DNA of 50,416 bases, taken from Thermoanaerobaculum sp. GTDB taxonomy: Bacteria > Acidobacteriota > Thermoanaerobaculia > Multivoradales > UBA5704. The position numbers were made by a program, and so were the translations under genes. How positions within the stretch are numbered: the first letter of the stretch is position 1; each line of letters starts with the position of its first letter. Under the pieces are notes generated by a model. It worked only from the letters and a program-made list of their open reading frames with translations. It searched no databases and had not been told where the DNA came from. Shown here piece by piece: positions 1 to 50,416 of the stretch. The stretch is taken from the NCBI GenBank assembly GCA_021154885.1, contig JAJKHS010000043.1, forward strand, positions 1 through 50,416. Reading direction: 5' to 3'.

Positions 1-115
1 CTCACCGGGAGAAGAGGGAGACCAGCAAGACAGCTCCAACCGGGTTCCCCTCTCCCGGTGAGGGGGGTGGGAGGGGGCGGGAGAGGGGACAGGGGTGAGG
101 GTTTTCGGGCGGGGG
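1..115. repeat. G/C-rich interspersed repeat copy at left window edge
   Basis: This stretch consists of alternating short blocks such as ctcaccgggaga, cctctcccggtgagg, gggagggggcgggagagg and caggggtgagg, which form imperfect inverted arms. The same blocks recur near 22757-22910 and 50310-50390, with a shorter version near 27990-28060. The copy is cut by the window boundary, so its full length is unknown. No coding potential is evident beyond shadow frames. It lies directly upstream of the decarboxylase gene. Confidence 0.6.
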
Positions 116-139
116 AAGAAAGGACCTGAGACGCCCATC

Positions 140-1522
140 ATGGATCACTCTGACCTGCTGAAGCGCACCGCGGACCTCGCCCTGGAGTTCCTGGACGGCC
201 TGCCGGAGCGGCGGGTGGGGCAGGCCACGTCGGTCGATGAATTGCGGGCGGCTCTGGGCGGACCCTTGCCGGAGCGGGGAGAGGACGCCGGCCGGGTGAT
301 CGAGCACCTGGCCCGGGCGGCCGATCCGGGATTGATCGGGATGGCCGGCCCCCGCTACTTCGGGTTCGTCATCGGCGGCCACGTGCCCGCCTCGCTGGCC
401 GCGGACTGGCTCACCTCGGCGTGGGACCAGAACGCCACGCTCTACGCAACGTCGCCTGCCAACTCGGTCGTCGAGGAGGCGACGGCGGGCTGGCTGCTGG
501 AGGTCCTCGGGCTGCCTGCCATGGCCAGCGTCGGCTTCACCACCGGCTGCTCGATGGCCAACTTCACGGCCCTCGCCGCGGCCCGCCACGCCGTGCTCGC
601 CCGCCAGGGGTGGGACGTGGAGACGGATGGCCTCTTCGGCGCCCCGGCGATCGACGTGGTGATCGGCGACGAGGCTCACGCCACCATCCTCTCGGCTTTG
701 CAGATGCTGGGACTGGGGCGCGAGCGGGTGAAGCGGGTGGCGACGGACGGCCAGGGACGGATGGTGCCGGCGGCGCTGCGCGAGATTCTGGCCAGCGCCT
801 CGGGACCGCTGATCGTCTGCGCCCAGGCCGGCAACGTCAACACCGGCGCGTTCGATCCGCTGGAAGAGATCGTCCCCTTGGTCAGGGAGCGCGGCGGCTG
901 GCTGCACGTGGATGGCGCCTTCGGTCTCTGGGCCGGGGCCGTGCCGGCGCTCGCCCACCTCGTGCGCGGCGCCGCGGCGGCCGATTCCTGGGCCACGGAT
1001 GCGCACAAGTGGCTCAACGTCCCCTACGACTCCGGGATCGTGATCGTCGCCCACCCCGAGCCCCACCGGGCGGCCATGACCATCTCCGCCGCCTACCTGG
1101 CGCAGACCGAAGGGCGCGAGCGCGACCCCTTCGACTGGGTGCCGGAGTTCTCCCGCCGGGCGCGCGGCTTCACGGTCTGGGCGGCTCTGCGGTCGCTGGG
1201 GCGGTCCGGCATCGCCGGCCTCGTCGAGCGCTGCTGCGCCCTGGCGCGGCGGTTCGCCGACCGGTTGCGGGAGGAGTCGGGAGTCGAGGTGCTCAACGAC
1301 GTGGTGCTGAACCAGGTGCTCGTCCGCTTCCAAGCCTCCGACGCCCTCACCCGCGAGGTCATCGCCCGCGTCCAGGCGGACGGCACCTGCTGGCTGGGGG
1401 GCACGACGTGGCAGGGCAAGGCGGCGATGCGGATCTCCGTCTCCAACTGGTCGACCGCGGAGGCGGACGTGGACGCCTCGGCGGCGGCGATCCTGCGGGC
1501 GTTCCGGGCGGCCCGGGCGTGA
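140..1522 (+). CDS. PLP-dependent (group II type) amino acid decarboxylase
   Basis: The 460-residue product is a fold-type I pyridoxal-5'-phosphate enzyme of the aromatic/glutamate decarboxylase family, expected to be a cytosolic decarboxylase of an unidentified amino acid. The visible evidence is the phosphate-binding region [11 protein letters not shown] (about 136-146), [11 protein letters not shown] with the cofactor-ring Asp (about D258), and the Schiff-base lysine in [10 protein letters not shown] (about K290). I chose the ATG at 140 over an upstream start at 95 because the product then begins [10 protein letters not shown], as in the family, and the upstream extension lies in repeat DNA. 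The Shine-Dalgarno match is weak. Substrate cannot be read from the sequence. The gene appears monocistronic and ends before a repeat-filled spacer. Confidence 0.85.
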
Positions 1523-1530
1523 AGGCCTGC

Positions 1531-1640
1531 GGGAAAGCAGGGACTTCAGGGACGCCAGGGACTTCAGGGACACCAGAATCCTCCGCTTTTTTCTCGTCCC
1601 TGGAGTCCCTGCTGTCTCTGAAGTCCCTGAAAGCTCCTGC
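1531..1640. repeat. 9-bp-period inverted repeat family, CAGGGACnn units
   Basis: The left arm is a tandem run with a 9-bp period (cagggactt, cagggacgc, cagggactt, cagggacac). The right arm holds the complementary gtccctg units, and a T-rich stretch (cttttttctcgtccc) separates them. The arms can fold into a long imperfect hairpin. A closely similar element, opening with the same gggaaa(a)gcagggac, lies at 20330-20450, and a degenerate one at 35763-35840. It fills the gap between two plus-strand genes and may act as a terminator, though that is inference. Confidence 0.6.
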
Positions 1641-1688
1641 TGCGCACCGGGCCGCGTGTTAGCATTTCCCCGTTCTGGAGGCTTGCGC

Positions 1689-4130
1689 ATGACTTCTTCT
1701 CTCATGGATCGGGACGCTTCGTCCCTCCCGGCTGAGCTCAACCGGGAGAGCGTGCTGCGCGACTACCGGATCGCCTTTCAGAGCCGGCAGGCGAGCCTCA
1801 TCGGCCGCCGCGAGGTCTTCACCGGCAAGGGGAAGTTCGGCATCTTCGGCGACGGCAAGGAGGTCGCCCAGGTCGCCCTCGCCCACGCCTTCCGCCCCGG
1901 CGACTTCCGCTCCGGCTACTACCGCGACCAGACCCTGATGATGGCCCTGGGGCTCCTCACCCTGGAGCAGTTCTTCGCCCAGCTCTACGCCGACCCCGAC
2001 GTGGAGCGCGAGCCCTGCTCCGCCGGCCGGTCGATGAACGCCCACTTCTCGACCTGCCTGCTCAACGCGGACGGCAGCTTCAAGGAGCTGGTGGACCTCG
2101 TCAACGTGGCGGCCGACGTTTCACCCACCGGCTCGCAGATGCCGCGCCTCGTGGGACTCGCCTACGCCTCGAAGCTCTACCGCGAGCTGCCGGAGCTCGG
2201 AGACCTCGCGCAGCGGTTCTCCCGCCACGGCGACGAGGTGGCCTTCGGCACCATCGGCAACGCGAGCTGCGCCGAGGGGATGTTCTGGGAGGCGGTCAAC
2301 GCCGTGGGCGTCCTCCAGTCGCCCATGCTGCTGTCGATCTGGGACGACGGCTATGGCATCTCGGTGCCCAACGAATACCAGATCACCAAGGGGGACCTCT
2401 CGGCCGTCCTCTCCGGTTTCCGCCGGGAGCCAGGGAGCCGTCAGGGCTACGACCTCTACACCGTCAAGGGCTGGGACTACGCGGGCCTGTGCGAGACCTA
2501 CCTCTCGGCCGTGCAGGTCGTGCGCCGGGAGCACGTGCCGGCCATCGTCCACGTCGTCGAGATGACTCAGCCCCAGGGGCACTCCACCTCAGGCAGCCAC
2601 GAGCGCTACAAGTCCAGGCAGCGCCTGGACTGGGAGACGGAGTTCGATCCCATCCGCAAGATGCGGCAGTGGCTGATCGAGCAGGGGATCGCGACCGCCC
2701 AGGAGCTGGACGCCCTGGAGGAGGAGGACCTGCGGCTCGTCCGCGACGCCCGGCGCCGGGCCTGGGACGACTTCCGCGCTCCCATCGAGGCGGAGAGGCG
2801 GGAGGCCCTGGCTCTCCTCGACGAGCTGGCCCGCGAATCCACGACGGCCGGCGAGGAGGTGAGCCGGCTGCGCCGGGACCTGGAGAGGCAGCAGGGAGCC
2901 CTGCGCCGCGACGTCCTCTCGGCCGTGCACGGCGCCCTGGTGATGGTGACTGCGGGGGGAGCGGGGGAGGAGCTGCCCGCCGCCCGCCGGCTCGCGGCCT
3001 GGCGGCGGCAGCGGGAGGTGGAGAACGTGGAGCGCTACGGCTCCCATCTCTACAGCGAGGGGCCACACTCCACCCTCGCGATCCCGCCGGTGCCGGCCGT
3101 CTACGGGGAGGACTCCCCGGTGCTCAACGGCTTCGAGGTGGTCAACGCCTGCTTCGACGCCGCCCTCGCCCGCTGTCCGAACGTCATCGCCCTCGGCGAG
3201 GACGTGGGCCAGATCGGCGACGTCAACCAAGGCTTCGCCGGCCTGCAGGCGAAGTACGGTCCGCTGCGGGTGACGGACACCGGCATCCGCGAGGTCACCA
3301 TCATGGGCCAAGCCATCGGTATGGCCCTGCGAGGTTTGCGGCCCATCGCCGAGATCCAGTATCTGGACTACGTCCTCTACGCACTCCAGATCCTGTCGGA
3401 CGACGTGGCCACTCTGCACTGGCGCACCAAGGGGCAGCAGAAGGCGCCGATCATCGTCCGTACCCGCGGCCACCGGCTGGAGGGGATCTGGCATTCGGGC
3501 TCGCCCATGGCGGGGATCCTCAACCTGGTGCGCGGCCTCTACGTCTGCGTCCCCCGCAACATGACTCAGGCGGCGGGCTTCTACAACACCCTGCTGGAGG
3601 GCGACGATCCGGCGATCGTGGTGGAGGTGCTCAACGGCTACCGGCAGAAGGAGAAGCTGCCGGCCAATATCGGCGAGCTCAGGATTCCGCTGGGCGTGCC
3701 CGAGGTGCTGCGCGCGGGGCGGGACGTGACCGTCGTGACCTATGGCGCCTCCTGCCGCATCGCGCTCGAAGCGGCGGAGAAGCTGGCCGAGGTGGGGATC
3801 GACGTCGAGGTGGTGGACGTGCAGACCCTGCTGCCCTTCGACCTCCACGGCCGTATCCTGGAGTCGATCCGCAAGACCAGCCGCGTCCTCTTCCTGGACG
3901 AGGACGTGCCCGGCGGCGCCTCAGCCTACATGCTCCAGCAGGTGGTGGAGACGCAGGGCGGCTTCACCTGGCTCGACTCGCCGCCGCGCACCCTCACCGG
4001 CAAGGCCCACCGGCCCTCCTACGGCTCGGACGGCGACTACTTCTCGAAGCCCAATCGTGAGTCCGTCTTCGAGGCGGTCTACGACATGATGCACGAGGCC
4101 GACCCGGAGGGGTTTCCGGTCTTGTTCTGA
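1689..4130 (+). CDS. 2-oxoacid dehydrogenase E1 component, fused alpha and beta subunits
   Basis: The 813-residue thiamine-diphosphate enzyme joins both E1 subunits in one chain. It should decarboxylate branched-chain 2-oxoacids or pyruvate and pass the acyl group to an E2 lipoyl enzyme. The E1-alpha-like part (about 30-360) carries [16 protein letters not shown] and [13 protein letters not shown], the cofactor pyrophosphate/Mg region of the fused-type proteins. A linker of mostly charged helices follows. The E1-beta-like part (about 470-813) shows [17 protein letters not shown] and [20 protein letters not shown]. The start at 1689 follows ggagg with a 7-nt spacer. No E2 or E3 gene is adjacent, so partners must be encoded elsewhere. 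Assignment to 2-oxoisovalerate over pyruvate is uncertain. Confidence 0.88.
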
Positions 4131-4135
4131 GTTTG

Positions 4136-4235
4136 CCTGGGAGCGCCGGCGTCCCGCCGGCCACTAACTCCGTCTTTTCTTTTTCTTCTTTCAAAAAACG
4201 GAGTAAGCAGCCGGCGGGACGCCGGCGGTCCCAGG
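4136..4235. repeat. 26-bp inverted repeat (25/26 match) between convergent genes
   Basis: The arms at 4136-4161 (cctgggagcgccggcgtcccg...) and 4210-4235 are reverse complements over 26 bp with one mismatch. A second, inner pair (actccgt / acggagt) brackets a pyrimidine-rich centre with T runs and a run of six A. It sits exactly between the stop codons of the converging E1 and RNase genes. It could work as a bidirectional terminator or be a palindromic mobile-type repeat. No open frame of its own is convincing. Confidence 0.7.
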
Positions 4236-4240
4236 GGGGG

Positions 4241-6154
4241 TCATGCCTTCCGCCGTCGTCTCCGGCGCCGGCGGCGGGGTGCCCCGGTCGCCGTGGTGTT
4301 CCCCACCTCGCCGCCTCCACCCCCCTCGCCGGCGTCCTCGGAACCCTCCTCGAAGTCGTCCTCCGGCCCCTCGTCGTCGCCCTCGCCCTCGCTCTCAAAA
4401 ATCGCGGCGGGCTCGCCGGCTGGGGTCTCCTGGGCGCCGCCGTCACCGTTCTCGCCAATTCCCTTCTTCTTGCGCTTGCGGCCGCCGCGGCGGCGCTTGC
4501 GCTTCCTGCGGGCGGCCTCTTCGGCGGTATCGCCGGCGAGGCCAGGCTCCTGGCGCTCGCGACCCCCGGCCTCGCCGCCGGCCTCGAAGTCGTCGCCGTC
4601 CTCCTCTTCGTCTTCGGGGAGGGCGAGGTCCCAGGCCTGGAGGGTGACCGGAGCCGGCTTCTGCTTCGAGGGGCGCACGGGCTTCTCGCGCTTCTGCCAC
4701 TCGATCCGCTCGTCGGGGCGGTGGAGCCCGGCGGTGGCGATGATCTCGATCCTGACGTCGAACTCCTCCTCGATCCCCGCCAGCTCCTGCCGGTAGTGGT
4801 TCTGGAGGGCGTCGGCCAGTTCCGGGTGGAGGCCGATCTTCGCCCCCTGAATGGAGCCGGCGGCGGCGCGGGCCTCGATGCGCCGCAGCAGCGACAGGCT
4901 CACCATTTCCTCGCTCGCCAGGCGGCCCGAGCCGTTGCAGGTGGGGCAGGTGCGGTGGGTGCGGAGCTGGAGGGCCTGCTGGATACGCTGCCGGTTGATC
5001 TCCAGCAGGCCGTTGGCGCTGATACGGCCCACGGTCGAGCGCGCCTTGTCCGCCTTGAGGGCGTCCTTGACTGCCTTCTCGACCCGGCGCTGGTTCTTCG
5101 ACGCCCGCATGTCGATGAAATCCACCACGACGATGCCGCCGAGGTCGCGCAGCCGGAGCTGGCGGGCGACCTCGGACGCCGCTTCGAGATTGGTATGGAG
5201 CGCCGTCTCCTCCTGCGTGGCGGCGCGGGTCGAGCGGCCGGAGTTGACGTCGATGGCGGTGAGCGCCTCGGTGGCGTCGATGACGATCGAGCCGCCGCTC
5301 TGCAGCTCCACCCGGCGCTCGTAGATGCGGTCGATCTGCGGCTCGAGGTCGTAGCGGCTGAAGAGCGGCAACCGGTCCGCGTAGCGGATCAGGCGCGTCT
5401 TCGAGCGCGGCATGAAGGCCGTGAGGTAGGCCTCGGCCTTCTGGAACGCCTCGTCGTCGTCGACCAGGACCTCCTCGATGGTGCTGTCCAGGTAATCCCG
5501 CAGCGCCTGGAGGATCAGGTCCTGGTCGGTGTAGAGCAGCCGGGTGCCCTTGCCCTGAATGGCCGCCGCCTGCACCCGCTTCCACAGCCGCAACAGGGCC
5601 GCGAGGTCGCGGGCGAGCGTCGCCTTGGTCTGGTCCAGGGCGTTGGTGCGCAGGATCACGCCGCAGCCGTCGGGCAGGTCGAGGCCGTGGGCCAGGCCCT
5701 TGAGCTTCTTGCGCGTATCGTCGTCCTCGACCTTGCGCGACACGCCGCGGGTGTCGTCGAAGGGAGTCAGCACGAGGTAGCGGCCGGCGAGCGAAAGGCT
5801 CGTGGTGAGCGCCGCGCCCTTCTGGCCCATGGGGTCCTTGGCCACCTGGACGACGATGGGCTTGCCCTTCTCCAGCACCTCGTCGATGCGGGGGTGGCCG
5901 TGTTGGGGCTGCTTGTAGAAGGCGTCGGGGACCACGTCCTGGATGGCCAGGAAGCCGTGGCGCTCGACGCCGTAGTCGATGAACGCCGCGTTCAGGCTGG
6001 GCTGGATGCTGGCGATGACGCCGCGATAGATGTTGCCGCGGGTCAGGTCCGATTCGGCGACGTCCACTTTGTAGTTTTCCAGGACGTTCCCCTGGACGAT
6101 GGCGATACGCAGCTCCTCCGGACGCTGCGCGTTGATCAGCATTCTGCGACTCAA
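4241..6154 (-). CDS. rng: Ribonuclease E/G family endoribonuclease
   Basis: The 637-residue single-strand endoribonuclease should act in mRNA decay and rRNA maturation. An S1-type RNA-binding region spans about 38-125 (RGNIYRGVIASIQPSLNAAF). The catalytic Mg-binding aspartates are visible in TAIDVNSG (D302) and VVVDFIDM (D345). The Zn-link CPTCNG (C403, C406) supports dimer/tetramer formation as in RNase E. After about residue 500 the chain becomes low complexity, alternating acidic stretches with Arg/Lys runs and ending in polyarginine. It is longer than RNase G but lacks a full RNase E scaffold. The start is TTG at 6154 with cggag upstream; an ATG at codon 5 is the alternative. Symbol rng versus rne is a judgement call. 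Confidence 0.92.
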   Translation of the reverse strand: MSRRMLINAQRPEELRIAIVQGNVLENYKVDVAESDLTRGNIYRGVIASIQPSLNAAFIDYGVERHGFLAIQDVVPDAFYKQPQHGHPRIDEVLEKGKPIVVQVAKDPMGQKGAALTTSLSLAGRYLVLTPFDDTRGVSRKVEDDDTRKKLKGLAHGLDLPDGCGVILRTNALDQTKATLARDLAALLRLWKRVQAAAIQGKGTRLLYTDQDLILQALRDYLDSTIEEVLVDDDEAFQKAEAYLTAFMPRSKTRLIRYADRLPLFSRYDLEPQIDRIYERRVELQSGGSIVIDATEALTAIDVNSGRSTRAATQEETALHTNLEAASEVARQLRLRDLGGIVVVDFIDMRASKNQRRVEKAVKDALKADKARSTVGRISANGLLEINRQRIQQALQLRTHRTCPTCNGSGRLASEEMVSLSLLRRIEARAAAGSIQGAKIGLHPELADALQNHYRQELAGIEEEFDVRIEIIATAGLHRPDERIEWQKREKPVRPSKQKPAPVTLQAWDLALPEDEEEDGDDFEAGGEAGGRERQEPGLAGDTAEEAARRKRKRRRGGRKRKKKGIGENGDGGAQETPAGEPAAIFESEGEGDDEGPEDDFEEGSEDAGEGGGGGEVGNTTATGAPRRRRRRRRRKA

Positions 6155-6285
6155 GTTGTCTCCGATTGGCTAGGGCATGAGAGGGCGGGGATTGGGGGGC
6201 GATTGGAGGCGGGGCGTTGAAGATACCTCTTGCGGGGGCTTATTCTGACCGACCGCCGCGAAATCTGCAACCCGGCCGCGCTTGA

Positions 6286-6294
6286 TGGCATAAT
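6286..6294 (+). promoter_or_regulatory. Candidate extended -10 element for the glucokinase gene
   Basis: TGGCATAAT lies 33 nt before the start codon at 6327. The hexamer CATAAT matches the sigma-70 -10 consensus at 5 of 6 positions and is preceded by the extended TGn. No good -35 is present at 16-18 bp. The identical nonamer occurs upstream of the small gene at 19046. Confidence 0.4.
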
Positions 6295-6326
6295 CCCGGC
6301 GACGTCCACCGAGGGGAGGAGCCGGG

Positions 6327-7040
6327 ATGGCCAAGAAGACAGGGTCGCTGATCACCTTCTGCCTGGATATCGGCGGCACGGGTATCAAGGGATTCACCGC
6401 CGACGCGGCGGACCGTCCCACTAGCGAGCGGGTACGTCTCGAGACGCCGCGGCCGGCCAGGCCGGACGCGGTGCTCGCGGTGATCGCGGAAATCGTCAAG
6501 CAGATGCCCCCCTTCAACCGGGTGGCCGCGGGCTTTCCCGGCGTGGTGGTGAAGGGGCAGACGCTGACCGCGCCCAACCTCGATCCGGCGTGGGAGGGTT
6601 TTCCACTCGCCGCGGCGTTGGAGAAGCTGACCGGCAAGCCGGCCCGGGTCGCCAACGACGCCGGGGTCCAGGGGCTGGCCGTGATCGAGGGGCTGGGGAC
6701 CGAACTGGTGCTGACGCTGGGCACCGGCATGGGCTTCGCGCTCTACATCGACGGCCACTACGTGCCGAACATCGAGATGGCGCACCACCCCTTCCGCAAG
6801 AAGAGGACCTACGAAGAGCTGGTGGGCAACGCGGCTCTGCACGCGGTCGGCAGGAAGCGCTGGAACCGCCGGGTGGAGAAAGTCATCGTGCAACTGGCGC
6901 GGATCTTCAATTACCGCATCCTCTATCTCGGCGGCGGCAACGCGAAGGAGATCCACTTCGACCTGCCGGCCAACGTCAAGACCGTGGAGAACATCGCCGG
7001 GCTCCTCGGCGGCGTCAAGCTCTGGCAGCAGCCGGGGTGA
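6327..7040 (+). CDS. ppgK: ROK-family polyphosphate glucokinase
   Basis: The 237-residue cytosolic sugar kinase is predicted to phosphorylate glucose to glucose 6-phosphate using polyphosphate or ATP. The N-terminal phosphate loop DIGGTGIKGF (about D14-F23), the sugar-site VANDAGVQG and the second phosphate motif LTLGTGMGFALYIDG are clear ROK signatures. The compact length and absence of the usual ROK zinc cluster fit the PpgK branch rather than NagC-type or classical glucokinases. An SD (ggggagga) precedes the ATG at 6327. Its 3' end overlaps the convergent ATPase gene by 26 bp. Phosphoryl-donor preference cannot be told from sequence. Confidence 0.78.
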   Translation: MAKKTGSLITFCLDIGGTGIKGFTADAADRPTSERVRLETPRPARPDAVLAVIAEIVKQMPPFNRVAAGFPGVVVKGQTLTAPNLDPAWEGFPLAAALEKLTGKPARVANDAGVQGLAVIEGLGTELVLTLGTGMGFALYIDGHYVPNIEMAHHPFRKKRTYEELVGNAALHAVGRKRWNRRVEKVIVQLARIFNYRILYLGGGNAKEIHFDLPANVKTVENIAGLLGGVKLWQQPG

Positions 7041-8235
7041 GAATGCCGAAAAGATCGAGCTCGCCGCTGGACGTTGGCGAAGAGTCGATATCGAGAAGGT
7101 TGGAGCGCAACAGCTCTCCCGCTCCCATCAGATGCTCCTGGAGGACCTCTCGCGGAGTCTTTCCGATCAGCGAGACGCGTGAGGCGCCGCCATCCCGATA
7201 CACCACACGCAAGTGTCGATCCTCAATCCAACTCGCCGAGTCGAGCAGCTCGGAGCTGTGAGTCGTGATCACCGCCTGCGAGCGGTAGCTGATGATCCTG
7301 ATCACATCCAGGATAATCCCCAGGGCGCCGGGATGAATGGTGGCTTCAGGGTCTTCGAGGGCGATCAGCGACGGAGTAGGTTTCTGGTACGCTGCGAGTA
7401 GAAGACCCAGGGTGCGCAGAGCGCCGTCTGACATGCTGAGCGCGCTAAGGGTGATCGGCTCTTTCGTCCTCCCTTCTTCCACGAATTCCAGCCAAAGCTT
7501 GTCCCCGACCTCAACCGGGTGCACTTCCGTCTTATAAGGCAACAGGACGCTCATGAACTCGTTGATCTCTGAGAAATCCCCCGGGAAGTCACTCCGCAGA
7601 GACAGGAGCACGCTGGCCGCGTTGCTGCCGTCGGCTTTCAGCCTGGAGTTTCCATTCGGTTCCTGCACCTGGCGCAGCTTGGTGGGCTCGATCGAGTAAG
7701 CCAGCATCGCTGCGATGGTGCGAACGACGGGAGCGAACGCCCTGTGGCCACCCACGATTGGCAGGACGAGAGAGGTGGAATCCGTCAGCGGAATCAGATT
7801 TGCGAAGCTTGAGTCCGTAACCGAGCCGTGGACTGGATCTTCGTGGCGAGCAAAATAGATCCGGCCGCCTGAGCCCATGATGACGCACTGCTCCCGCGTC
7901 ACTTGGAACCCCCTCTGCGGCAGGGCCTGAACCTCGAATCCATACTGCGCTGAGGAGATTCCCTCGGAAGGAATCTCAAGCTCCAAGGCAAGCCCGAAGT
8001 GGGAGACGCCGTCGAAAGGGGGCCGGTGGCAGAGAACGGAAATCCCTCCTCTGCGATTGATAACCGAGTCGAGCGGGGAAGTCATGGCCTCGGCCATGAA
8101 CGCCAGTGCATTGACCACGTTGCTTTTTCCCGCCCCGTTCTGACCCACGAGGAAGGTTGGGTTATCGAACTCGATCCGTGCCGAGTCGAAACTGCGGAAT
8201 CCCTTGAGAGTCAGACTACGCACGACAGGTTTCAC
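7015..8235 (-). CDS. AAA family ATPase (AAA_21 / RecF-like), solitary
   Basis: This is an SMC/ABC-type ATPase of about 406 residues. It has Walker A GQNGAGKS near residues 31-38, a signature-like LSMSDGALRTLGLLLA, Walker B LIALEDPEATIHPG and an H-loop TTHSSELLDS. No TOPRIM nuclease domain follows, unlike OLD proteins. The frame opens at a GTG at 8277. I prefer the GTG at 8235 because ggagg lies 8 nt before it and a promoter-like pair overlaps the longer start. The gene overlaps ppgK tail to tail. Relatives occur as lone ATPases or with nuclease partners in defence loci, but no partner is visible here, so function is unknown. Base composition seems somewhat less G+C-biased than its neighbours. 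Confidence 0.8.
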   Translation of the reverse strand: MKPVVRSLTLKGFRSFDSARIEFDNPTFLVGQNGAGKSNVVNALAFMAEAMTSPLDSVINRRGGISVLCHRPPFDGVSHFGLALELEIPSEGISSAQYGFEVQALPQRGFQVTREQCVIMGSGGRIYFARHEDPVHGSVTDSSFANLIPLTDSTSLVLPIVGGHRAFAPVVRTIAAMLAYSIEPTKLRQVQEPNGNSRLKADGSNAASVLLSLRSDFPGDFSEINEFMSVLLPYKTEVHPVEVGDKLWLEFVEEGRTKEPITLSALSMSDGALRTLGLLLAAYQKPTPSLIALEDPEATIHPGALGIILDVIRIISYRSQAVITTHSSELLDSASWIEDRHLRVVYRDGGASRVSLIGKTPREVLQEHLMGAGELLRSNLLDIDSSPTSSGELDLFGILTPAAARA

Positions 8236-8256
8236 AGATCCGTCCTCCAAACTCGC

Positions 8257-8285
8257 AGTATAGTCCAGCCTGCGCACTCTGCCAC
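8257..8285 (-). promoter_or_regulatory. Candidate sigma-70 promoter of the AAA ATPase gene
   Basis: On the minus strand, GTGGCA (8285-8280) and TATACT (8262-8257) are separated by 17 bp and match the consensus at 4/6 and 5/6 positions. Transcription would begin a few bases before the ggagg Shine-Dalgarno of the GTG start at 8235. This would exclude the longer reading frame from 8277. Confidence 0.45.
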
Positions 8286-8341
8286 CTTTTGCTAGACTCC
8301 CCTCAACCGGCCGCCTACGGGCCGGCCGGCCCAGGAACGCG

Positions 8342-9907
8342 ATGAAACACTACGACGTCATCATCCTCGGCGGCGCCTTCAGCGGCGCTTCGGCGGCCAT
8401 CCTGCTGAAGCGGGACCGGCCGGAGCTCTCCGTGCTCGTGGTCGAGAAGGCGGCGGCCTTCGACGCCAAGGTGGGGGAGGCGACGACCGAGATGTCGGGC
8501 ATGTTCCTCACCCGGCGCCTCGCCCAGTGGCAGCACCTGGAACGGGAGCACCTGCCCAAGGAGGGGCTCCGGTACTGGTTTCAGAACGAGAAGGTGCACT
8601 GCCACGCCGACGCCAGCGAGACCGGCGCCTTCCAGCGCAGCACCACCCCCTCCTTCCAGCTCCGTCGCGACGCCCTGGACGAGCACCTGCTGGCCACCGC
8701 CGTGGAGGAGGGAGCCGAGCTCCTGCGGCCGGTGCGGGTGCGCGAGGTGGAGCTGGGAGAATTCGATCATCGGGTCACCGTGGAGCGCGATGGCGGCGAT
8801 GGTGGCGAGGCGGAGACCGTCTCTTGCCGCTGGGTGCTGGACGCCACCGGCCGCGCCACCTTCCTCGGCAAGCGCCTGGGCCTGATCGAGCGCAACCGCG
8901 AGCACCCCACGGCGGCCGTCTGGTGCCGCTGGCAGGGGGTGCGCCATCTCGACGACGTCGCCGCCCGCGGGCCTCTCGCCTTCTCCCGCGGGAACGTCGC
9001 CTCCCGCCGCCTCGCCACCAATCACTACATGGGATTCGGCTACTGGGTCTGGTTCATCCCCTTGGGGCACGGCGAAACCTCGATCGGCGTCGTCTTCGAC
9101 ACCCGCCTGGTGGACCTCGACCGCGGGAAGAACCTGGCGAGCGACTACCTGGCCTTCCTCAAGGCGATCCCCGCGGCGGCGGAGCTGCTGGAGGGGGCGC
9201 GGATGAAGGCCGAGGATCTGCGGACCTATTCCAACCTGGCCTACGTCACCCGCCAGTACATGGGGAACGGCTGGGCCCTGCTGGGCGACGCGGCGGCGTT
9301 CCTCGACCCCTATTACTCGCCGGGGCTGGACCACGCCTCGTTCTCCGTCGAGGCCACGGTGGAGATCGTCAAAGCCCAGACCCTGGGAGAGGATGTCGCA
9401 GCCCGCATCGCCGAGCACGACGCGACCTTCCTGCGCTCGTATCACCGCTTCTTCCGGGCGGTCTATCAGGACAAGTATTTCTACATGGGCGAGCACGACC
9501 TGCTGTCGGCATCGTTCCTCATCGACACGGCGCAGTACTACATCTTCGTCGTCATCCCCGCCTATCGTTTTTTCGGGAAGTTTCACTGGATGCCGGTCCT
9601 CGGTCCCAAGCCGGCATTCTTCAGCTACCACATGATGCGGATCTACAACCGGCGCTTCAAGGCGATCGCGCTCGCCCGCCGGGCCGCCGGAGAGGCCGGC
9701 CGGCGCAACCACGGCCGGCGGGTGAAGGCCCTCTTCGACCTCCAGGTCTCCCCCTTCCGCATGGCCGCACGGGGCGTGAAGCTCTGGGCGTTGGCGGAGC
9801 TGGACAACGTCCGGCTGGCGGTGAAGCGGCTGTTCGCGGGGAGGCCGGCGGTGGCGCCGGTGGCGGCGCCGCCGGCGTCGGACGAGATGCCCGTCCAGAA
9901 GGGCTAG
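8342..9907 (+). CDS. FAD-dependent oxidoreductase of the tryptophan-halogenase-like family
   Basis: The 521-residue flavoprotein has an N-terminal Rossmann FAD motif (IILGGAFSGASAAILL, about 8-23), the halogenase-family segment KVGEATTEMS and the FAD/phosphate motif GDAAAFLDPYYSPGLDHAS. A segment GYWVWFIPL corresponds to the WxWxIP motif that separates flavin-dependent halogenases from monooxygenases, but the first Trp is Tyr. Geranylgeranyl-reductase-type and alkyl hydroxylase relatives share this fold. The ATG at 8342 follows shortly after a weak purine tract. No flavin reductase or biosynthetic cluster is adjacent, so halogenation is a possibility rather than a call. The stop codon overlaps that of sufT by 3 bp. 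Confidence 0.75.
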   Translation: MKHYDVIILGGAFSGASAAILLKRDRPELSVLVVEKAAAFDAKVGEATTEMSGMFLTRRLAQWQHLEREHLPKEGLRYWFQNEKVHCHADASETGAFQRSTTPSFQLRRDALDEHLLATAVEEGAELLRPVRVREVELGEFDHRVTVERDGGDGGEAETVSCRWVLDATGRATFLGKRLGLIERNREHPTAAVWCRWQGVRHLDDVAARGPLAFSRGNVASRRLATNHYMGFGYWVWFIPLGHGETSIGVVFDTRLVDLDRGKNLASDYLAFLKAIPAAAELLEGARMKAEDLRTYSNLAYVTRQYMGNGWALLGDAAAFLDPYYSPGLDHASFSVEATVEIVKAQTLGEDVAARIAEHDATFLRSYHRFFRAVYQDKYFYMGEHDLLSASFLIDTAQYYIFVVIPAYRFFGKFHWMPVLGPKPAFFSYHMMRIYNRRFKAIALARRAAGEAGRRNHGRRVKALFDLQVSPFRMAARGVKLWALAELDNVRLAVKRLFAGRPAVAPVAAPPASDEMPVQKG

Positions 9908-10443
9908 AACAACCCCAGCTCCAGCCGCGCCGCCTCGCTCATCATGTTCTGGTTCCACTGCGGGTCGAAGACGATCTCGACGTCCGCCTCGTCGATGCCC
10001 GGCAGGCGCTCGAGCTTGTCCCGGACGTCCTGGGCGAGGACGGGGCCCATGCCGCAGCCCGGGGCGGTGAGGGTCATCTTGACCTCCACCCGGCGGCCGC
10101 CCGCGGGCCGCTCCACCACCTCGCAGTTGTAGATCAGCCCCAGGTCCACGACGTTGATGGGAATCTCCGGGTCGTAGCACGTCTTGAGCAGCGCCCAGAC
10201 CTGATCCTCCAGGGGAGACCCGGCGACGCCGGCGACGAGGTCGCCCGCGGCCTTGCCGATGGCGTCCGCGTCCCGCGAGTCGATACGCAGCAGGTAGCCG
10301 CGGTCGGTCGCCACGGTGTAGGTGCCGCCCAGCGACTGGGTGATGCGGACCCGGGTGCCGGGCGACAGGAGGGCCGGCGTGCCTTCCGGGATCTGGATGG
10401 CGCGACACTCCCGGAGGACGACGGTGTGCTCGGGGGATGGCAT
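9904..10443 (-). CDS. sufT: Fe-S cluster assembly protein SufT (MIP18/DUF59 family)
   Basis: The 179-residue product is a putative Fe-S cluster maturation factor. Residues from about 85 form the MIP18/DUF59 domain, with CYDPEIPINVVDLGLIY and the conserved cysteine motif LTAPGCGMGP. The extra N-terminal segment of about 80 residues is typical of SufT rather than of stand-alone DUF59 proteins. I use the ATG at 10443, giving MPSPEHTVVLREC; an upstream frame to 10527 lacks family similarity. The SD is weak (gaag). The gene is isolated from any suf operon, which is common for sufT in genomes where it has moved. It converges on the flavoprotein gene. Confidence 0.85.
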   Translation of the reverse strand: MPSPEHTVVLRECRAIQIPEGTPALLSPGTRVRITQSLGGTYTVATDRGYLLRIDSRDADAIGKAAGDLVAGVAGSPLEDQVWALLKTCYDPEIPINVVDLGLIYNCEVVERPAGGRRVEVKMTLTAPGCGMGPVLAQDVRDKLERLPGIDEADVEIVFDPQWNQNMMSEAARLELGLF

Positions 10444-10524
10444 GGGAATGGTCTTCAGACTGCGGCGCGATAGGGCCGCGTCGCGACTTGAGCTTAACAC
10501 AGCGGAAGGCACCGGTTTTGAATG

Positions 10525-10556
10525 CAAAAAAGCGGGGAGGCCGGCCCGAGCCTCCC
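10525..10556 (-). terminator. Hairpin plus T-run on the minus strand (terminator or attenuator)
   Basis: Read on the minus strand, GGGAGGC and GCCTCCC (10556-10535) form a 7-bp stem with an 8-nt loop. They are followed after two bases by CTTTTTT, the classical rho-independent arrangement. It lies between the divergent sufT and the 1045-residue protein gene, so it cannot terminate an upstream minus-strand gene. It may attenuate the sufT leader or block antisense transcription. On the plus strand the hairpin ends 7 nt before the next gene's SD. Confidence 0.5.
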
Positions 10557-10576
10557 AGCCTCAGGGGAGGATTCCG

Positions 10577-13500
10577 ATGCCCAACTCGTTCCGTGTCCAC
10601 CGGATGGCGTTCCAGCTCGCCATTGCGCTCGCCGTGCTGGCGTGCCTGCCGGGAGACGCCTCCGCTCAATACTTCGGCCGCAACAAGGTCGTCTACGAGC
10701 AGTTCAAGTGGCGGGTGCTCAAGACCGAGCACTTCGACATCCACTATTACCCCGAAGAGGAGGCGGCCACCCAGGAGGCCGCCCGCATGGCGGAGCGCTG
10801 GTACACGCGGCTCTCCTCCGTCTTCGGACGCGAGTTCACCGAGCGGAAGTCCATCATTTTCTACGCCGATCAGGCGGATTTCCAGCAGACGACCGTGACC
10901 CGCGATCTGCTCGGCGAAGGCACCGGTGGCTTCACCGAGGGGCTGCGGACGCGCGTCGTGCTGCCTTTCACCGGCGACTTCGAGGACACCGACCACGTCC
11001 TCGGCCATGAGCTGACGCACGTCTTTCAGTACGACATCCTCAACGACCGCAAGGGCCGCGAGCGGGGAACGGCCGTCCGTACCGCCTCCGTCGACCTTCC
11101 TCTGTGGTTCGTGGAGGGCATGGCCGAGTATCTCTCGCTCGGGCGCTACGCCCCCCAGACGGCCATGTACCTGCGCGACGCCCAGGCCCGGGACAAGCTG
11201 CCGGACCTCAAAGAGCTGAGCCGCAATCCGCGCTACTTCCCCTACCGCTGGGGACACGCCTTCTGGGCCTACGTCGGCGGCCGCTGGGGCGACGCCGTGG
11301 TCGGCCGGCTGTTCGCCCGCGCCACCCGCGGCGGCATCGAGGGCGCGTTCCAGGAGGTCCTGGCCACGGACACCAAGCAGTTCTCGGAAGACTGGAAGGC
11401 CGCCATCCGCGCCGCCTACGGTCCGGTGATCCAGGGCCGGCAGACGACCACGGCGCTCGGCACCCGCCTGCTGCCGAAGGAGGAGAAGACGATCGACACT
11501 TACGTCTCGCCGGTGCTGAGCCCGGACGGCAGCCAGTTCGCCGTGTTCTCGACCCGCAGCCTGTTCAGCTTCGACCTTTATCTGGCGGACGCCAAAACGG
11601 GGCAGATCAAGGGCAAGCTGTTCTCGGAGGACGCCGACCCGCACCTCGATTCGCTCCGCTTCCTCGACTCGGCCGGGTCGTGGTCGCCGGACGGTGCGAA
11701 GTTCGCCCTGGTGGTGCAGACCCACGGCGACAACGCGCTGGCCCTCCTCGACGTGCGCTCGCGCCGCATCGAGCGGCAGATCGACGTACCGGAGGCGGGA
11801 CAGCTCTGGAACCCCTCCTGGTCGCCGGACGGACGTTCCATCGCCCTCTCGGGCTCGGTGGGCGGCTGGACGGACCTCTTCGTGATCGACCTGGACAGCG
11901 GCAAGTCGCGCCGGCTGACCCAGGACCCCTACTCCGAGTTCCAGCCCCAGTGGTCGCCCGACGGCAAGAGCCTCGCCTACATCTCCGACCGCGGGGCGGG
12001 CGGCGACCCGGCGAACCGGAACTATTCGGACGTCGGCATCTGGTTGCTGGACGTGGCGAGCGGCCAGAGCCGTCAGATCGTGGCGCCGATGAGCGGCGCG
12101 ACACAGATCGACCCCCACTTCGGTCCGGACGGCCAGGACCTCTACTTCCTTTCGGACCGCGCCGGCATCTCCGACCTCTACCGCCTGCACCTGGCGAGCA
12201 ACGAGCTGTTCCGCGTCACCCGCGCCGTCACCGGCGTCGCCGGCATCACCCGCCTGTCGCCGGCTCTCTCGGTGTCGCCGCGCACGGGCGAGGTCCTGAT
12301 CTCGGTGTTCACGGACGAGCGCTATGAGGTCCACGCCCTCGATGCTCAAGGAGCCAAGGGGGAGCCGGTGATCGCGACGCGGGACGAGGCCGCGGAGGCC
12401 CGCGCGGCCCTGCTGCCCCCGCAGCAGACGCAGACCCCGAGCGTGGTGACGGAATACCTGCGGGATCGCTTCCTCCCGGCGGAGCCGGCCGGCCAGGCGC
12501 CCACTGCGGTGGCGTACCGCCCGCGCTACAAGCTCGACTGGGTGGGGCCGGGCCTCGGCGTGGGCTACAGCACGACCTATGGCACCGGCGTGGGGGGCGA
12601 CGTCGCGGCCATCTTCAGCGACGAGCTCGGCCAGCGGGAGATCGGCGTCGCCATCCAGGGCCAGGCGGGGGGGAACACGGGCACGAGCGCGCTCAGCCAG
12701 TTCGGCTTCCAGGCCTACTACCTGAACCTCGGCCGCCGTCTGAACTGGGGCGGCGAGGTGAGCCGCGTCCCCTACATCTCGGGCTTCACCTCGGCGACCG
12801 ACGGCGTCATACAGACCGACAGCGGCCTGCTGCCGGCCACCTTCGTCCAGCAGGAGCTGGACACCATCACCGAGAACCGGGCAGACCTCATCACCCAGTA
12901 CCCGTTCTCCAGCACTCAGCGCCTCGAAGCTTCGGCCGGCGTCACCCGGATCGATTTCAGCAGCACGCTGGAGACAGTGACCGTCGTCGGCGGCGCCATC
13001 GTCGACGACCGGCGGCAACACCTGCCGACCGCGAGAGCGCTCCAACTCTACCAGGGCTCGCTCGCTCTGGTGGGCGACAGCAGCTATTTCGGCTTCACCG
13101 CGCCGGTGCGGGGGCGCCGCTATCGCCTCGGGGTGGAGCCCACCTTCGGCGATCTCCAGTTCCAGAGCGTGACGGCCGACTACCGGCGCTACTTCTTCCT
13201 GCGGCCCGTGACCCTGGCGGTGCGGGGCCTCCACTTCGGCCGCTACGGCCGCGACGCCGAGAGCGACCGCCTGACTCCGCTCTACGTGGGCGATCCCACC
13301 CTGGTGCACGGCTATGAGTTCGGAAACATCGGTCTGTCGGAATGCACGCCGGTGCCGGGCAGCACCTCCGCGTGCCCCGAGTTCGACCGCCTGCTGGGGA
13401 GCCGCCTCGCGGTGGCCAACCTGGAGCTGCGGGTGCCGCTGCTGGGCGTGCAGGGCTACGGCCTGATCAAGGCCTCGTTCCTGCCGACCGACCTCGCCTT

Positions 13501-13714
13501 CTTCCTCGACGCCGGCACCGCTTGGTCGAAAGGACAGACGCCCAAGGTTCGTTTCGACCGCAACACCATCGAGCGCGTTCCGGTGGTGAGCGCCGGCGCC
13601 GCCACCCGCATCCTGCTGGGTGGCATCGCCGTGCTGGAGTTCTACGTGGCGAAGCCTTTCCAGCGGCCGAGGGAGAACTGGGTGACGGGCTTCTTCATCT
13701 CGCCGAGCTGGTAG
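10577..13714 (+). CDS. Secreted metalloprotease-like / beta-propeller / outer-membrane beta-barrel protein
   Basis: The 1045-residue protein has three parts. A signal peptide (about 1-30, ending DASA-Q) leads into a gluzincin-like domain with the zinc motif HELTH (144-148) and a candidate third ligand in WFVEGMAEYL (about 178-186). Residues about 280-640 contain repeated WSPDG/ISPxG-type blades of a TolB/DPP-like propeller (SWSPDGAKFALV, PQWSPDGKSLAYISD). The remainder is a surface-antigen-like beta barrel that ends in a terminal Trp (FFISPSW), as expected for BAM-inserted outer-membrane proteins. The start at 10577 follows ggggagg with a 6-nt spacer. The substrate is unknown. The protease, sensor-like propeller and barrel in one chain suggest an envelope processing or export device. 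Confidence 0.8.
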   Translation: MPNSFRVHRMAFQLAIALAVLACLPGDASAQYFGRNKVVYEQFKWRVLKTEHFDIHYYPEEEAATQEAARMAERWYTRLSSVFGREFTERKSIIFYADQADFQQTTVTRDLLGEGTGGFTEGLRTRVVLPFTGDFEDTDHVLGHELTHVFQYDILNDRKGRERGTAVRTASVDLPLWFVEGMAEYLSLGRYAPQTAMYLRDAQARDKLPDLKELSRNPRYFPYRWGHAFWAYVGGRWGDAVVGRLFARATRGGIEGAFQEVLATDTKQFSEDWKAAIRAAYGPVIQGRQTTTALGTRLLPKEEKTIDTYVSPVLSPDGSQFAVFSTRSLFSFDLYLADAKTGQIKGKLFSEDADPHLDSLRFLDSAGSWSPDGAKFALVVQTHGDNALALLDVRSRRIERQIDVPEAGQLWNPSWSPDGRSIALSGSVGGWTDLFVIDLDSGKSRRLTQDPYSEFQPQWSPDGKSLAYISDRGAGGDPANRNYSDVGIWLLDVASGQSRQIVAPMSGATQIDPHFGPDGQDLYFLSDRAGISDLYRLHLASNELFRVTRAVTGVAGITRLSPALSVSPRTGEVLISVFTDERYEVHALDAQGAKGEPVIATRDEAAEARAALLPPQQTQTPSVVTEYLRDRFLPAEPAGQAPTAVAYRPRYKLDWVGPGLGVGYSTTYGTGVGGDVAAIFSDELGQREIGVAIQGQAGGNTGTSALSQFGFQAYYLNLGRRLNWGGEVSRVPYISGFTSATDGVIQTDSGLLPATFVQQELDTITENRADLITQYPFSSTQRLEASAGVTRIDFSSTLETVTVVGGAIVDDRRQHLPTARALQLYQGSLALVGDSSYFGFTAPVRGRRYRLGVEPTFGDLQFQSVTADYRRYFFLRPVTLAVRGLHFGRYGRDAESDRLTPLYVGDPTLVHGYEFGNIGLSECTPVPGSTSACPEFDRLLGSRLAVANLELRVPLLGVQGYGLIKASFLPTDLAFFLDAGTAWSKGQTPKVRFDRNTIERVPVVSAGAATRILLGGIAVLEFYVAKPFQRPRENWVTGFFISPSW

Positions 13715-13723
13715 ACTGGCGGC

Positions 13724-14119
13724 ATGAGGTATCTGGTGACAGCCCGCGTGCGGCTCGGCCGCGAAGCCGCGCTGCTGCGGGCCCTTGAAGACGGCACTCT
13801 CGGGCTCGGCTCCGTGGCGGGTGACGAGTACGAGCGCAACATGACCCAGGCGCGCCTCACCTCCGACGGCGCCGTGAAGTGGGTCGAGATCTGCTTCTGT
13901 TACGAGCCGCTCGCGGAGGAGCGGCCGTACTGGGAGGAGTATTTCGATTTCGTCCGCATCCAGGACGCCCACAGCCGCCGGCGCTGCCGCGACCTCTCCG
14001 GCGAGGAGCCCTGGGCCTGCTGCGACTGCGACTGCACGGACCGCCTGGAGGCGCGGATGGAGGAGTGGGGGAGGCCGTTCCTGGAAGTGCTGCGCGAGAG
14101 GGTGGATGCCCGGGGCTGA
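13724..14119 (+). CDS. Conserved Cys-rich small protein of unknown function
   Basis: The 131-residue cytosolic protein starts MRYLVTARVRLGREA 9 bp after the previous stop. Its centre reads as a compact alpha/beta domain (VKWVEICFCYEPLAEERPYW). It is followed by a cysteine cluster WACCDCDCTDRLE near residues 96-108 plus an earlier FCY cysteine and CRD cysteine, suggesting metal or Fe-S binding. I recall similar uncharacterised proteins in cyanobacteria and other phyla, but I cannot name a family. The acidic, aromatic-rich motif PYWEEYFDFVRIQDAH stands out as probably conserved. Function is not assignable. Confidence 0.75.
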   Translation: MRYLVTARVRLGREAALLRALEDGTLGLGSVAGDEYERNMTQARLTSDGAVKWVEICFCYEPLAEERPYWEEYFDFVRIQDAHSRRRCRDLSGEEPWACCDCDCTDRLEARMEEWGRPFLEVLRERVDARG

Positions 14120-14136
14120 AGCCGGCGGACTTGCCG

Positions 14137-15183
14137 ATGTCGAAGCTCCGCTGTCTCCTCTGTCTCGCGTTCGCCCTGGCGGCTCCCGCCTTCGGCCAGC
14201 CTGACTCCGGCTGGAGCCGGATCGACGTCCCCACCACCGGCTCCTACTTCTGGCGCTACGTCCCTCAGACTCTCGACGCCTCCCGGCCGGCTCCCCTCGT
14301 GATCTTCTTCCATGGCGCGGGCAGCAGTCCCGACGACTACAAGAACTTCGTCCGGGATGCGGCGGAGACGGCCGGCTGCGTGCTGGCGCTGCCCAAGTCC
14401 TCCGGCCTGAGCTGGGAGGACGGCGCCGACGAGCAGACGGTGACCGAGACCCTGCGCCTGGTGCGCGCCGCGCTGCCGGTGGACGACCGGCGCATCGGCC
14501 TGGCGGGCCATTCGGCCGGCGGCGCCTGGGCCTATCTCCTCGCCTACGCCGGCTCGACCTACAGCGGCGTCTTCTCCCTGTCCGCGCCGTGGTATCCGGT
14601 GGGCGCTCTGGCCGATCCCGCCTACAAGGCGCCGATCCACATGTACTACGGCACCACCGATCCGAACTACACCGCCGCCCGGCCTCAGCTCGAGGCGCAG
14701 TGGAGCCGCCTCGGAGTCACCTGGGAGGAGGACGTGCAGCCGGGGTTCACGCACAACACCTGGCCGGTCGGCTCCATGGCGGCCGGTCTCCAGTTCCTCG
14801 TGGCGCACCCCCGTCCGGACGCTGCCGCCAGCGGCTGCGTGCCGGGGGCCACGGCCCTCTGCCTCAACCGTGGCCGCTTCCGGGTGGAGGTCGCCTGGGA
14901 CGCCCATGGCACTTCCGGCCCCGGCCGGGTCGTCCCCGGCGCCGCCGCGGATTCGGGTCTCTTCTGGTTCTTCGGCCCCGACAACTGGGAGCTGCTGGTC
15001 AAGGTGATCGATGGCTGCGCCCTGAACAGCCACTACTGGGTGTTCTCGGCCGCCACCACCGACGTCCACTACGTGCTGACCGCGACCGACACGGTCACCG
15101 GCCGGGTGATGCGCTACGAGAACCCCGCCGGCAAGGCCGCGGCCGCCACCACGGACACCGGCGCCTTCGCGACCTGCCCCTGA
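14137..15183 (+). CDS. Secreted alpha/beta-hydrolase esterase with a C-terminal accessory module
   Basis: The 348-residue protein has a signal peptide (about 1-20, AAPAFG-Q). A PHB-depolymerase/LpqC-like alpha/beta hydrolase follows, with oxyanion region FFHGAGSS, nucleophile elbow GHSAGG (S126), likely acid D175 (GTTDPNYT) and catalytic His in GFTHNT (about H206). Residues about 232-348 form a separate module with C...LCL at its start, then RFRVEVAW, FWFF, LVKVIDGC and WVF motifs, closing with AFATC. I recognise this module by memory as recurrent in secreted acidobacterial proteins; its role is unknown. The start at 14137 gives a proper signal peptide. The substrate is probably an ester, not further defined. 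Confidence 0.8.
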   Translation: MSKLRCLLCLAFALAAPAFGQPDSGWSRIDVPTTGSYFWRYVPQTLDASRPAPLVIFFHGAGSSPDDYKNFVRDAAETAGCVLALPKSSGLSWEDGADEQTVTETLRLVRAALPVDDRRIGLAGHSAGGAWAYLLAYAGSTYSGVFSLSAPWYPVGALADPAYKAPIHMYYGTTDPNYTAARPQLEAQWSRLGVTWEEDVQPGFTHNTWPVGSMAAGLQFLVAHPRPDAAASGCVPGATALCLNRGRFRVEVAWDAHGTSGPGRVVPGAAADSGLFWFFGPDNWELLVKVIDGCALNSHYWVFSAATTDVHYVLTATDTVTGRVMRYENPAGKAAAATTDTGAFATCP

Positions 15184-15198
15184 CCGCCGCCGATCCGG

Positions 15199-15204
15199 TA
15201 TACT
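15199..15204 (+). promoter_or_regulatory. Candidate -10 element of the HEAT-repeat gene
   Basis: TATACT lies 29 nt before the ATG at 15233, in the 49-bp gap after the esterase stop codon. It matches the consensus at 5 of 6 positions. No convincing -35 is seen, so support is modest. Confidence 0.3.
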
Positions 15205-15232
15205 GTGCCGCGAGCCAGGACAGCTTGCAGCT

Positions 15233-17143
15233 ATGGAACCCGCCGTCAATCCGACCCCGAGCTGGGATGAGTGTGTGGAGCTCCTCGACCGGCTCCCCTC
15301 GATGCCGCTCGACACCCGTGTCGAGGCGCTGGAACGGCTGGTGCGTAATCCCAGCCCGGGCATCCGCGAGCAGGCCCTGCGCCTCGGCGCGGCGGTGATC
15401 CCCGACGCGCGGGTCACGGAGTACCTGCGCGATCCGGACGACGCCGTGCTGCGCAGCGCCGGCTCCGAGATCTTCCGCCTGCGCGGCCTCCGCAGCCTGC
15501 CCGTGGTGGTCGAGTTGCTGCGCGACTCCGACGCCGACGTCGTGCTGCAGGCCGTCCTCATCCTCGACCGCCTGCGCGACCCCCGCGCCCTCGAGCCGCT
15601 CCATGCGATGCTCGCCCACCCCAATCCCAACGTGCGGCAGGAGGCGATCCTGGCCATCGGCCGGCTGGGGGACGGGCGGTCGATCCCCCACCTGATCCCC
15701 TTCCTCGACGCCGACTTCTGGGTGCAGATGGCCGCCGTCCAGGCCCTGGGGGACCTGCGCTCGCCGGAGGCCGTGCCGCACCTGGCCCGCTGTCTGACCG
15801 ATCCCCTGGTGGGGTCGCTGGCGGCCGAGGCCCTGGCGCGGATCGGCGGCGAGCCGGCCTTCCGCGCCCTGGCTGCGCACTGGCCCGCCGGTGGCGTGGA
15901 GATCGACGACGAGACCATGCTCGGCCTGCTCGCCCACGTGCTCGAGGGGCTGCCCCGGCCGGAAGAGATGGGGGAGCTGCCGGGCGGCTTCCGCGAGGCC
16001 CTCTCGGCGCGGCTTCACGACCGCTCGGCCGAAGTGCGCGTGGCGGCGGCCCGTTGTCTGCTGGTGCTGGGACCGAGCCCCTGGGACGGCGCCGCCCTGC
16101 GCACCCTGACGGACTCCCGGCAGATGGCCGCCGGCCGGCCCGCGGCCCTGGCCCACCGGCGGGACCTCGTCGCGACGCTGCTCGACACGCCGGGAGAGCC
16201 CCGGGCCTGGGGCCTCCAGCTCACCTCCCGCTTCCCCGGCGAGGTGCCAACCGCGTCCTTCTTCGCCGCCGTGCGCGAGGCCGCCGGGCACCAGGAGCTG
16301 CTGCCGCCTCTCCTCCAGGCGCTGGAGAAGGTCCGCCTTCCCGGCCTGCTGGAGGCGCTGCTGGACCTCTACCTCCGATTGCCCGCCGGTGGCGCACGGG
16401 AGGCCCTGATCCCGACCTTCCAGGCCCATATGGAGGAGACGCGGACCGCCATGGCGGCGCGCCCGGACCTGGAGCCTGCCGACCGGCTCGTCCTCTCGGC
16501 GCTCCTCGGCCTTTCCGTCGCCGAGACGGCGAGGGCCATCCTGGACCTCGATCCGCCGCTCCGGCCAGGCGTGATCTCCCGCCTCATGCGGCTGGAGGGC
16601 CTCGCCCATCTCCTGCCCTGGGACGAATGGTTGGCGGCGGCTCCGGAGCTCTACGCCGCTCTCGCCGCCGAGGCCGCGGCGCGCTGCGGCCTGCGCGGGC
16701 TGCTGCCGGCGTTGCGGGCACGGCTGGAGACGGCGCCTTCGTTGGCCCTGGTGCGTGCCGTGGGCGCCCTGGAGGACCGCGAGGCTGTGCCGGCGCTGGC
16801 GCGCTGCCTGGAATCGCGGCGGGACCTGCGCGCCGCCGTCCTGGAGAGCCTGGGATGCATCGGCGGTCCCGAGGCGCGCGCCGCTCTCCACGCGGCCGTG
16901 CGCGCCTGGGGCGTCCGGCCGGAGGAGGGACGGGCGGCCTACAAAGCCCTGGCGGCCTGCGCCAGCGGGGACGACGAGACCTTCCGCGACGCCGCGGCCC
17001 ATACCGACTGGCAGGTGCGGATGATCGCCGCCGAGGTGCTGGCGCGCTCCGGACGCCCCGAGAACAACGCCGCGCTCGCGCAGCTCGCCGGGGACCCCGT
17101 CCCCGCCGTCGCTCACCGGGCGCTGGCGGCCCTCGCGGCCTGA
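15233..17143 (+). CDS. HEAT-repeat protein
   Basis: The 636-residue protein is nearly all helical repeats of about 30 residues with the DPDD/AVL...LG...AIP pattern of HEAT/PBS-lyase repeats (VLQAVLILDRLRDPRALEPL, VRQEAILAIGRLGDGRSIPH). Repeats are sharp in residues about 40-230, diverge in the middle, and return at the C-terminus. There is no signal peptide, membrane segment or enzymatic motif, so it is best seen as a cytosolic protein-protein scaffold. The ATG at 15233 follows a weak purine tract. A reading frame shifted by +1 continues for 61 codons past the stop with coding-like composition (see findings). Confidence 0.8.
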   Translation: MEPAVNPTPSWDECVELLDRLPSMPLDTRVEALERLVRNPSPGIREQALRLGAAVIPDARVTEYLRDPDDAVLRSAGSEIFRLRGLRSLPVVVELLRDSDADVVLQAVLILDRLRDPRALEPLHAMLAHPNPNVRQEAILAIGRLGDGRSIPHLIPFLDADFWVQMAAVQALGDLRSPEAVPHLARCLTDPLVGSLAAEALARIGGEPAFRALAAHWPAGGVEIDDETMLGLLAHVLEGLPRPEEMGELPGGFREALSARLHDRSAEVRVAAARCLLVLGPSPWDGAALRTLTDSRQMAAGRPAALAHRRDLVATLLDTPGEPRAWGLQLTSRFPGEVPTASFFAAVREAAGHQELLPPLLQALEKVRLPGLLEALLDLYLRLPAGGAREALIPTFQAHMEETRTAMAARPDLEPADRLVLSALLGLSVAETARAILDLDPPLRPGVISRLMRLEGLAHLLPWDEWLAAAPELYAALAAEAAARCGLRGLLPALRARLETAPSLALVRAVGALEDREAVPALARCLESRRDLRAAVLESLGCIGGPEARAALHAAVRAWGVRPEEGRAAYKALAACASGDDETFRDAAAHTDWQVRMIAAEVLARSGRPENNAALAQLAGDPVPAVAHRALAALAA

Positions 17144-17327
17144 GCCCGCCTGGGGGGAGCCTCTCCGTCCGAGGGGGAGCGTCTCCCGTGAGCGGGGCGA
17201 GGCCTCTCCCGGCTGGGGCTGGGAGACCTGGCGCGCCGGGGACGTGCGGGTGGTGCCGGCGGAGGAGCTGCGGCAGGCGTTCCCCGGCGCGCCGGTGCGC
17301 GAAAAGGATCCTGTTCCCATGCCCTGA
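17142..17327 (+). pseudogene. Coding-like remnant after the HEAT-repeat gene
   Basis: From 17142 a frame shifted +1 relative to the HEAT gene runs 61 codons to TGA at 17325-17327. Nearly all third positions are G or C, and the end reads WETWRAGDVRVVPAEELRQA, which looks like real protein. There is no start codon or SD for it. It may be the original C-terminus displaced by an indel at the stop codon, or debris of another gene. It fills most of the gap before the antitoxin gene. Confidence 0.35.
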
Positions 17328-17358
17328 TCTGGTGTAGACTTGTTCGTGGAGGTGCAAG

Positions 17359-17637
17359 GTGACCTACACGGTTGAAGAGCTACGGGAGAAGCTGGACGAG
17401 ATCCTGCAGCAGGTCCGTGCCGGCGAGTGCGTCGAGATCCTGGAGAACGGCCAGGAGATCGCGAGGATTCAGGGTGTCCGGAGCCAGGCTGCCGGGAACG
17501 GGGACTCTCTGGAGGAAAGGCTGCGCCAGCTCGAAGAGGAAGGGATCATCATCTCTCCTTCTGAGCCTCGCGGTGAGTTGGTACCTTTGATCGACGCCCC
17601 GGGTACCTTGGCGGAATTCCTGGAATCGCGCCAGTGA
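17359..17637 (+). CDS. Type II antitoxin, Phd/YefM-like (VapB role)
   Basis: The 92-residue protein begins MTYTVEELREKLDEILQQVR from a GTG with ggagg 6 nt upstream. The N-terminal part resembles the Phd/YefM DNA-binding fold (ENGQEIARI is the typical turn of that family). The C-terminal half is acidic and probably disordered, serving to wrap the toxin. The stop overlaps the toxin's GTG start (GTGA), so translation is coupled. As in related modules, it likely represses its own promoter; TAGACT at 17335-17340 is a candidate -10. The pairing with a PIN toxin makes this assignment firm even though the antitoxin sequence is divergent. Confidence 0.8.
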   Translation: MTYTVEELREKLDEILQQVRAGECVEILENGQEIARIQGVRSQAAGNGDSLEERLRQLEEEGIIISPSEPRGELVPLIDAPGTLAEFLESRQ

Positions 17638-18023
17638 GCGCTGCGTACGTCGACAGTTCCTGCTTCGTGTCGATCACGACCAACGAGCCAGGTCATCGGG
17701 ACGTGAGGGAGCGTCTGGACAGATTCGGCAAGCTGTTCTCCTCTTCGCTGCTCGAAGCTGAGCTCAGATCAACCCTGGCGCGTAAAGGTGTAACCGCGAG
17801 AATTGGCAATATCTGGGCCTGGGTGACCTGGGTCATTCCACACCGCCGCCTCACTCCAGAAATTGATCGGGTGCTCGGAGCAGGGTCGCCTCGCGGCTCG
17901 GATCTATGGCATCTCGCCAGTGCCGCATTCGCGCGCGAGCGGGTTGGCGAAGATCTGTTCTTCCTGACGCTCGACGGCAACCAGGCCGACATCGCTCGCG
18001 CGCTGGGCTTTCGCTGTCTCTAG
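17634..18023 (+). CDS. vapC: PIN-domain ribonuclease toxin (VapC family)
   Basis: The 129-residue toxin is predicted to cleave RNA with Mg2+ bound by four acidic residues. These are D7 in AYVDSS, E43 (or E41) in LLEAELRS, D90 in GSDLWHLASA and D114 in TLDGNQ. The order and spacing match VapC proteins, and all four are intact, so the toxin should be active when free of antitoxin. It starts at GTG 17634, overlapping the antitoxin stop by 4 bp. The gene ends 42 bp before the asparaginase-like gene, which is probably transcribed separately. Confidence 0.87.
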   Translation: MSAAYVDSSCFVSITTNEPGHRDVRERLDRFGKLFSSSLLEAELRSTLARKGVTARIGNIWAWVTWVIPHRRLTPEIDRVLGAGSPRGSDLWHLASAAFARERVGEDLFFLTLDGNQADIARALGFRCL

Positions 18024-18065
18024 CCCCCTCCCCGCAACCCCGCCGGGCGAGATAGAGTCCCCCCC

Positions 18066-18581
18066 GTGCGCAAGATCACTCTCATCACCACCGGCGGCAC
18101 CATCGAGAAGACGTATGACGAGCACACGGGCGAGCTGGCCAACCGGCAGTCCATCGTGCGGCGGATGCTGGCCGAGCTGCGGCTCGAGGAGACGGAGGTC
18201 AACGTCTTCGAGCTGATGAGCAAGGACAGCCTGGAGATGACCGACGCGGACCGCGTGCGTATCCTGGAGGCCGCCCGGGCCACCGGCGCCTGCGAGGAGG
18301 GCGCGACCACCGGCATCGTCGTCCTCCACGGCACGGACACCCTGCCCGTCACGGGAGAGTACCTCTGCGAGAAGCTTGCGGGTCCGCGGGTGCCCGTGGT
18401 CCTGACCGGCGCCATGCGGCCCTTCGAGATGAAGCAGTCCGACGCCTTCCAGAACCTCACCGAGGCCATCTTCGCGACCGGCGTCCTGCCGCCCGGCGTC
18501 TATTGCGTGGCCCACGGGCGGGCGCTGTCCTTCCCCGGAGTGCGCAAGGACACGGAGCGCGGCACGTTCGTGAAAACCTGA
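18066..18581 (+). CDS. Short asparaginase-family protein (N-terminal domain only)
   Basis: The 171-residue protein matches the N-terminal catalytic domain of bacterial L-asparaginases. It has TTGGTIEKTYD (T8-D18; the catalytic Thr and flexible Tyr) and HGTDT (88-92, second Thr-Asp pair), followed by VLTGAMRPF. Full-length enzymes have about 330 residues with a C-terminal domain that completes the neighbouring subunit's site, which is absent here. Stand-alone versions of this length exist, so it may be a natural short form rather than a truncation. The GTG at 18066 has only a weak SD. Catalytic activity on asparagine is uncertain. Confidence 0.75.
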   Translation: MRKITLITTGGTIEKTYDEHTGELANRQSIVRRMLAELRLEETEVNVFELMSKDSLEMTDADRVRILEAARATGACEEGATTGIVVLHGTDTLPVTGEYLCEKLAGPRVPVVLTGAMRPFEMKQSDAFQNLTEAIFATGVLPPGVYCVAHGRALSFPGVRKDTERGTFVKT

Positions 18582-18604
18582 CCTGACCTCTTCCGGAGAG
18601 CCCC

Positions 18605-18964
18605 ATGGCCAACACCCTCGACGAGTTCCGCAGCTACCGCCAGCGGATGAACGACCGCATCCTGGAAGCCGAGCACCTCGGCATCAAGCGCTTCTTCAAC
18701 CTCGACACCGCCGCCTACCGCGACGGCGCCCTGGACGGCAAGACGAAGGAACTGCTCGGCCTGGCGGCTTCGGCCGTGCTGCGCTGCAACGACTGCATCG
18801 ACTACCACCTCGACCAGTGCGTCGCCGCCGGCTGGACGAACGACGAGCTCTACGATGCCCTCAACGTGGCCCTGGTAGTGGGAGGCAGCATCGTCATCCC
18901 CCATCTGCGGCACGCCTTCGACACGATCGACCAGCTTCGGGGGGAGACGGAGGCGAAGAAGTAG
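18605..18964 (+). CDS. Carboxymuconolactone decarboxylase / AhpD-like protein
   Basis: The 119-residue helical protein carries the AhpD-type redox motif: CNDC (C61, C64) followed by His68 in CIDYHLDQCV. This motif is associated with peroxidase-type thiol chemistry rather than with true carboxymuconolactone decarboxylation. The C-terminal helix with GGSIVIPHL resembles the family's hydrophobic core. ATG at 18605 follows cggagag with an appropriate spacer, and the gene lies 23 bp after the asparaginase-like gene, so the two are probably cotranscribed. The physiological partner is unknown. Confidence 0.85.
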   Translation: MANTLDEFRSYRQRMNDRILEAEHLGIKRFFNLDTAAYRDGALDGKTKELLGLAASAVLRCNDCIDYHLDQCVAAGWTNDELYDALNVALVVGGSIVIPHLRHAFDTIDQLRGETEAKK

Positions 18965-18974
18965 AGGGTTCGTC

Positions 18975-19003
18975 GTGCCAGCGCACGCCAACTGTGGCAT
19001 AAT
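18975..19003 (+). promoter_or_regulatory. Candidate promoter with extended -10 for the gene at 19046
   Basis: GTGCCA (18975-18980) and CATAAT (18998-19003) are 17 bp apart, and the -10 is preceded by TGG, giving the extended form TGGCATAAT. The start codon follows 43 nt downstream. The same nonamer lies before ppgK. Confidence 0.45.
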
Positions 19004-19045
19004 CGGGCGTGGAACGTCGCAACTTGTCCCGACAGGAGATGCCCG

Positions 19046-19306
19046 ATGCAGTGGAACGAGATCCGCGAGCGCTATCCCGGGCAGTGGCTGCTGATCGACG
19101 CGGTCGAAGCCCATTCGGCGGACAACCAGAGGATTCTGGATGACATCGCCGTGATCCAGTCTTTTCCTGACTGGGTGGCTGCCTGGAACGGCTACAAGGA
19201 ACTTCACTTCCAGAACCGCCAGCGGGAGCTGTACGTACTCCATACCGACTGGGAGAACCTTGAGATCGAGGAGGTCCAGTCTCTGGGCCTGCGCGTGGCT
19301 TCATGA
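19046..19306 (+). CDS. Small hypothetical protein, first gene of a decayed pair
   Basis: The 86-residue acidic protein (MQWNEIRERYPGQWLLIDAV) has no signal peptide or membrane segment. Its pattern, with WLLIDAVEAHS, a central YKELH and a closing HTDWENLEIEE, resembles small DUF5678-like proteins that I recall just upstream of retropepsin-like protease genes. The ATG at 19046 has gacaggag upstream. Its stop overlaps an ATG at 19303 (ATGA), implying a translationally coupled partner. That partner frame ends after 23 codons. Function is unknown. Confidence 0.65.
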   Translation: MQWNEIRERYPGQWLLIDAVEAHSADNQRILDDIAVIQSFPDWVAAWNGYKELHFQNRQRELYVLHTDWENLEIEEVQSLGLRVAS

Positions 19307-19374
19307 AGATCCGATTGCAGGGAGGTCTACCGTATCCGGAGGATGGAGTCCTACGTCCAGCAGGTGAGGGCTGA
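19303..19374 (+). pseudogene. Truncated coupled downstream gene (possible retropepsin-like remnant)
   Basis: An ATG overlapping the previous stop begins MKIRLQGGLPYP and closes after 23 codons. The opening resembles, from memory, the first residues of small clan-AA aspartic protease proteins that follow this kind of gene. No DTG active-site motif is present in any frame of the following 50 bp, and the convergent SDR gene soon begins. It therefore reads as the 5' stub of a deleted gene. Confidence 0.4.
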
Positions 19375-19425
19375 CATGCTCCTAGTCTATCGGCTCAGCA
19401 GGGGCTGGACAAGGTCGAAGGGGAG

Positions 19426-20286
19426 CTATGCCTTTCGCCGCAACCCCAGCAACTCCGCCGGCGGCTCGCCCAGGAACAGATCCCGGTGCAGCGGTTGCCC
19501 CGGCTGGACCGCGTAGCTCTCGAAATCGGTGACGCCCGACTCCCGCAGCACATCCTCGTCGATGTAGAAGTTGCCCGTGCAGCAGCGGCTGTCGCGCGTC
19601 AGGATCACGTGGGCGGCGTCGGCCACGATCTCGGGTTTGCGGCACTTCTCCGGCGGGGTGATGCCGCCCAGCATGGCGAGCGCGGCGGTGGCGATCACGG
19701 TGCGCGGCCAGAGGGCGTTGATGGCGATGCCGTCGTCCTTGAATTCCTCGGCCAGGCCCAGCACGCAGAGGCTCATCCCGTACTTGGAGATCGTGTAGGC
19801 GGTGTGCAGCCTGAACCAGCGGGGATCGAGGTTGAGCGGCGGCGAGAGGGTGAGGACGTGCGGGTTGGGCGACTTCTTCAGATGGGGGAGGCAGGCCTGC
19901 GTGCACAGGAAGGTGCCGCGGGCGTTGACCCCCCACATCAGGTCGAAGCGCTTCATCGGCGTCTCCAGCGTCCCCGTGAGGTTGATGGCGCTGGCGTTGT
20001 TGACCAGAATGTCGATGCCCCCGAAGGTCTCGACCGTCTTCGCCACGGCGGCGTAGACCTGCTCTTCGTCCCGGATGTCCACGGCCAGCGGCAGGGCCCG
20101 CCCGCCCGCCTGCTCGATCTCTGCCGCCGCCGTGTGGATCGTTCCCGGCAGCTTGGGGTGCGGCTCGGTGGTCTTGGCGGCGATGACGACGTTGGCGCCG
20201 TCGGCCGCGGCCCGCCGGGCTATGGCCAGGCCGATGCCGCGGGACGCGCCGGTGACGAACAGGGTCCTGCCCTTCAGATCAGCCAT
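19426..20286 (-). CDS. SDR-family oxidoreductase (HSDL2-like)
   Basis: The 286-residue NAD(P)-dependent short-chain dehydrogenase starts MADLKGRTLFVTGASRGIG at an ATG with aaggag upstream. Glycine-rich TGASRGIG binds the cofactor, NNASAI follows at the expected place, and the catalytic Tyr/Lys lie in YTISKYG. The usual catalytic Ser is expected in LTLSPPLNL. The longer C-terminal part with CRKPEIVADAAHVILTR and the GNFYIDEDVL motif matches the hydroxysteroid dehydrogenase-like 2 group. That group's physiological substrate is not settled. It is 47 nt from a 9-bp-period repeat and does not form a tight operon. Confidence 0.87.
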   Translation of the reverse strand: MADLKGRTLFVTGASRGIGLAIARRAAADGANVVIAAKTTEPHPKLPGTIHTAAAEIEQAGGRALPLAVDIRDEEQVYAAVAKTVETFGGIDILVNNASAINLTGTLETPMKRFDLMWGVNARGTFLCTQACLPHLKKSPNPHVLTLSPPLNLDPRWFRLHTAYTISKYGMSLCVLGLAEEFKDDGIAINALWPRTVIATAALAMLGGITPPEKCRKPEIVADAAHVILTRDSRCCTGNFYIDEDVLRESGVTDFESYAVQPGQPLHRDLFLGEPPAELLGLRRKA

Positions 20287-20329
20287 GAGATCTCCTTCAT
20301 CGCAAACAAGCCTATAGGAATTCGGTGCG

Positions 20330-20450
20330 GGAAAAGCAGGGACAGCAGGGACTTCAGGGACCGCAGGGACACGGAAACCATCGCCGAGTCTGGAGCTTTT
20401 TCGTCCCTGTAGTCCCTGTAGTCCCTGCTGTCCCTGTCTTCTCAGGCCCG
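20330..20450. repeat. Second copy of the 9-bp-period CAGGGACnn inverted repeat
   Basis: It opens with gggaaaagcagggacagcag and continues with tandem cagggac units. A T-rich centre with gctttttcgtccc follows, then four gtccctg units. The outline is the same as at 1531-1640. It lies between the aminotransferase 3' end and the SDR start on the minus strand, overlapping the last few aminotransferase codons. On either strand the arms can pair as a long hairpin. Confidence 0.6.
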
Positions 20451-21659
20451 GCCGCGGGAGTATTCGGCGAGCTTGGCGTAGGCGTCTTCCAGGACCTCCT
20501 CCTGAGGGAGGAAGACGATCCGCACGTGGTTCATGTCCGCCTGGCCGAAGCCCGAGCCGTGGACCATGACGACGCCGTACTGGAGGATCATGTCCCGCAC
20601 CAGCTCGACGTCCTCGAGGGCTCCCAGGGAGAAGCGGGGGAAGGCGTAGAAGGCGCCCCGCGGCGGCACGCAACTCCAGCCCGGAATGGCGTTGAGCCGT
20701 GCCACCGTCAGGTCGCGCCGGCGGCGGAGGATGGTGCTCACCTGCGCGAGATGGGGGTTCGGCCCTTCGAGCGCCGGCTTGATGGCCCACTGCACGGGGT
20801 GGCTGGCGCACAGCCGGGCCCGCACCAGTCTGCCCATGGCGTCGATCAGCGGCGCCAGCGTGTCCTCTGGTCCGGAGAGGATGGTCCAGCCCATGCGCAG
20901 GCCGGGGCCGAGCCACACCTTGGAGAGGCCGGCGAAAGTCGCCACCGGCACGTCGTCCCGCAGCGCGGCGGTCGACACGAAGCCCGTGTCCTCGTCGATC
21001 AGCATGCGGTCGTAGATCTCGTCGGAGAGGACCAGGAGCTGGTGCCGCGCCGCGATCTCCAGCAGCGCCTCCAGCGTCTGCCGGCCGGCCACCGACCCCG
21101 TGGGGTTGTTGGGGTTGATGACCACGATGGCCCGGGTGCCGGCGTCCACCTGCCGCTCGATGTGGGCAAGGTCGGGCTGCCAGCCGTTCGACTCGTCCAG
21201 ATCGTAGGGCACGGGCCGGCCGCCGAGCTTGGCCAGGACGGCGGAGTAGAGCGGGTAGCCGGGGCTGGGCACCAGCACCCCTTCGCCGGGCTCCAGCAGG
21301 GCGGTGAGCAGCAGCTCGATGGGCTCGGAGGCGCCGTGGCCGATGAGCACCTCGCGGATGCCGCGGATCCCCTTGCGCTCTTCGGCGTCGCGGCGGATCG
21401 CCTCCCGCGCCTCGGGGATCCCCTCGGAGGCGGAGTAGGAGGTCTTGTTGTCTCGCAACGCTTTGACGATGGCCTCGACGACCACCTCCGGCGTGCGAAA
21501 GTCGAACTGGCAGGGATCGCCGATGTTGAGACTGATGATCTTCCTGCCTGCGGCCTCGGCCTGGCGGGCGAGCGCGACGACATCCCGCACCGCATAGGTG
21601 ACGTCCTCGATCCGCCGGGCGGTGCGGATGGGAGGGAAGGCGGTGGTAATGGCGTTCAT
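20442..21659 (-). CDS. Class I/II aminotransferase (alanine aminotransferase-like)
   Basis: The 405-residue fold-type I PLP enzyme has the family landmarks NIGDPCQFDF at the substrate channel, INPNNPTGSV for cofactor contact, LSDEIYDRML with the ring-nitrogen Asp, and the Schiff-base Lys in AGLSKVWLGPGLRMGW. C-terminal SGFGQADMNHVRIVFL holds the carboxylate-binding Arg. The overall pattern is closest to AlaA/AlaC-type alanine-pyruvate aminotransferases, though closely related tyrosine/aspartate enzymes cannot be excluded. I use the ATG at 21659; a TTG at 21686 is the alternative. It lies 33 bp downstream of the aldo/keto reductase and is probably cotranscribed. Confidence 0.87.
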   Translation of the reverse strand: MNAITTAFPPIRTARRIEDVTYAVRDVVALARQAEAAGRKIISLNIGDPCQFDFRTPEVVVEAIVKALRDNKTSYSASEGIPEAREAIRRDAEERKGIRGIREVLIGHGASEPIELLLTALLEPGEGVLVPSPGYPLYSAVLAKLGGRPVPYDLDESNGWQPDLAHIERQVDAGTRAIVVINPNNPTGSVAGRQTLEALLEIAARHQLLVLSDEIYDRMLIDEDTGFVSTAALRDDVPVATFAGLSKVWLGPGLRMGWTILSGPEDTLAPLIDAMGRLVRARLCASHPVQWAIKPALEGPNPHLAQVSTILRRRRDLTVARLNAIPGWSCVPPRGAFYAFPRFSLGALEDVELVRDMILQYGVVMVHGSGFGQADMNHVRIVFLPQEEVLEDAYAKLAEYSRGRA

Positions 21660-21692
21660 GATCGATTGGCTTTCAGGGTCTCGCAAGGGCGC

Positions 21693-22691
21693 TCACAGGG
21701 CGGACGTGCCGGGCGGCACCAGCGCGTCGATGCGCGCTGCCTCCTCGTCGGTCAACTGGACGTCCACGGCGCCCAGGCTGTCCTCGAGCTGCCCCATCGT
21801 CCGCGGGCCGATGATGACAGAGGTCACCGCCGGATTGCGCAGGGCCCAGGCATTGGCGAAGCGGGCGAGCGAGACGCCCTTCTGCTCCGCCAGCGGGACG
21901 AGCTGCTCCACGACGTCGAGCCGGCGCTGGAACTTCGGGTTCTCGAGGTCGCCGATCCAGGCCGCGGCGCGCTGGCTGTCCTTGGGATTCCCCGTCTCCC
22001 GGCGGTACTTGCCCGTGAGCCAGCCACCTTCGAGCGGGCTCCAGACGATGTTGCCGAGGCCGAATTTCTGCGTCATCGGGAAGTGCTCCAGCTCCATCAC
22101 CCGGCGCAGGATGCTGTAGGGCGGCTGCAGCGAGACGAAGCGCTCCCAGCCGTGCAGCTCGCTGACCCACAGGGTCTCCACGATCTCCCAGGCCGCGAAG
22201 CGCTTCTCCCACAGCGCCTCGCCGGCGTAGTGGTTGGTGGAGAGGCCGAGGTAGCGCACCTTGCCCTGGCGCACGAGATCCGTCAGGACCGAGAGCGTCT
22301 CCTCGATCGGCGTCGTGGGGTCCGGACGGTGGATCTGGTAGAGGTCGATCACCTCCGTGCCCAGGCGGCGCAGGCTGTTCTCCACCTGCTCCTGGATGGC
22401 CTTGCGCGAGAGGCCGCGCTGGTTGGGGCCCGGCCCCACGGGTGCCCACACCTTGGTGGCGAGCACGGTCCCCTCGCGGCGGTCCTTGAGGGCCTTGCCG
22501 ACGATGACCTCCGATTCCCCCTCGGAGTAGCCGTTGGCCGTGTCGACGAAGTTGACGCCGGCATCCAGCGCGCGGTGGATGATGCGGACGCATTCGTCGT
22601 GATCCGTGTTGCCCCACTTGCCGAACATCATCGCCCCCAGGCAGAGGGGCGAGACCTTGAGGCCGGTAGGCCCTAGATTCCGGTATTCCAC
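21693..22691 (-). CDS. Aldo/keto reductase
   Basis: The 332-residue NADPH-dependent TIM-barrel reductase has the catalytic tetrad visible as D and Y in NFVDTANGYSEGESE, K in VLATKV and H in GLSTNHYAGEAL. The NADP-binding C-terminal segment is SVIIGPRTMGQLEDSLGAVD. Length and motifs are those of the AKR family that includes YajO-like and potassium-channel beta-subunit-like enzymes. The start is GTG at 22691, giving MEYRNLGPTGLKVSPLCLG. The SD is weak. It heads a two-gene unit with the aminotransferase. The carbonyl substrate is unknown. Confidence 0.88.
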   Translation of the reverse strand: MEYRNLGPTGLKVSPLCLGAMMFGKWGNTDHDECVRIIHRALDAGVNFVDTANGYSEGESEVIVGKALKDRREGTVLATKVWAPVGPGPNQRGLSRKAIQEQVENSLRRLGTEVIDLYQIHRPDPTTPIEETLSVLTDLVRQGKVRYLGLSTNHYAGEALWEKRFAAWEIVETLWVSELHGWERFVSLQPPYSILRRVMELEHFPMTQKFGLGNIVWSPLEGGWLTGKYRRETGNPKDSQRAAAWIGDLENPKFQRRLDVVEQLVPLAEQKGVSLARFANAWALRNPAVTSVIIGPRTMGQLEDSLGAVDVQLTDEEAARIDALVPPGTSAL

Positions 22692-22756
22692 GCGTTCAAC
22701 CCCCGTTTCGAAGATCCCCGCTCGCCGGCGCGGCCGGGCCTATTATGGACCACCCG

Positions 22757-22910
22757 GCCGGGCCCTCACCCCCTGACCCCCTCTCCCGCCCCCTCCCACC
22801 CCCTCACCGGGAGAGGGGGAACGCAATCCGAACCGTTCCTGCCTTTCTCCCTCTTCTCCCGGGGAGGGGGGTGGCGAGGGGGCGGGAGAAGAGGGTCGGG
22901 GTGATGAGGG
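22757..22910. repeat. Complete copy of the G/C-rich interspersed inverted repeat
   Basis: The left arm (ccctcaccccctgaccccct and on through cctcaccgggagaggggg) and the right arm (ctcttctcccggggagg through gggtcggggtgatgaggg) are imperfect reverse complements of about 55-60 bp. They are separated by roughly 30 bp of less biased sequence (aacgcaatccgaaccgttcc). It fills the gap between the EAL-protein gene 3' end and the aldo/keto reductase promoter side. It resembles the copies at both window edges and near 27990. No gene is present. Confidence 0.7.
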
Positions 22911-22911
22911 T

Positions 22912-24984
22912 CTACCCCGTACCGGTCAGCAGAAATTCCGCCCGCCGGATGCGCTCGTCGACGCTGCCGTGGAGGATCAGCTCCCGGCACTCGAAGGCGG
23001 GGAGAGGCGGGCTGAAGAGGTAGCCCTGAAAGCGGTCGCAGCCCAGGCCCTCCAGCCAGCGCCACTGCTCCCGGGTCTCCACCCCCTCGGCGATGACGCC
23101 GAGCCCGAGGCTCACCGCCAGCGCGATCACGGCCGCCGCCACCTCTTCGCCGCCGTGCCCTCGCCCGAGGGTGTGGACGAAGGAGCGGTCCACCTTCAGC
23201 GTGTCGATGGGGAAGGTGGTCAGGTAGGAGAGGGACGAGTAGCCGGTGCCGAAGTCGTCGATGGCGATGCGCACGCCCAGGTCCTTGAGGCCGCGCAGCA
23301 TGCCGAGCGTCGCCCCGGCGTTGTGCATGGCGAGCGTCTCGGTGATCTCCAGCTCGAGGGAGAACGGCGGCAGGCCCGTCTCCGCCAGCACGCCCTGGAT
23401 ACGCTGCAGGAGATCCGGCTGCTGGAAGGAGCGGGGCGAGAGGTTCACCGCCAGCCGCAGCTCCGAGGCTCCGGCGACTCGCCACTCCTGGACCTCCCGG
23501 CAGGCCTGGCGCAGCACCCAGAGGTCCAGGGGCACGGCGAGGCCGGAGGCGTCGGCGAGCCAGAGGAACTCGCCCGGCGTCATCAGCCCGCGCACGGGGT
23601 GGCGCCAGCGCAGCAGCGCCTCCACCCCTTCGAGCACGCGCCGCTCCGAGTCCAGCACCGGCTGGTAGAAGAGCACCAGCTCGCCGGGCTCCTGGGCCAG
23701 CGCCTTGCGCAGGTCCGCCTCCAGGGCGAGCTGCTCCAGGGTGTTGGAGTCCATGCTCGCGGTGAAGATCTGATAATCGTCCCGCCGCGTCTCCTTGGCC
23801 CGGTACATGGCGATCTCGGCCCGCTTGAGGAGCGTTTCGGCGTCGCCGCCGTCCTCCGGGAAGCGGCTGATGCCCAGGCTGGCCGTCAGGTAGATCTCCC
23901 GTCCCTGGAGGGCGAAGGGGAGGCGGAGGATGGCCAGCAGCTTCTCGGCCATGCGGCAGAGCGCGGCCTCGCCTTCCACCGCCGGCAGCAGCACGGCGAA
24001 CTCGTCCGCCGCCACCCGGGCCAGCAGGTCGGTGCCCCCGAGGCTGGTCCGCAGCCGCTCCGCCACCGACCGCAGCAGCTCGTCGCCGGAACGGTTGCCC
24101 AGCGACTCGTTGACGATCTTGAAGCGGTCCAGGTCGAGGAAGAGCACCGCCACCCGCTCGCCGCGAGGCTCCGCGCGTTCGAGGGCCCCTCTCAGCGACT
24201 GCACCAGGAGATTGCGGTTGGGCAGGTCGGTAAGGGGGTCGTGGTATGCCAGGTGCTCGATGCGGTCCGCGGTGGCCAGCACCCGCTGGCGCTCGTCCTC
24301 CAGCAGCCAGACGACCATGCCGATCCCGATCAGCGCCTCGAACAGGAAATCGAACGGGCTGAGATAGGCGACGTAGGACAGGGACCCGGTGACGAAATTC
24401 TGCACGACGACGATCGCGAGGTAGTGGAGCTGATGGAGACCGAAGAGCAGGAAGGAGAACGCCACCATGCGGCGCCCGATCCCGGACACGGGCGCGCGGT
24501 GGCTGCGCCAGACGCCCCAGCTCGCGACGACGAACGCCACCCCCTGGAGGAGGAGCCGCAGGCCCACCCGCGCCACTTCCCGGAGATAGGGACTGAAGCC
24601 GAGCGAGGTGACGGTTACGATCACCGCGAGCAGGGCGAGGCCGGCGAGCACGGTCGTCCGCAGGCGCGCCGGGAGCGCTTTCTCGGTGACCACCTCCCAG
24701 GTGCCGAACAGCAGCAGCACCGCCTGCCAGTAGCCCGCCGCCAGCCCGGCGGTGGAGATGGCGAGGCGCAGCGGCGGCGGCACCCCCAGGTGGGAGAAAT
24801 AGAGGAGCAGCGCCACCGCGCCCCCGGCCTGGGAGACGCAGAAGGCCCACCAGCTCCAGGCCCAGGTGAGGAGATATCGCCGCCCATAGGTACGGTGAAA
24901 GCCGGCGAGGATCATCGCCAGGACGATGGCCCCCAAGGCTTGAGCGAGATTGCTCGTGAAGATCACGAGCGTGCTGCTGATCAT
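22912..24984 (-). CDS. Membrane cyclic-di-GMP phosphodiesterase with degenerate GGDEF and intact EAL
   Basis: The 690-residue protein has about seven predicted membrane helices in residues 8-228. A GGDEF-type domain (about 245-405) carries AADEF (325-329) in place of GGDEF and lacks the RxxD inhibitory site, so it should not make cyclic di-GMP; it may bind GTP allosterically. The EAL domain (about 420-675) keeps EALLR (455-459), AVNLSP with N514, the ELEITET acidic residues, DDFGTG (576-581), LKVD and EGVET (633-637), and should hydrolyse cyclic di-GMP. The ATG at 24984 is 33 nt after the kinase-like gene's stop. It is third in a likely operon with the kinase-fold and MscS-FHA genes. Confidence 0.9.
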   Translation of the reverse strand: MISSTLVIFTSNLAQALGAIVLAMILAGFHRTYGRRYLLTWAWSWWAFCVSQAGGAVALLLYFSHLGVPPPLRLAISTAGLAAGYWQAVLLLFGTWEVVTEKALPARLRTTVLAGLALLAVIVTVTSLGFSPYLREVARVGLRLLLQGVAFVVASWGVWRSHRAPVSGIGRRMVAFSFLLFGLHQLHYLAIVVVQNFVTGSLSYVAYLSPFDFLFEALIGIGMVVWLLEDERQRVLATADRIEHLAYHDPLTDLPNRNLLVQSLRGALERAEPRGERVAVLFLDLDRFKIVNESLGNRSGDELLRSVAERLRTSLGGTDLLARVAADEFAVLLPAVEGEAALCRMAEKLLAILRLPFALQGREIYLTASLGISRFPEDGGDAETLLKRAEIAMYRAKETRRDDYQIFTASMDSNTLEQLALEADLRKALAQEPGELVLFYQPVLDSERRVLEGVEALLRWRHPVRGLMTPGEFLWLADASGLAVPLDLWVLRQACREVQEWRVAGASELRLAVNLSPRSFQQPDLLQRIQGVLAETGLPPFSLELEITETLAMHNAGATLGMLRGLKDLGVRIAIDDFGTGYSSLSYLTTFPIDTLKVDRSFVHTLGRGHGGEEVAAAVIALAVSLGLGVIAEGVETREQWRWLEGLGCDRFQGYLFSPPLPAFECRELILHGSVDERIRRAEFLLTGTG

Positions 24985-25017
24985 GTGGCGCTATCTTAGT
25001 GCATCGCGGACTGCGAT

Positions 25018-25971
25018 CTACCGCAACAGGAAAAACGCCAAAGCCAGCAGGGCCAGCACGGCGAGAGCGATTCCCGCATAGAGCAACGTCCTCTTGCCGC
25101 CGCCTTCGCCGCCCCGCAGCAGGGAGCCCGCCTCGCGGATCTCGGTGAGCACCCGCAGGCGCAGGGTCTCCTCCAGCCGCTCCAGGGCCGCCAGCAGGTC
25201 CTGGGCGCTGGCGTAGCGCTCGTCGGGCCGGCGGCCGAGACAGCGCAGGGCCACCACGTCCACCTCGGACGGCACGTCCGGATTGAGCTGGCTCGGCAGG
25301 CCGAACTTGGGGCCGGGCGAGCGGCCGGTGAGCATCTCGTGGAAGATGGCGCCGGCCGAGTAGAGGTCCGCCCGGGCGTCGACCGCGGCCTTGTTGTCCA
25401 TGGTCTCGGGCGCCAGGTAATAGAGGGCGCCGAGGCGGATCTCGCCGGTGGAGAGCGTCGCCGTGAGGCTCTGGGCGGCGATCGACTCGAAGCCGCTGGC
25501 CCCCAGGTCGGAGATCTTGACGGTGGCGAAGTCGGGCGAGACCAGGACGTTGCGCGGCGTGAGGTTGCGGTGCACCCAGCCGTTCTGGTGGGCGTGCGCC
25601 AGCCCGCGGCAGACCCCCCGCATCACGGCGAACGCCTCGGGGAGGGAGACGCGCCGGGCTTTCAGCGCGCGGTCGAGGGACGTCCCCTCCACCATTTCCA
25701 TGGCGACGTAGAGCCGGTCGCCGTGCTGGCCCGTCCCCAGGACGTGCACCAGGTGCGGGTGCCGGGTGACGGGGGCCACGGCGGCGAGCTCGCGATGGAA
25801 GCGCTCGACTGCGGCGGGATCCTCCGTCAGGCGGCGCGGGAAGAGCTTGAGGGCGACCGGCCGCCCCTTGGCGTCCTCCGCCCGATAGACCGTGGACTGC
25901 CCGGCCTTGCCGAGCAATTCGCGCACGCGATAGGGACCGATGGCTTCAGGAATGGTCGGTGGCTGTGGCAT
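25018..25971 (-). CDS. Tail-anchored Ser/Thr kinase-fold protein, predicted pseudokinase
   Basis: The 317-residue protein has a Hanks-type kinase fold: glycine loop LLGKAGQSTVY, VALK with K42, alpha-C Glu61, DLG at 155-157 and APE at 187-189. The catalytic loop reads HRNLTPRN (134-141). The essential HRD Asp is Asn136, and the usual Lys is Thr138, so phosphotransfer is predicted to be lost or strongly reduced while ATP binding could remain. One membrane helix at about 295-316 anchors the kinase fold on the cytosolic side, with no extracytoplasmic domain. It starts 12 nt after the MscS-FHA gene and precedes the EAL gene. The neighbouring FHA domain suggests a phospho-dependent partnership. Confidence 0.88.
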   Translation of the reverse strand: MPQPPTIPEAIGPYRVRELLGKAGQSTVYRAEDAKGRPVALKLFPRRLTEDPAAVERFHRELAAVAPVTRHPHLVHVLGTGQHGDRLYVAMEMVEGTSLDRALKARRVSLPEAFAVMRGVCRGLAHAHQNGWVHRNLTPRNVLVSPDFATVKISDLGASGFESIAAQSLTATLSTGEIRLGALYYLAPETMDNKAAVDARADLYSAGAIFHEMLTGRSPGPKFGLPSQLNPDVPSEVDVVALRCLGRRPDERYASAQDLLAALERLEETLRLRVLTEIREAGSLLRGGEGGGKRTLLYAGIALAVLALLALAFFLLR

Positions 25972-25983
25972 CGCTCTCGAAGA

Positions 25984-27279
25984 TCAATCGATTTCAAAGA
26001 TCATAACCGTGTCGCCGATCGCGATGCGGTCGAAGGGCCTGAGCACCGCCCGCTCGGCCGGCCTGCCGTTGACCCGCGTGCCGTGGCTGCTGCCCAGGTC
26101 GGTCATCACCCAGGCGCCGTCCTCCCAGGCGAGCCGGAGGTGCTCCTTGCTGGCGTTGGGATCGGTGAGGGCGAGGCCGCAGGCGCGGGAGCGGCCCACC
26201 GTGGCCGGCTGCGCGCCGTCGAGAGCCAGCGAGCGGCCGCGCTCCGCCCCTTCGGCCACGTAGAGCTGGGCCGGCGGCGGCCCTCCCTGTGCCGCGCGCC
26301 GCGCCGCGGCGTGCCGCGGGTGCTCCGGCCGCGAGATCTCCAGCGTCTGGATGGGGTAGGGGATGACGATCCCCTCCTTGTGGAACTCCTCCCAGACGCG
26401 GGCCCGCACCTCGCTGTCGATGCGCGGCCCCTGCGCCATGTCCTCGATCCAGATGCGCAGCTCGTAGAGGACGGCGCTGGCCTCGAAGGCGAGGACGTAG
26501 ACCTCCGGCGCCGGCTTGTCCAGCACCCCCGGCACGCCGGCGGCGCAGTCGAGCAGCACCCGGCGCACGTGGTAGGGCGGCTCGTCGAAGTGGGCCGGAA
26601 CCTTGATCCGCTCCATGTGCAGCGGATGGGGGTAGTAGTAGTTCAGCACCCGTTCGTCGGCCAGCTTGCTGTTGGGGATCACCAGGTTGTCGTTGTCGCG
26701 CGTCCGCAGGTGGGTGGTGCGCCAGGTGATGGCCATCACCCGCCCTTCCTGCTCGCCCACCCGGATCCAGTCGTTGATGCGGAACGGCTTCTCGACGCTG
26801 ATCACCAGGCCGGCGAAGAAGTTGCCGAGGATGGGCTGGAGGGCGAGGCCCAGCACCAGCGAGGTCACAGCGCTGGTGGCGATGAGCGGCGCCACGTCGA
26901 GCCTGGGGAACGAGATGCGCAGCGTCACCAGGGCGGTGACCAGGTAGACCAGGAGCATGGTCACGGCCGGCAGGAGCGGCGGCAGGCGCATGCCGCGGCG
27001 CGCCGTCAGGTGGACTTCGAACAGGTACAACCCCAGCAGCCGGAAGACCGTGATGAGCCCGAGGAAGAGGGCGGCCCAGGCCAGGGCCTCCGCCAGCGCC
27101 GCCGGCTGCCAGGCGGGATCGAGCAGGCGGAAGACCTCGAGCGCCGCCACTGCGGCCCCCACGTAGAGGGGGAAGGCGAGCTGGCGCATCCAGAAGAAGC
27201 GCCGGCCGAGCGCGGCCACGGCCACGATCAGCAGCGCGAGCAGGCCGGCGCTGCCCAGTACGGCGAGGGTCATCCACAA
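25984..27279 (-). CDS. MscS-type mechanosensitive channel fused to a C-terminal FHA domain
   Basis: The 431-residue inner-membrane protein has four or five predicted helices (about 4-22, 35-52, 62-85, 103-122, 128-160). The last contains the small-residue pore-lining pattern and leads into LALQPILGNFFAGLVI and EKPFRINDWIRVG, the MscS beta domain. The vestibule domain continues to about 312 (IPYPIQTLEI). Residues about 337-431 are an FHA phosphothreonine-binding domain with GRS (362-364), SKEH (377-380) and LGSSHGTRVNG (395-405). The start is TTG at 27279 with ggagg 7 nt upstream; an ATG two codons in is possible. It leads the operon with the pseudokinase and EAL genes. Confidence 0.88.
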   Translation of the reverse strand: MWMTLAVLGSAGLLALLIVAVAALGRRFFWMRQLAFPLYVGAAVAALEVFRLLDPAWQPAALAEALAWAALFLGLITVFRLLGLYLFEVHLTARRGMRLPPLLPAVTMLLVYLVTALVTLRISFPRLDVAPLIATSAVTSLVLGLALQPILGNFFAGLVISVEKPFRINDWIRVGEQEGRVMAITWRTTHLRTRDNDNLVIPNSKLADERVLNYYYPHPLHMERIKVPAHFDEPPYHVRRVLLDCAAGVPGVLDKPAPEVYVLAFEASAVLYELRIWIEDMAQGPRIDSEVRARVWEEFHKEGIVIPYPIQTLEISRPEHPRHAAARRAAQGGPPPAQLYVAEGAERGRSLALDGAQPATVGRSRACGLALTDPNASKEHLRLAWEDGAWVMTDLGSSHGTRVNGRPAERAVLRPFDRIAIGDTVMIFEID

Positions 27280-27320
27280 GGCGGCACCTCCGGAGGAGAC
27301 GGGGAGATTCTATCCCGGCC

Positions 27321-27351
27321 TTTACCGCGAGGCCCGCCGGCGCGCTAGAAT
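27321..27351 (+). promoter_or_regulatory. Candidate promoter of the DinB-family gene
   Basis: TTTACC (27321-27326) and TAGAAT (27346-27351) match the consensus at 4/6 and 5/6 positions but are 19 bp apart, slightly longer than ideal. The start codon lies 43 nt after the -10. It shares the short gap with the divergent MscS-FHA gene. Confidence 0.35.
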
Positions 27352-27393
27352 CCCCCGGTCATTCAGCATCCACACATCCACAAAGGAGAGGTC

Positions 27394-27987
27394 ATGAGAA
27401 GATTTTTCGGTTCGACGGCTGTCCTGGCCCTGGCGCTCGCCCTGGCGCTGCCGGTCCTGGCCCAGGACAAGGCGATGGAGAAGAAGGCGGAGGCGAGGCC
27501 TGCGGCGGCGGCCGCTGCCGGCGGCGCCAAGGCCGACCTGCTGCGCAGCCTCGGGGACGCTCAGAAGAAGCTCATCTCCCTGGCCGAGGCCATACCGGCC
27601 GAGAAGTACACCTGGCGCCCCGGCGAGGGCGTGCGCTCGGTGGGCGAGGTCTTCGCCCACGTGTCGGGCGCCAACTACTTCATCCCCACCCTCTGGGGAG
27701 CCAAGATGCCCGCCGGCGTCGATCCCCGTGGCTTCGAGAAGGAGGGGGGCGACAAGGCCAAGACGGTCGACACGCTCAAGAAATCGTTCGACCACGTCAC
27801 GCAGGCCATCCAGAGCGTGCCCGACGCCGACCTGGGCAAGGCGGTCAAGATCTTCGACCATGAGGGCACCTACCGGGAGGCGATCCTCGTCGTCGTCAGC
27901 CACGCCCACGAGCACCTCGGCCAGTCGATCGCCTATGCGCGCTCGAACGGCGTCGTGCCGCCGTGGAGCCAGAAGGGCGGGATGTAG
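27394..27987 (+). CDS. Secreted DinB-family protein
   Basis: The 197-residue protein starts with a signal peptide (about 1-23, LALPVLA-Q) and an Ala-rich linker. A four-helix DinB/YfiT domain follows from about residue 48. Candidate metal ligands are His in EVFAHVSGANY and the pair in VVSHAHEHLGQSIAYAR, the usual three-His arrangement. The closing GVVPPWS is typical of the family. Members include thiol-dependent transferases, but secreted forms are mostly uncharacterised. The start at 27394 has aaaggagag with good spacing. It stands alone between the signalling operon and the HTH-TPR locus. Confidence 0.85.
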   Translation: MRRFFGSTAVLALALALALPVLAQDKAMEKKAEARPAAAAAAGGAKADLLRSLGDAQKKLISLAEAIPAEKYTWRPGEGVRSVGEVFAHVSGANYFIPTLWGAKMPAGVDPRGFEKEGGDKAKTVDTLKKSFDHVTQAIQSVPDADLGKAVKIFDHEGTYREAILVVVSHAHEHLGQSIAYARSNGVVPPWSQKGGM

Positions 27988-28060
27988 GCCCCTCACCGGG
28001 AGAGACAAATCGAGCCCCTCTCCTTCAGGAGAGGGGCTGGGGGAGCCGCCCCCCTCACCC
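27988..28060. repeat. Short copy of the G/C-rich interspersed repeat
   Basis: Blocks cctcaccgggagaga, gcccctctccttcaggagagg and cccccctcacccc follow the DinB stop and run into the convergent regulator's 3' end. The central part, cccctctccttcaggagagggg, is a near-perfect hairpin and may terminate transcription from both sides. Confidence 0.5.
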
Positions 28061-29449
28061 CATCCGGCGCAGCTCCTGCAACCAGCCGCGGGCCAGCTCG
28101 GCAGTGACAGTCTCCTGGCGCACGGCTTCGCAGAACAGCTCGACGGAAGCCAGGGTCTCCCGGGCGACCCGCTGGGCGGCGAAGATCGGGGCCAGCTCGG
28201 CGGCGATTTCCCGGACCTCCGCGGTCCGCCCATCCTCCAGATAGAGCACCGCCAGCTCCAGGGTGGCGACCGCCGTGTCGTAGGCAATCTCGCGGCGGAG
28301 GAATTCTCTCCGCACCCGGTCGAGAAGCTCCTCGGCCTCGGCGCGCCGGCCGAAGCCGGCCTCTATCTTGGATTGCAGCCACAGCACGCGCACGCTGTCG
28401 AGCGGGCGGCCGCCCGACTCTGCCATGGCCTGCACCTGGGGTAGCCGCTCCGCGGCTTCCTCGAATTTCTCCAGGTGCACGAGGTTGACGATGCGATTGA
28501 AGCGCACGCCGAAGAGGAGCCGCGGCTCGCGCGCTTCATTGATCCGTGCCTCGGCGTCTTGCAGCGTGGCGAGGGCCTGCTCGGGCTCGCCCTGCTGTTC
28601 GAGCGTGAATGCCTTGTTGAGAAGTATGCGGCTTGCGGTCTCAGACGAGGCGAGAGCGAGGGCTTTGTCGTGCAGCTTCAAGGCTTCGGCGAAACATCCC
28701 TGGTGCCTGCGAAGCGACGCCTGCCCGTCCGGCAGGCGCCAGTGCGCGAGGAGGATGGGCGTGGCGCCGGCCCAAGCCGCCCAAAGCTTCTCGGCACGCT
28801 GAAAGGCCGTCTCGGCGCCCGGCAACGCTCCGCCCACCCTTCGCGCGTTGCCGAGGAAGATCCAACAGTAGCTTTCAAGCTTCAACCGGCGGGCTCCCTT
28901 CCCCGGCGCGCGTTCGGCGGCGCGGAGGGCCAGCTCGGCGAGCTTCAAGGCCCGCTCCGCCTCGCCGGCTGCGACCGCTTCGCTCTCGTGGCAGAGTCGC
29001 TCGACGAAGCGCCAGACCTTCACCTCCCAGGAAACTTCAGCAGGCGCAGGTGGCATTGAAGGGTCGGCCAGCTCCACGAGGAGGGCGGCCAGCGCCGCCC
29101 GGCGAACGTCGGACAGGACATCGTCGAGCGCGGCGACGGCCGGTTCCAGCTCCGTGAAAAGCCCGGCGGTGAAGCGGGCCAGGGCAGCGCGGCCGGCGCG
29201 GACGGCCGGCAGGTGGCAGGCCTCGACGAGCTCGAGCGGCAGCCTCGAGCTCTTCACGATCTTCTCGTAGCTCTTACGCGGCATCCGCCGGCCCTTCTCG
29301 AAACGCCGTACCGAACTGGAGTCGAGGCCGGCTTCGGCCGCCAGCTCCTCCTGGGTCCAGCCGTGGAAGGCCCGCAGGTGCGGCAGCAGCACTCTCTGGT
29401 CCTCCGGTTTCACGGGGTCTTTCGTCCTCGCCTCGATGGGATCTTTCAT
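28055..29449 (-). CDS. HTH-TPR transcriptional regulator (RRNPP-like architecture), intact paralogue
   Basis: The 464-residue protein has an N-terminal XRE-type helix-turn-helix (about 22-58, WTQEELAAEAGLDSSSVRRF). About 380 residues of TPR-like helical repeats follow, including ALKLHDKALALASSETA, LLNKAFTLEQQGEPEQALAT and FEEAAERLPQVQAM. This DNA-binding-plus-TPR arrangement is that of RRNPP peptide-responsive regulators. The start is ATG at 29449 with gaggag upstream, preferred over GTG at 29470. It is transcribed divergently from the secreted repeat-peptide gene at 29559 and lies parallel to a frameshifted paralogue. An inverted repeat at 29487-29504 is a candidate operator. The ligand is unknown; the peptide is a hypothesis. 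Confidence 0.85.
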   Translation of the reverse strand: MKDPIEARTKDPVKPEDQRVLLPHLRAFHGWTQEELAAEAGLDSSSVRRFEKGRRMPRKSYEKIVKSSRLPLELVEACHLPAVRAGRAALARFTAGLFTELEPAVAALDDVLSDVRRAALAALLVELADPSMPPAPAEVSWEVKVWRFVERLCHESEAVAAGEAERALKLAELALRAAERAPGKGARRLKLESYCWIFLGNARRVGGALPGAETAFQRAEKLWAAWAGATPILLAHWRLPDGQASLRRHQGCFAEALKLHDKALALASSETASRILLNKAFTLEQQGEPEQALATLQDAEARINEAREPRLLFGVRFNRIVNLVHLEKFEEAAERLPQVQAMAESGGRPLDSVRVLWLQSKIEAGFGRRAEAEELLDRVRREFLRREIAYDTAVATLELAVLYLEDGRTAEVREIAAELAPIFAAQRVARETLASVELFCEAVRQETVTAELARGWLQELRRMG

Positions 29450-29486
29450 CCTCGGCTCCTCTGCGTGCACACTCAGCGGGCACGGC

Positions 29487-29504
29487 GGTGTGTTTTTCTA
29501 CACC
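29487..29504. promoter_or_regulatory. Inverted repeat, candidate operator between regulator and peptide gene
   Basis: GGTGT (29487-29491) and ACACC (29500-29504) flank gtttttct. On the minus strand this reads ggtgtagaaaaacacacc. A related string, agtagagaaagtaca, occurs at 31500-31514 upstream of the second regulator. It sits in the 109-bp divergent intergenic region, where an autoregulatory HTH site would be expected. Confidence 0.35.
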
Positions 29505-29558
29505 TTGCGTCCGGCGGCCGATCCAGGCTGCCCGACTCGCTCCGGAAAGGAGATCTCC

Positions 29559-29903
29559 ATGCCGCGAATCCCCTTGGTTCGCCGGGTCGTCGTCCTGTTG
29601 CTCATTCTAGCTGTCGCAGCTCCCTTGGCGGCGGCGCCGGTCCATCGCTCCGATCCAGCCCGTTTCAAGGCCATAGCGCCTCTCGCCAACCTGTGGAGCT
29701 GGCTCTACCACGTTTGGGAAGAGAACGGCTGCATGATCGACCCGAGCGGCCGCTGCCTGCCCGGAGCCGTCCCCGTTCCGCCGGCCGGTGCGGACAACGG
29801 CTGCATGATCGACCCAGGTGGTCGCTGCCACTCCGCGGCGAGCCCTCTGCCAGCGGCGGACAACGGGTGCGGAATCGATCCCTGGGGCCGCTGCGGGAGC
29901 TGA
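29559..29903 (+). CDS. Small secreted protein with three 12-residue two-cysteine repeats
   Basis: The 114-residue protein has a signal peptide (about 1-26, VAAPLAAA) and an aromatic stretch (ANLWSWLYHVWE). It then carries three repeats: ENGCMIDPSGRC (55-66), DNGCMIDPGGRC (79-90) and DNGCGIDPWGRC (101-112). Spacers of 12 and 10 residues are rich in Pro and Ala. The six cysteines, two per unit with spacing C-x7-C, suggest disulphide-closed loops. No family is recognised. The ATG has aaaggag 6 nt upstream. It lies between two HTH-TPR regulators and is divergent from the intact one, so it may be a peptide precursor, signal or secreted effector regulated by them. Confidence 0.8.
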   Translation: MPRIPLVRRVVVLLLILAVAAPLAAAPVHRSDPARFKAIAPLANLWSWLYHVWEENGCMIDPSGRCLPGAVPVPPAGADNGCMIDPGGRCHSAASPLPAADNGCGIDPWGRCGS

Positions 29904-29948
29904 CAAGCCTGAGATTCGGCGGGTCGCCCCTGGGGCCGGCCCGCTGAC

Positions 29949-31422
29949 TCACTCCTCGAAGTGGAGCCGCGGGTTGTGTTGCGCCCTTTCAAGATACCGC
30001 AGGATGCGCCGCGCCAGCTCCACGGTGAGCCGCTCCGCCTCGGCCGCATCGCAGAAGAGACGCAATGCCTTCTCGGCTTCCTGGTGCACGCGCTGCGCCT
30101 CAAAGATCCAGAGCGTCTGCTTTGCCAGGGCCTTGACCTCCGCGAGCCGCCCCTGGCCGCGGTAGAGGACGGCCAGCTCCAGGGTCGCCTTCGCGAAATC
30201 GTAGGCGATGTTCCGTCCGCGGAAGGCCTGCCGCACCTGCTGGAAGGCCGCTTCAGCCTCTGGCTCGCGCCCGAGTCCGGCGTCGATCCGGCCGCGGAGC
30301 CAGAGGACCCGATACCGGTTCAGCTCCTGCCCGAGCTCCAGCGCCATCTCCCCAATCTGACCCAGCAGGGCCTCCGCTTCCGGGAATTTCTGCAAGTGGC
30401 AGAGGCAAACCGCGCGATTGAAGCGCAGGCCGAAAAGGCATCGCGGTTCGCGCTGCCCGTCGATCCACGGCTCCGCCTCGGCCAACGTCGCGAGCGCCTG
30501 CTCAGGCTTGCCCATCTGCTCCAGCGTATACGCCTTATTGAGTAGAATTCGCCCTATCGACTCTGGCGGGGCGAGCGCTAGGGCCTCGGCGTGCAGCTCC
30601 AGGGCACGGATGAATTCGCCCTGAGGGCGGCGCCAGGAGGCTTCGCCGTCGGGCAGGCGCCACTCGGCCAGGAGGCCCGGATCGGCGGCGGCGCCGGCTT
30701 CCCAAAGCTCCCGCGCCAGGGCGAAGCCCTCCGCCGTGGACGGCATGTCGCCGCCCACCCGCCGGGCGTTCGCGATGAAAAGCCAGACGTAGCCTTTCAG
30801 GCGAAGGAGCCATACCGGGTCGTCGTCCGCCAGCTCGGCCGCCCGCAGGGCCAGCGCCGCCAGCTCCTGGGCCTTCTCGACGCTATCCGCCGCGGCCCGT
30901 TCGCTCTCGTGGCAGAGGCGCTCCGCGACCGCCCACTGGTGATAAGCTCGCCGAGAGCTCGACGAGCTCGCGCCGCGCCCTTGGGTCGGGCTCTTCGAGA
31001 AGCCAGCGCACGAGGTCTTCGGCACTGCTGCGGTCGCGCCGCGTCCGCGAGGCGCACACGAGCTTCACGAGGTGCTCGTCGATCACGGCCAGCTCCGCCT
31101 GGGCCAGCCGGGAGGCCACCTCACGGAGGAGGCGGCGCTCGGCGGGCCTGGGGTCCACGGGCGAAAGCGGTCGCGGCTCCGGCCGGACCGTGGCCCGGAT
31201 GATGCCGAAAAGGACGGCGTCGACGTCCTCGGGCTCGTAGCCCATGACCGCGCCGAGCTCGACCACCTTCTCGCGCGATGGGAGATCGCGGCCAAGCTCG
31301 TAGCGGGAGATCAGCCCTTTTGACATCCCACTTGAAGCCGCCAGGTCTTCGCCGGTCAAGCCGCGCGCCCGGCGCAAGGTGGTCAGGGTGACACTCAACG
31401 GATGGGGAACCGGTCGTGGCAT
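29949..31422 (-). pseudogene. HTH-TPR regulator paralogue disrupted by a single frameshift
   Basis: Translation from the ATG at 31422 (SD gaggag) gives an HTH (TGEDLAASSGMSKGLISRYE) and continues to about 30945. The coherent sequence then moves to the +1 frame: LLEEPDPRARRELVELSA joins AYHQWAVAERLCHESERA if one base is skipped at roughly 30940-30960. The rest is TPR repeats closely parallel to the neighbouring paralogue (LPDGEASWRRPQGEF versus LPDGQASLRRHQGCF). The restored protein would have about 490 residues. It is either a true pseudogene or a one-base assembly error. It is divergent from the 89-residue protein gene at 31622. Confidence 0.8.
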
Positions 31423-31492
31423 CGCTCTCCTCTCGTTCGTCTCCATCTATCAAGGTTGCCGCAGGCCGCTTTTCTGGGACATCGAAGAAGAA

Positions 31493-31514
31493 AAAGTACA
31501 GTAGAGAAAGTACA
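31493..31514. promoter_or_regulatory. Direct repeat AAAGTACA x2, candidate operator
   Basis: Two identical octamers AAAGTACA (31493-31500 and 31507-31514) lie 14 bp start to start, so on nearly the same DNA face offset. They are in the divergent gap between the frameshifted regulator (start 31422) and the small gene at 31622. Part of the string resembles the inverted repeat at 29487-29504. Confidence 0.3.
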
Positions 31515-31621
31515 AGACCCTGCGCGGCAGCCGGGAAAATCGGCCTGGAGGAGCTCGCACCGGCATGAAGTCCCCTAGCCTTCAGCGTCATGCGGAATCG
31601 CGAGGGGAGGGATGCCATCTC

Positions 31622-31891
31622 ATGACTGAAGCTGAAGCCGCCGCGATGCAGGCGCGGGTTTTGGAGATCGCTGCCGGGTTTGAGGCTCTCATCCGCAGGC
31701 TCCAGGACGTTCACGACGCTGTCCCGATCTCACCTTTGGAGCCCGTCATGTTGCTCGGCGAGGAGGATATGGACATCGCCACGACGTTGCGCTCGATGAT
31801 CGAGTGCGTCCTCGCCGATCGGCTGGAACCCGCGCTGCGCGAGCTGAGGCAGGGGTCGGCCTACAAGAAGCCGGACAAGGTGAGAGAATGA
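31622..31891 (+). CDS. Small acidic helical protein of unknown function
   Basis: The 89-residue product begins MTEAEAAAMQARVLEIAAGF, with agggaggg about 10 nt upstream of the ATG. It appears almost wholly alpha-helical and acidic, with no signal peptide or membrane segment, so it should be cytosolic. It contains MLLGEEDMDIATTLRSMIEC and ends in a basic KKPDKVRE. No family is recognised. It is divergent from the frameshifted HTH-TPR gene, mirroring the repeat-peptide gene's position relative to the intact regulator. That arrangement hints that it is a regulated partner, but this is inference. Confidence 0.6.
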   Translation: MTEAEAAAMQARVLEIAAGFEALIRRLQDVHDAVPISPLEPVMLLGEEDMDIATTLRSMIECVLADRLEPALRELRQGSAYKKPDKVRE

Positions 31892-31904
31892 GTCGTCCTG
31901 AGCC

Positions 31905-33143
31905 CTACTCCGGCGGGACCACCGGCGTCATGGAGACCGTCTGGTCTTCCTCGGCGTCGGCGGCCCGTTGCGCCGGGGTGCGGTGTCGGCCGGGGGCGGG
32001 GCCGACGACGCGGTCGCGCCCCTGGGACTTGGCCTGGTAGAGGCGCTGGTCGGCGCACTGCAGGATCTCGGCGGCGTTCTGGCCGTCGTCGGGCCAGAGG
32101 GCGACGCCGACGCTCACCGTCAGGCTCACCGGCTTCGCGCGGTTGGGCAGGTGGATCGGCTTGACCGCCAGCACGCGGCGGATGCGCTCCAGCAGGTCGG
32201 TGGCGCGGCCGCTCATCACCCCCGGCAGGACCAGGGCGAACTCCTCGCCGCCATAGCGCGCCACCACGTCCGTGGCGCGGCACGACTCGCGCAGCGTCTT
32301 CGCCACCGATTGCAGCGCCTCGTCGCCCCCGGCATGGCCGTAGGTGTCATTGAACTTCTTGAAGTGGTCGATGTCGATCATCGCCACGGCGAAGCGGCCG
32401 TCCTCCCGGCGGGCGAAGGCGATCTCCCGCTCGAGCTGCTCGCCGAACACGGCGCGGTTGAGCAGGCCGGTGAAGCGGTCGCGGGTGGAGAGCAGCCGCA
32501 GCTCCCGGGAGCGCACGACGAGGGTGGTGGCGAGGACCGTGGCGCCCAGGAGCTGCGCCATGCGCCAGAGTTGGGTGCTCCAGTGGAACTGGCCGTAAAG
32601 GTAGGGGGCGAAGGCCGCCGAGTTGAGGTTCCATCGCCAGTCGGCGTAGAGGACGACGGCGAGGTACTGGCTCACGGCCAGGGCGCCCGAGAGCAGGCAG
32701 ATGCGGGCGTCGTAGCGCAGGCTGGTGGCGGCGATGGCCAGGAGGTAGACGGGGAAGACCGCGAGGTTGTTCGTCGCCTCGTGAGGCCGGCCGAGGATCA
32801 GCGAGATGGTGAGCACGGCGCTCACCAGGCTGACGTCCAGCAGGCTGCTGGCGAAGCCGATCCAGGCCCGTCCCCAGTGGCGGTTGGTGGCGGAGTAGAG
32901 GGCGAGGGCGAGCCCCAGGCCGACAGTGGCGGCGGTGAGCAGGGCGAGGACGTCGCTGCCCGCCTTCTTCTGCAGCAGCAGCTCGCGCAGGGGGAAGAAG
33001 AGGAGGACGACGAAGGTCAGCAGGCGCAGGCCCGCCACCAGCAGCTCGCCGCCGAAGCCGGCGCTGGAGATCTCCTGCTCCGGCGCGCTCCAGACGCGGC
33101 GCCACAGAGGCGGCTCCGGCGTGGTGTAGTCCTGAACGCTCAT
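31905..33143 (-). CDS. Membrane diguanylate cyclase (GGDEF domain)
   Basis: The 412-residue protein has an N-terminal membrane region with about six helices between residues 33 and 210. A GGDEF domain then spans about 215-380. The active site is GGEEF (298-302), which is competent, and RATD (289-292) forms the RxxD product-inhibition site. It should therefore make cyclic di-GMP under feedback control. The proline-rich tail is probably disordered. The ATG at 33143 has only a G-rich tract upstream. It complements the EAL phosphodiesterase at 22912 and the MshEN-type protein at 37246. The input signal of the membrane region is unknown. Confidence 0.92.
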   Translation of the reverse strand: MSVQDYTTPEPPLWRRVWSAPEQEISSAGFGGELLVAGLRLLTFVVLLFFPLRELLLQKKAGSDVLALLTAATVGLGLALALYSATNRHWGRAWIGFASSLLDVSLVSAVLTISLILGRPHEATNNLAVFPVYLLAIAATSLRYDARICLLSGALAVSQYLAVVLYADWRWNLNSAAFAPYLYGQFHWSTQLWRMAQLLGATVLATTLVVRSRELRLLSTRDRFTGLLNRAVFGEQLEREIAFARREDGRFAVAMIDIDHFKKFNDTYGHAGGDEALQSVAKTLRESCRATDVVARYGGEEFALVLPGVMSGRATDLLERIRRVLAVKPIHLPNRAKPVSLTVSVGVALWPDDGQNAAEILQCADQRLYQAKSQGRDRVVGPAPGRHRTPAQRAADAEEDQTVSMTPVVPPE

Positions 33144-33277
33144 GCGCGAGTCCCCCGCGGGTCAGGGCAGACCCTCTCCTCCGATCCCTCCGGAGCTGGC
33201 GGGGAGGGGCCCGGGCGGGGACCCTCCGGCCAGCGATCAACAACGAATCAAGTGGGACGACTTTAGCACGCCGGAGC

Positions 33278-34595
33278 CTACTCCTGCAGGACCCAGATGC
33301 CGCCCCAGGTGGCGGCGTAGAGGCGGTGGGGATCGACGGGATCGGGAACCAGGTGGTCGATGGCGTAGACTTGGGGACCGCCCACGGACTGCCAGCTCGC
33401 GCCGCCGTCGCGGCTGGCGAAGACCTGGGAGCCCTGGCTCCCCCAGAGCGTGCCCCCGCCGGCGGAGAATACGAGGTTGCCCACGATCGGAGGGCCGAGC
33501 ACGGACCAGGTGGCGCCGCCATCCAGGCTCTTCGACACTCCGGTCAGGTTGCCGAAGCGACCGCCACTCTGCTAGTGGCGAGCACGCCGCCAGGATCACG
33601 GTAGCCTGGGAACAGGGTGGCGTAGAGGGTCTGGCCCGCGGCCGCCACGGCCTCGACCCGGGAGTTGGGATGGGGACCCATGGCCGTCCAGTGAGCGCCG
33701 GCGTCGGTGGTGCGGTAGATGCCCTGCTGGAATGTACCGGCCCAAGCCGTCGCCGGATCGCCTGGGGCGATGGCGAGGGAGATCACGTCACCGGCTCCCG
33801 CCGGCTGGGTCGTCCCCGGCGGCTGATCGGCTGTCGGTCGCCAGGAAACGCCGCCATTCGTGCTGCGGAAGACGCCTGCCTTGTCGACGCTCGCCCAGAG
33901 GATCTGCGGGTTGGTGGGGGCGATCACCAGGGTCATCACCTCGCCTGCCGGCAGGCCGCGGCTCGCGGGCTGCCAGGAATCGCCCCCGTCCACGCTCTTG
34001 AAGACGCCGGCGCCGGTGGCCGCATAGACCGTGCCGGCAGGGCGGGGAGCGGCGGCCAGGGCCAGCACGTGCCGGGCGACGTCCTTCGGCACCGGCCGCC
34101 GGGCCGGCTTCCAGGAGAAGCCACCATCGAGACTGTGCCAGATCCCGTCGGCCGCCAGGTAGATCCGGGTGCGTTTGGCGGGGTCCACGGCCAGCACGGT
34201 GAGCTGGGCGTTGGGCAGCCCCCGGCTCGACGCGCTCCAGGTGGCGCCGCCGTCCGTGCTCTTCAGCACCTGGTTGAAATTGAGTGTCTGGTAGATCGTC
34301 GTGTGCCGGGAGGGTCCACCGCCACGTTGCCACTGGCGTAGCCGGTGTGGATCGGGACCCAGGAGGCGCCGCCGTCAGCGCTCTTGAAGGTGCCCTGGAA
34401 ATCCGCGGTGGCATAGAGCACCCGGTTGTCGGCAGGGTCGACGGTGACGGTATTTACGAGCCCCCCGTACGGGCCGAGGGGGGCCCACTGCGGGGCCGCG
34501 GCCAGGGAGGGGGCGGACAGGACGAGAGCGGCTAACGCGGGTGCGGCGGCGAGAATCAAGAGGAGGGAGAAGGCGAGCAGGCTGAGCTTACGCAT
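33278..34595 (-). pseudogene. Secreted YCF48/BNR-type repeat protein disrupted by two frameshifts
   Basis: From the ATG at 34595 (SD aggagg) a signal peptide (MRKLSLLAFSLLLILAAAP) leads into Asp-box-like repeats, FKSADGGASW and FKSVDGGDSW. These recur as a series of roughly 50-residue beta-propeller blades. The reading frame breaks near 34300-34306, where NVAVDPPGT continues as TIYQTLNFNQVLKS in another frame, and again near 33564-33574, where VLATS continues as SGGRFGNLTGVSKS. The restored chain has about 440 residues. Such proteins are secreted glycosidase-like or photosystem-assembly-like propellers; a function is not assignable. Each break needs only one base, so assembly error is possible. 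Confidence 0.75.
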
Positions 34596-34749
34596 CGGGA
34601 GCTTCCTCCTGGAGGTGGCGGACAGTTCACAACTCTTTCTGCTCTTGTGTACGGACCTGCCGTGCGGATCGTCCAAGGCAGGCAAGGCGGGAGGAAACGG
34701 GACCGCGGCGACGCCGCATGGCAGCGAGAGCGCCGCGGTCCGGGAAGCT

Positions 34750-35199
34750 TCAGAAGGGGATGTCGTCTTCCTCGGGCTCGCCGAAGCCCTCGTCGTAGGA
34801 GGGGCCCTGGGACGGCGAGGACTGCGACTGCGAGGCCGAGGCGGCCGGGCCGTGGGATTCGAAGTCGCCGCCGCGTCCGCCGAGCATCTGGAAGTTGTCG
34901 CAGATGACCTCGGTCTTGTACCTCTTCTCCCCCGTCTGCTTGTCGTCCCAGGAGCGGGTCTGGAGCCGTCCCTCCAGGTAGATCTGCTTGCCCTTGGTGA
35001 GATACTGGCCGGCGATCTCGGCCTGCTTGCCCCAGACGACGATCTGGTGCCACTCCGTCTGCTCCTGCTTCTGGCCGTTCTTGTCCCGCCAGCGGCGGTT
35101 GGTGGCCAGGGTGAAGCTGGCGACCGGCTGTCCCGAGGGGGTCGACCGGACCTCGGGGTCGCGGCCGAGATTGCCGATCAGGATCACTTTGTTGACCAT
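34750..35199 (-). CDS. ssb: Single-stranded DNA-binding protein
   Basis: The 149-residue replication, repair and recombination protein binds ssDNA as a tetramer. The OB fold (about 1-105) has [32 protein letters not shown] and [16 protein letters not shown] Gly/Ser/Gln-rich linker leads to the acidic tip EEDDIPF, which recruits partner proteins. The ATG at 35199 has agaggag with good spacing. It is not placed between rpsF and rpsR as in many bacteria; those genes are directly adjacent at 45.2 kb. It is divergent from dtd. Confidence 0.96.
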
Positions 35200-35326
35200 G
35201 TGTGCGTTTCTCCTCTGGTCTTGGATCGGTTACGGTATCACATCCGTCCCGGGACCCGGCGGTCGGGTCGGGAGAAAGCTGGGACGGATGGACGGAAGAT
35301 TTCTCCTCTCTATAAGAACGGAAAAA

Positions 35327-35764
35327 GTGCGTCTCGTCTTACAACGAGTTTCCACGGCGTCGGTGAAGGTGTCCGGCGAGGTGGTGGGAGAGATCGGCCG
35401 CGGCCTGCTGGTGCTGGTGGGGATCGAGCGCGGGGACGGCCCGGAGAAGGTGCGCGCGGCGGCCGGGAAGCTGGCCGGCCTGCGGGTGTTCGAGGACGAG
35501 GCGGGTAAGATGAACCTCGACCTCGCCGCCGTGGGCGGAGCTTTCCTGGTGGTCTCCCAGTTCACCCTCGCGGGCTCGGTGGCGAAGGGGCGGCGGCCGT
35601 CCTTCGACCACGCCGCGCCGCCTGCCGAGGCCGAGCCGCTGGTGGACGCCCTGGTGGCCGACCTGCGCGACCGCGGCTTCCGCGTCGAGACCGGCCGCTT
35701 CCGGGCCCTGATGGAGGTGGCCCTGGTCAACGACGGGCCGGTGACGCTGGTGGCGGATTTTTAA
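35327..35764 (+). CDS. dtd: D-aminoacyl-tRNA deacylase
   Basis: The 145-residue enzyme hydrolyses D-aminoacyl-tRNA (and Gly-tRNA-Ala mischarges), recycling tRNA and protecting translation. The hallmark motifs are SQFTL and, near the C-terminus, NDGPVT with the cross-subunit Gly-Pro. I choose GTG at 35327, which yields MRLVLQRVSTASVKV, the standard family start. The upstream ATG at 35288 would add 13 unusual residues. The SD is poor (gaacgg). TATAAG at 35311-35316 may be a -10, implying a very short leader. It is a single gene followed by a degenerate repeat. Confidence 0.93.
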   Translation: MRLVLQRVSTASVKVSGEVVGEIGRGLLVLVGIERGDGPEKVRAAAGKLAGLRVFEDEAGKMNLDLAAVGGAFLVVSQFTLAGSVAKGRRPSFDHAAPPAEAEPLVDALVADLRDRGFRVETGRFRALMEVALVNDGPVTLVADF

Positions 35765-35845
35765 AGCAAGGATCCAAAGGACAACAGGACGGCAAGGACG
35801 ACTCCCTCGTCCCTGCTCGTCCTCCAGGTCCGTGTAAGTCCGTGT
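35763..35845. repeat. Degenerate third copy of the GGAC/GTCC repeat
   Basis: The stretch holds aaggac, aggacaacagg and caaggacgac units followed by cctcgtccctgctcgtcctcc and ggtccgtgtaagtccgtg. It is the same head-to-head outline as the repeats at 1531 and 20330 but with a less exact period. It separates the convergent dtd and site-2 protease genes and could form a hairpin. Confidence 0.4.
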
Positions 35846-35855
35846 TCTGCCGGCC

Positions 35856-36875
35856 TCAGCGCACCGGCACGAGGGCGAGCGGCGCCGGCATGAAGGAGAG
35901 GACGAGCAGGATCAGCGCGACCCACGCCAGCCGCCGCCGAAACGGGTCCAGAGGCGTGCTCTCGTCCCAGACCGGCGGGTGGTAGAGGCCGATCAGCAGG
36001 ATGATCACGCACCACAGCACCCAGCCCAGCCAGAGGAACCCCATCAGCCCGAGCCCGATCCAGAGAGGAAGCGCGAGGCGGCGCTGAAGGCGGCCGGTGG
36101 CGGCGTAGAGGACGTGGCCGCCGTCGAGTTGGCCCAGGGGGAGGAGGTTGATCGAGGTGGCGAGCAGACCGAGCCACGCGGCCAAGGCGACAGGATGGAG
36201 GTTGAGGATCATCCCGTCGCCCAGCCGGCCATGGAACAGCCAGGTGGCGAGCACGATGGCGAGACAGCGGCCCGGCAGATAGAGAAACGCGCCGGTTTCG
36301 CCCGCTGCCAGCGCCAAGTGGGCGGGCTGGGAGTGGGCGATTCCCCAGAGCAGGAAGGGGATCAGCATCAGGAAGCCGGCGATGGGGCCGGCGATCCCCA
36401 CGTCGAACAGCTCCTGCTTACTGCGGATGGGCGCCTTGATGCGAATGAACGCGCCGAAGGTGCCGAAGTTGAGGGGCACCGGCAGGAAGTAAGGGAGGGT
36501 GCAGGGGAGGCCGTACAGCCGGCAGGCGACGTAGTGGCCCATCTCGTGGGCGAAGAGGATGGTGAGCGCGGGAATCGAGAACGCGAGCCCCATGCGCAGC
36601 AGCGCCGGGTCCCGCCAGACGCGCAGCACGACCGAGGGCAGGAGCCAGGGCTCGCTCTGCGCCATCATGTCCGTGCGGCAGAGCTGGACCATGACCGGCC
36701 CCAGCGTGGTGGTGGTGAGGAAGGTCAGGAAGAAGAGCAGCAGCGCGCGAGCGTAGTGCGGGCGGTCCGGCCGCGACGGCGCGGCGGTGTAGACGTTGCC
36801 CGCCGCCGGCAGGAGCTCGATGACCGGCGTGCGTGGCTGCCGCGGCCCCTGCCAGTCGCCAGCGCCGTCGCTCAT
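35856..36875 (-). CDS. Site-2 protease family (peptidase M50) membrane metalloprotease
   Basis: The 339-residue intramembrane zinc protease has the metal motif HEMGH (110-114) within a transmembrane helix and the distal Asp in NLLPLGQLDGGH, the second M50 signature. About seven or eight hydrophobic segments are visible. Between the motifs lies a membrane re-entrant-like stretch (LPYFLPVPLNFGTFGAFIRI). No PDZ or CBS domain is present. Such enzymes release membrane-tethered transcription or anti-sigma factors; the substrate here is unknown. The ATG at 36875 is preceded by a weak SD. It is 36 bp from the HU gene and may be read from the same promoter. Confidence 0.88.
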   Translation of the reverse strand: MSDGAGDWQGPRQPRTPVIELLPAAGNVYTAAPSRPDRPHYARALLLFFLTFLTTTTLGPVMVQLCRTDMMAQSEPWLLPSVVLRVWRDPALLRMGLAFSIPALTILFAHEMGHYVACRLYGLPCTLPYFLPVPLNFGTFGAFIRIKAPIRSKQELFDVGIAGPIAGFLMLIPFLLWGIAHSQPAHLALAAGETGAFLYLPGRCLAIVLATWLFHGRLGDGMILNLHPVALAAWLGLLATSINLLPLGQLDGGHVLYAATGRLQRRLALPLWIGLGLMGFLWLGWVLWCVIILLIGLYHPPVWDESTPLDPFRRRLAWVALILLVLSFMPAPLALVPVR

Positions 36876-36912
36876 CGTCTTGGGGGTCTCGGGCGTCCCG
36901 GGGCTGCGAGTC

Positions 36913-37179
36913 TCAGAGATTCTTGAGGTCCTTGCCGGGCTTGAAGCGGACCGTCTTGCCGGGGGAGATGGCGACCTCGACCCCGGTCTTGGGATTGCGC
37001 CCCACGCCCTTCTTGCGGTCGCGCACCTGGAAGACGCCGAAGCCGCGCAGCTCGATCCGTTTGCCGTCGCAGAGGGCGTTCTTCATGGCCTCAATGATGG
37101 TGTCGACGGCTTGCGCCGCCTTTACCCGGGGTACGTCCGTGATTTCCGCGACGCGGTCGACGATGTCCGACTTGATCAT
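36913..37179 (-). CDS. HU/IHF-family DNA-bending protein
   Basis: The 88-residue nucleoid protein begins MIKSDIVDRVAEITDVP and has the beta-arm segment GVGRNPKTGVEVAISPGKTV with the DNA-intercalating Pro. RIELRGFGVFQV is the signature region. Sequence traits such as ELRGFGVF and RNPKTG fit both HU and IHF subunits, so I leave the symbol blank. A strong promoter (TTGACA-18-TAGACT) precedes it at 37201-37230. Homologues compact DNA and assist replication and recombination. Confidence 0.94.
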   Translation of the reverse strand: MIKSDIVDRVAEITDVPRVKAAQAVDTIIEAMKNALCDGKRIELRGFGVFQVRDRKKGVGRNPKTGVEVAISPGKTVRFKPGKDLKNL

Positions 37180-37200
37180 TGCAGCTCCGAAGCGGCGGCG

Positions 37201-37230
37201 AGTCTAACAACCGGTAGCGAGAAGTGTCAA
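37201..37230 (-). promoter_or_regulatory. Promoter of the HU-family gene
   Basis: On the minus strand a perfect TTGACA (37230-37225) and TAGACT (37206-37201) are separated by 18 bp. The start codon lies 22 nt beyond the -10. It is the best -35 seen in the window, consistent with a highly expressed nucleoid protein. Confidence 0.65.
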
Positions 37231-37245
37231 CAAAAGGAAACTCCC

Positions 37246-38646
37246 TCAGGGCCTGGCCTCGCCGCCGTGCTTGCGGGCGAGGATGCAGCGCTCCACGGCG
37301 GCGGTGGCGGCGGCGGTCAGCCGCTGGATGTGGGGGAGCGAGATCGCCCCCCCGGTGGCGCCGTCGGCGTAGAGCACGAGGACCATGCGGTCCTTGACGC
37401 GCACCGGCAGCATGACGCAGTCGCGGGGGAGGTCGCCCCCCCAGGTGCGGGCGAGCTGGCGGTGGGCGGGCATGGGCGGCAGGGGACCGAGATAGAGGCT
37501 GCTCCCCTGGCGCAGGTTGAGGAAGAGAGAGGGCTGATCGAAGCCGATGGAGAACTGGGCGAAGGCCTCGCGGTCGATGCCGTTGCCGTGGATGCGCCAG
37601 CCGGCGACACGGTCGCGGGTGACGTGGAAAAGGGCCGCCCGGCGGTAGGTGCGGCCGAGGAACCCGAGCAGGACCTGGCCCACCTCGTCGAGGTCGCGGG
37701 CCTTGTCCAGCGCCTGCTCCGCCTCGTCCAGGCTGACCGGCGCCGCAAGCGAACGGTCGGCCGCGGCGGGCTCGACCCAGGAGAAGGCGCCGAGATCGGC
37801 CCGCTCCTCCGGGGTGAGGGAGACCGACCTGGGGCGCGGCGCCGGAGCGGCCGGCGGGGGAACGGCGGGTGGCGGAGCCACCGTGGCGACCGCAGCGTTT
37901 GCCACGGCCGCCACGGGCCCGGGGGCCGCGACGGGCTGCCGCGGCGGCGCGAACGGCGGTACAGCAGGGGTGGTCGGGCCGGCGGGGATCACCGGTGTCG
38001 GGGCGGGCTTCGGCGCCGCGGCCACTGGGACCGGAGCCGGCGGCGGGGCCGGCAGGTCGGGCAGGTGGGGCGGCATCTTGAGCCGCGGCGGGGCCGCGAA
38101 GAGGTGGTCCGGCAGCGGCTGGCTGAGCTCGGGCTGGGGCGCCGCGGCGGGCTTGTCCTTATCCCACAGGAAGCGGGCGCGGTTCAGGCGGTCGAGCACC
38201 ATGCCGAAGCGCGACGGGCACTCCTCGCCGTAGTACTTCTCCAGCGCTTCGAGGATGCGGATCTCGGGGGCGACGAAGACCTTCACCCGCTTGCCGGAGG
38301 CGAAGGCGATCTCATCCTGGGCCGAGAGGTTGCGGGGGTCGGTCACCGCCAGGTCGAGCCGGCTGCTCTCCACCCGGAAGGGGACCGAGCGCAGGCGCCG
38401 GGCGAGCTTGTCGGGGATGAGCTCCAGCACCTCGTCGGGAATCCCCCGCAGGTCGTCGGCGCCGGCGGCGGGCACCCCGTGCTGCTCCGCGAGCCCCTTG
38501 AGCAGCAGCTCCTCGGTGAGGGCGTCCATCTCCAGCAGGCAGGTGCCGAGCCGGCCGCCGGCAACGTTCTGGTTCTTCAGGGCGCGGGTGAGCTGCTGGA
38601 CGGTGATCCAGCCGCGTGCCACCAAGAGCTGTCCGAGCTTCGCCAT
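37246..38646 (-). CDS. MshEN-like cyclic-di-GMP-binding domain, proline-rich linker and GAF-like domain
   Basis: The 466-residue cytosolic protein opens with two tandem copies of the MshEN/T2SSE-N nucleotide motif: LGQLLVARGWITVQQLTRAL (about 4-23) and RLGTCLLEMDALTEELLLKG (32-51). In PilB/MshE-type ATPases these bind cyclic di-GMP. The rest of a T2SSE-N domain follows to about 160, then a Pro/Ala-rich linker (about 165-275). A C-terminal GAF-like domain (about 310-460) carries AALFHVTRDRVAGWRI and VMLPVRVKDRMVLVLYAD. No ATPase domain is present, so it is not a pilus motor. The ATG at 38646 lacks a clear SD. It is divergent from the TPR gene. Confidence 0.75.
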   Translation of the reverse strand: MAKLGQLLVARGWITVQQLTRALKNQNVAGGRLGTCLLEMDALTEELLLKGLAEQHGVPAAGADDLRGIPDEVLELIPDKLARRLRSVPFRVESSRLDLAVTDPRNLSAQDEIAFASGKRVKVFVAPEIRILEALEKYYGEECPSRFGMVLDRLNRARFLWDKDKPAAAPQPELSQPLPDHLFAAPPRLKMPPHLPDLPAPPPAPVPVAAAPKPAPTPVIPAGPTTPAVPPFAPPRQPVAAPGPVAAVANAAVATVAPPPAVPPPAAPAPRPRSVSLTPEERADLGAFSWVEPAAADRSLAAPVSLDEAEQALDKARDLDEVGQVLLGFLGRTYRRAALFHVTRDRVAGWRIHGNGIDREAFAQFSIGFDQPSLFLNLRQGSSLYLGPLPPMPAHRQLARTWGGDLPRDCVMLPVRVKDRMVLVLYADGATGGAISLPHIQRLTAAATAAVERCILARKHGGEARP

Positions 38647-38690
38647 CTGTATAACTTGTTCACTTTCCGCTACTTAAGCGCAAGGGCGCC

Positions 38691-38720
38691 ATTATAGGGT
38701 CGGCTCTACAGCCTTGTAAA
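38691..38720 (-). promoter_or_regulatory. Promoter of the MshEN-like gene
   Basis: Minus-strand TTTACA (38720-38715) and a perfect TATAAT (38696-38691) are 18 bp apart, matching at 5/6 and 6/6. The start codon follows 44 nt downstream. It lies in the 103-bp divergent gap shared with the TPR gene, whose own candidate is TTGTAA with TATCCT about 18 bp downstream. Confidence 0.6.
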
Positions 38721-38749
38721 GCGCCGCATCGCGCTGGTATCCTGACAGC

Positions 38750-40717
38750 GTGAAGCGCTCGTCCCTTGCGGCTTTCGCCGCCTGCCTGGCCCTCAGCCCC
38801 CCTCTTGCGTCCGCCGCTCCGCCGTCTTCGGGTGCCGCCACCGGCGCCTCTGGGGCCTCCTACCAGTTCACCCTCGGCAAGCTGCTGGCCGTCGAAGGGT
38901 CGATCAACGACGCCCTGGCGGCGTTCGAGCAGGCCGAGAAGCTGGCCCCGCCAGCGCAGCCGACAGCCTACATCTACCTGGAGCACGCGCAGCTCCTGGC
39001 CCGCATGGCGCAGTATGCGCGGAATCCATCGCTGCGCGACGAATCGCTGCGCAAAGCGGGGGAGAAGATCGTCGAGGCGCGCCGGCTGGCGCCCGACAAC
39101 CTCGACGTGCTGCGGGCCGTGGGCGACGTCTACATCGACCTGGCGGCGATCGATCCCGCGGCCCTGAACACCGCCCGCGACGCCCTCGAAGAGGTGCGGC
39201 AGCGCAACAGGACGGACGCCCAGTCGTTCATGACCCTGGGTCGCATCTACCTCGACCAGAACCAGCCGGACAAGGCGGCGGCGGTCTTCCAGGAGCTGGT
39301 GAACAACGTCCCGCAGCAGCGCATGGCCTACGCCCTGCTGGTGGAATCGCTGGTGCGGGCCAACAAGCCGCAGGAGGCGGAGAAGGCGCTGAGCGACATC
39401 CTCTCCTTCGATCCCGGCTCGCTGGAGGCGCGGCTCACCCTGGCCGACCTGCAGAGCAAGCGCGGCGACGCCAGGGCCATGTTCGAGACGCTGCAGGGCG
39501 CTCCCGAGGAGGCGCGCGAGGACCCCCGCTTCAAGCGCCAGTTCGCCTGGGCGCTCTACCAGAACGGCCAGCTCGACGAGGCTTTGAAGCAGGTCGAGCC
39601 GCTGGCGGCCAAGGAGAGCGACAGCCAGTCCGTCCTCCTCCTCAAGGGGCTGATCCTCACTGCCCAGGGGCAGAACGCCGAGGCGCTCGCCCTGCTCACC
39701 AAGGTGCGCGCGAGCCAGCCCAAGGACGTCGGCCTCGGCCTCGCCACCGCCAAGCTGATGCAGCGCACGGGTAAGCGCGCCGAGGCCATCCGCACCATGA
39801 CCGACCTCGCCGACGCCCTGGCCAAGGACGGCAAGGCCGTGGAGTCGCGGGAGGTGCGGCTGGAGGCGGCGCAGTCCGCCGTCGACGGCAAGCAGTGGGA
39901 CCAGGTGAGCGAAGTGCTGCGCCCCCTCCTCGCCTCTACGGACGAGCCGACGCGGCTGGCGGCCGTGCTGTTCCAGGCCGACGCCCTGGGGCGGGCCAAG
40001 CGCTACGACGAGGCCCTCACCCTGCTCGACACCCTGCCGGATCCACAGAAGAAGTCTCTCGCCGTCGAGAGCCGCCGGGCCGAGGTTCTGCTCCGCGCCG
40101 GCCGCGACGCCGAAGCCGGGCGTGCGCTGACCGCGCTCGCCGCCGGCGACGACGCCGCGGCGCTGGCGGCGGCCCAGTCCTATCAGCGGGTGGAGCACTA
40201 TCAGGAGTCGCTGCCGATCCTCGAGAAGCTGGCGGCGGCCCACCCGGACCAGGTGGCCACCGGCTTCCTGCTGGGTGCGGCCTACGATCGCACGGGGCAG
40301 CGGGACCGGGCGGTGGCGGAGCTCCGCCGCGTGCTCAAGCTCGATCCCGACTTCCATGCCGCGATGAACTACCTCGGTTACACCTTCGCCGAGGCGGGCA
40401 TGAACCTGGAGGAAGCCCTGGCGCTGGTGAGCCGGGCCGTGGCGCTCGACCCGGACAACGGCGCCTACGTCGATTCCCTGGGCTGGATCTACTTCCGGCT
40501 GGGCCGCACCGAGCAGGCCCGCGGGGCTCTGGAGCGGGCCGCCCGCCTGGATCCCGAGGACGCGACGCTACAAGAGCACCTGGGGGATGTCTATGTTGCG
40601 TTGGGGCAGACGGAGAGGGCTCGGCAGGCCTACCAGCGGTCGCTCGGTCTCGCGGGAGGCAAGCCGGACGAGGTGCGGCGCAAGCTCGGCGACCTCGACA
40701 AGAAGCCGCGGTCCTGA
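38750..40717 (+). CDS. Secreted or periplasmic TPR-repeat protein
   Basis: The 655-residue protein begins MKRSSLAAFAACLALSPPLA, a signal peptide cleaved near residue 23. About fifteen TPR-like repeats follow; the clearest are ALNTARDALEEVRQ, AAAVFQELVNNVPQQ, AVAELRRVLKLDPDFHAAMN and ARGALERAARLDPEDATLQE. The terminal repeats include YVDSLGWIYFRLG, the pattern of TPR proteins linked to outer-membrane or exopolysaccharide assembly. The start is GTG at 38750. A lipoprotein gene follows within about 35 bp, so the pair may form an envelope assembly unit. A specific role is not assignable. Confidence 0.85.
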   Translation: MKRSSLAAFAACLALSPPLASAAPPSSGAATGASGASYQFTLGKLLAVEGSINDALAAFEQAEKLAPPAQPTAYIYLEHAQLLARMAQYARNPSLRDESLRKAGEKIVEARRLAPDNLDVLRAVGDVYIDLAAIDPAALNTARDALEEVRQRNRTDAQSFMTLGRIYLDQNQPDKAAAVFQELVNNVPQQRMAYALLVESLVRANKPQEAEKALSDILSFDPGSLEARLTLADLQSKRGDARAMFETLQGAPEEAREDPRFKRQFAWALYQNGQLDEALKQVEPLAAKESDSQSVLLLKGLILTAQGQNAEALALLTKVRASQPKDVGLGLATAKLMQRTGKRAEAIRTMTDLADALAKDGKAVESREVRLEAAQSAVDGKQWDQVSEVLRPLLASTDEPTRLAAVLFQADALGRAKRYDEALTLLDTLPDPQKKSLAVESRRAEVLLRAGRDAEAGRALTALAAGDDAAALAAAQSYQRVEHYQESLPILEKLAAAHPDQVATGFLLGAAYDRTGQRDRAVAELRRVLKLDPDFHAAMNYLGYTFAEAGMNLEEALALVSRAVALDPDNGAYVDSLGWIYFRLGRTEQARGALERAARLDPEDATLQEHLGDVYVALGQTERARQAYQRSLGLAGGKPDEVRRKLGDLDKKPRS

Positions 40718-40721
40718 AACC

Positions 40722-40743
40722 GGGCGGCCCCGCGGGGCCGCCC
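40722..40743. repeat. Perfect 22-bp G/C palindrome
   Basis: Bases 40722-40743 (gggcggccccgc followed by its mirror complement) form a perfect palindrome directly after the TPR stop codon and before the lipoprotein signal peptide. It could be a hairpin or terminator-like element, but only a weak T run (cgctttttctc) follows 15 nt later. Confidence 0.5.
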
Positions 40744-40751
40744 CCGAGATC

Positions 40752-41489
40752 CTGGCGCTTTTTCTCCTGCCGTTCCTCCTGTCATGGGCCGGTTGCGCCT
40801 CCAGGCCGGCGGTGCCGCCCCAGCCCCGGCCTTCGCCGGCGCGTGCCCTCCTCCCCTGGCAGATGCCGCAGGAGGCCTACGGCTCGCAACGCCTCTATCG
40901 GGTGAGCTACTCCGGCCCGGAGGGGGAGGGCTCCTTCAAGGTCACCCTCCGCCTCGTCTCGCCCGCCCGCTATCTCATCCAGGCCGTGGACCCCCTGGGA
41001 CGGTCGCTGTGGAGTCTCGACGTCAACAACGCCGCCGGCCTGTGGCTCAACCACCACAGCCACACCTACTGCCTGTTCGAGGGGCGGTTCGACGTCTCGG
41101 GGGTGCCGCTGGGCCCCTTCCCCCTGCTCTCCCTGCCGTCGCTGCTCAGCGGCCGGGTGCCGGGCGAGCCGGCGCCGGGCTCGCCCACCGCCGAGCCCCG
41201 AGGGCGGGAGTTCGACTTCAAGGATGCCGAGGGCCGGCGCTGGACCGGCGCGCTGGGCGAGGGGGGCTCGGTGCTGAGCTGGACCCTGTCGGAAGGGAGC
41301 ACGCCCAAGGTCTGGTGGATCCGCCGCGACGACTGGGCCATCCTCTCCGACCGCGAGCGGGGGGTGCAGGTGCGCTGGCGGGAGGTGCTGCGGGAGAACC
41401 TCGACCGCGAGCCCGCGCGGCTCGCGCCCCCCGCGGAGTACAAGCGGACGCCCTGCGGCGATCCCGACCTGCCGTCGAGCGAGCCGTAG
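40752..41489 (+). CDS. Outer-membrane lipoprotein, LolB/DUF4292-like, start codon unclear
   Basis: The reading frame encodes ALFLLPFLLSWAGCASRP, a lipoprotein signal with the lipobox Cys at about 40791. About 230 residues of beta-rich protein follow (YRVSYSGPEGEGSFKV, RYLIQAVDPLGRSLWSLD) resembling LolB/DUF4292 lipoproteins. No in-frame ATG, GTG or TTG lies between the TPR gene and the signal peptide; a CTG at 40752 or ATC at 40749 would be needed. Otherwise the nearest ATGs (40587, 40593) lie inside the TPR gene. A perfect 22-bp palindrome at 40722-40743 sits in the gap. The start given is a placeholder. Confidence 0.65.
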   Translation: MALFLLPFLLSWAGCASRPAVPPQPRPSPARALLPWQMPQEAYGSQRLYRVSYSGPEGEGSFKVTLRLVSPARYLIQAVDPLGRSLWSLDVNNAAGLWLNHHSHTYCLFEGRFDVSGVPLGPFPLLSLPSLLSGRVPGEPAPGSPTAEPRGREFDFKDAEGRRWTGALGEGGSVLSWTLSEGSTPKVWWIRRDDWAILSDRERGVQVRWREVLRENLDREPARLAPPAEYKRTPCGDPDLPSSEP

Positions 41490-41758
41490 ACGGCGCCGGC
41501 GGCGGATTTGACACGCCTCCGCCGGGCCTCTAGCATAAGGGGCCGCGGTTGGCGCAGGAGCGTGCCTCTTGCCGACATCTCCACGCGATGCTCTCCGGAG
41601 GTCCCAGCCAGTATATAATGCGTCGATTGATACCGACGCGTGTATAGTGCGACCCTCCGGGGTATGACGGGCTCCGGCCCGGCGTTTCCATCGAGGAAGA
41701 TGGTCGCGGCTTCGTGCACGCGAAGGTCCGACGGGATGACCCGGAGAGGACGCGCAAA
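41490..41758 (+). promoter_or_regulatory. Intergenic region upstream of spoVG with perfect -10 and hairpin
   Basis: This 269-bp gap has no gene I can support. It contains TATAAT at 41614-41619 and TATAGT at 41643-41648 as candidate -10 elements, with no good -35 for either. Between them a hairpin, gcgtcg (41620-41625) with cgacgc (41634-41639), could form at the 5' end of a transcript. The leader to spoVG would be over 110 nt. Confidence 0.4.
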
Positions 41759-42163
41759 ATGGAGATCACAGAGGTCAAGGTCTTTCCGATTCAGGAGGAG
41801 AAGCTCAAGGCATTCGTCTCGATCGTCTTTGACCAGTGCTTCATGGTCAACGACATCAAGATCATCCAGGGACGAGATGGGCTCTTCATCAGCATGCCGA
41901 GTCGGAAGAAGAAGAACGGCGAGTTCAAGGACGTGGCCCACCCGCTCAACAACGAGACCCGGCGGATGATCGAGGAGCAGGTGCTGGCCGAGTATGATCG
42001 GGTGCTCGGAGAGCGGGGAGATCCGCCGGCGGACCGCGGGGAGCGGGCGCTGCGGCCTCAGGACACCGAGAGCGTACCGGCAGCGCTGCCCCTCGCCGCA
42101 GCGGAGAAGACCCTGGAGGAGGTCGAGGAGATCCATCTCAGCGACTCCTTCTGGACGGTGTAG
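41759..42163 (+). CDS. spoVG: SpoVG-family protein
   Basis: The 134-residue protein has a typical SpoVG core in its first 85 residues: MEITEVKVFPIQEEKLKAFV, FMVNDIKIIQG and GLFISMPSRKKKNGEFKD. SpoVG is a widely conserved nucleic-acid-binding regulator, not limited to spore formers; no sporulation genes are seen here. An acidic C-terminal extension ends LEEVEEIHLSDSFWTV. I use the ATG at 41759 (SD gagagga), giving the standard start. A tRNA-Gln gene follows, then prs, a neighbourhood also found in other bacterial phyla. The long leader suggests regulated expression. Confidence 0.93.
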   Translation: MEITEVKVFPIQEEKLKAFVSIVFDQCFMVNDIKIIQGRDGLFISMPSRKKKNGEFKDVAHPLNNETRRMIEEQVLAEYDRVLGERGDPPADRGERALRPQDTESVPAALPLAAAEKTLEEVEEIHLSDSFWTV

Positions 42164-42178
42164 CAATCGGATTCCGTG

Positions 42179-42203
42179 GCCCGGGGGCTCCCGGTTCCCG
42201 GGC
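42179..42203 (+). terminator. Hairpin after spoVG
   Basis: GCCCGGG (42179-42185) and CCCGGGC (42197-42203) form a perfect 7-bp stem with an 11-nt loop, 16 nt after the spoVG stop. No T run follows, so it is a weak or factor-dependent terminator candidate, or a processing signal before the tRNA. Confidence 0.35.
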
Positions 42204-42278
42204 GTGGGAAGGTGCGCGGGTGCGCCAGGCGGCTGCCCGGGTGCGGAGTCGTCGCCCGGAAGGGAAGCACCCAGAAAC

Positions 42279-42353
42279 TGGGGCGTCGCCAAGTGGTAAG
42301 GCACCAGACTTTGGATCTGGCACTCGGAGGTTCGAATCCTCCCGCCCCAACCA
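42279..42353 (+). tRNA. tRNA-Gln (anticodon TTG)
   Basis: The 75-nt sequence folds as a cloverleaf. The acceptor stem TGGGGCG pairs with CGCCCCA, discriminator A is followed by an encoded CCA, the anticodon loop is ctttgga with anticodon TTG (UUG, Gln), and the T arm is ggaggTTCGAATcctcc. It lies between spoVG and prs and may be cotranscribed with either. Confidence 0.96.
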
Positions 42354-42447
42354 GGTCCGCAGGCAGCCTTGATCCATATCACCATCGCGCGTTGAGTCCC
42401 GCCTCTCGCGGCGAGATCTCGAGTGTCGTCCGTTCCTGAGGGAGACT

Positions 42448-43389
42448 ATGGCCGGCGAATTGAAAATTTTCGGCGGGCGCGCCCATCCGGCGCTGGTGCA
42501 GGAGATCTGCGAGTACCTGAACCTGACGGCCGGCAAGGTGTCCGCCTTCAACTTTTCGGATGGCGAGACGTTCTGCCAGATCGAGGAGAACGTGCGCGGC
42601 TCGGACGTATTCGTCGTCCAGCCGACGTGCAATCCCGTCAACGACAACCTAATGGAGCTGCTGATCCTGCTCGACAGCTTCAAGCGCTCGTCCGCGTCGC
42701 GGGTGACGGCCGTCATCCCGTATTACGGCTATGCCCGGCAGGACAAGAAGGACAAGCCGCGGGTGCCCATCACCGCCAAGCTGGTGGCGGACCTCATCTC
42801 CCGCGCCGGCGCCGACCGCGTGCTGACCATGGACCTCCACGCCGACCAGATTCAGGGTTTCTTCGACGTGCCGGTGGACCACCTGTTCGCGGCGCCGGTC
42901 ATCCTGGACGCGGTGCGCGAGCTCGCCATCCCGAACCTGGTGGTAGTCTCCCCCGACGCCGGCGGCGTCGAGCGGGCGCGGGCCATCGCCAAGCGCCTGG
43001 AGTCCGGCCTCGCCATCGTCGACAAGCGGCGGACGGCGCCCAACGAGGCCGAGATCATGCACGTCATCGGCGACGTCGCCGGCTGCAACTGCCTGATCGT
43101 GGACGACATCATCGACACCGCCGGCACCCTGACCAAGACCGTGGACGCGTTGAAGAAGGAGGGGGCCGAGCGGGTCTTCGCCGCGGGCGTCCACGGCGTC
43201 CTCTCCGGGCCGGCGTTGGCGCGCATCGCCAACTCGCCCTTGGAGCTGGTGCTGATCACCAACACGACGCCGGTGGACGACAAGCTCGCCCGCCTGCCGA
43301 AGCTGCGGCCGCACTCCGTCGCGCCGCTGCTCGGCGAGGCCATCCGCCGGATCCACGAAAACAGCTCCGTGAGCTCCCTGTTCGTCTAG
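42448..43389 (+). CDS. prs: Ribose-phosphate pyrophosphokinase
   Basis: The 313-residue enzyme makes PRPP from ribose 5-phosphate and ATP for nucleotide, His and Trp synthesis. Visible motifs are DGETFCQIEENVRGSDVFVV, the ATP-side PYYGYARQDKK, DLHADQIQGFF and the PRPP loop LIVDDIIDTAGTL. SPDAGGVERARAIAKRL is also conserved. Length and motifs are those of class I enzymes, which are regulated by phosphate and ADP. The ATG at 42448 follows gagggag with good spacing. rplY follows after 34 bp, consistent with a prs-rplY-pth operon. Confidence 0.97.
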   Translation: MAGELKIFGGRAHPALVQEICEYLNLTAGKVSAFNFSDGETFCQIEENVRGSDVFVVQPTCNPVNDNLMELLILLDSFKRSSASRVTAVIPYYGYARQDKKDKPRVPITAKLVADLISRAGADRVLTMDLHADQIQGFFDVPVDHLFAAPVILDAVRELAIPNLVVVSPDAGGVERARAIAKRLESGLAIVDKRRTAPNEAEIMHVIGDVAGCNCLIVDDIIDTAGTLTKTVDALKKEGAERVFAAGVHGVLSGPALARIANSPLELVLITNTTPVDDKLARLPKLRPHSVAPLLGEAIRRIHENSSVSSLFV

Positions 43390-43423
43390 CCTGCAAGAAA
43401 AAAATAGAAGCGAGGAAAATCCC

Positions 43424-44059
43424 ATGTCCGAAACCATGACCATCGAAGTCCAGCCCCGGGAAGAGACCGGGAAGAACGCCAACCGGCGGTCGCGCGCCCG
43501 CGGCAAGATCCCCGCCGTCGTCTACGGCGGCGGCAAGGAGAGCGTGTCGATCGAGGTCGACCGCAAGACCCTCGTCGACATGATGAAGGGCCACGGCGGC
43601 GAGAACCCCATCTTCCTGCTCAAGCTCGGCGACAAGGACCGGCACGCCATGATCCGCAACCTGCAGGTGGATCCGGTGAGCCGCCAGGTGATCCACATCG
43701 ACTTCCAGCGCGTCCTGCTGGACCAGAAGGTGCGGGTCTCGGTGCCCGTCGAGCTGGTGGGCACGCCCGTGGGCGTCAAGGTGGACGGCGGCCTGCTCGA
43801 CTTCGTCACCCGCGAAGTCCACGTCGAGTGCCTGCCGGGCCAGATCCCGAAGCACCTCGAGGCCGACGTGACCAACGTGCACGTCGGTCAGCACGTCGAG
43901 GTCCGGGACCTCAAGCTCCCCGAGGGCGTGGTGGTGCTCGACGAGCCCGACAAGGTCCTCGCCTCCATCACCCACGGCCGGCTCGAGGCGGAGGCCGAGG
44001 GCACCGAGGCCGGGCAGGCGGAGCCCGAGGTCATCAAAAAGGCGAAGGCCGAGGCTTAA
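43424..44059 (+). CDS. rplY: 50S ribosomal protein L25 (CTC/TL5 type)
   Basis: The 211-residue 5S-rRNA-binding ribosomal protein has the L25 domain (about 1-95, REETGKNANRRSRARGKIPA, then VIHIDFQRVLLDQKVRVSVP) plus the longer CTC-type C-terminal domain, ending in an acidic, Lys-containing tail (EAEAEGTEAGQAEPE). The two-domain form of about 200 residues is usual outside the Enterobacteria. ATG at 43424 with gaggaaaat upstream. It is flanked by prs and pth, the standard operon order. Confidence 0.95.
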   Translation: MSETMTIEVQPREETGKNANRRSRARGKIPAVVYGGGKESVSIEVDRKTLVDMMKGHGGENPIFLLKLGDKDRHAMIRNLQVDPVSRQVIHIDFQRVLLDQKVRVSVPVELVGTPVGVKVDGGLLDFVTREVHVECLPGQIPKHLEADVTNVHVGQHVEVRDLKLPEGVVVLDEPDKVLASITHGRLEAEAEGTEAGQAEPEVIKKAKAEA

Positions 44060-44062
44060 GCC

Positions 44063-44080
44063 CGCCATTTCCACATGGCG
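44063..44080 (+). promoter_or_regulatory. Hairpin enclosing the pth start codon
   Basis: CGCCAT (44063-44068) and ATGGCG (44075-44080) can pair across a TTCCAC loop. The 3' arm starts with the pth ATG and no Shine-Dalgarno is present. This is compatible with translation of pth depending on ribosomes finishing rplY. Confidence 0.35.
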
Positions 44081-44659
44081 CGCCTCATCCTCGGGCTGGG
44101 CAACCCGGGCGAGGAGTACCGCGACACCCGCCACAACGTGGGCTTCCGGGTGGTCGAGGAGCTCGCCCGGCGCTGGCAGCTCGTCCTCGACCGGCTGGAA
44201 TGCAACGCCCTCGCCGCCCAGACCGGGTCCGGCGAGGGTGCCGAAGGGGACATTCTGCTCGCCAAGCCGCAGACCTACATGAACCGCAGCGGCCACGCCG
44301 CCCACTGTTTCGTCGAACGCTACGAGCTCGACCCCACGAACGTGCTGGTGATCTACGACGAGGTCAACCTGCCGCTGGGCAAGCTCCGCCTGCGCCGCGC
44401 CGGGAGCCCGGCGGGCCACCGCGGCCTGGAGAACGTCCTGGAGAGCCTGCGCACGGCCGAGGTGCCCCGCCTGCGCCTGGGGGTCGCTCCTCCCGGCGAA
44501 ACCCGGCCGCCGGGTGAGGATCTCGCGGATTTCGTCCTCTCGCCCTTCGACGAGGGGGAGCGCGAGGAGGCCGAAGCCATGGTCCGCCGCGCCGCGGACG
44601 CCGTGGAGGTCTGGCTGCGGGAGGGGGCGGAGGCGGCGATGATGAAGTTCAATGGGTAG
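44075..44659 (+). CDS. pth: Peptidyl-tRNA hydrolase
   Basis: The 194-residue enzyme releases tRNA from peptidyl-tRNA that dissociates from ribosomes. It begins MARLILGLGNPGEEYRDTRH, with N11 and catalytic H21 in RHNVGF. KPQTYMNRSG and VIYDEVNLPLGKLRLRRAGS with D95-region catalytic residues follow. The ATG at 44075 is 15 nt after the rplY stop and lacks an SD. It lies in the 3' arm of a 6-bp hairpin (CGCCAT/ATGGCG), so coupling to rplY translation is likely. Confidence 0.96.
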   Translation: MARLILGLGNPGEEYRDTRHNVGFRVVEELARRWQLVLDRLECNALAAQTGSGEGAEGDILLAKPQTYMNRSGHAAHCFVERYELDPTNVLVIYDEVNLPLGKLRLRRAGSPAGHRGLENVLESLRTAEVPRLRLGVAPPGETRPPGEDLADFVLSPFDEGEREEAEAMVRRAADAVEVWLREGAEAAMMKFNG

Positions 44660-44697
44660 GGTCGTCAGCACCTCGACCCATCGGATCGCTCATCCCC

Positions 44698-44725
44698 TTG
44701 CCATTTCCCCCCAACCGTGTACAAT
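44698..44725 (+). promoter_or_regulatory. Candidate promoter of the rpsF-rpsR-rplI operon
   Basis: TTGCCA (44698-44703) and TACAAT (44720-44725) match the consensus at 5/6 each with a 16-bp spacer. The leader to rpsF would be about 100 nt, long enough for the autoregulatory S6:S18-binding structure reported in other bacteria, though I did not identify that fold. Confidence 0.55.
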
Positions 44726-44832
44726 CTCTGTCCCTGTCAACGAGCGGGCCGGGACCGGCACCGCTATCGTCAACCCTCTCTGTTCCGCAATACAGCGGGA
44801 CCGACCAGACCATAGGGAGGAAAGCCGCACAC

Positions 44833-45237
44833 ATGCGTACCTATGAGCTGATGTTCGTGGTCGACCCACGCGTCTCCGACGAGGACGTGGTGACCATGAC
44901 CCAGGAGTACAGGAACATGATCGCCTCCGGCGGTTCGACCATCACCGCCGAGGAGAACTGGGGCCGGCGCAAGCTCGCCTACACGATCGACAAACTGAAC
45001 GAGGGCAAGTACGTCCTGTTCTACGTCTCCAGCGAGACCGGCAAGACCGCGCTGCCCGAGGTGGAGCACCGGATGCGACAGAACGACAAGATCCTGCGTT
45101 ACCTGACGGTGCGCACCGACGAGGACCTCAAGCGGGCGGCACGCCGGCAGCCGGCCGCGGGCACGACCCCGCCTCCCCCGGGCGAGAGCACGTCCCCCGC
45201 CGCCGCCGAAATCGGTCCGGACGAGGAGGAGGTCTAA
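44833..45237 (+). CDS. rpsF: 30S ribosomal protein S6
   Basis: The 134-residue ribosomal protein begins MRTYELMFVVDPRVSDEDVV from the ATG at 44833, with ggaggaaag about 10 nt upstream. The S6 core ends near residue 100 (VRTDEDLKRAARR). The last 35 residues are a Pro/Ala/Glu-rich tail with a run of acids (GPDEEEV). It heads the rpsF-rpsR-rplI operon and partners S18 on the 30S platform. Confidence 0.96.
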   Translation: MRTYELMFVVDPRVSDEDVVTMTQEYRNMIASGGSTITAEENWGRRKLAYTIDKLNEGKYVLFYVSSETGKTALPEVEHRMRQNDKILRYLTVRTDEDLKRAARRQPAAGTTPPPPGESTSPAAAEIGPDEEEV

Positions 45238-45240
45238 GCC

Positions 45241-45474
<234 letters not shown>

Positions 45475-45484
45475 GAGGCCTACG

Positions 45485-45931
45485 TTGAGAGTCATCCTGC
45501 TCAGCGATCAACGTCACCTCGGCAAGCGGGGCGAGGTGGTGGACGTCAAGCCCGGGTTCGGGCGCAACTACCTGGTACCCCAGGGCATCGCCCTCGAGGC
45601 GAGCCACGCCAACATCAAGTACTTCGAGCAGCAGCGGACCAAGATCGACGCCCAGCACGCCAAGGAGCGCGACGCCGCGGCCGAGATCGCCGCCAAGCTC
45701 TCGGGTCTGCGTCTCGAAGTCCCCAAGCGGGTCGGCGAGACCGGCACGCTCTACGGCTCGGTCACCGCGGGCGACGTGGCGGACCTGCTGGAGAAAAAGG
45801 GCTTCACCGTCGACCGGCGGCGTATCGATCTCGAGGGGGGCATCAAGACCCTCGGCGATCATTCCGTGCGCATCGAGCTCCATCCCGAGGTGGTCGCCGA
45901 GGTGACCGTCTCGGTGGTGGCCGAAGAGTAG
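45485..45931 (+). CDS. rplI: 50S ribosomal protein L9
   Basis: The 148-residue two-domain protein has the N-terminal rRNA-binding domain (MRVILLSDQRHLGKRGEVVD and PGFGRNYLVPQGIALEAS), the long connecting helix, and the C-terminal domain ending HPEVVAEVTVSVVAEE. The start is TTG at 45485 with aggaggcct upstream, an unusual start for a ribosomal protein but the only one that restores the conserved N-terminus. It closes the rpsF operon. Confidence 0.96.
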   Translation: MRVILLSDQRHLGKRGEVVDVKPGFGRNYLVPQGIALEASHANIKYFEQQRTKIDAQHAKERDAAAEIAAKLSGLRLEVPKRVGETGTLYGSVTAGDVADLLEKKGFTVDRRRIDLEGGIKTLGDHSVRIELHPEVVAEVTVSVVAEE

Positions 45932-45977
45932 CGGCCGTACCGGGGCGCGGGCGCGGACACTGACGCGGACACTGCTG

Positions 45978-47180
45978 ATGACGAGCGGACCCAATCGTCC
46001 TCCTCAGCGCCGCGCCCCGTCCCTCGGCGACTTCCTCGCCAATCCCACGCGCGACCTTGCCGACTGGCAGTGGCTGTGGTCCGGGGACCAGCCGTTCCCC
46101 ATCCGCAGCCACCGCGGTCTGCTCGGCCGGCTCGTCGTCGGCCTCAAACGCCTCCTCCGCCCCGTCGTCAAGGTCCCCCAGAACGACCTCTGGGAACGCC
46201 AGCGGACTTTCAACCTCATCCTGCTGGAGCACCTGGAGCGCCTGGAGACCGCCCGCGCCGACCATCTGCGCCGCATCGAGTACCAGGAGGCCCTCGACGC
46301 CGAAGGCGTCCGGGAGATCATGCGGCACAACGACGCCCTCTTCGCCCGCGCCGACCAGAAGCTGGACCGCTACCGGCGGGAGGCCCGCAACCTGCTGGGC
46401 AACCTGGGCGGTGCCCTTGCCGTCGTCCAATCGGCGCCCAAGGGGGACCCGGAGGCGGTCGAGGTCGTCGCCCGGGCCCACGAGGAGCACGGCTACGTCG
46501 AGCTGGAGCGGCTCTACCGCGGCACCGAGGTGGAGATCCGCGAGCGGATCGCGGCCTACCGCCCCTTCCTGAAGGACCTGCCCGCGGGCGCGCCCGTGCT
46601 CGACCTCGGCTGCGGCCGCGGCGAGGCCCTGGCCTTGCTGCGCGAGTGGGGGCTCGCCGGCCGCGGCGTGGATGCGAGCGCCCGCATGGTGGAGCTCTGC
46701 CGCGAGCGGGGCGTCGAAGCCGAGGTGGGCGACCTCTTCGCGGCGCTGGCCGGAGCAGAGGCGGGGAGCCTCGGCGGCGTGGTCTCCTTTCACGTCATCG
46801 AGCACCTGCCGCCGGCCGCCCTCGACCGCCTCGTCCGCCTGGCCTGGCGCGCCCTGCGGCCCGGCGGCGTCCTGATCCTGGAGACCCCGAACCCGCTCTC
46901 CGTCGTGGTCGCCGCCCGCAACTTCTGGCTCGATCCCACCCACGTCCGCCCCGTCCACCCCGGGAGCCTGAGGCTGATGTACGAGTTGGCCGGCTTCGAT
47001 CCCGTCGAGCGGCTCGACCTGCGCCCCTTCGCCGCGGCCGACCGCCTCCCCGAGATCGACCTCGCGAAGCTCCCCGCGGACCAGCGCCCCTTCGCCGATC
47101 AGGTCAACCGGCTGCGCGACCGCCTGGACGACCTGCTGTTCGGCTGCCAGGACTTCGGGATGGTGGGGAAGAAGCCCTAG
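45978..47180 (+). CDS. Class I SAM-dependent methyltransferase with N-terminal helical extension
   Basis: The 400-residue protein has a Rossmann methyltransferase domain with motif I LDLGCGRGEALALL (about 208-222), the acidic loop GVDASARMVELC and motif IV-like VSFHVIEHLPP. PNPLSVVVAARNFWLDPTHVRPVHPGSLRLMYELAGF follows, resembling enzymes of O-antigen and polysaccharide chain-terminating methyltransferases (WbdD-like). Residues 1-200 form a long helical, probably coiled-coil, region. The start at 45978 has no strong SD. The stop is 4 bp from the convergent PBP gene. The actual acceptor is unknown. Confidence 0.82.
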   Translation: MTSGPNRPPQRRAPSLGDFLANPTRDLADWQWLWSGDQPFPIRSHRGLLGRLVVGLKRLLRPVVKVPQNDLWERQRTFNLILLEHLERLETARADHLRRIEYQEALDAEGVREIMRHNDALFARADQKLDRYRREARNLLGNLGGALAVVQSAPKGDPEAVEVVARAHEEHGYVELERLYRGTEVEIRERIAAYRPFLKDLPAGAPVLDLGCGRGEALALLREWGLAGRGVDASARMVELCRERGVEAEVGDLFAALAGAEAGSLGGVVSFHVIEHLPPAALDRLVRLAWRALRPGGVLILETPNPLSVVVAARNFWLDPTHVRPVHPGSLRLMYELAGFDPVERLDLRPFAAADRLPEIDLAKLPADQRPFADQVNRLRDRLDDLLFGCQDFGMVGKKP

Positions 47181-47184
47181 CCAC

Positions 47185-49719
<2,535 letters not shown>

Positions 49720-49753
49720 GAGCCTCATTATAGGCGGCATCGGCGGCTCCGGC

Positions 49754-49782
49754 TTGTCCGCCCCGTCCGGCGGTGATACAAA
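49754..49782 (+). promoter_or_regulatory. Candidate promoter of the small membrane protein gene
   Basis: TTGTCC (49754-49759) and TACAAA (49777-49782) are 17 bp apart, each matching the sigma-70 consensus at 4/6. The start at 49820 lies 38 nt downstream, with ggagg in between. It is divergent from the PBP gene. Confidence 0.45.
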
Positions 49783-49819
49783 GGCGCCGTCAAGGCTACC
49801 AGCGTTTCCGGAGGACCGA

Positions 49820-50293
49820 ATGGAACCCCAGTCCCCTCCACCGCCAGCGTCTCCCTTCAATCCGGCGCCCCGGCCGGCGGCTCCCCAGCGCGCGGGCGGC
49901 TGCAGCAAGCCGCTGATCGTCGGCTGCGTCGTCGTCTTCCTGGTGGGAGCCATCGCCCTGCTCGGCGGCCTCTGGTACGTCAGCACCCACGCCGCCGCCC
50001 TCCTTCAATGGAGCTTCCAGCAGACGGAGACCAGCGTGCTGGCGCAGCTCCCGAAGGACGTGACCCCGGAGGAGAGGGCGAATCTCCAGCAGGCCTTCGC
50101 CGACGTGCGGCAGGCCCTCCGGGACGGCAAGGTGCCCCTCGAGCGTCTCCAGCCGCTCCAGTTCAAGATCCTCGAGATCACCCGCAAGGGTTCCAGCGTA
50201 ACTCGCCAGGACGTCCTGGAGCTCACCCGGGCGATGGAGGAGGCGGTGGGGAAGGGGGGCAGGGCGGCTCCGGCGCCAAGCCCGACACCGTAG
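49820..50293 (+). CDS. Single-pass membrane protein of unknown function
   Basis: The 157-residue protein has a proline-rich N-terminal segment (about 1-28), one membrane helix (about 32-52, LIVGCVVVFLVGAIALLGGL), and a mostly helical domain with KDVTPEERANLQQAFADVRQ and a low-complexity tail rich in Ala, Pro and Gly. The ATG at 49820 has ggagg with good spacing. Topology suggests a periplasmic or extracytoplasmic helical domain. It shares a divergent promoter region with PBP1A, which hints at an envelope role, but no family is recognised. Confidence 0.7.
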   Translation: MEPQSPPPPASPFNPAPRPAAPQRAGGCSKPLIVGCVVVFLVGAIALLGGLWYVSTHAAALLQWSFQQTETSVLAQLPKDVTPEERANLQQAFADVRQALRDGKVPLERLQPLQFKILEITRKGSSVTRQDVLELTRAMEEAVGKGGRAAPAPSPTP

Positions 50294-50309
50294 GCCCGCG
50301 GTCCGGCCT

Positions 50310-50416
50310 CCCCCGCCCAAGACCCTCATCACCCCGGCCCTCTTCTCCCGCCCCCTCGCCACCCCCCTCCCCGGGAGAAGAGGGAGAAAAGCAAGAAAGG
50401 ACTACAAGGACAGCAA
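50310..50416. repeat. Interspersed repeat copies at right window edge
   Basis: The blocks ccctcatcaccccggccctc, ttctcccgccccctcgccac and ccccgggagaagagggag match the element at 22757-22910. They are followed by aaagcaagaaaggactac, which resembles the start of the GGAC/GTCC repeat family. The window ends inside this composite. No gene is present. Confidence 0.6.

Follow-up and report, generated by a model that had tools for sequence, protein, structure and literature searches.

In Mycobacterium tuberculosis, Rv1747 and PknF are encoded by a two-gene operon for an FHA-bearing membrane transporter and a Ser/Thr kinase (PMC3908365, in part). The locus described here is similar in that the gene of an FHA-bearing membrane protein is paired with a gene of the Ser/Thr kinase family. 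However, Rv1747 is an ABC exporter that bears two FHA domains, with the gene of the active kinase lying upstream, whereas the present pair consists of an MscS-type channel with a single FHA domain and a downstream kinase-fold gene with catalytic residues lost at 9 of 14 loci. A second likeness is with MviN, a membrane-linked pseudokinase described as being phosphorylated by another kinase and recruiting the FHA domain of FhaA (PMC12599244, PMC11898655, both in part), much as is proposed below. The MviN pseudokinase is fused to a flippase with the FHA protein separate, whereas here it is the channel that carries the FHA domain, and the pseudokinase is a protein of its own. Pfam identified the transport part of the window protein as MscS and not as an ABC transporter with FHA, and detected no flippase domain of the kind found with the pseudokinase in MviN/ActPs3. 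By analogy, the locus is best read as a docking unit resembling Rv1747-PknF and MviN-FhaA, but built on a channel.

Within the MscS family, the bCNG channels are described as cyclic-nucleotide gated (titles in the references of PMC4560390). Their ligand is a nucleotide, whereas that proposed for the window channel would be a phosphoprotein. The cyclic-nucleotide-binding domain of bCNG channels sits C-terminally. MscS, MscK, MscM and YnaI of E. coli are solved relatives of the window channel core by sequence and Foldseek; their matches stop ahead of the window FHA domain, and they are not known to have a kinase partner. Among the full-text matches listed, from a coverage mostly outside subscription journals, no title or abstract beginning described an MscS-FHA and kinase-fold pair; a Corynebacterium paper mentions MscS and FHA genes separately (PMC2754498, in part).

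The window, the whole stretch of 50,416 nucleotides of Thermoanaerobaculum sp. DNA that was analysed, carries the following features of interest:

25984..27279, minus strand: gene for a 431-aa MscS-type channel carrying an FHA domain at its C-terminus (ORF and Pfam), core of the conserved pair
26014..26202, minus strand: FHA domain, residues 360-422, with Gly362-Arg363, Ser377-x-x-His380, His399-Gly400 and Asn404-Gly405
25018..25971, minus strand: kinase-fold gene, 317 aa (Pfam), core of the conserved pair
25564..25566, minus strand: Asn136 replacing the HRD catalytic Asp (HRD to HRN), from alignment
25447..25449, minus strand: Thr175 in the activation loop, putative phospho-acceptor for the FHA domain
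22912..24984, minus strand: membrane GGDEF(AADEF)-EAL gene, 690 aa, a genus-level neighbour outside the conserved unit

The ORF coordinates confirmed the three consecutive minus-strand genes of the initial annotation, with 12 nt between the channel and kinase-fold genes and 33 nt between the kinase-fold and EAL genes; the TTG start of the channel gene, taken from the ORF list, is provisional. The naming of the first product as an MscS channel with a C-terminal FHA domain was upheld by Pfam (MS_channel_2nd, MS_channel_3rd, FHA). The third is indeed a membrane EAL protein; Pfam matched EAL and also a GGDEF domain (here AADEF) that had been left unnamed. A promoter scan of positions 22650-27400 returned no sigma-70-like site, and the two terminator-like sites in this range, against 1.2 expected, both lie within genes.

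In the channel protein PF00924 and PF21082 scored above cut-off, and five long helices, the pore helix among them, precede the MscS beta-domain. Foldseek matched the channel model to MscS and YnaI structures with low TM-scores, and the pTM of 0.36 was too weak for the FHA domain to be placed from this model. PF00498 (FHA) was matched with 52.6 bits against a cut-off of 20.7, and the FHA-like model Yop-YscD_cpl, overlapping it, with 53.5 bits. Both MscS domains and FHA were found in all 12 aligned channels. The motifs GR, SxxH and NG are those given for phosphothreonine reading by FHA domains (PMC1262709, in part), and Asn69 is reported among five residues important for phosphothreonine binding (PMC5549992, in part). 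In the FHA alignment of 13 domains, from which the channel of locus L092 was omitted as it is split across two frames, Gly362, Arg363 and Ser377 were conserved in 13/13 and His380 in 12/13. At the N-G-T turn, where N-G is usual in FHA domains, the window protein has His399-Gly400, with Asn404-Gly405 slightly further on; Asn occupies position 399 in 3/13. Going by spacing, the published NG motif probably lies at His399-Gly400, in which case the window protein lacks it, and Asn69 probably corresponds to position 399.

Of the 72 genomes searched in the order, 12 carry an MscS-FHA orthologue; for the class as a whole the figure is 12 of 148. These 12 genomes, together with two further named contigs (L084 and L092), gave 14 loci, drawn from five of the order's families plus two additional assemblies; L091, a channel piece at a contig end in the same assembly as L092, was left out of the count. 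The scan of named genomes used two peptide patterns, which MscS-FHA fusions with other channel cores would escape, and the phylum search covered a sample of 396 genomes. The kinase-fold gene lies immediately downstream of MscS-FHA at all 14 loci, its nearest candidate start overlapping the channel gene by 8-20 nt at 11 and following a gap of 4-12 nt at three. Judged from the counts, such pairing is not plausibly due to chance. The outer genes vary between lineages (10 proteins from 5 loci examined, 8 with a Pfam match). Because the two genes are adjacent at every locus and overlap at most of them, the channel and (pseudo)kinase are well supported as a unit.

The kinase-fold protein was matched by PF00069 (Pkinase) with 114.3 bits; its model (pLDDT 86) had mycobacterial PknB as the top fold match. 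A single membrane-type helix at residues 294-316 forms its C-terminal end and Asn136 stands in place of the HRD aspartate, in agreement with the initial description of a tail-anchored kinase fold lacking this residue. Lys42 and Asp155 are retained; with the HRD Asp gone, the protein does not have the residues of an active Hanks-type kinase and is predicted to be inactive. All of Lys42, Asp136 and Asp155 are kept at five loci (G027, G028, G029, G045 and L092), and at least one is lost at the other nine, which residue depending on the lineage. The catalytic-loop Lys is Asn at 9/14, including all five loci with the intact trio. Thr175 is conserved at 13/14 and is the sole invariant or all-but-one position across residues 153 to 184; at L084 the aligned column holds no Thr, the nearest being 2 residues earlier. 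A Thr in the activation loop is common among active kinases too, so the retention of Thr175 may partly reflect inheritance. In some lineages the partner carries a TPR domain beyond the membrane helix, which is probably periplasmic and could serve as an envelope sensor.

The window genome has 47 Pkinase-profile matches including this protein, one protein being counted as pieces, and other kinases are therefore present to supply phosphate. Among the best 30 of the 47, HRD-x-Lys was found in 27, the other 3 not being read; comparison at Thr175 is unsafe with these paralogues, most of which have a Thr at least one position earlier in the aligned loop. A role in defence was also considered and rejected: at 1e-10 the kinase matched 32 PADLOC families (PD-T4-6, mad6 and others), as expected of a generic kinase domain, and the channel and EAL proteins matched none.

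The pair is under purifying selection. Between G001 and G002, the rough NG86 dN/dS values were 0.22 for the pseudokinase, compared over 245 codons as the G001 gene is cut, and 0.23 for the channel; YN00, with values for only two comparisons, gave 0.067 and 0.037. Against G003, the kinase (50% identity, dN/dS 0.54) evolves faster than the channel (67%, 0.37).

It is proposed that the FHA tail of the channel docks onto the phosphorylated (pseudo)kinase partner and so alters channel opening or clustering, a reading we consider evenly balanced between right and wrong. A Thr of the partner, Thr175 being the best candidate, would be phosphorylated, by the partner itself in lineages with an intact kinase and by another cellular kinase in pseudokinase lineages such as that of the window. 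The FHA domains of the channel, presumably a heptamer, would bind the phosphorylated partner, and this binding would change opening or clustering. The observed basis of this proposal is the pairing and overlap, the domains, the FHA Gly-Arg and Ser, the lost catalytic residues and the purifying selection. It should also be noted that the scarcity of Asn at position 399, the missing Thr175 of L084 and the higher YN00 ratio and faster divergence from G003 of the kinase speak against docking, as does the phosphorylated part of MviN, which a review (among PMC12599244 and PMC11898655, in part) reports to be the C-terminal tail.

The initial annotation had instead suggested that all three products could act in one complex, through which membrane tension would be coupled to phosphothreonine recognition and to the breakdown of cyclic di-GMP. 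The EAL residues look intact, and the window and G002 share the gene order, so that the ground for refutation named there, homologues of the three never being found together elsewhere, does not literally apply. The first two genes recur at all 14 loci; the third comes after them in the window's genus alone, 33 nt away in the window and 583 nt in G002. In G003 it is on a different contig from the pair, and in G001 the contig ends 250 nt ahead of it, a stretch that is not the kinase. Close relatives of the EAL gene occur in 4 of the 12 pair-bearing genomes, the other 8 having no match to the EAL part at 1e-70, and relatives of the protein's N-terminal domain occur in 8 genomes of the order that have no MscS-FHA orthologue. 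On this scatter the three genes are rejected as a conserved unit, and the cyclic di-GMP link is left unsupported; the tripartite mechanism is very improbable, and the third gene looks like a neighbour, not a member. In the window, G001 and G002 alike, a TAA(A/G)AT element sits immediately 5' of the start of the EAL gene and hints at a candidate promoter of its own.

A further explanation has the kinase regulating the channel, with the partner, or a once-active form of it, phosphorylating the channel, FHA merely recruiting, and the pair being a remnant in this genus after activity decayed. The five complete catalytic trios and the faster evolution of the kinase, both against G003 and by YN00, agree with this, and PknF has Rv1747 as a substrate (PMC3908365, in part). 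Yet at the nine loci without the full set the gene, its adjacency, the FHA Gly-Arg and Ser, and Thr175 (13/14 overall) persist, the NG86 ratios of pseudokinase and channel are alike for G001-G002, and even the intact five have the catalytic-loop Lys changed to Asn, so that we regard it as rather unlikely. Less probable still is that FHA reads an unrelated phosphoprotein or serves channel assembly only, with the kinase fold as a structural subunit devoid of phosphate chemistry. The loss of catalytic residues at nine loci and the rarity of the N-G-T Asn would suit such a role, but Arg363 and Ser377 are invariant in 13/13 FHA domains and Thr175 is nearly so.

Taken further, the docking reading becomes a phospho-gated MscS pore that would open, close or cluster as its FHA tails engage a phosphorylated membrane-anchored pseudokinase, an enzyme turned docking ligand through which other kinases of the cell could act on the channel; this is less likely than not and is offered tentatively. 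Under this reading the conversion from kinase to docking ligand probably took place independently at least three times. If true, it would be a case of a bacterial MscS-family channel directly controlled by phosphothreonine, coupling the release of turgor or envelope stress to Ser/Thr kinase signalling, and the loci, whose kinases range from intact to dead, would offer a natural gradation for learning what a kinase gives its partner besides catalysis.

The three open reading frames matched the initial annotation: order and strand agreed, and the gaps measured 12 and 33 nt, as given there. The third, described there as an EAL protein, does encode an EAL domain, together with a GGDEF domain that had gone unnamed. 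The features, with Pfam scores in bits, are as follows:

25984..27279 (−), 431 aa: MscS-FHA channel; MS_channel_2nd 78.5, MS_channel_3rd 48.2, FHA 52.6 and, overlapping FHA, Yop-YscD_cpl 53.5
25018..25971 (−), 317 aa: kinase-fold protein with HRN (Asn136) for HRD; Pkinase 114.3
22912..24984 (−), 690 aa: membrane GGDEF-EAL protein; EAL 242.3, GGDEF 152.6

The genome carrying the window, as contig C43, is 8.2 Mb; among the named genomes scanned, those matching most closely were metagenome-assembled Acidobacteriota labelled Thermoanaerobaculia, Holophagales, Acidobacteria and, once, Vicinamibacterales. A channel search of 72 genomes of the order gave a match at 1e-30 in 24, with 12 of these reaching the FHA end (E <= 4.5e-103) and the others stopping short of it, at residue 338 or before. 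The identical 12, representing five families and seven genera, carried an MscS-FHA orthologue in a search of the class (12/148 genomes), and the three found in a phylum sample of 396 were all among them. Each of the 12 has a kinase-fold gene immediately 3' of the channel on the same strand, the kinase genes of G001, G017, G069 and G027 (G numbers denote genomes of the order, G000 being the window's) being cut at a contig end or containing a run of N. The same arrangement in two loci of named genomes, L084 and L092, the latter with its channel split between two frames, brings the pairing to 14 of 14 loci. The nearest candidate kinase start is inside the channel gene at 11 loci, with an overlap of 8–20 nt, and 4–12 nt past it at three. 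The conserved unit is two genes, the channel and the kinase-fold gene. It should also be noted that L091 and L092, MscS-FHA gene pieces from one assembly, overlap in their common part but differ there in a few residues, and may represent two copies or two strains.

The GGDEF-EAL gene, previously proposed as a third member, does not belong to this unit: close full-length relatives were found in 4 of the 12 pair-bearing genomes, all in the window's family, and of these G003 has the gene and the pair on separate contigs (C101 and C177) and G002 has 583 nt between kinase and GGDEF-EAL gene. In G001 the contig extends 250 nt ahead of the gene before it ends, and this stretch is not kinase sequence. 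In the other pair-bearing genomes the listed matches span the GGDEF-EAL part only, with no match at 1e-90 in G069, and querying with the EAL part (1e-70) recovered the same four. Relatives of the N-terminal membrane domain occur in 13 of the 72 genomes, eight of them without an MscS-FHA orthologue (G013, G014, G015, G037, G038, G039, G040 and G042); in pair-bearing G018 the relative is on a different contig. The window, G001 and G002 also share an aldo-keto reductase gene after the GGDEF-EAL gene, and the neighbourhood is therefore read simply as genus-level retention. The GGDEF signature is AADEF in these three and GGDEF in G003. By eye, the 583-nt interval of G002 (L067:3784-4366) has no long open frame and contains an inverted repeat around GAATAGCCTGGGG; similar sequence is found close upstream of the G001 EAL gene.

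Flanking genes vary in identity from locus to locus among ten proteins surveyed at five loci, two without a Pfam match and the others comprising a purine-synthesis enzyme, sulfate permease, ThiG, radical SAM, AMP-binding enzyme, CoA transferase, cupin and acetyltransferase. Upstream of the channel, the four genomes of the window's family have in common a divergent DinB-family gene (27394-27987 in the window); the remaining loci retrieved, some with little sequence on that flank, gave no match to it beside the channel. Two consecutive helix-turn-helix and TPR regulator genes were also observed in the window (28055-29470 and 29949-31446), the second as two overlapping frames (30883-31446 and 29949-31025) with a possible frameshift, as was another GGDEF-domain gene (31908-33143), approximately 7 kb from the GGDEF-EAL gene.

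In an alignment of the 14 kinase loci, Lys42 was lost in G003 and L084, the HRD aspartate (position 136) in G000, G001, G002, G003, G069 and G068, and Asp155 of DFG in G017, G018 and L084. All three are kept in G027, G028, G029, G045 and L092 (DFS in L092). The trees placed G068 with intact G045 (support 0.99), L084 with intact L092 (kinase tree, 0.99), G017 with G018 (1.00) and G069 with the window's family, at 0.66 by kinase and 0.94 by channel. From an intact ancestor, catalytic residues would probably have been lost independently three or more times. The lysine of HRD-x-Lys is Asn in nine of the 14 partners (L072, L073, L075, L076, L077, L078, L079, L084 and L092), including all five with an intact triad, whereas HRD-x-Lys was present in 27 of the best 30 kinase loci of the window's genome, three not being read. 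Thr175 is retained at 13 of 14 loci, as the sole invariant or all-but-one position of residues 153-184; in L084 the nearest Thr is two residues before the aligned column. Five longer kinases examined (G028, G029, G018, L084 and L092) have TPR repeats beyond the membrane helix, YbgF- and BamD-like in G029 with scores below the curated cut-offs; the window protein terminates at this helix.

Between G001 and G002, dN/dS was 0.22 for the kinase, 0.23 for the channel and 0.36 for the EAL gene (NG86), or 0.067 and 0.037 for kinase and channel (YN00); between G000 and G003, the NG86 values were 0.54 for the kinase, 0.37 for the channel and 0.54 for the EAL gene. The pseudokinase is therefore under purifying selection, no stronger than that on the channel and weaker by some measures. 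Its structure model (pLDDT 86, pTM 0.80) best matched mycobacterial PknB, with a final helix at 294-316 and a low-confidence stretch at 167-178 that includes Thr175. The weaker channel model (pLDDT 75.5, pTM 0.36) has five long helices, strands of the MscS type and a beta domain at the C terminus, and matched MscS and YnaI structures in Foldseek with TM-scores of about 0.3 across the whole chain.

Solved sequence relatives of the FHA domain include GarA, OdhI and TB39.8. Passages of PMC1262709 give GR, SxxH and NG as the phosphothreonine-binding motifs. All 13 sequences carry Gly362, Arg363, Ser377, Lys378, Gly400, Thr401 and Gly405; 12 have His380 and 11 have Asn404. At position 399 the customary Asn is present in three, and the window has His. 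Of the five binding residues named in PMC5549992, the window keeps the first four and, with its Asn69 matched to position 399 by spacing, lacks the Asn of the N-G-T turn, an absence that weakens, without excluding, a predicted role of this domain as a phosphothreonine reader.

The kinase-fold protein may serve as a docking partner for the channel FHA domain rather than as an enzyme, a role which would fit better because of the conserved overlap, the kept FHA Gly-Arg and Ser, the kept loop Thr and catalytic loss at 9 of 14 loci. Phosphorylation, binding and gating of the channel and its partner are what we infer from sequence features. According to sections of the respective papers, mycobacterial Rv1747-PknF (PMC3908365) and MviN-FhaA (PMC12599244, PMC11898655) have the same parts, distributed differently. 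Among the matches listed in a full-text literature search, judged by title and opening of the abstract, none had an MscS-family channel in such a role.
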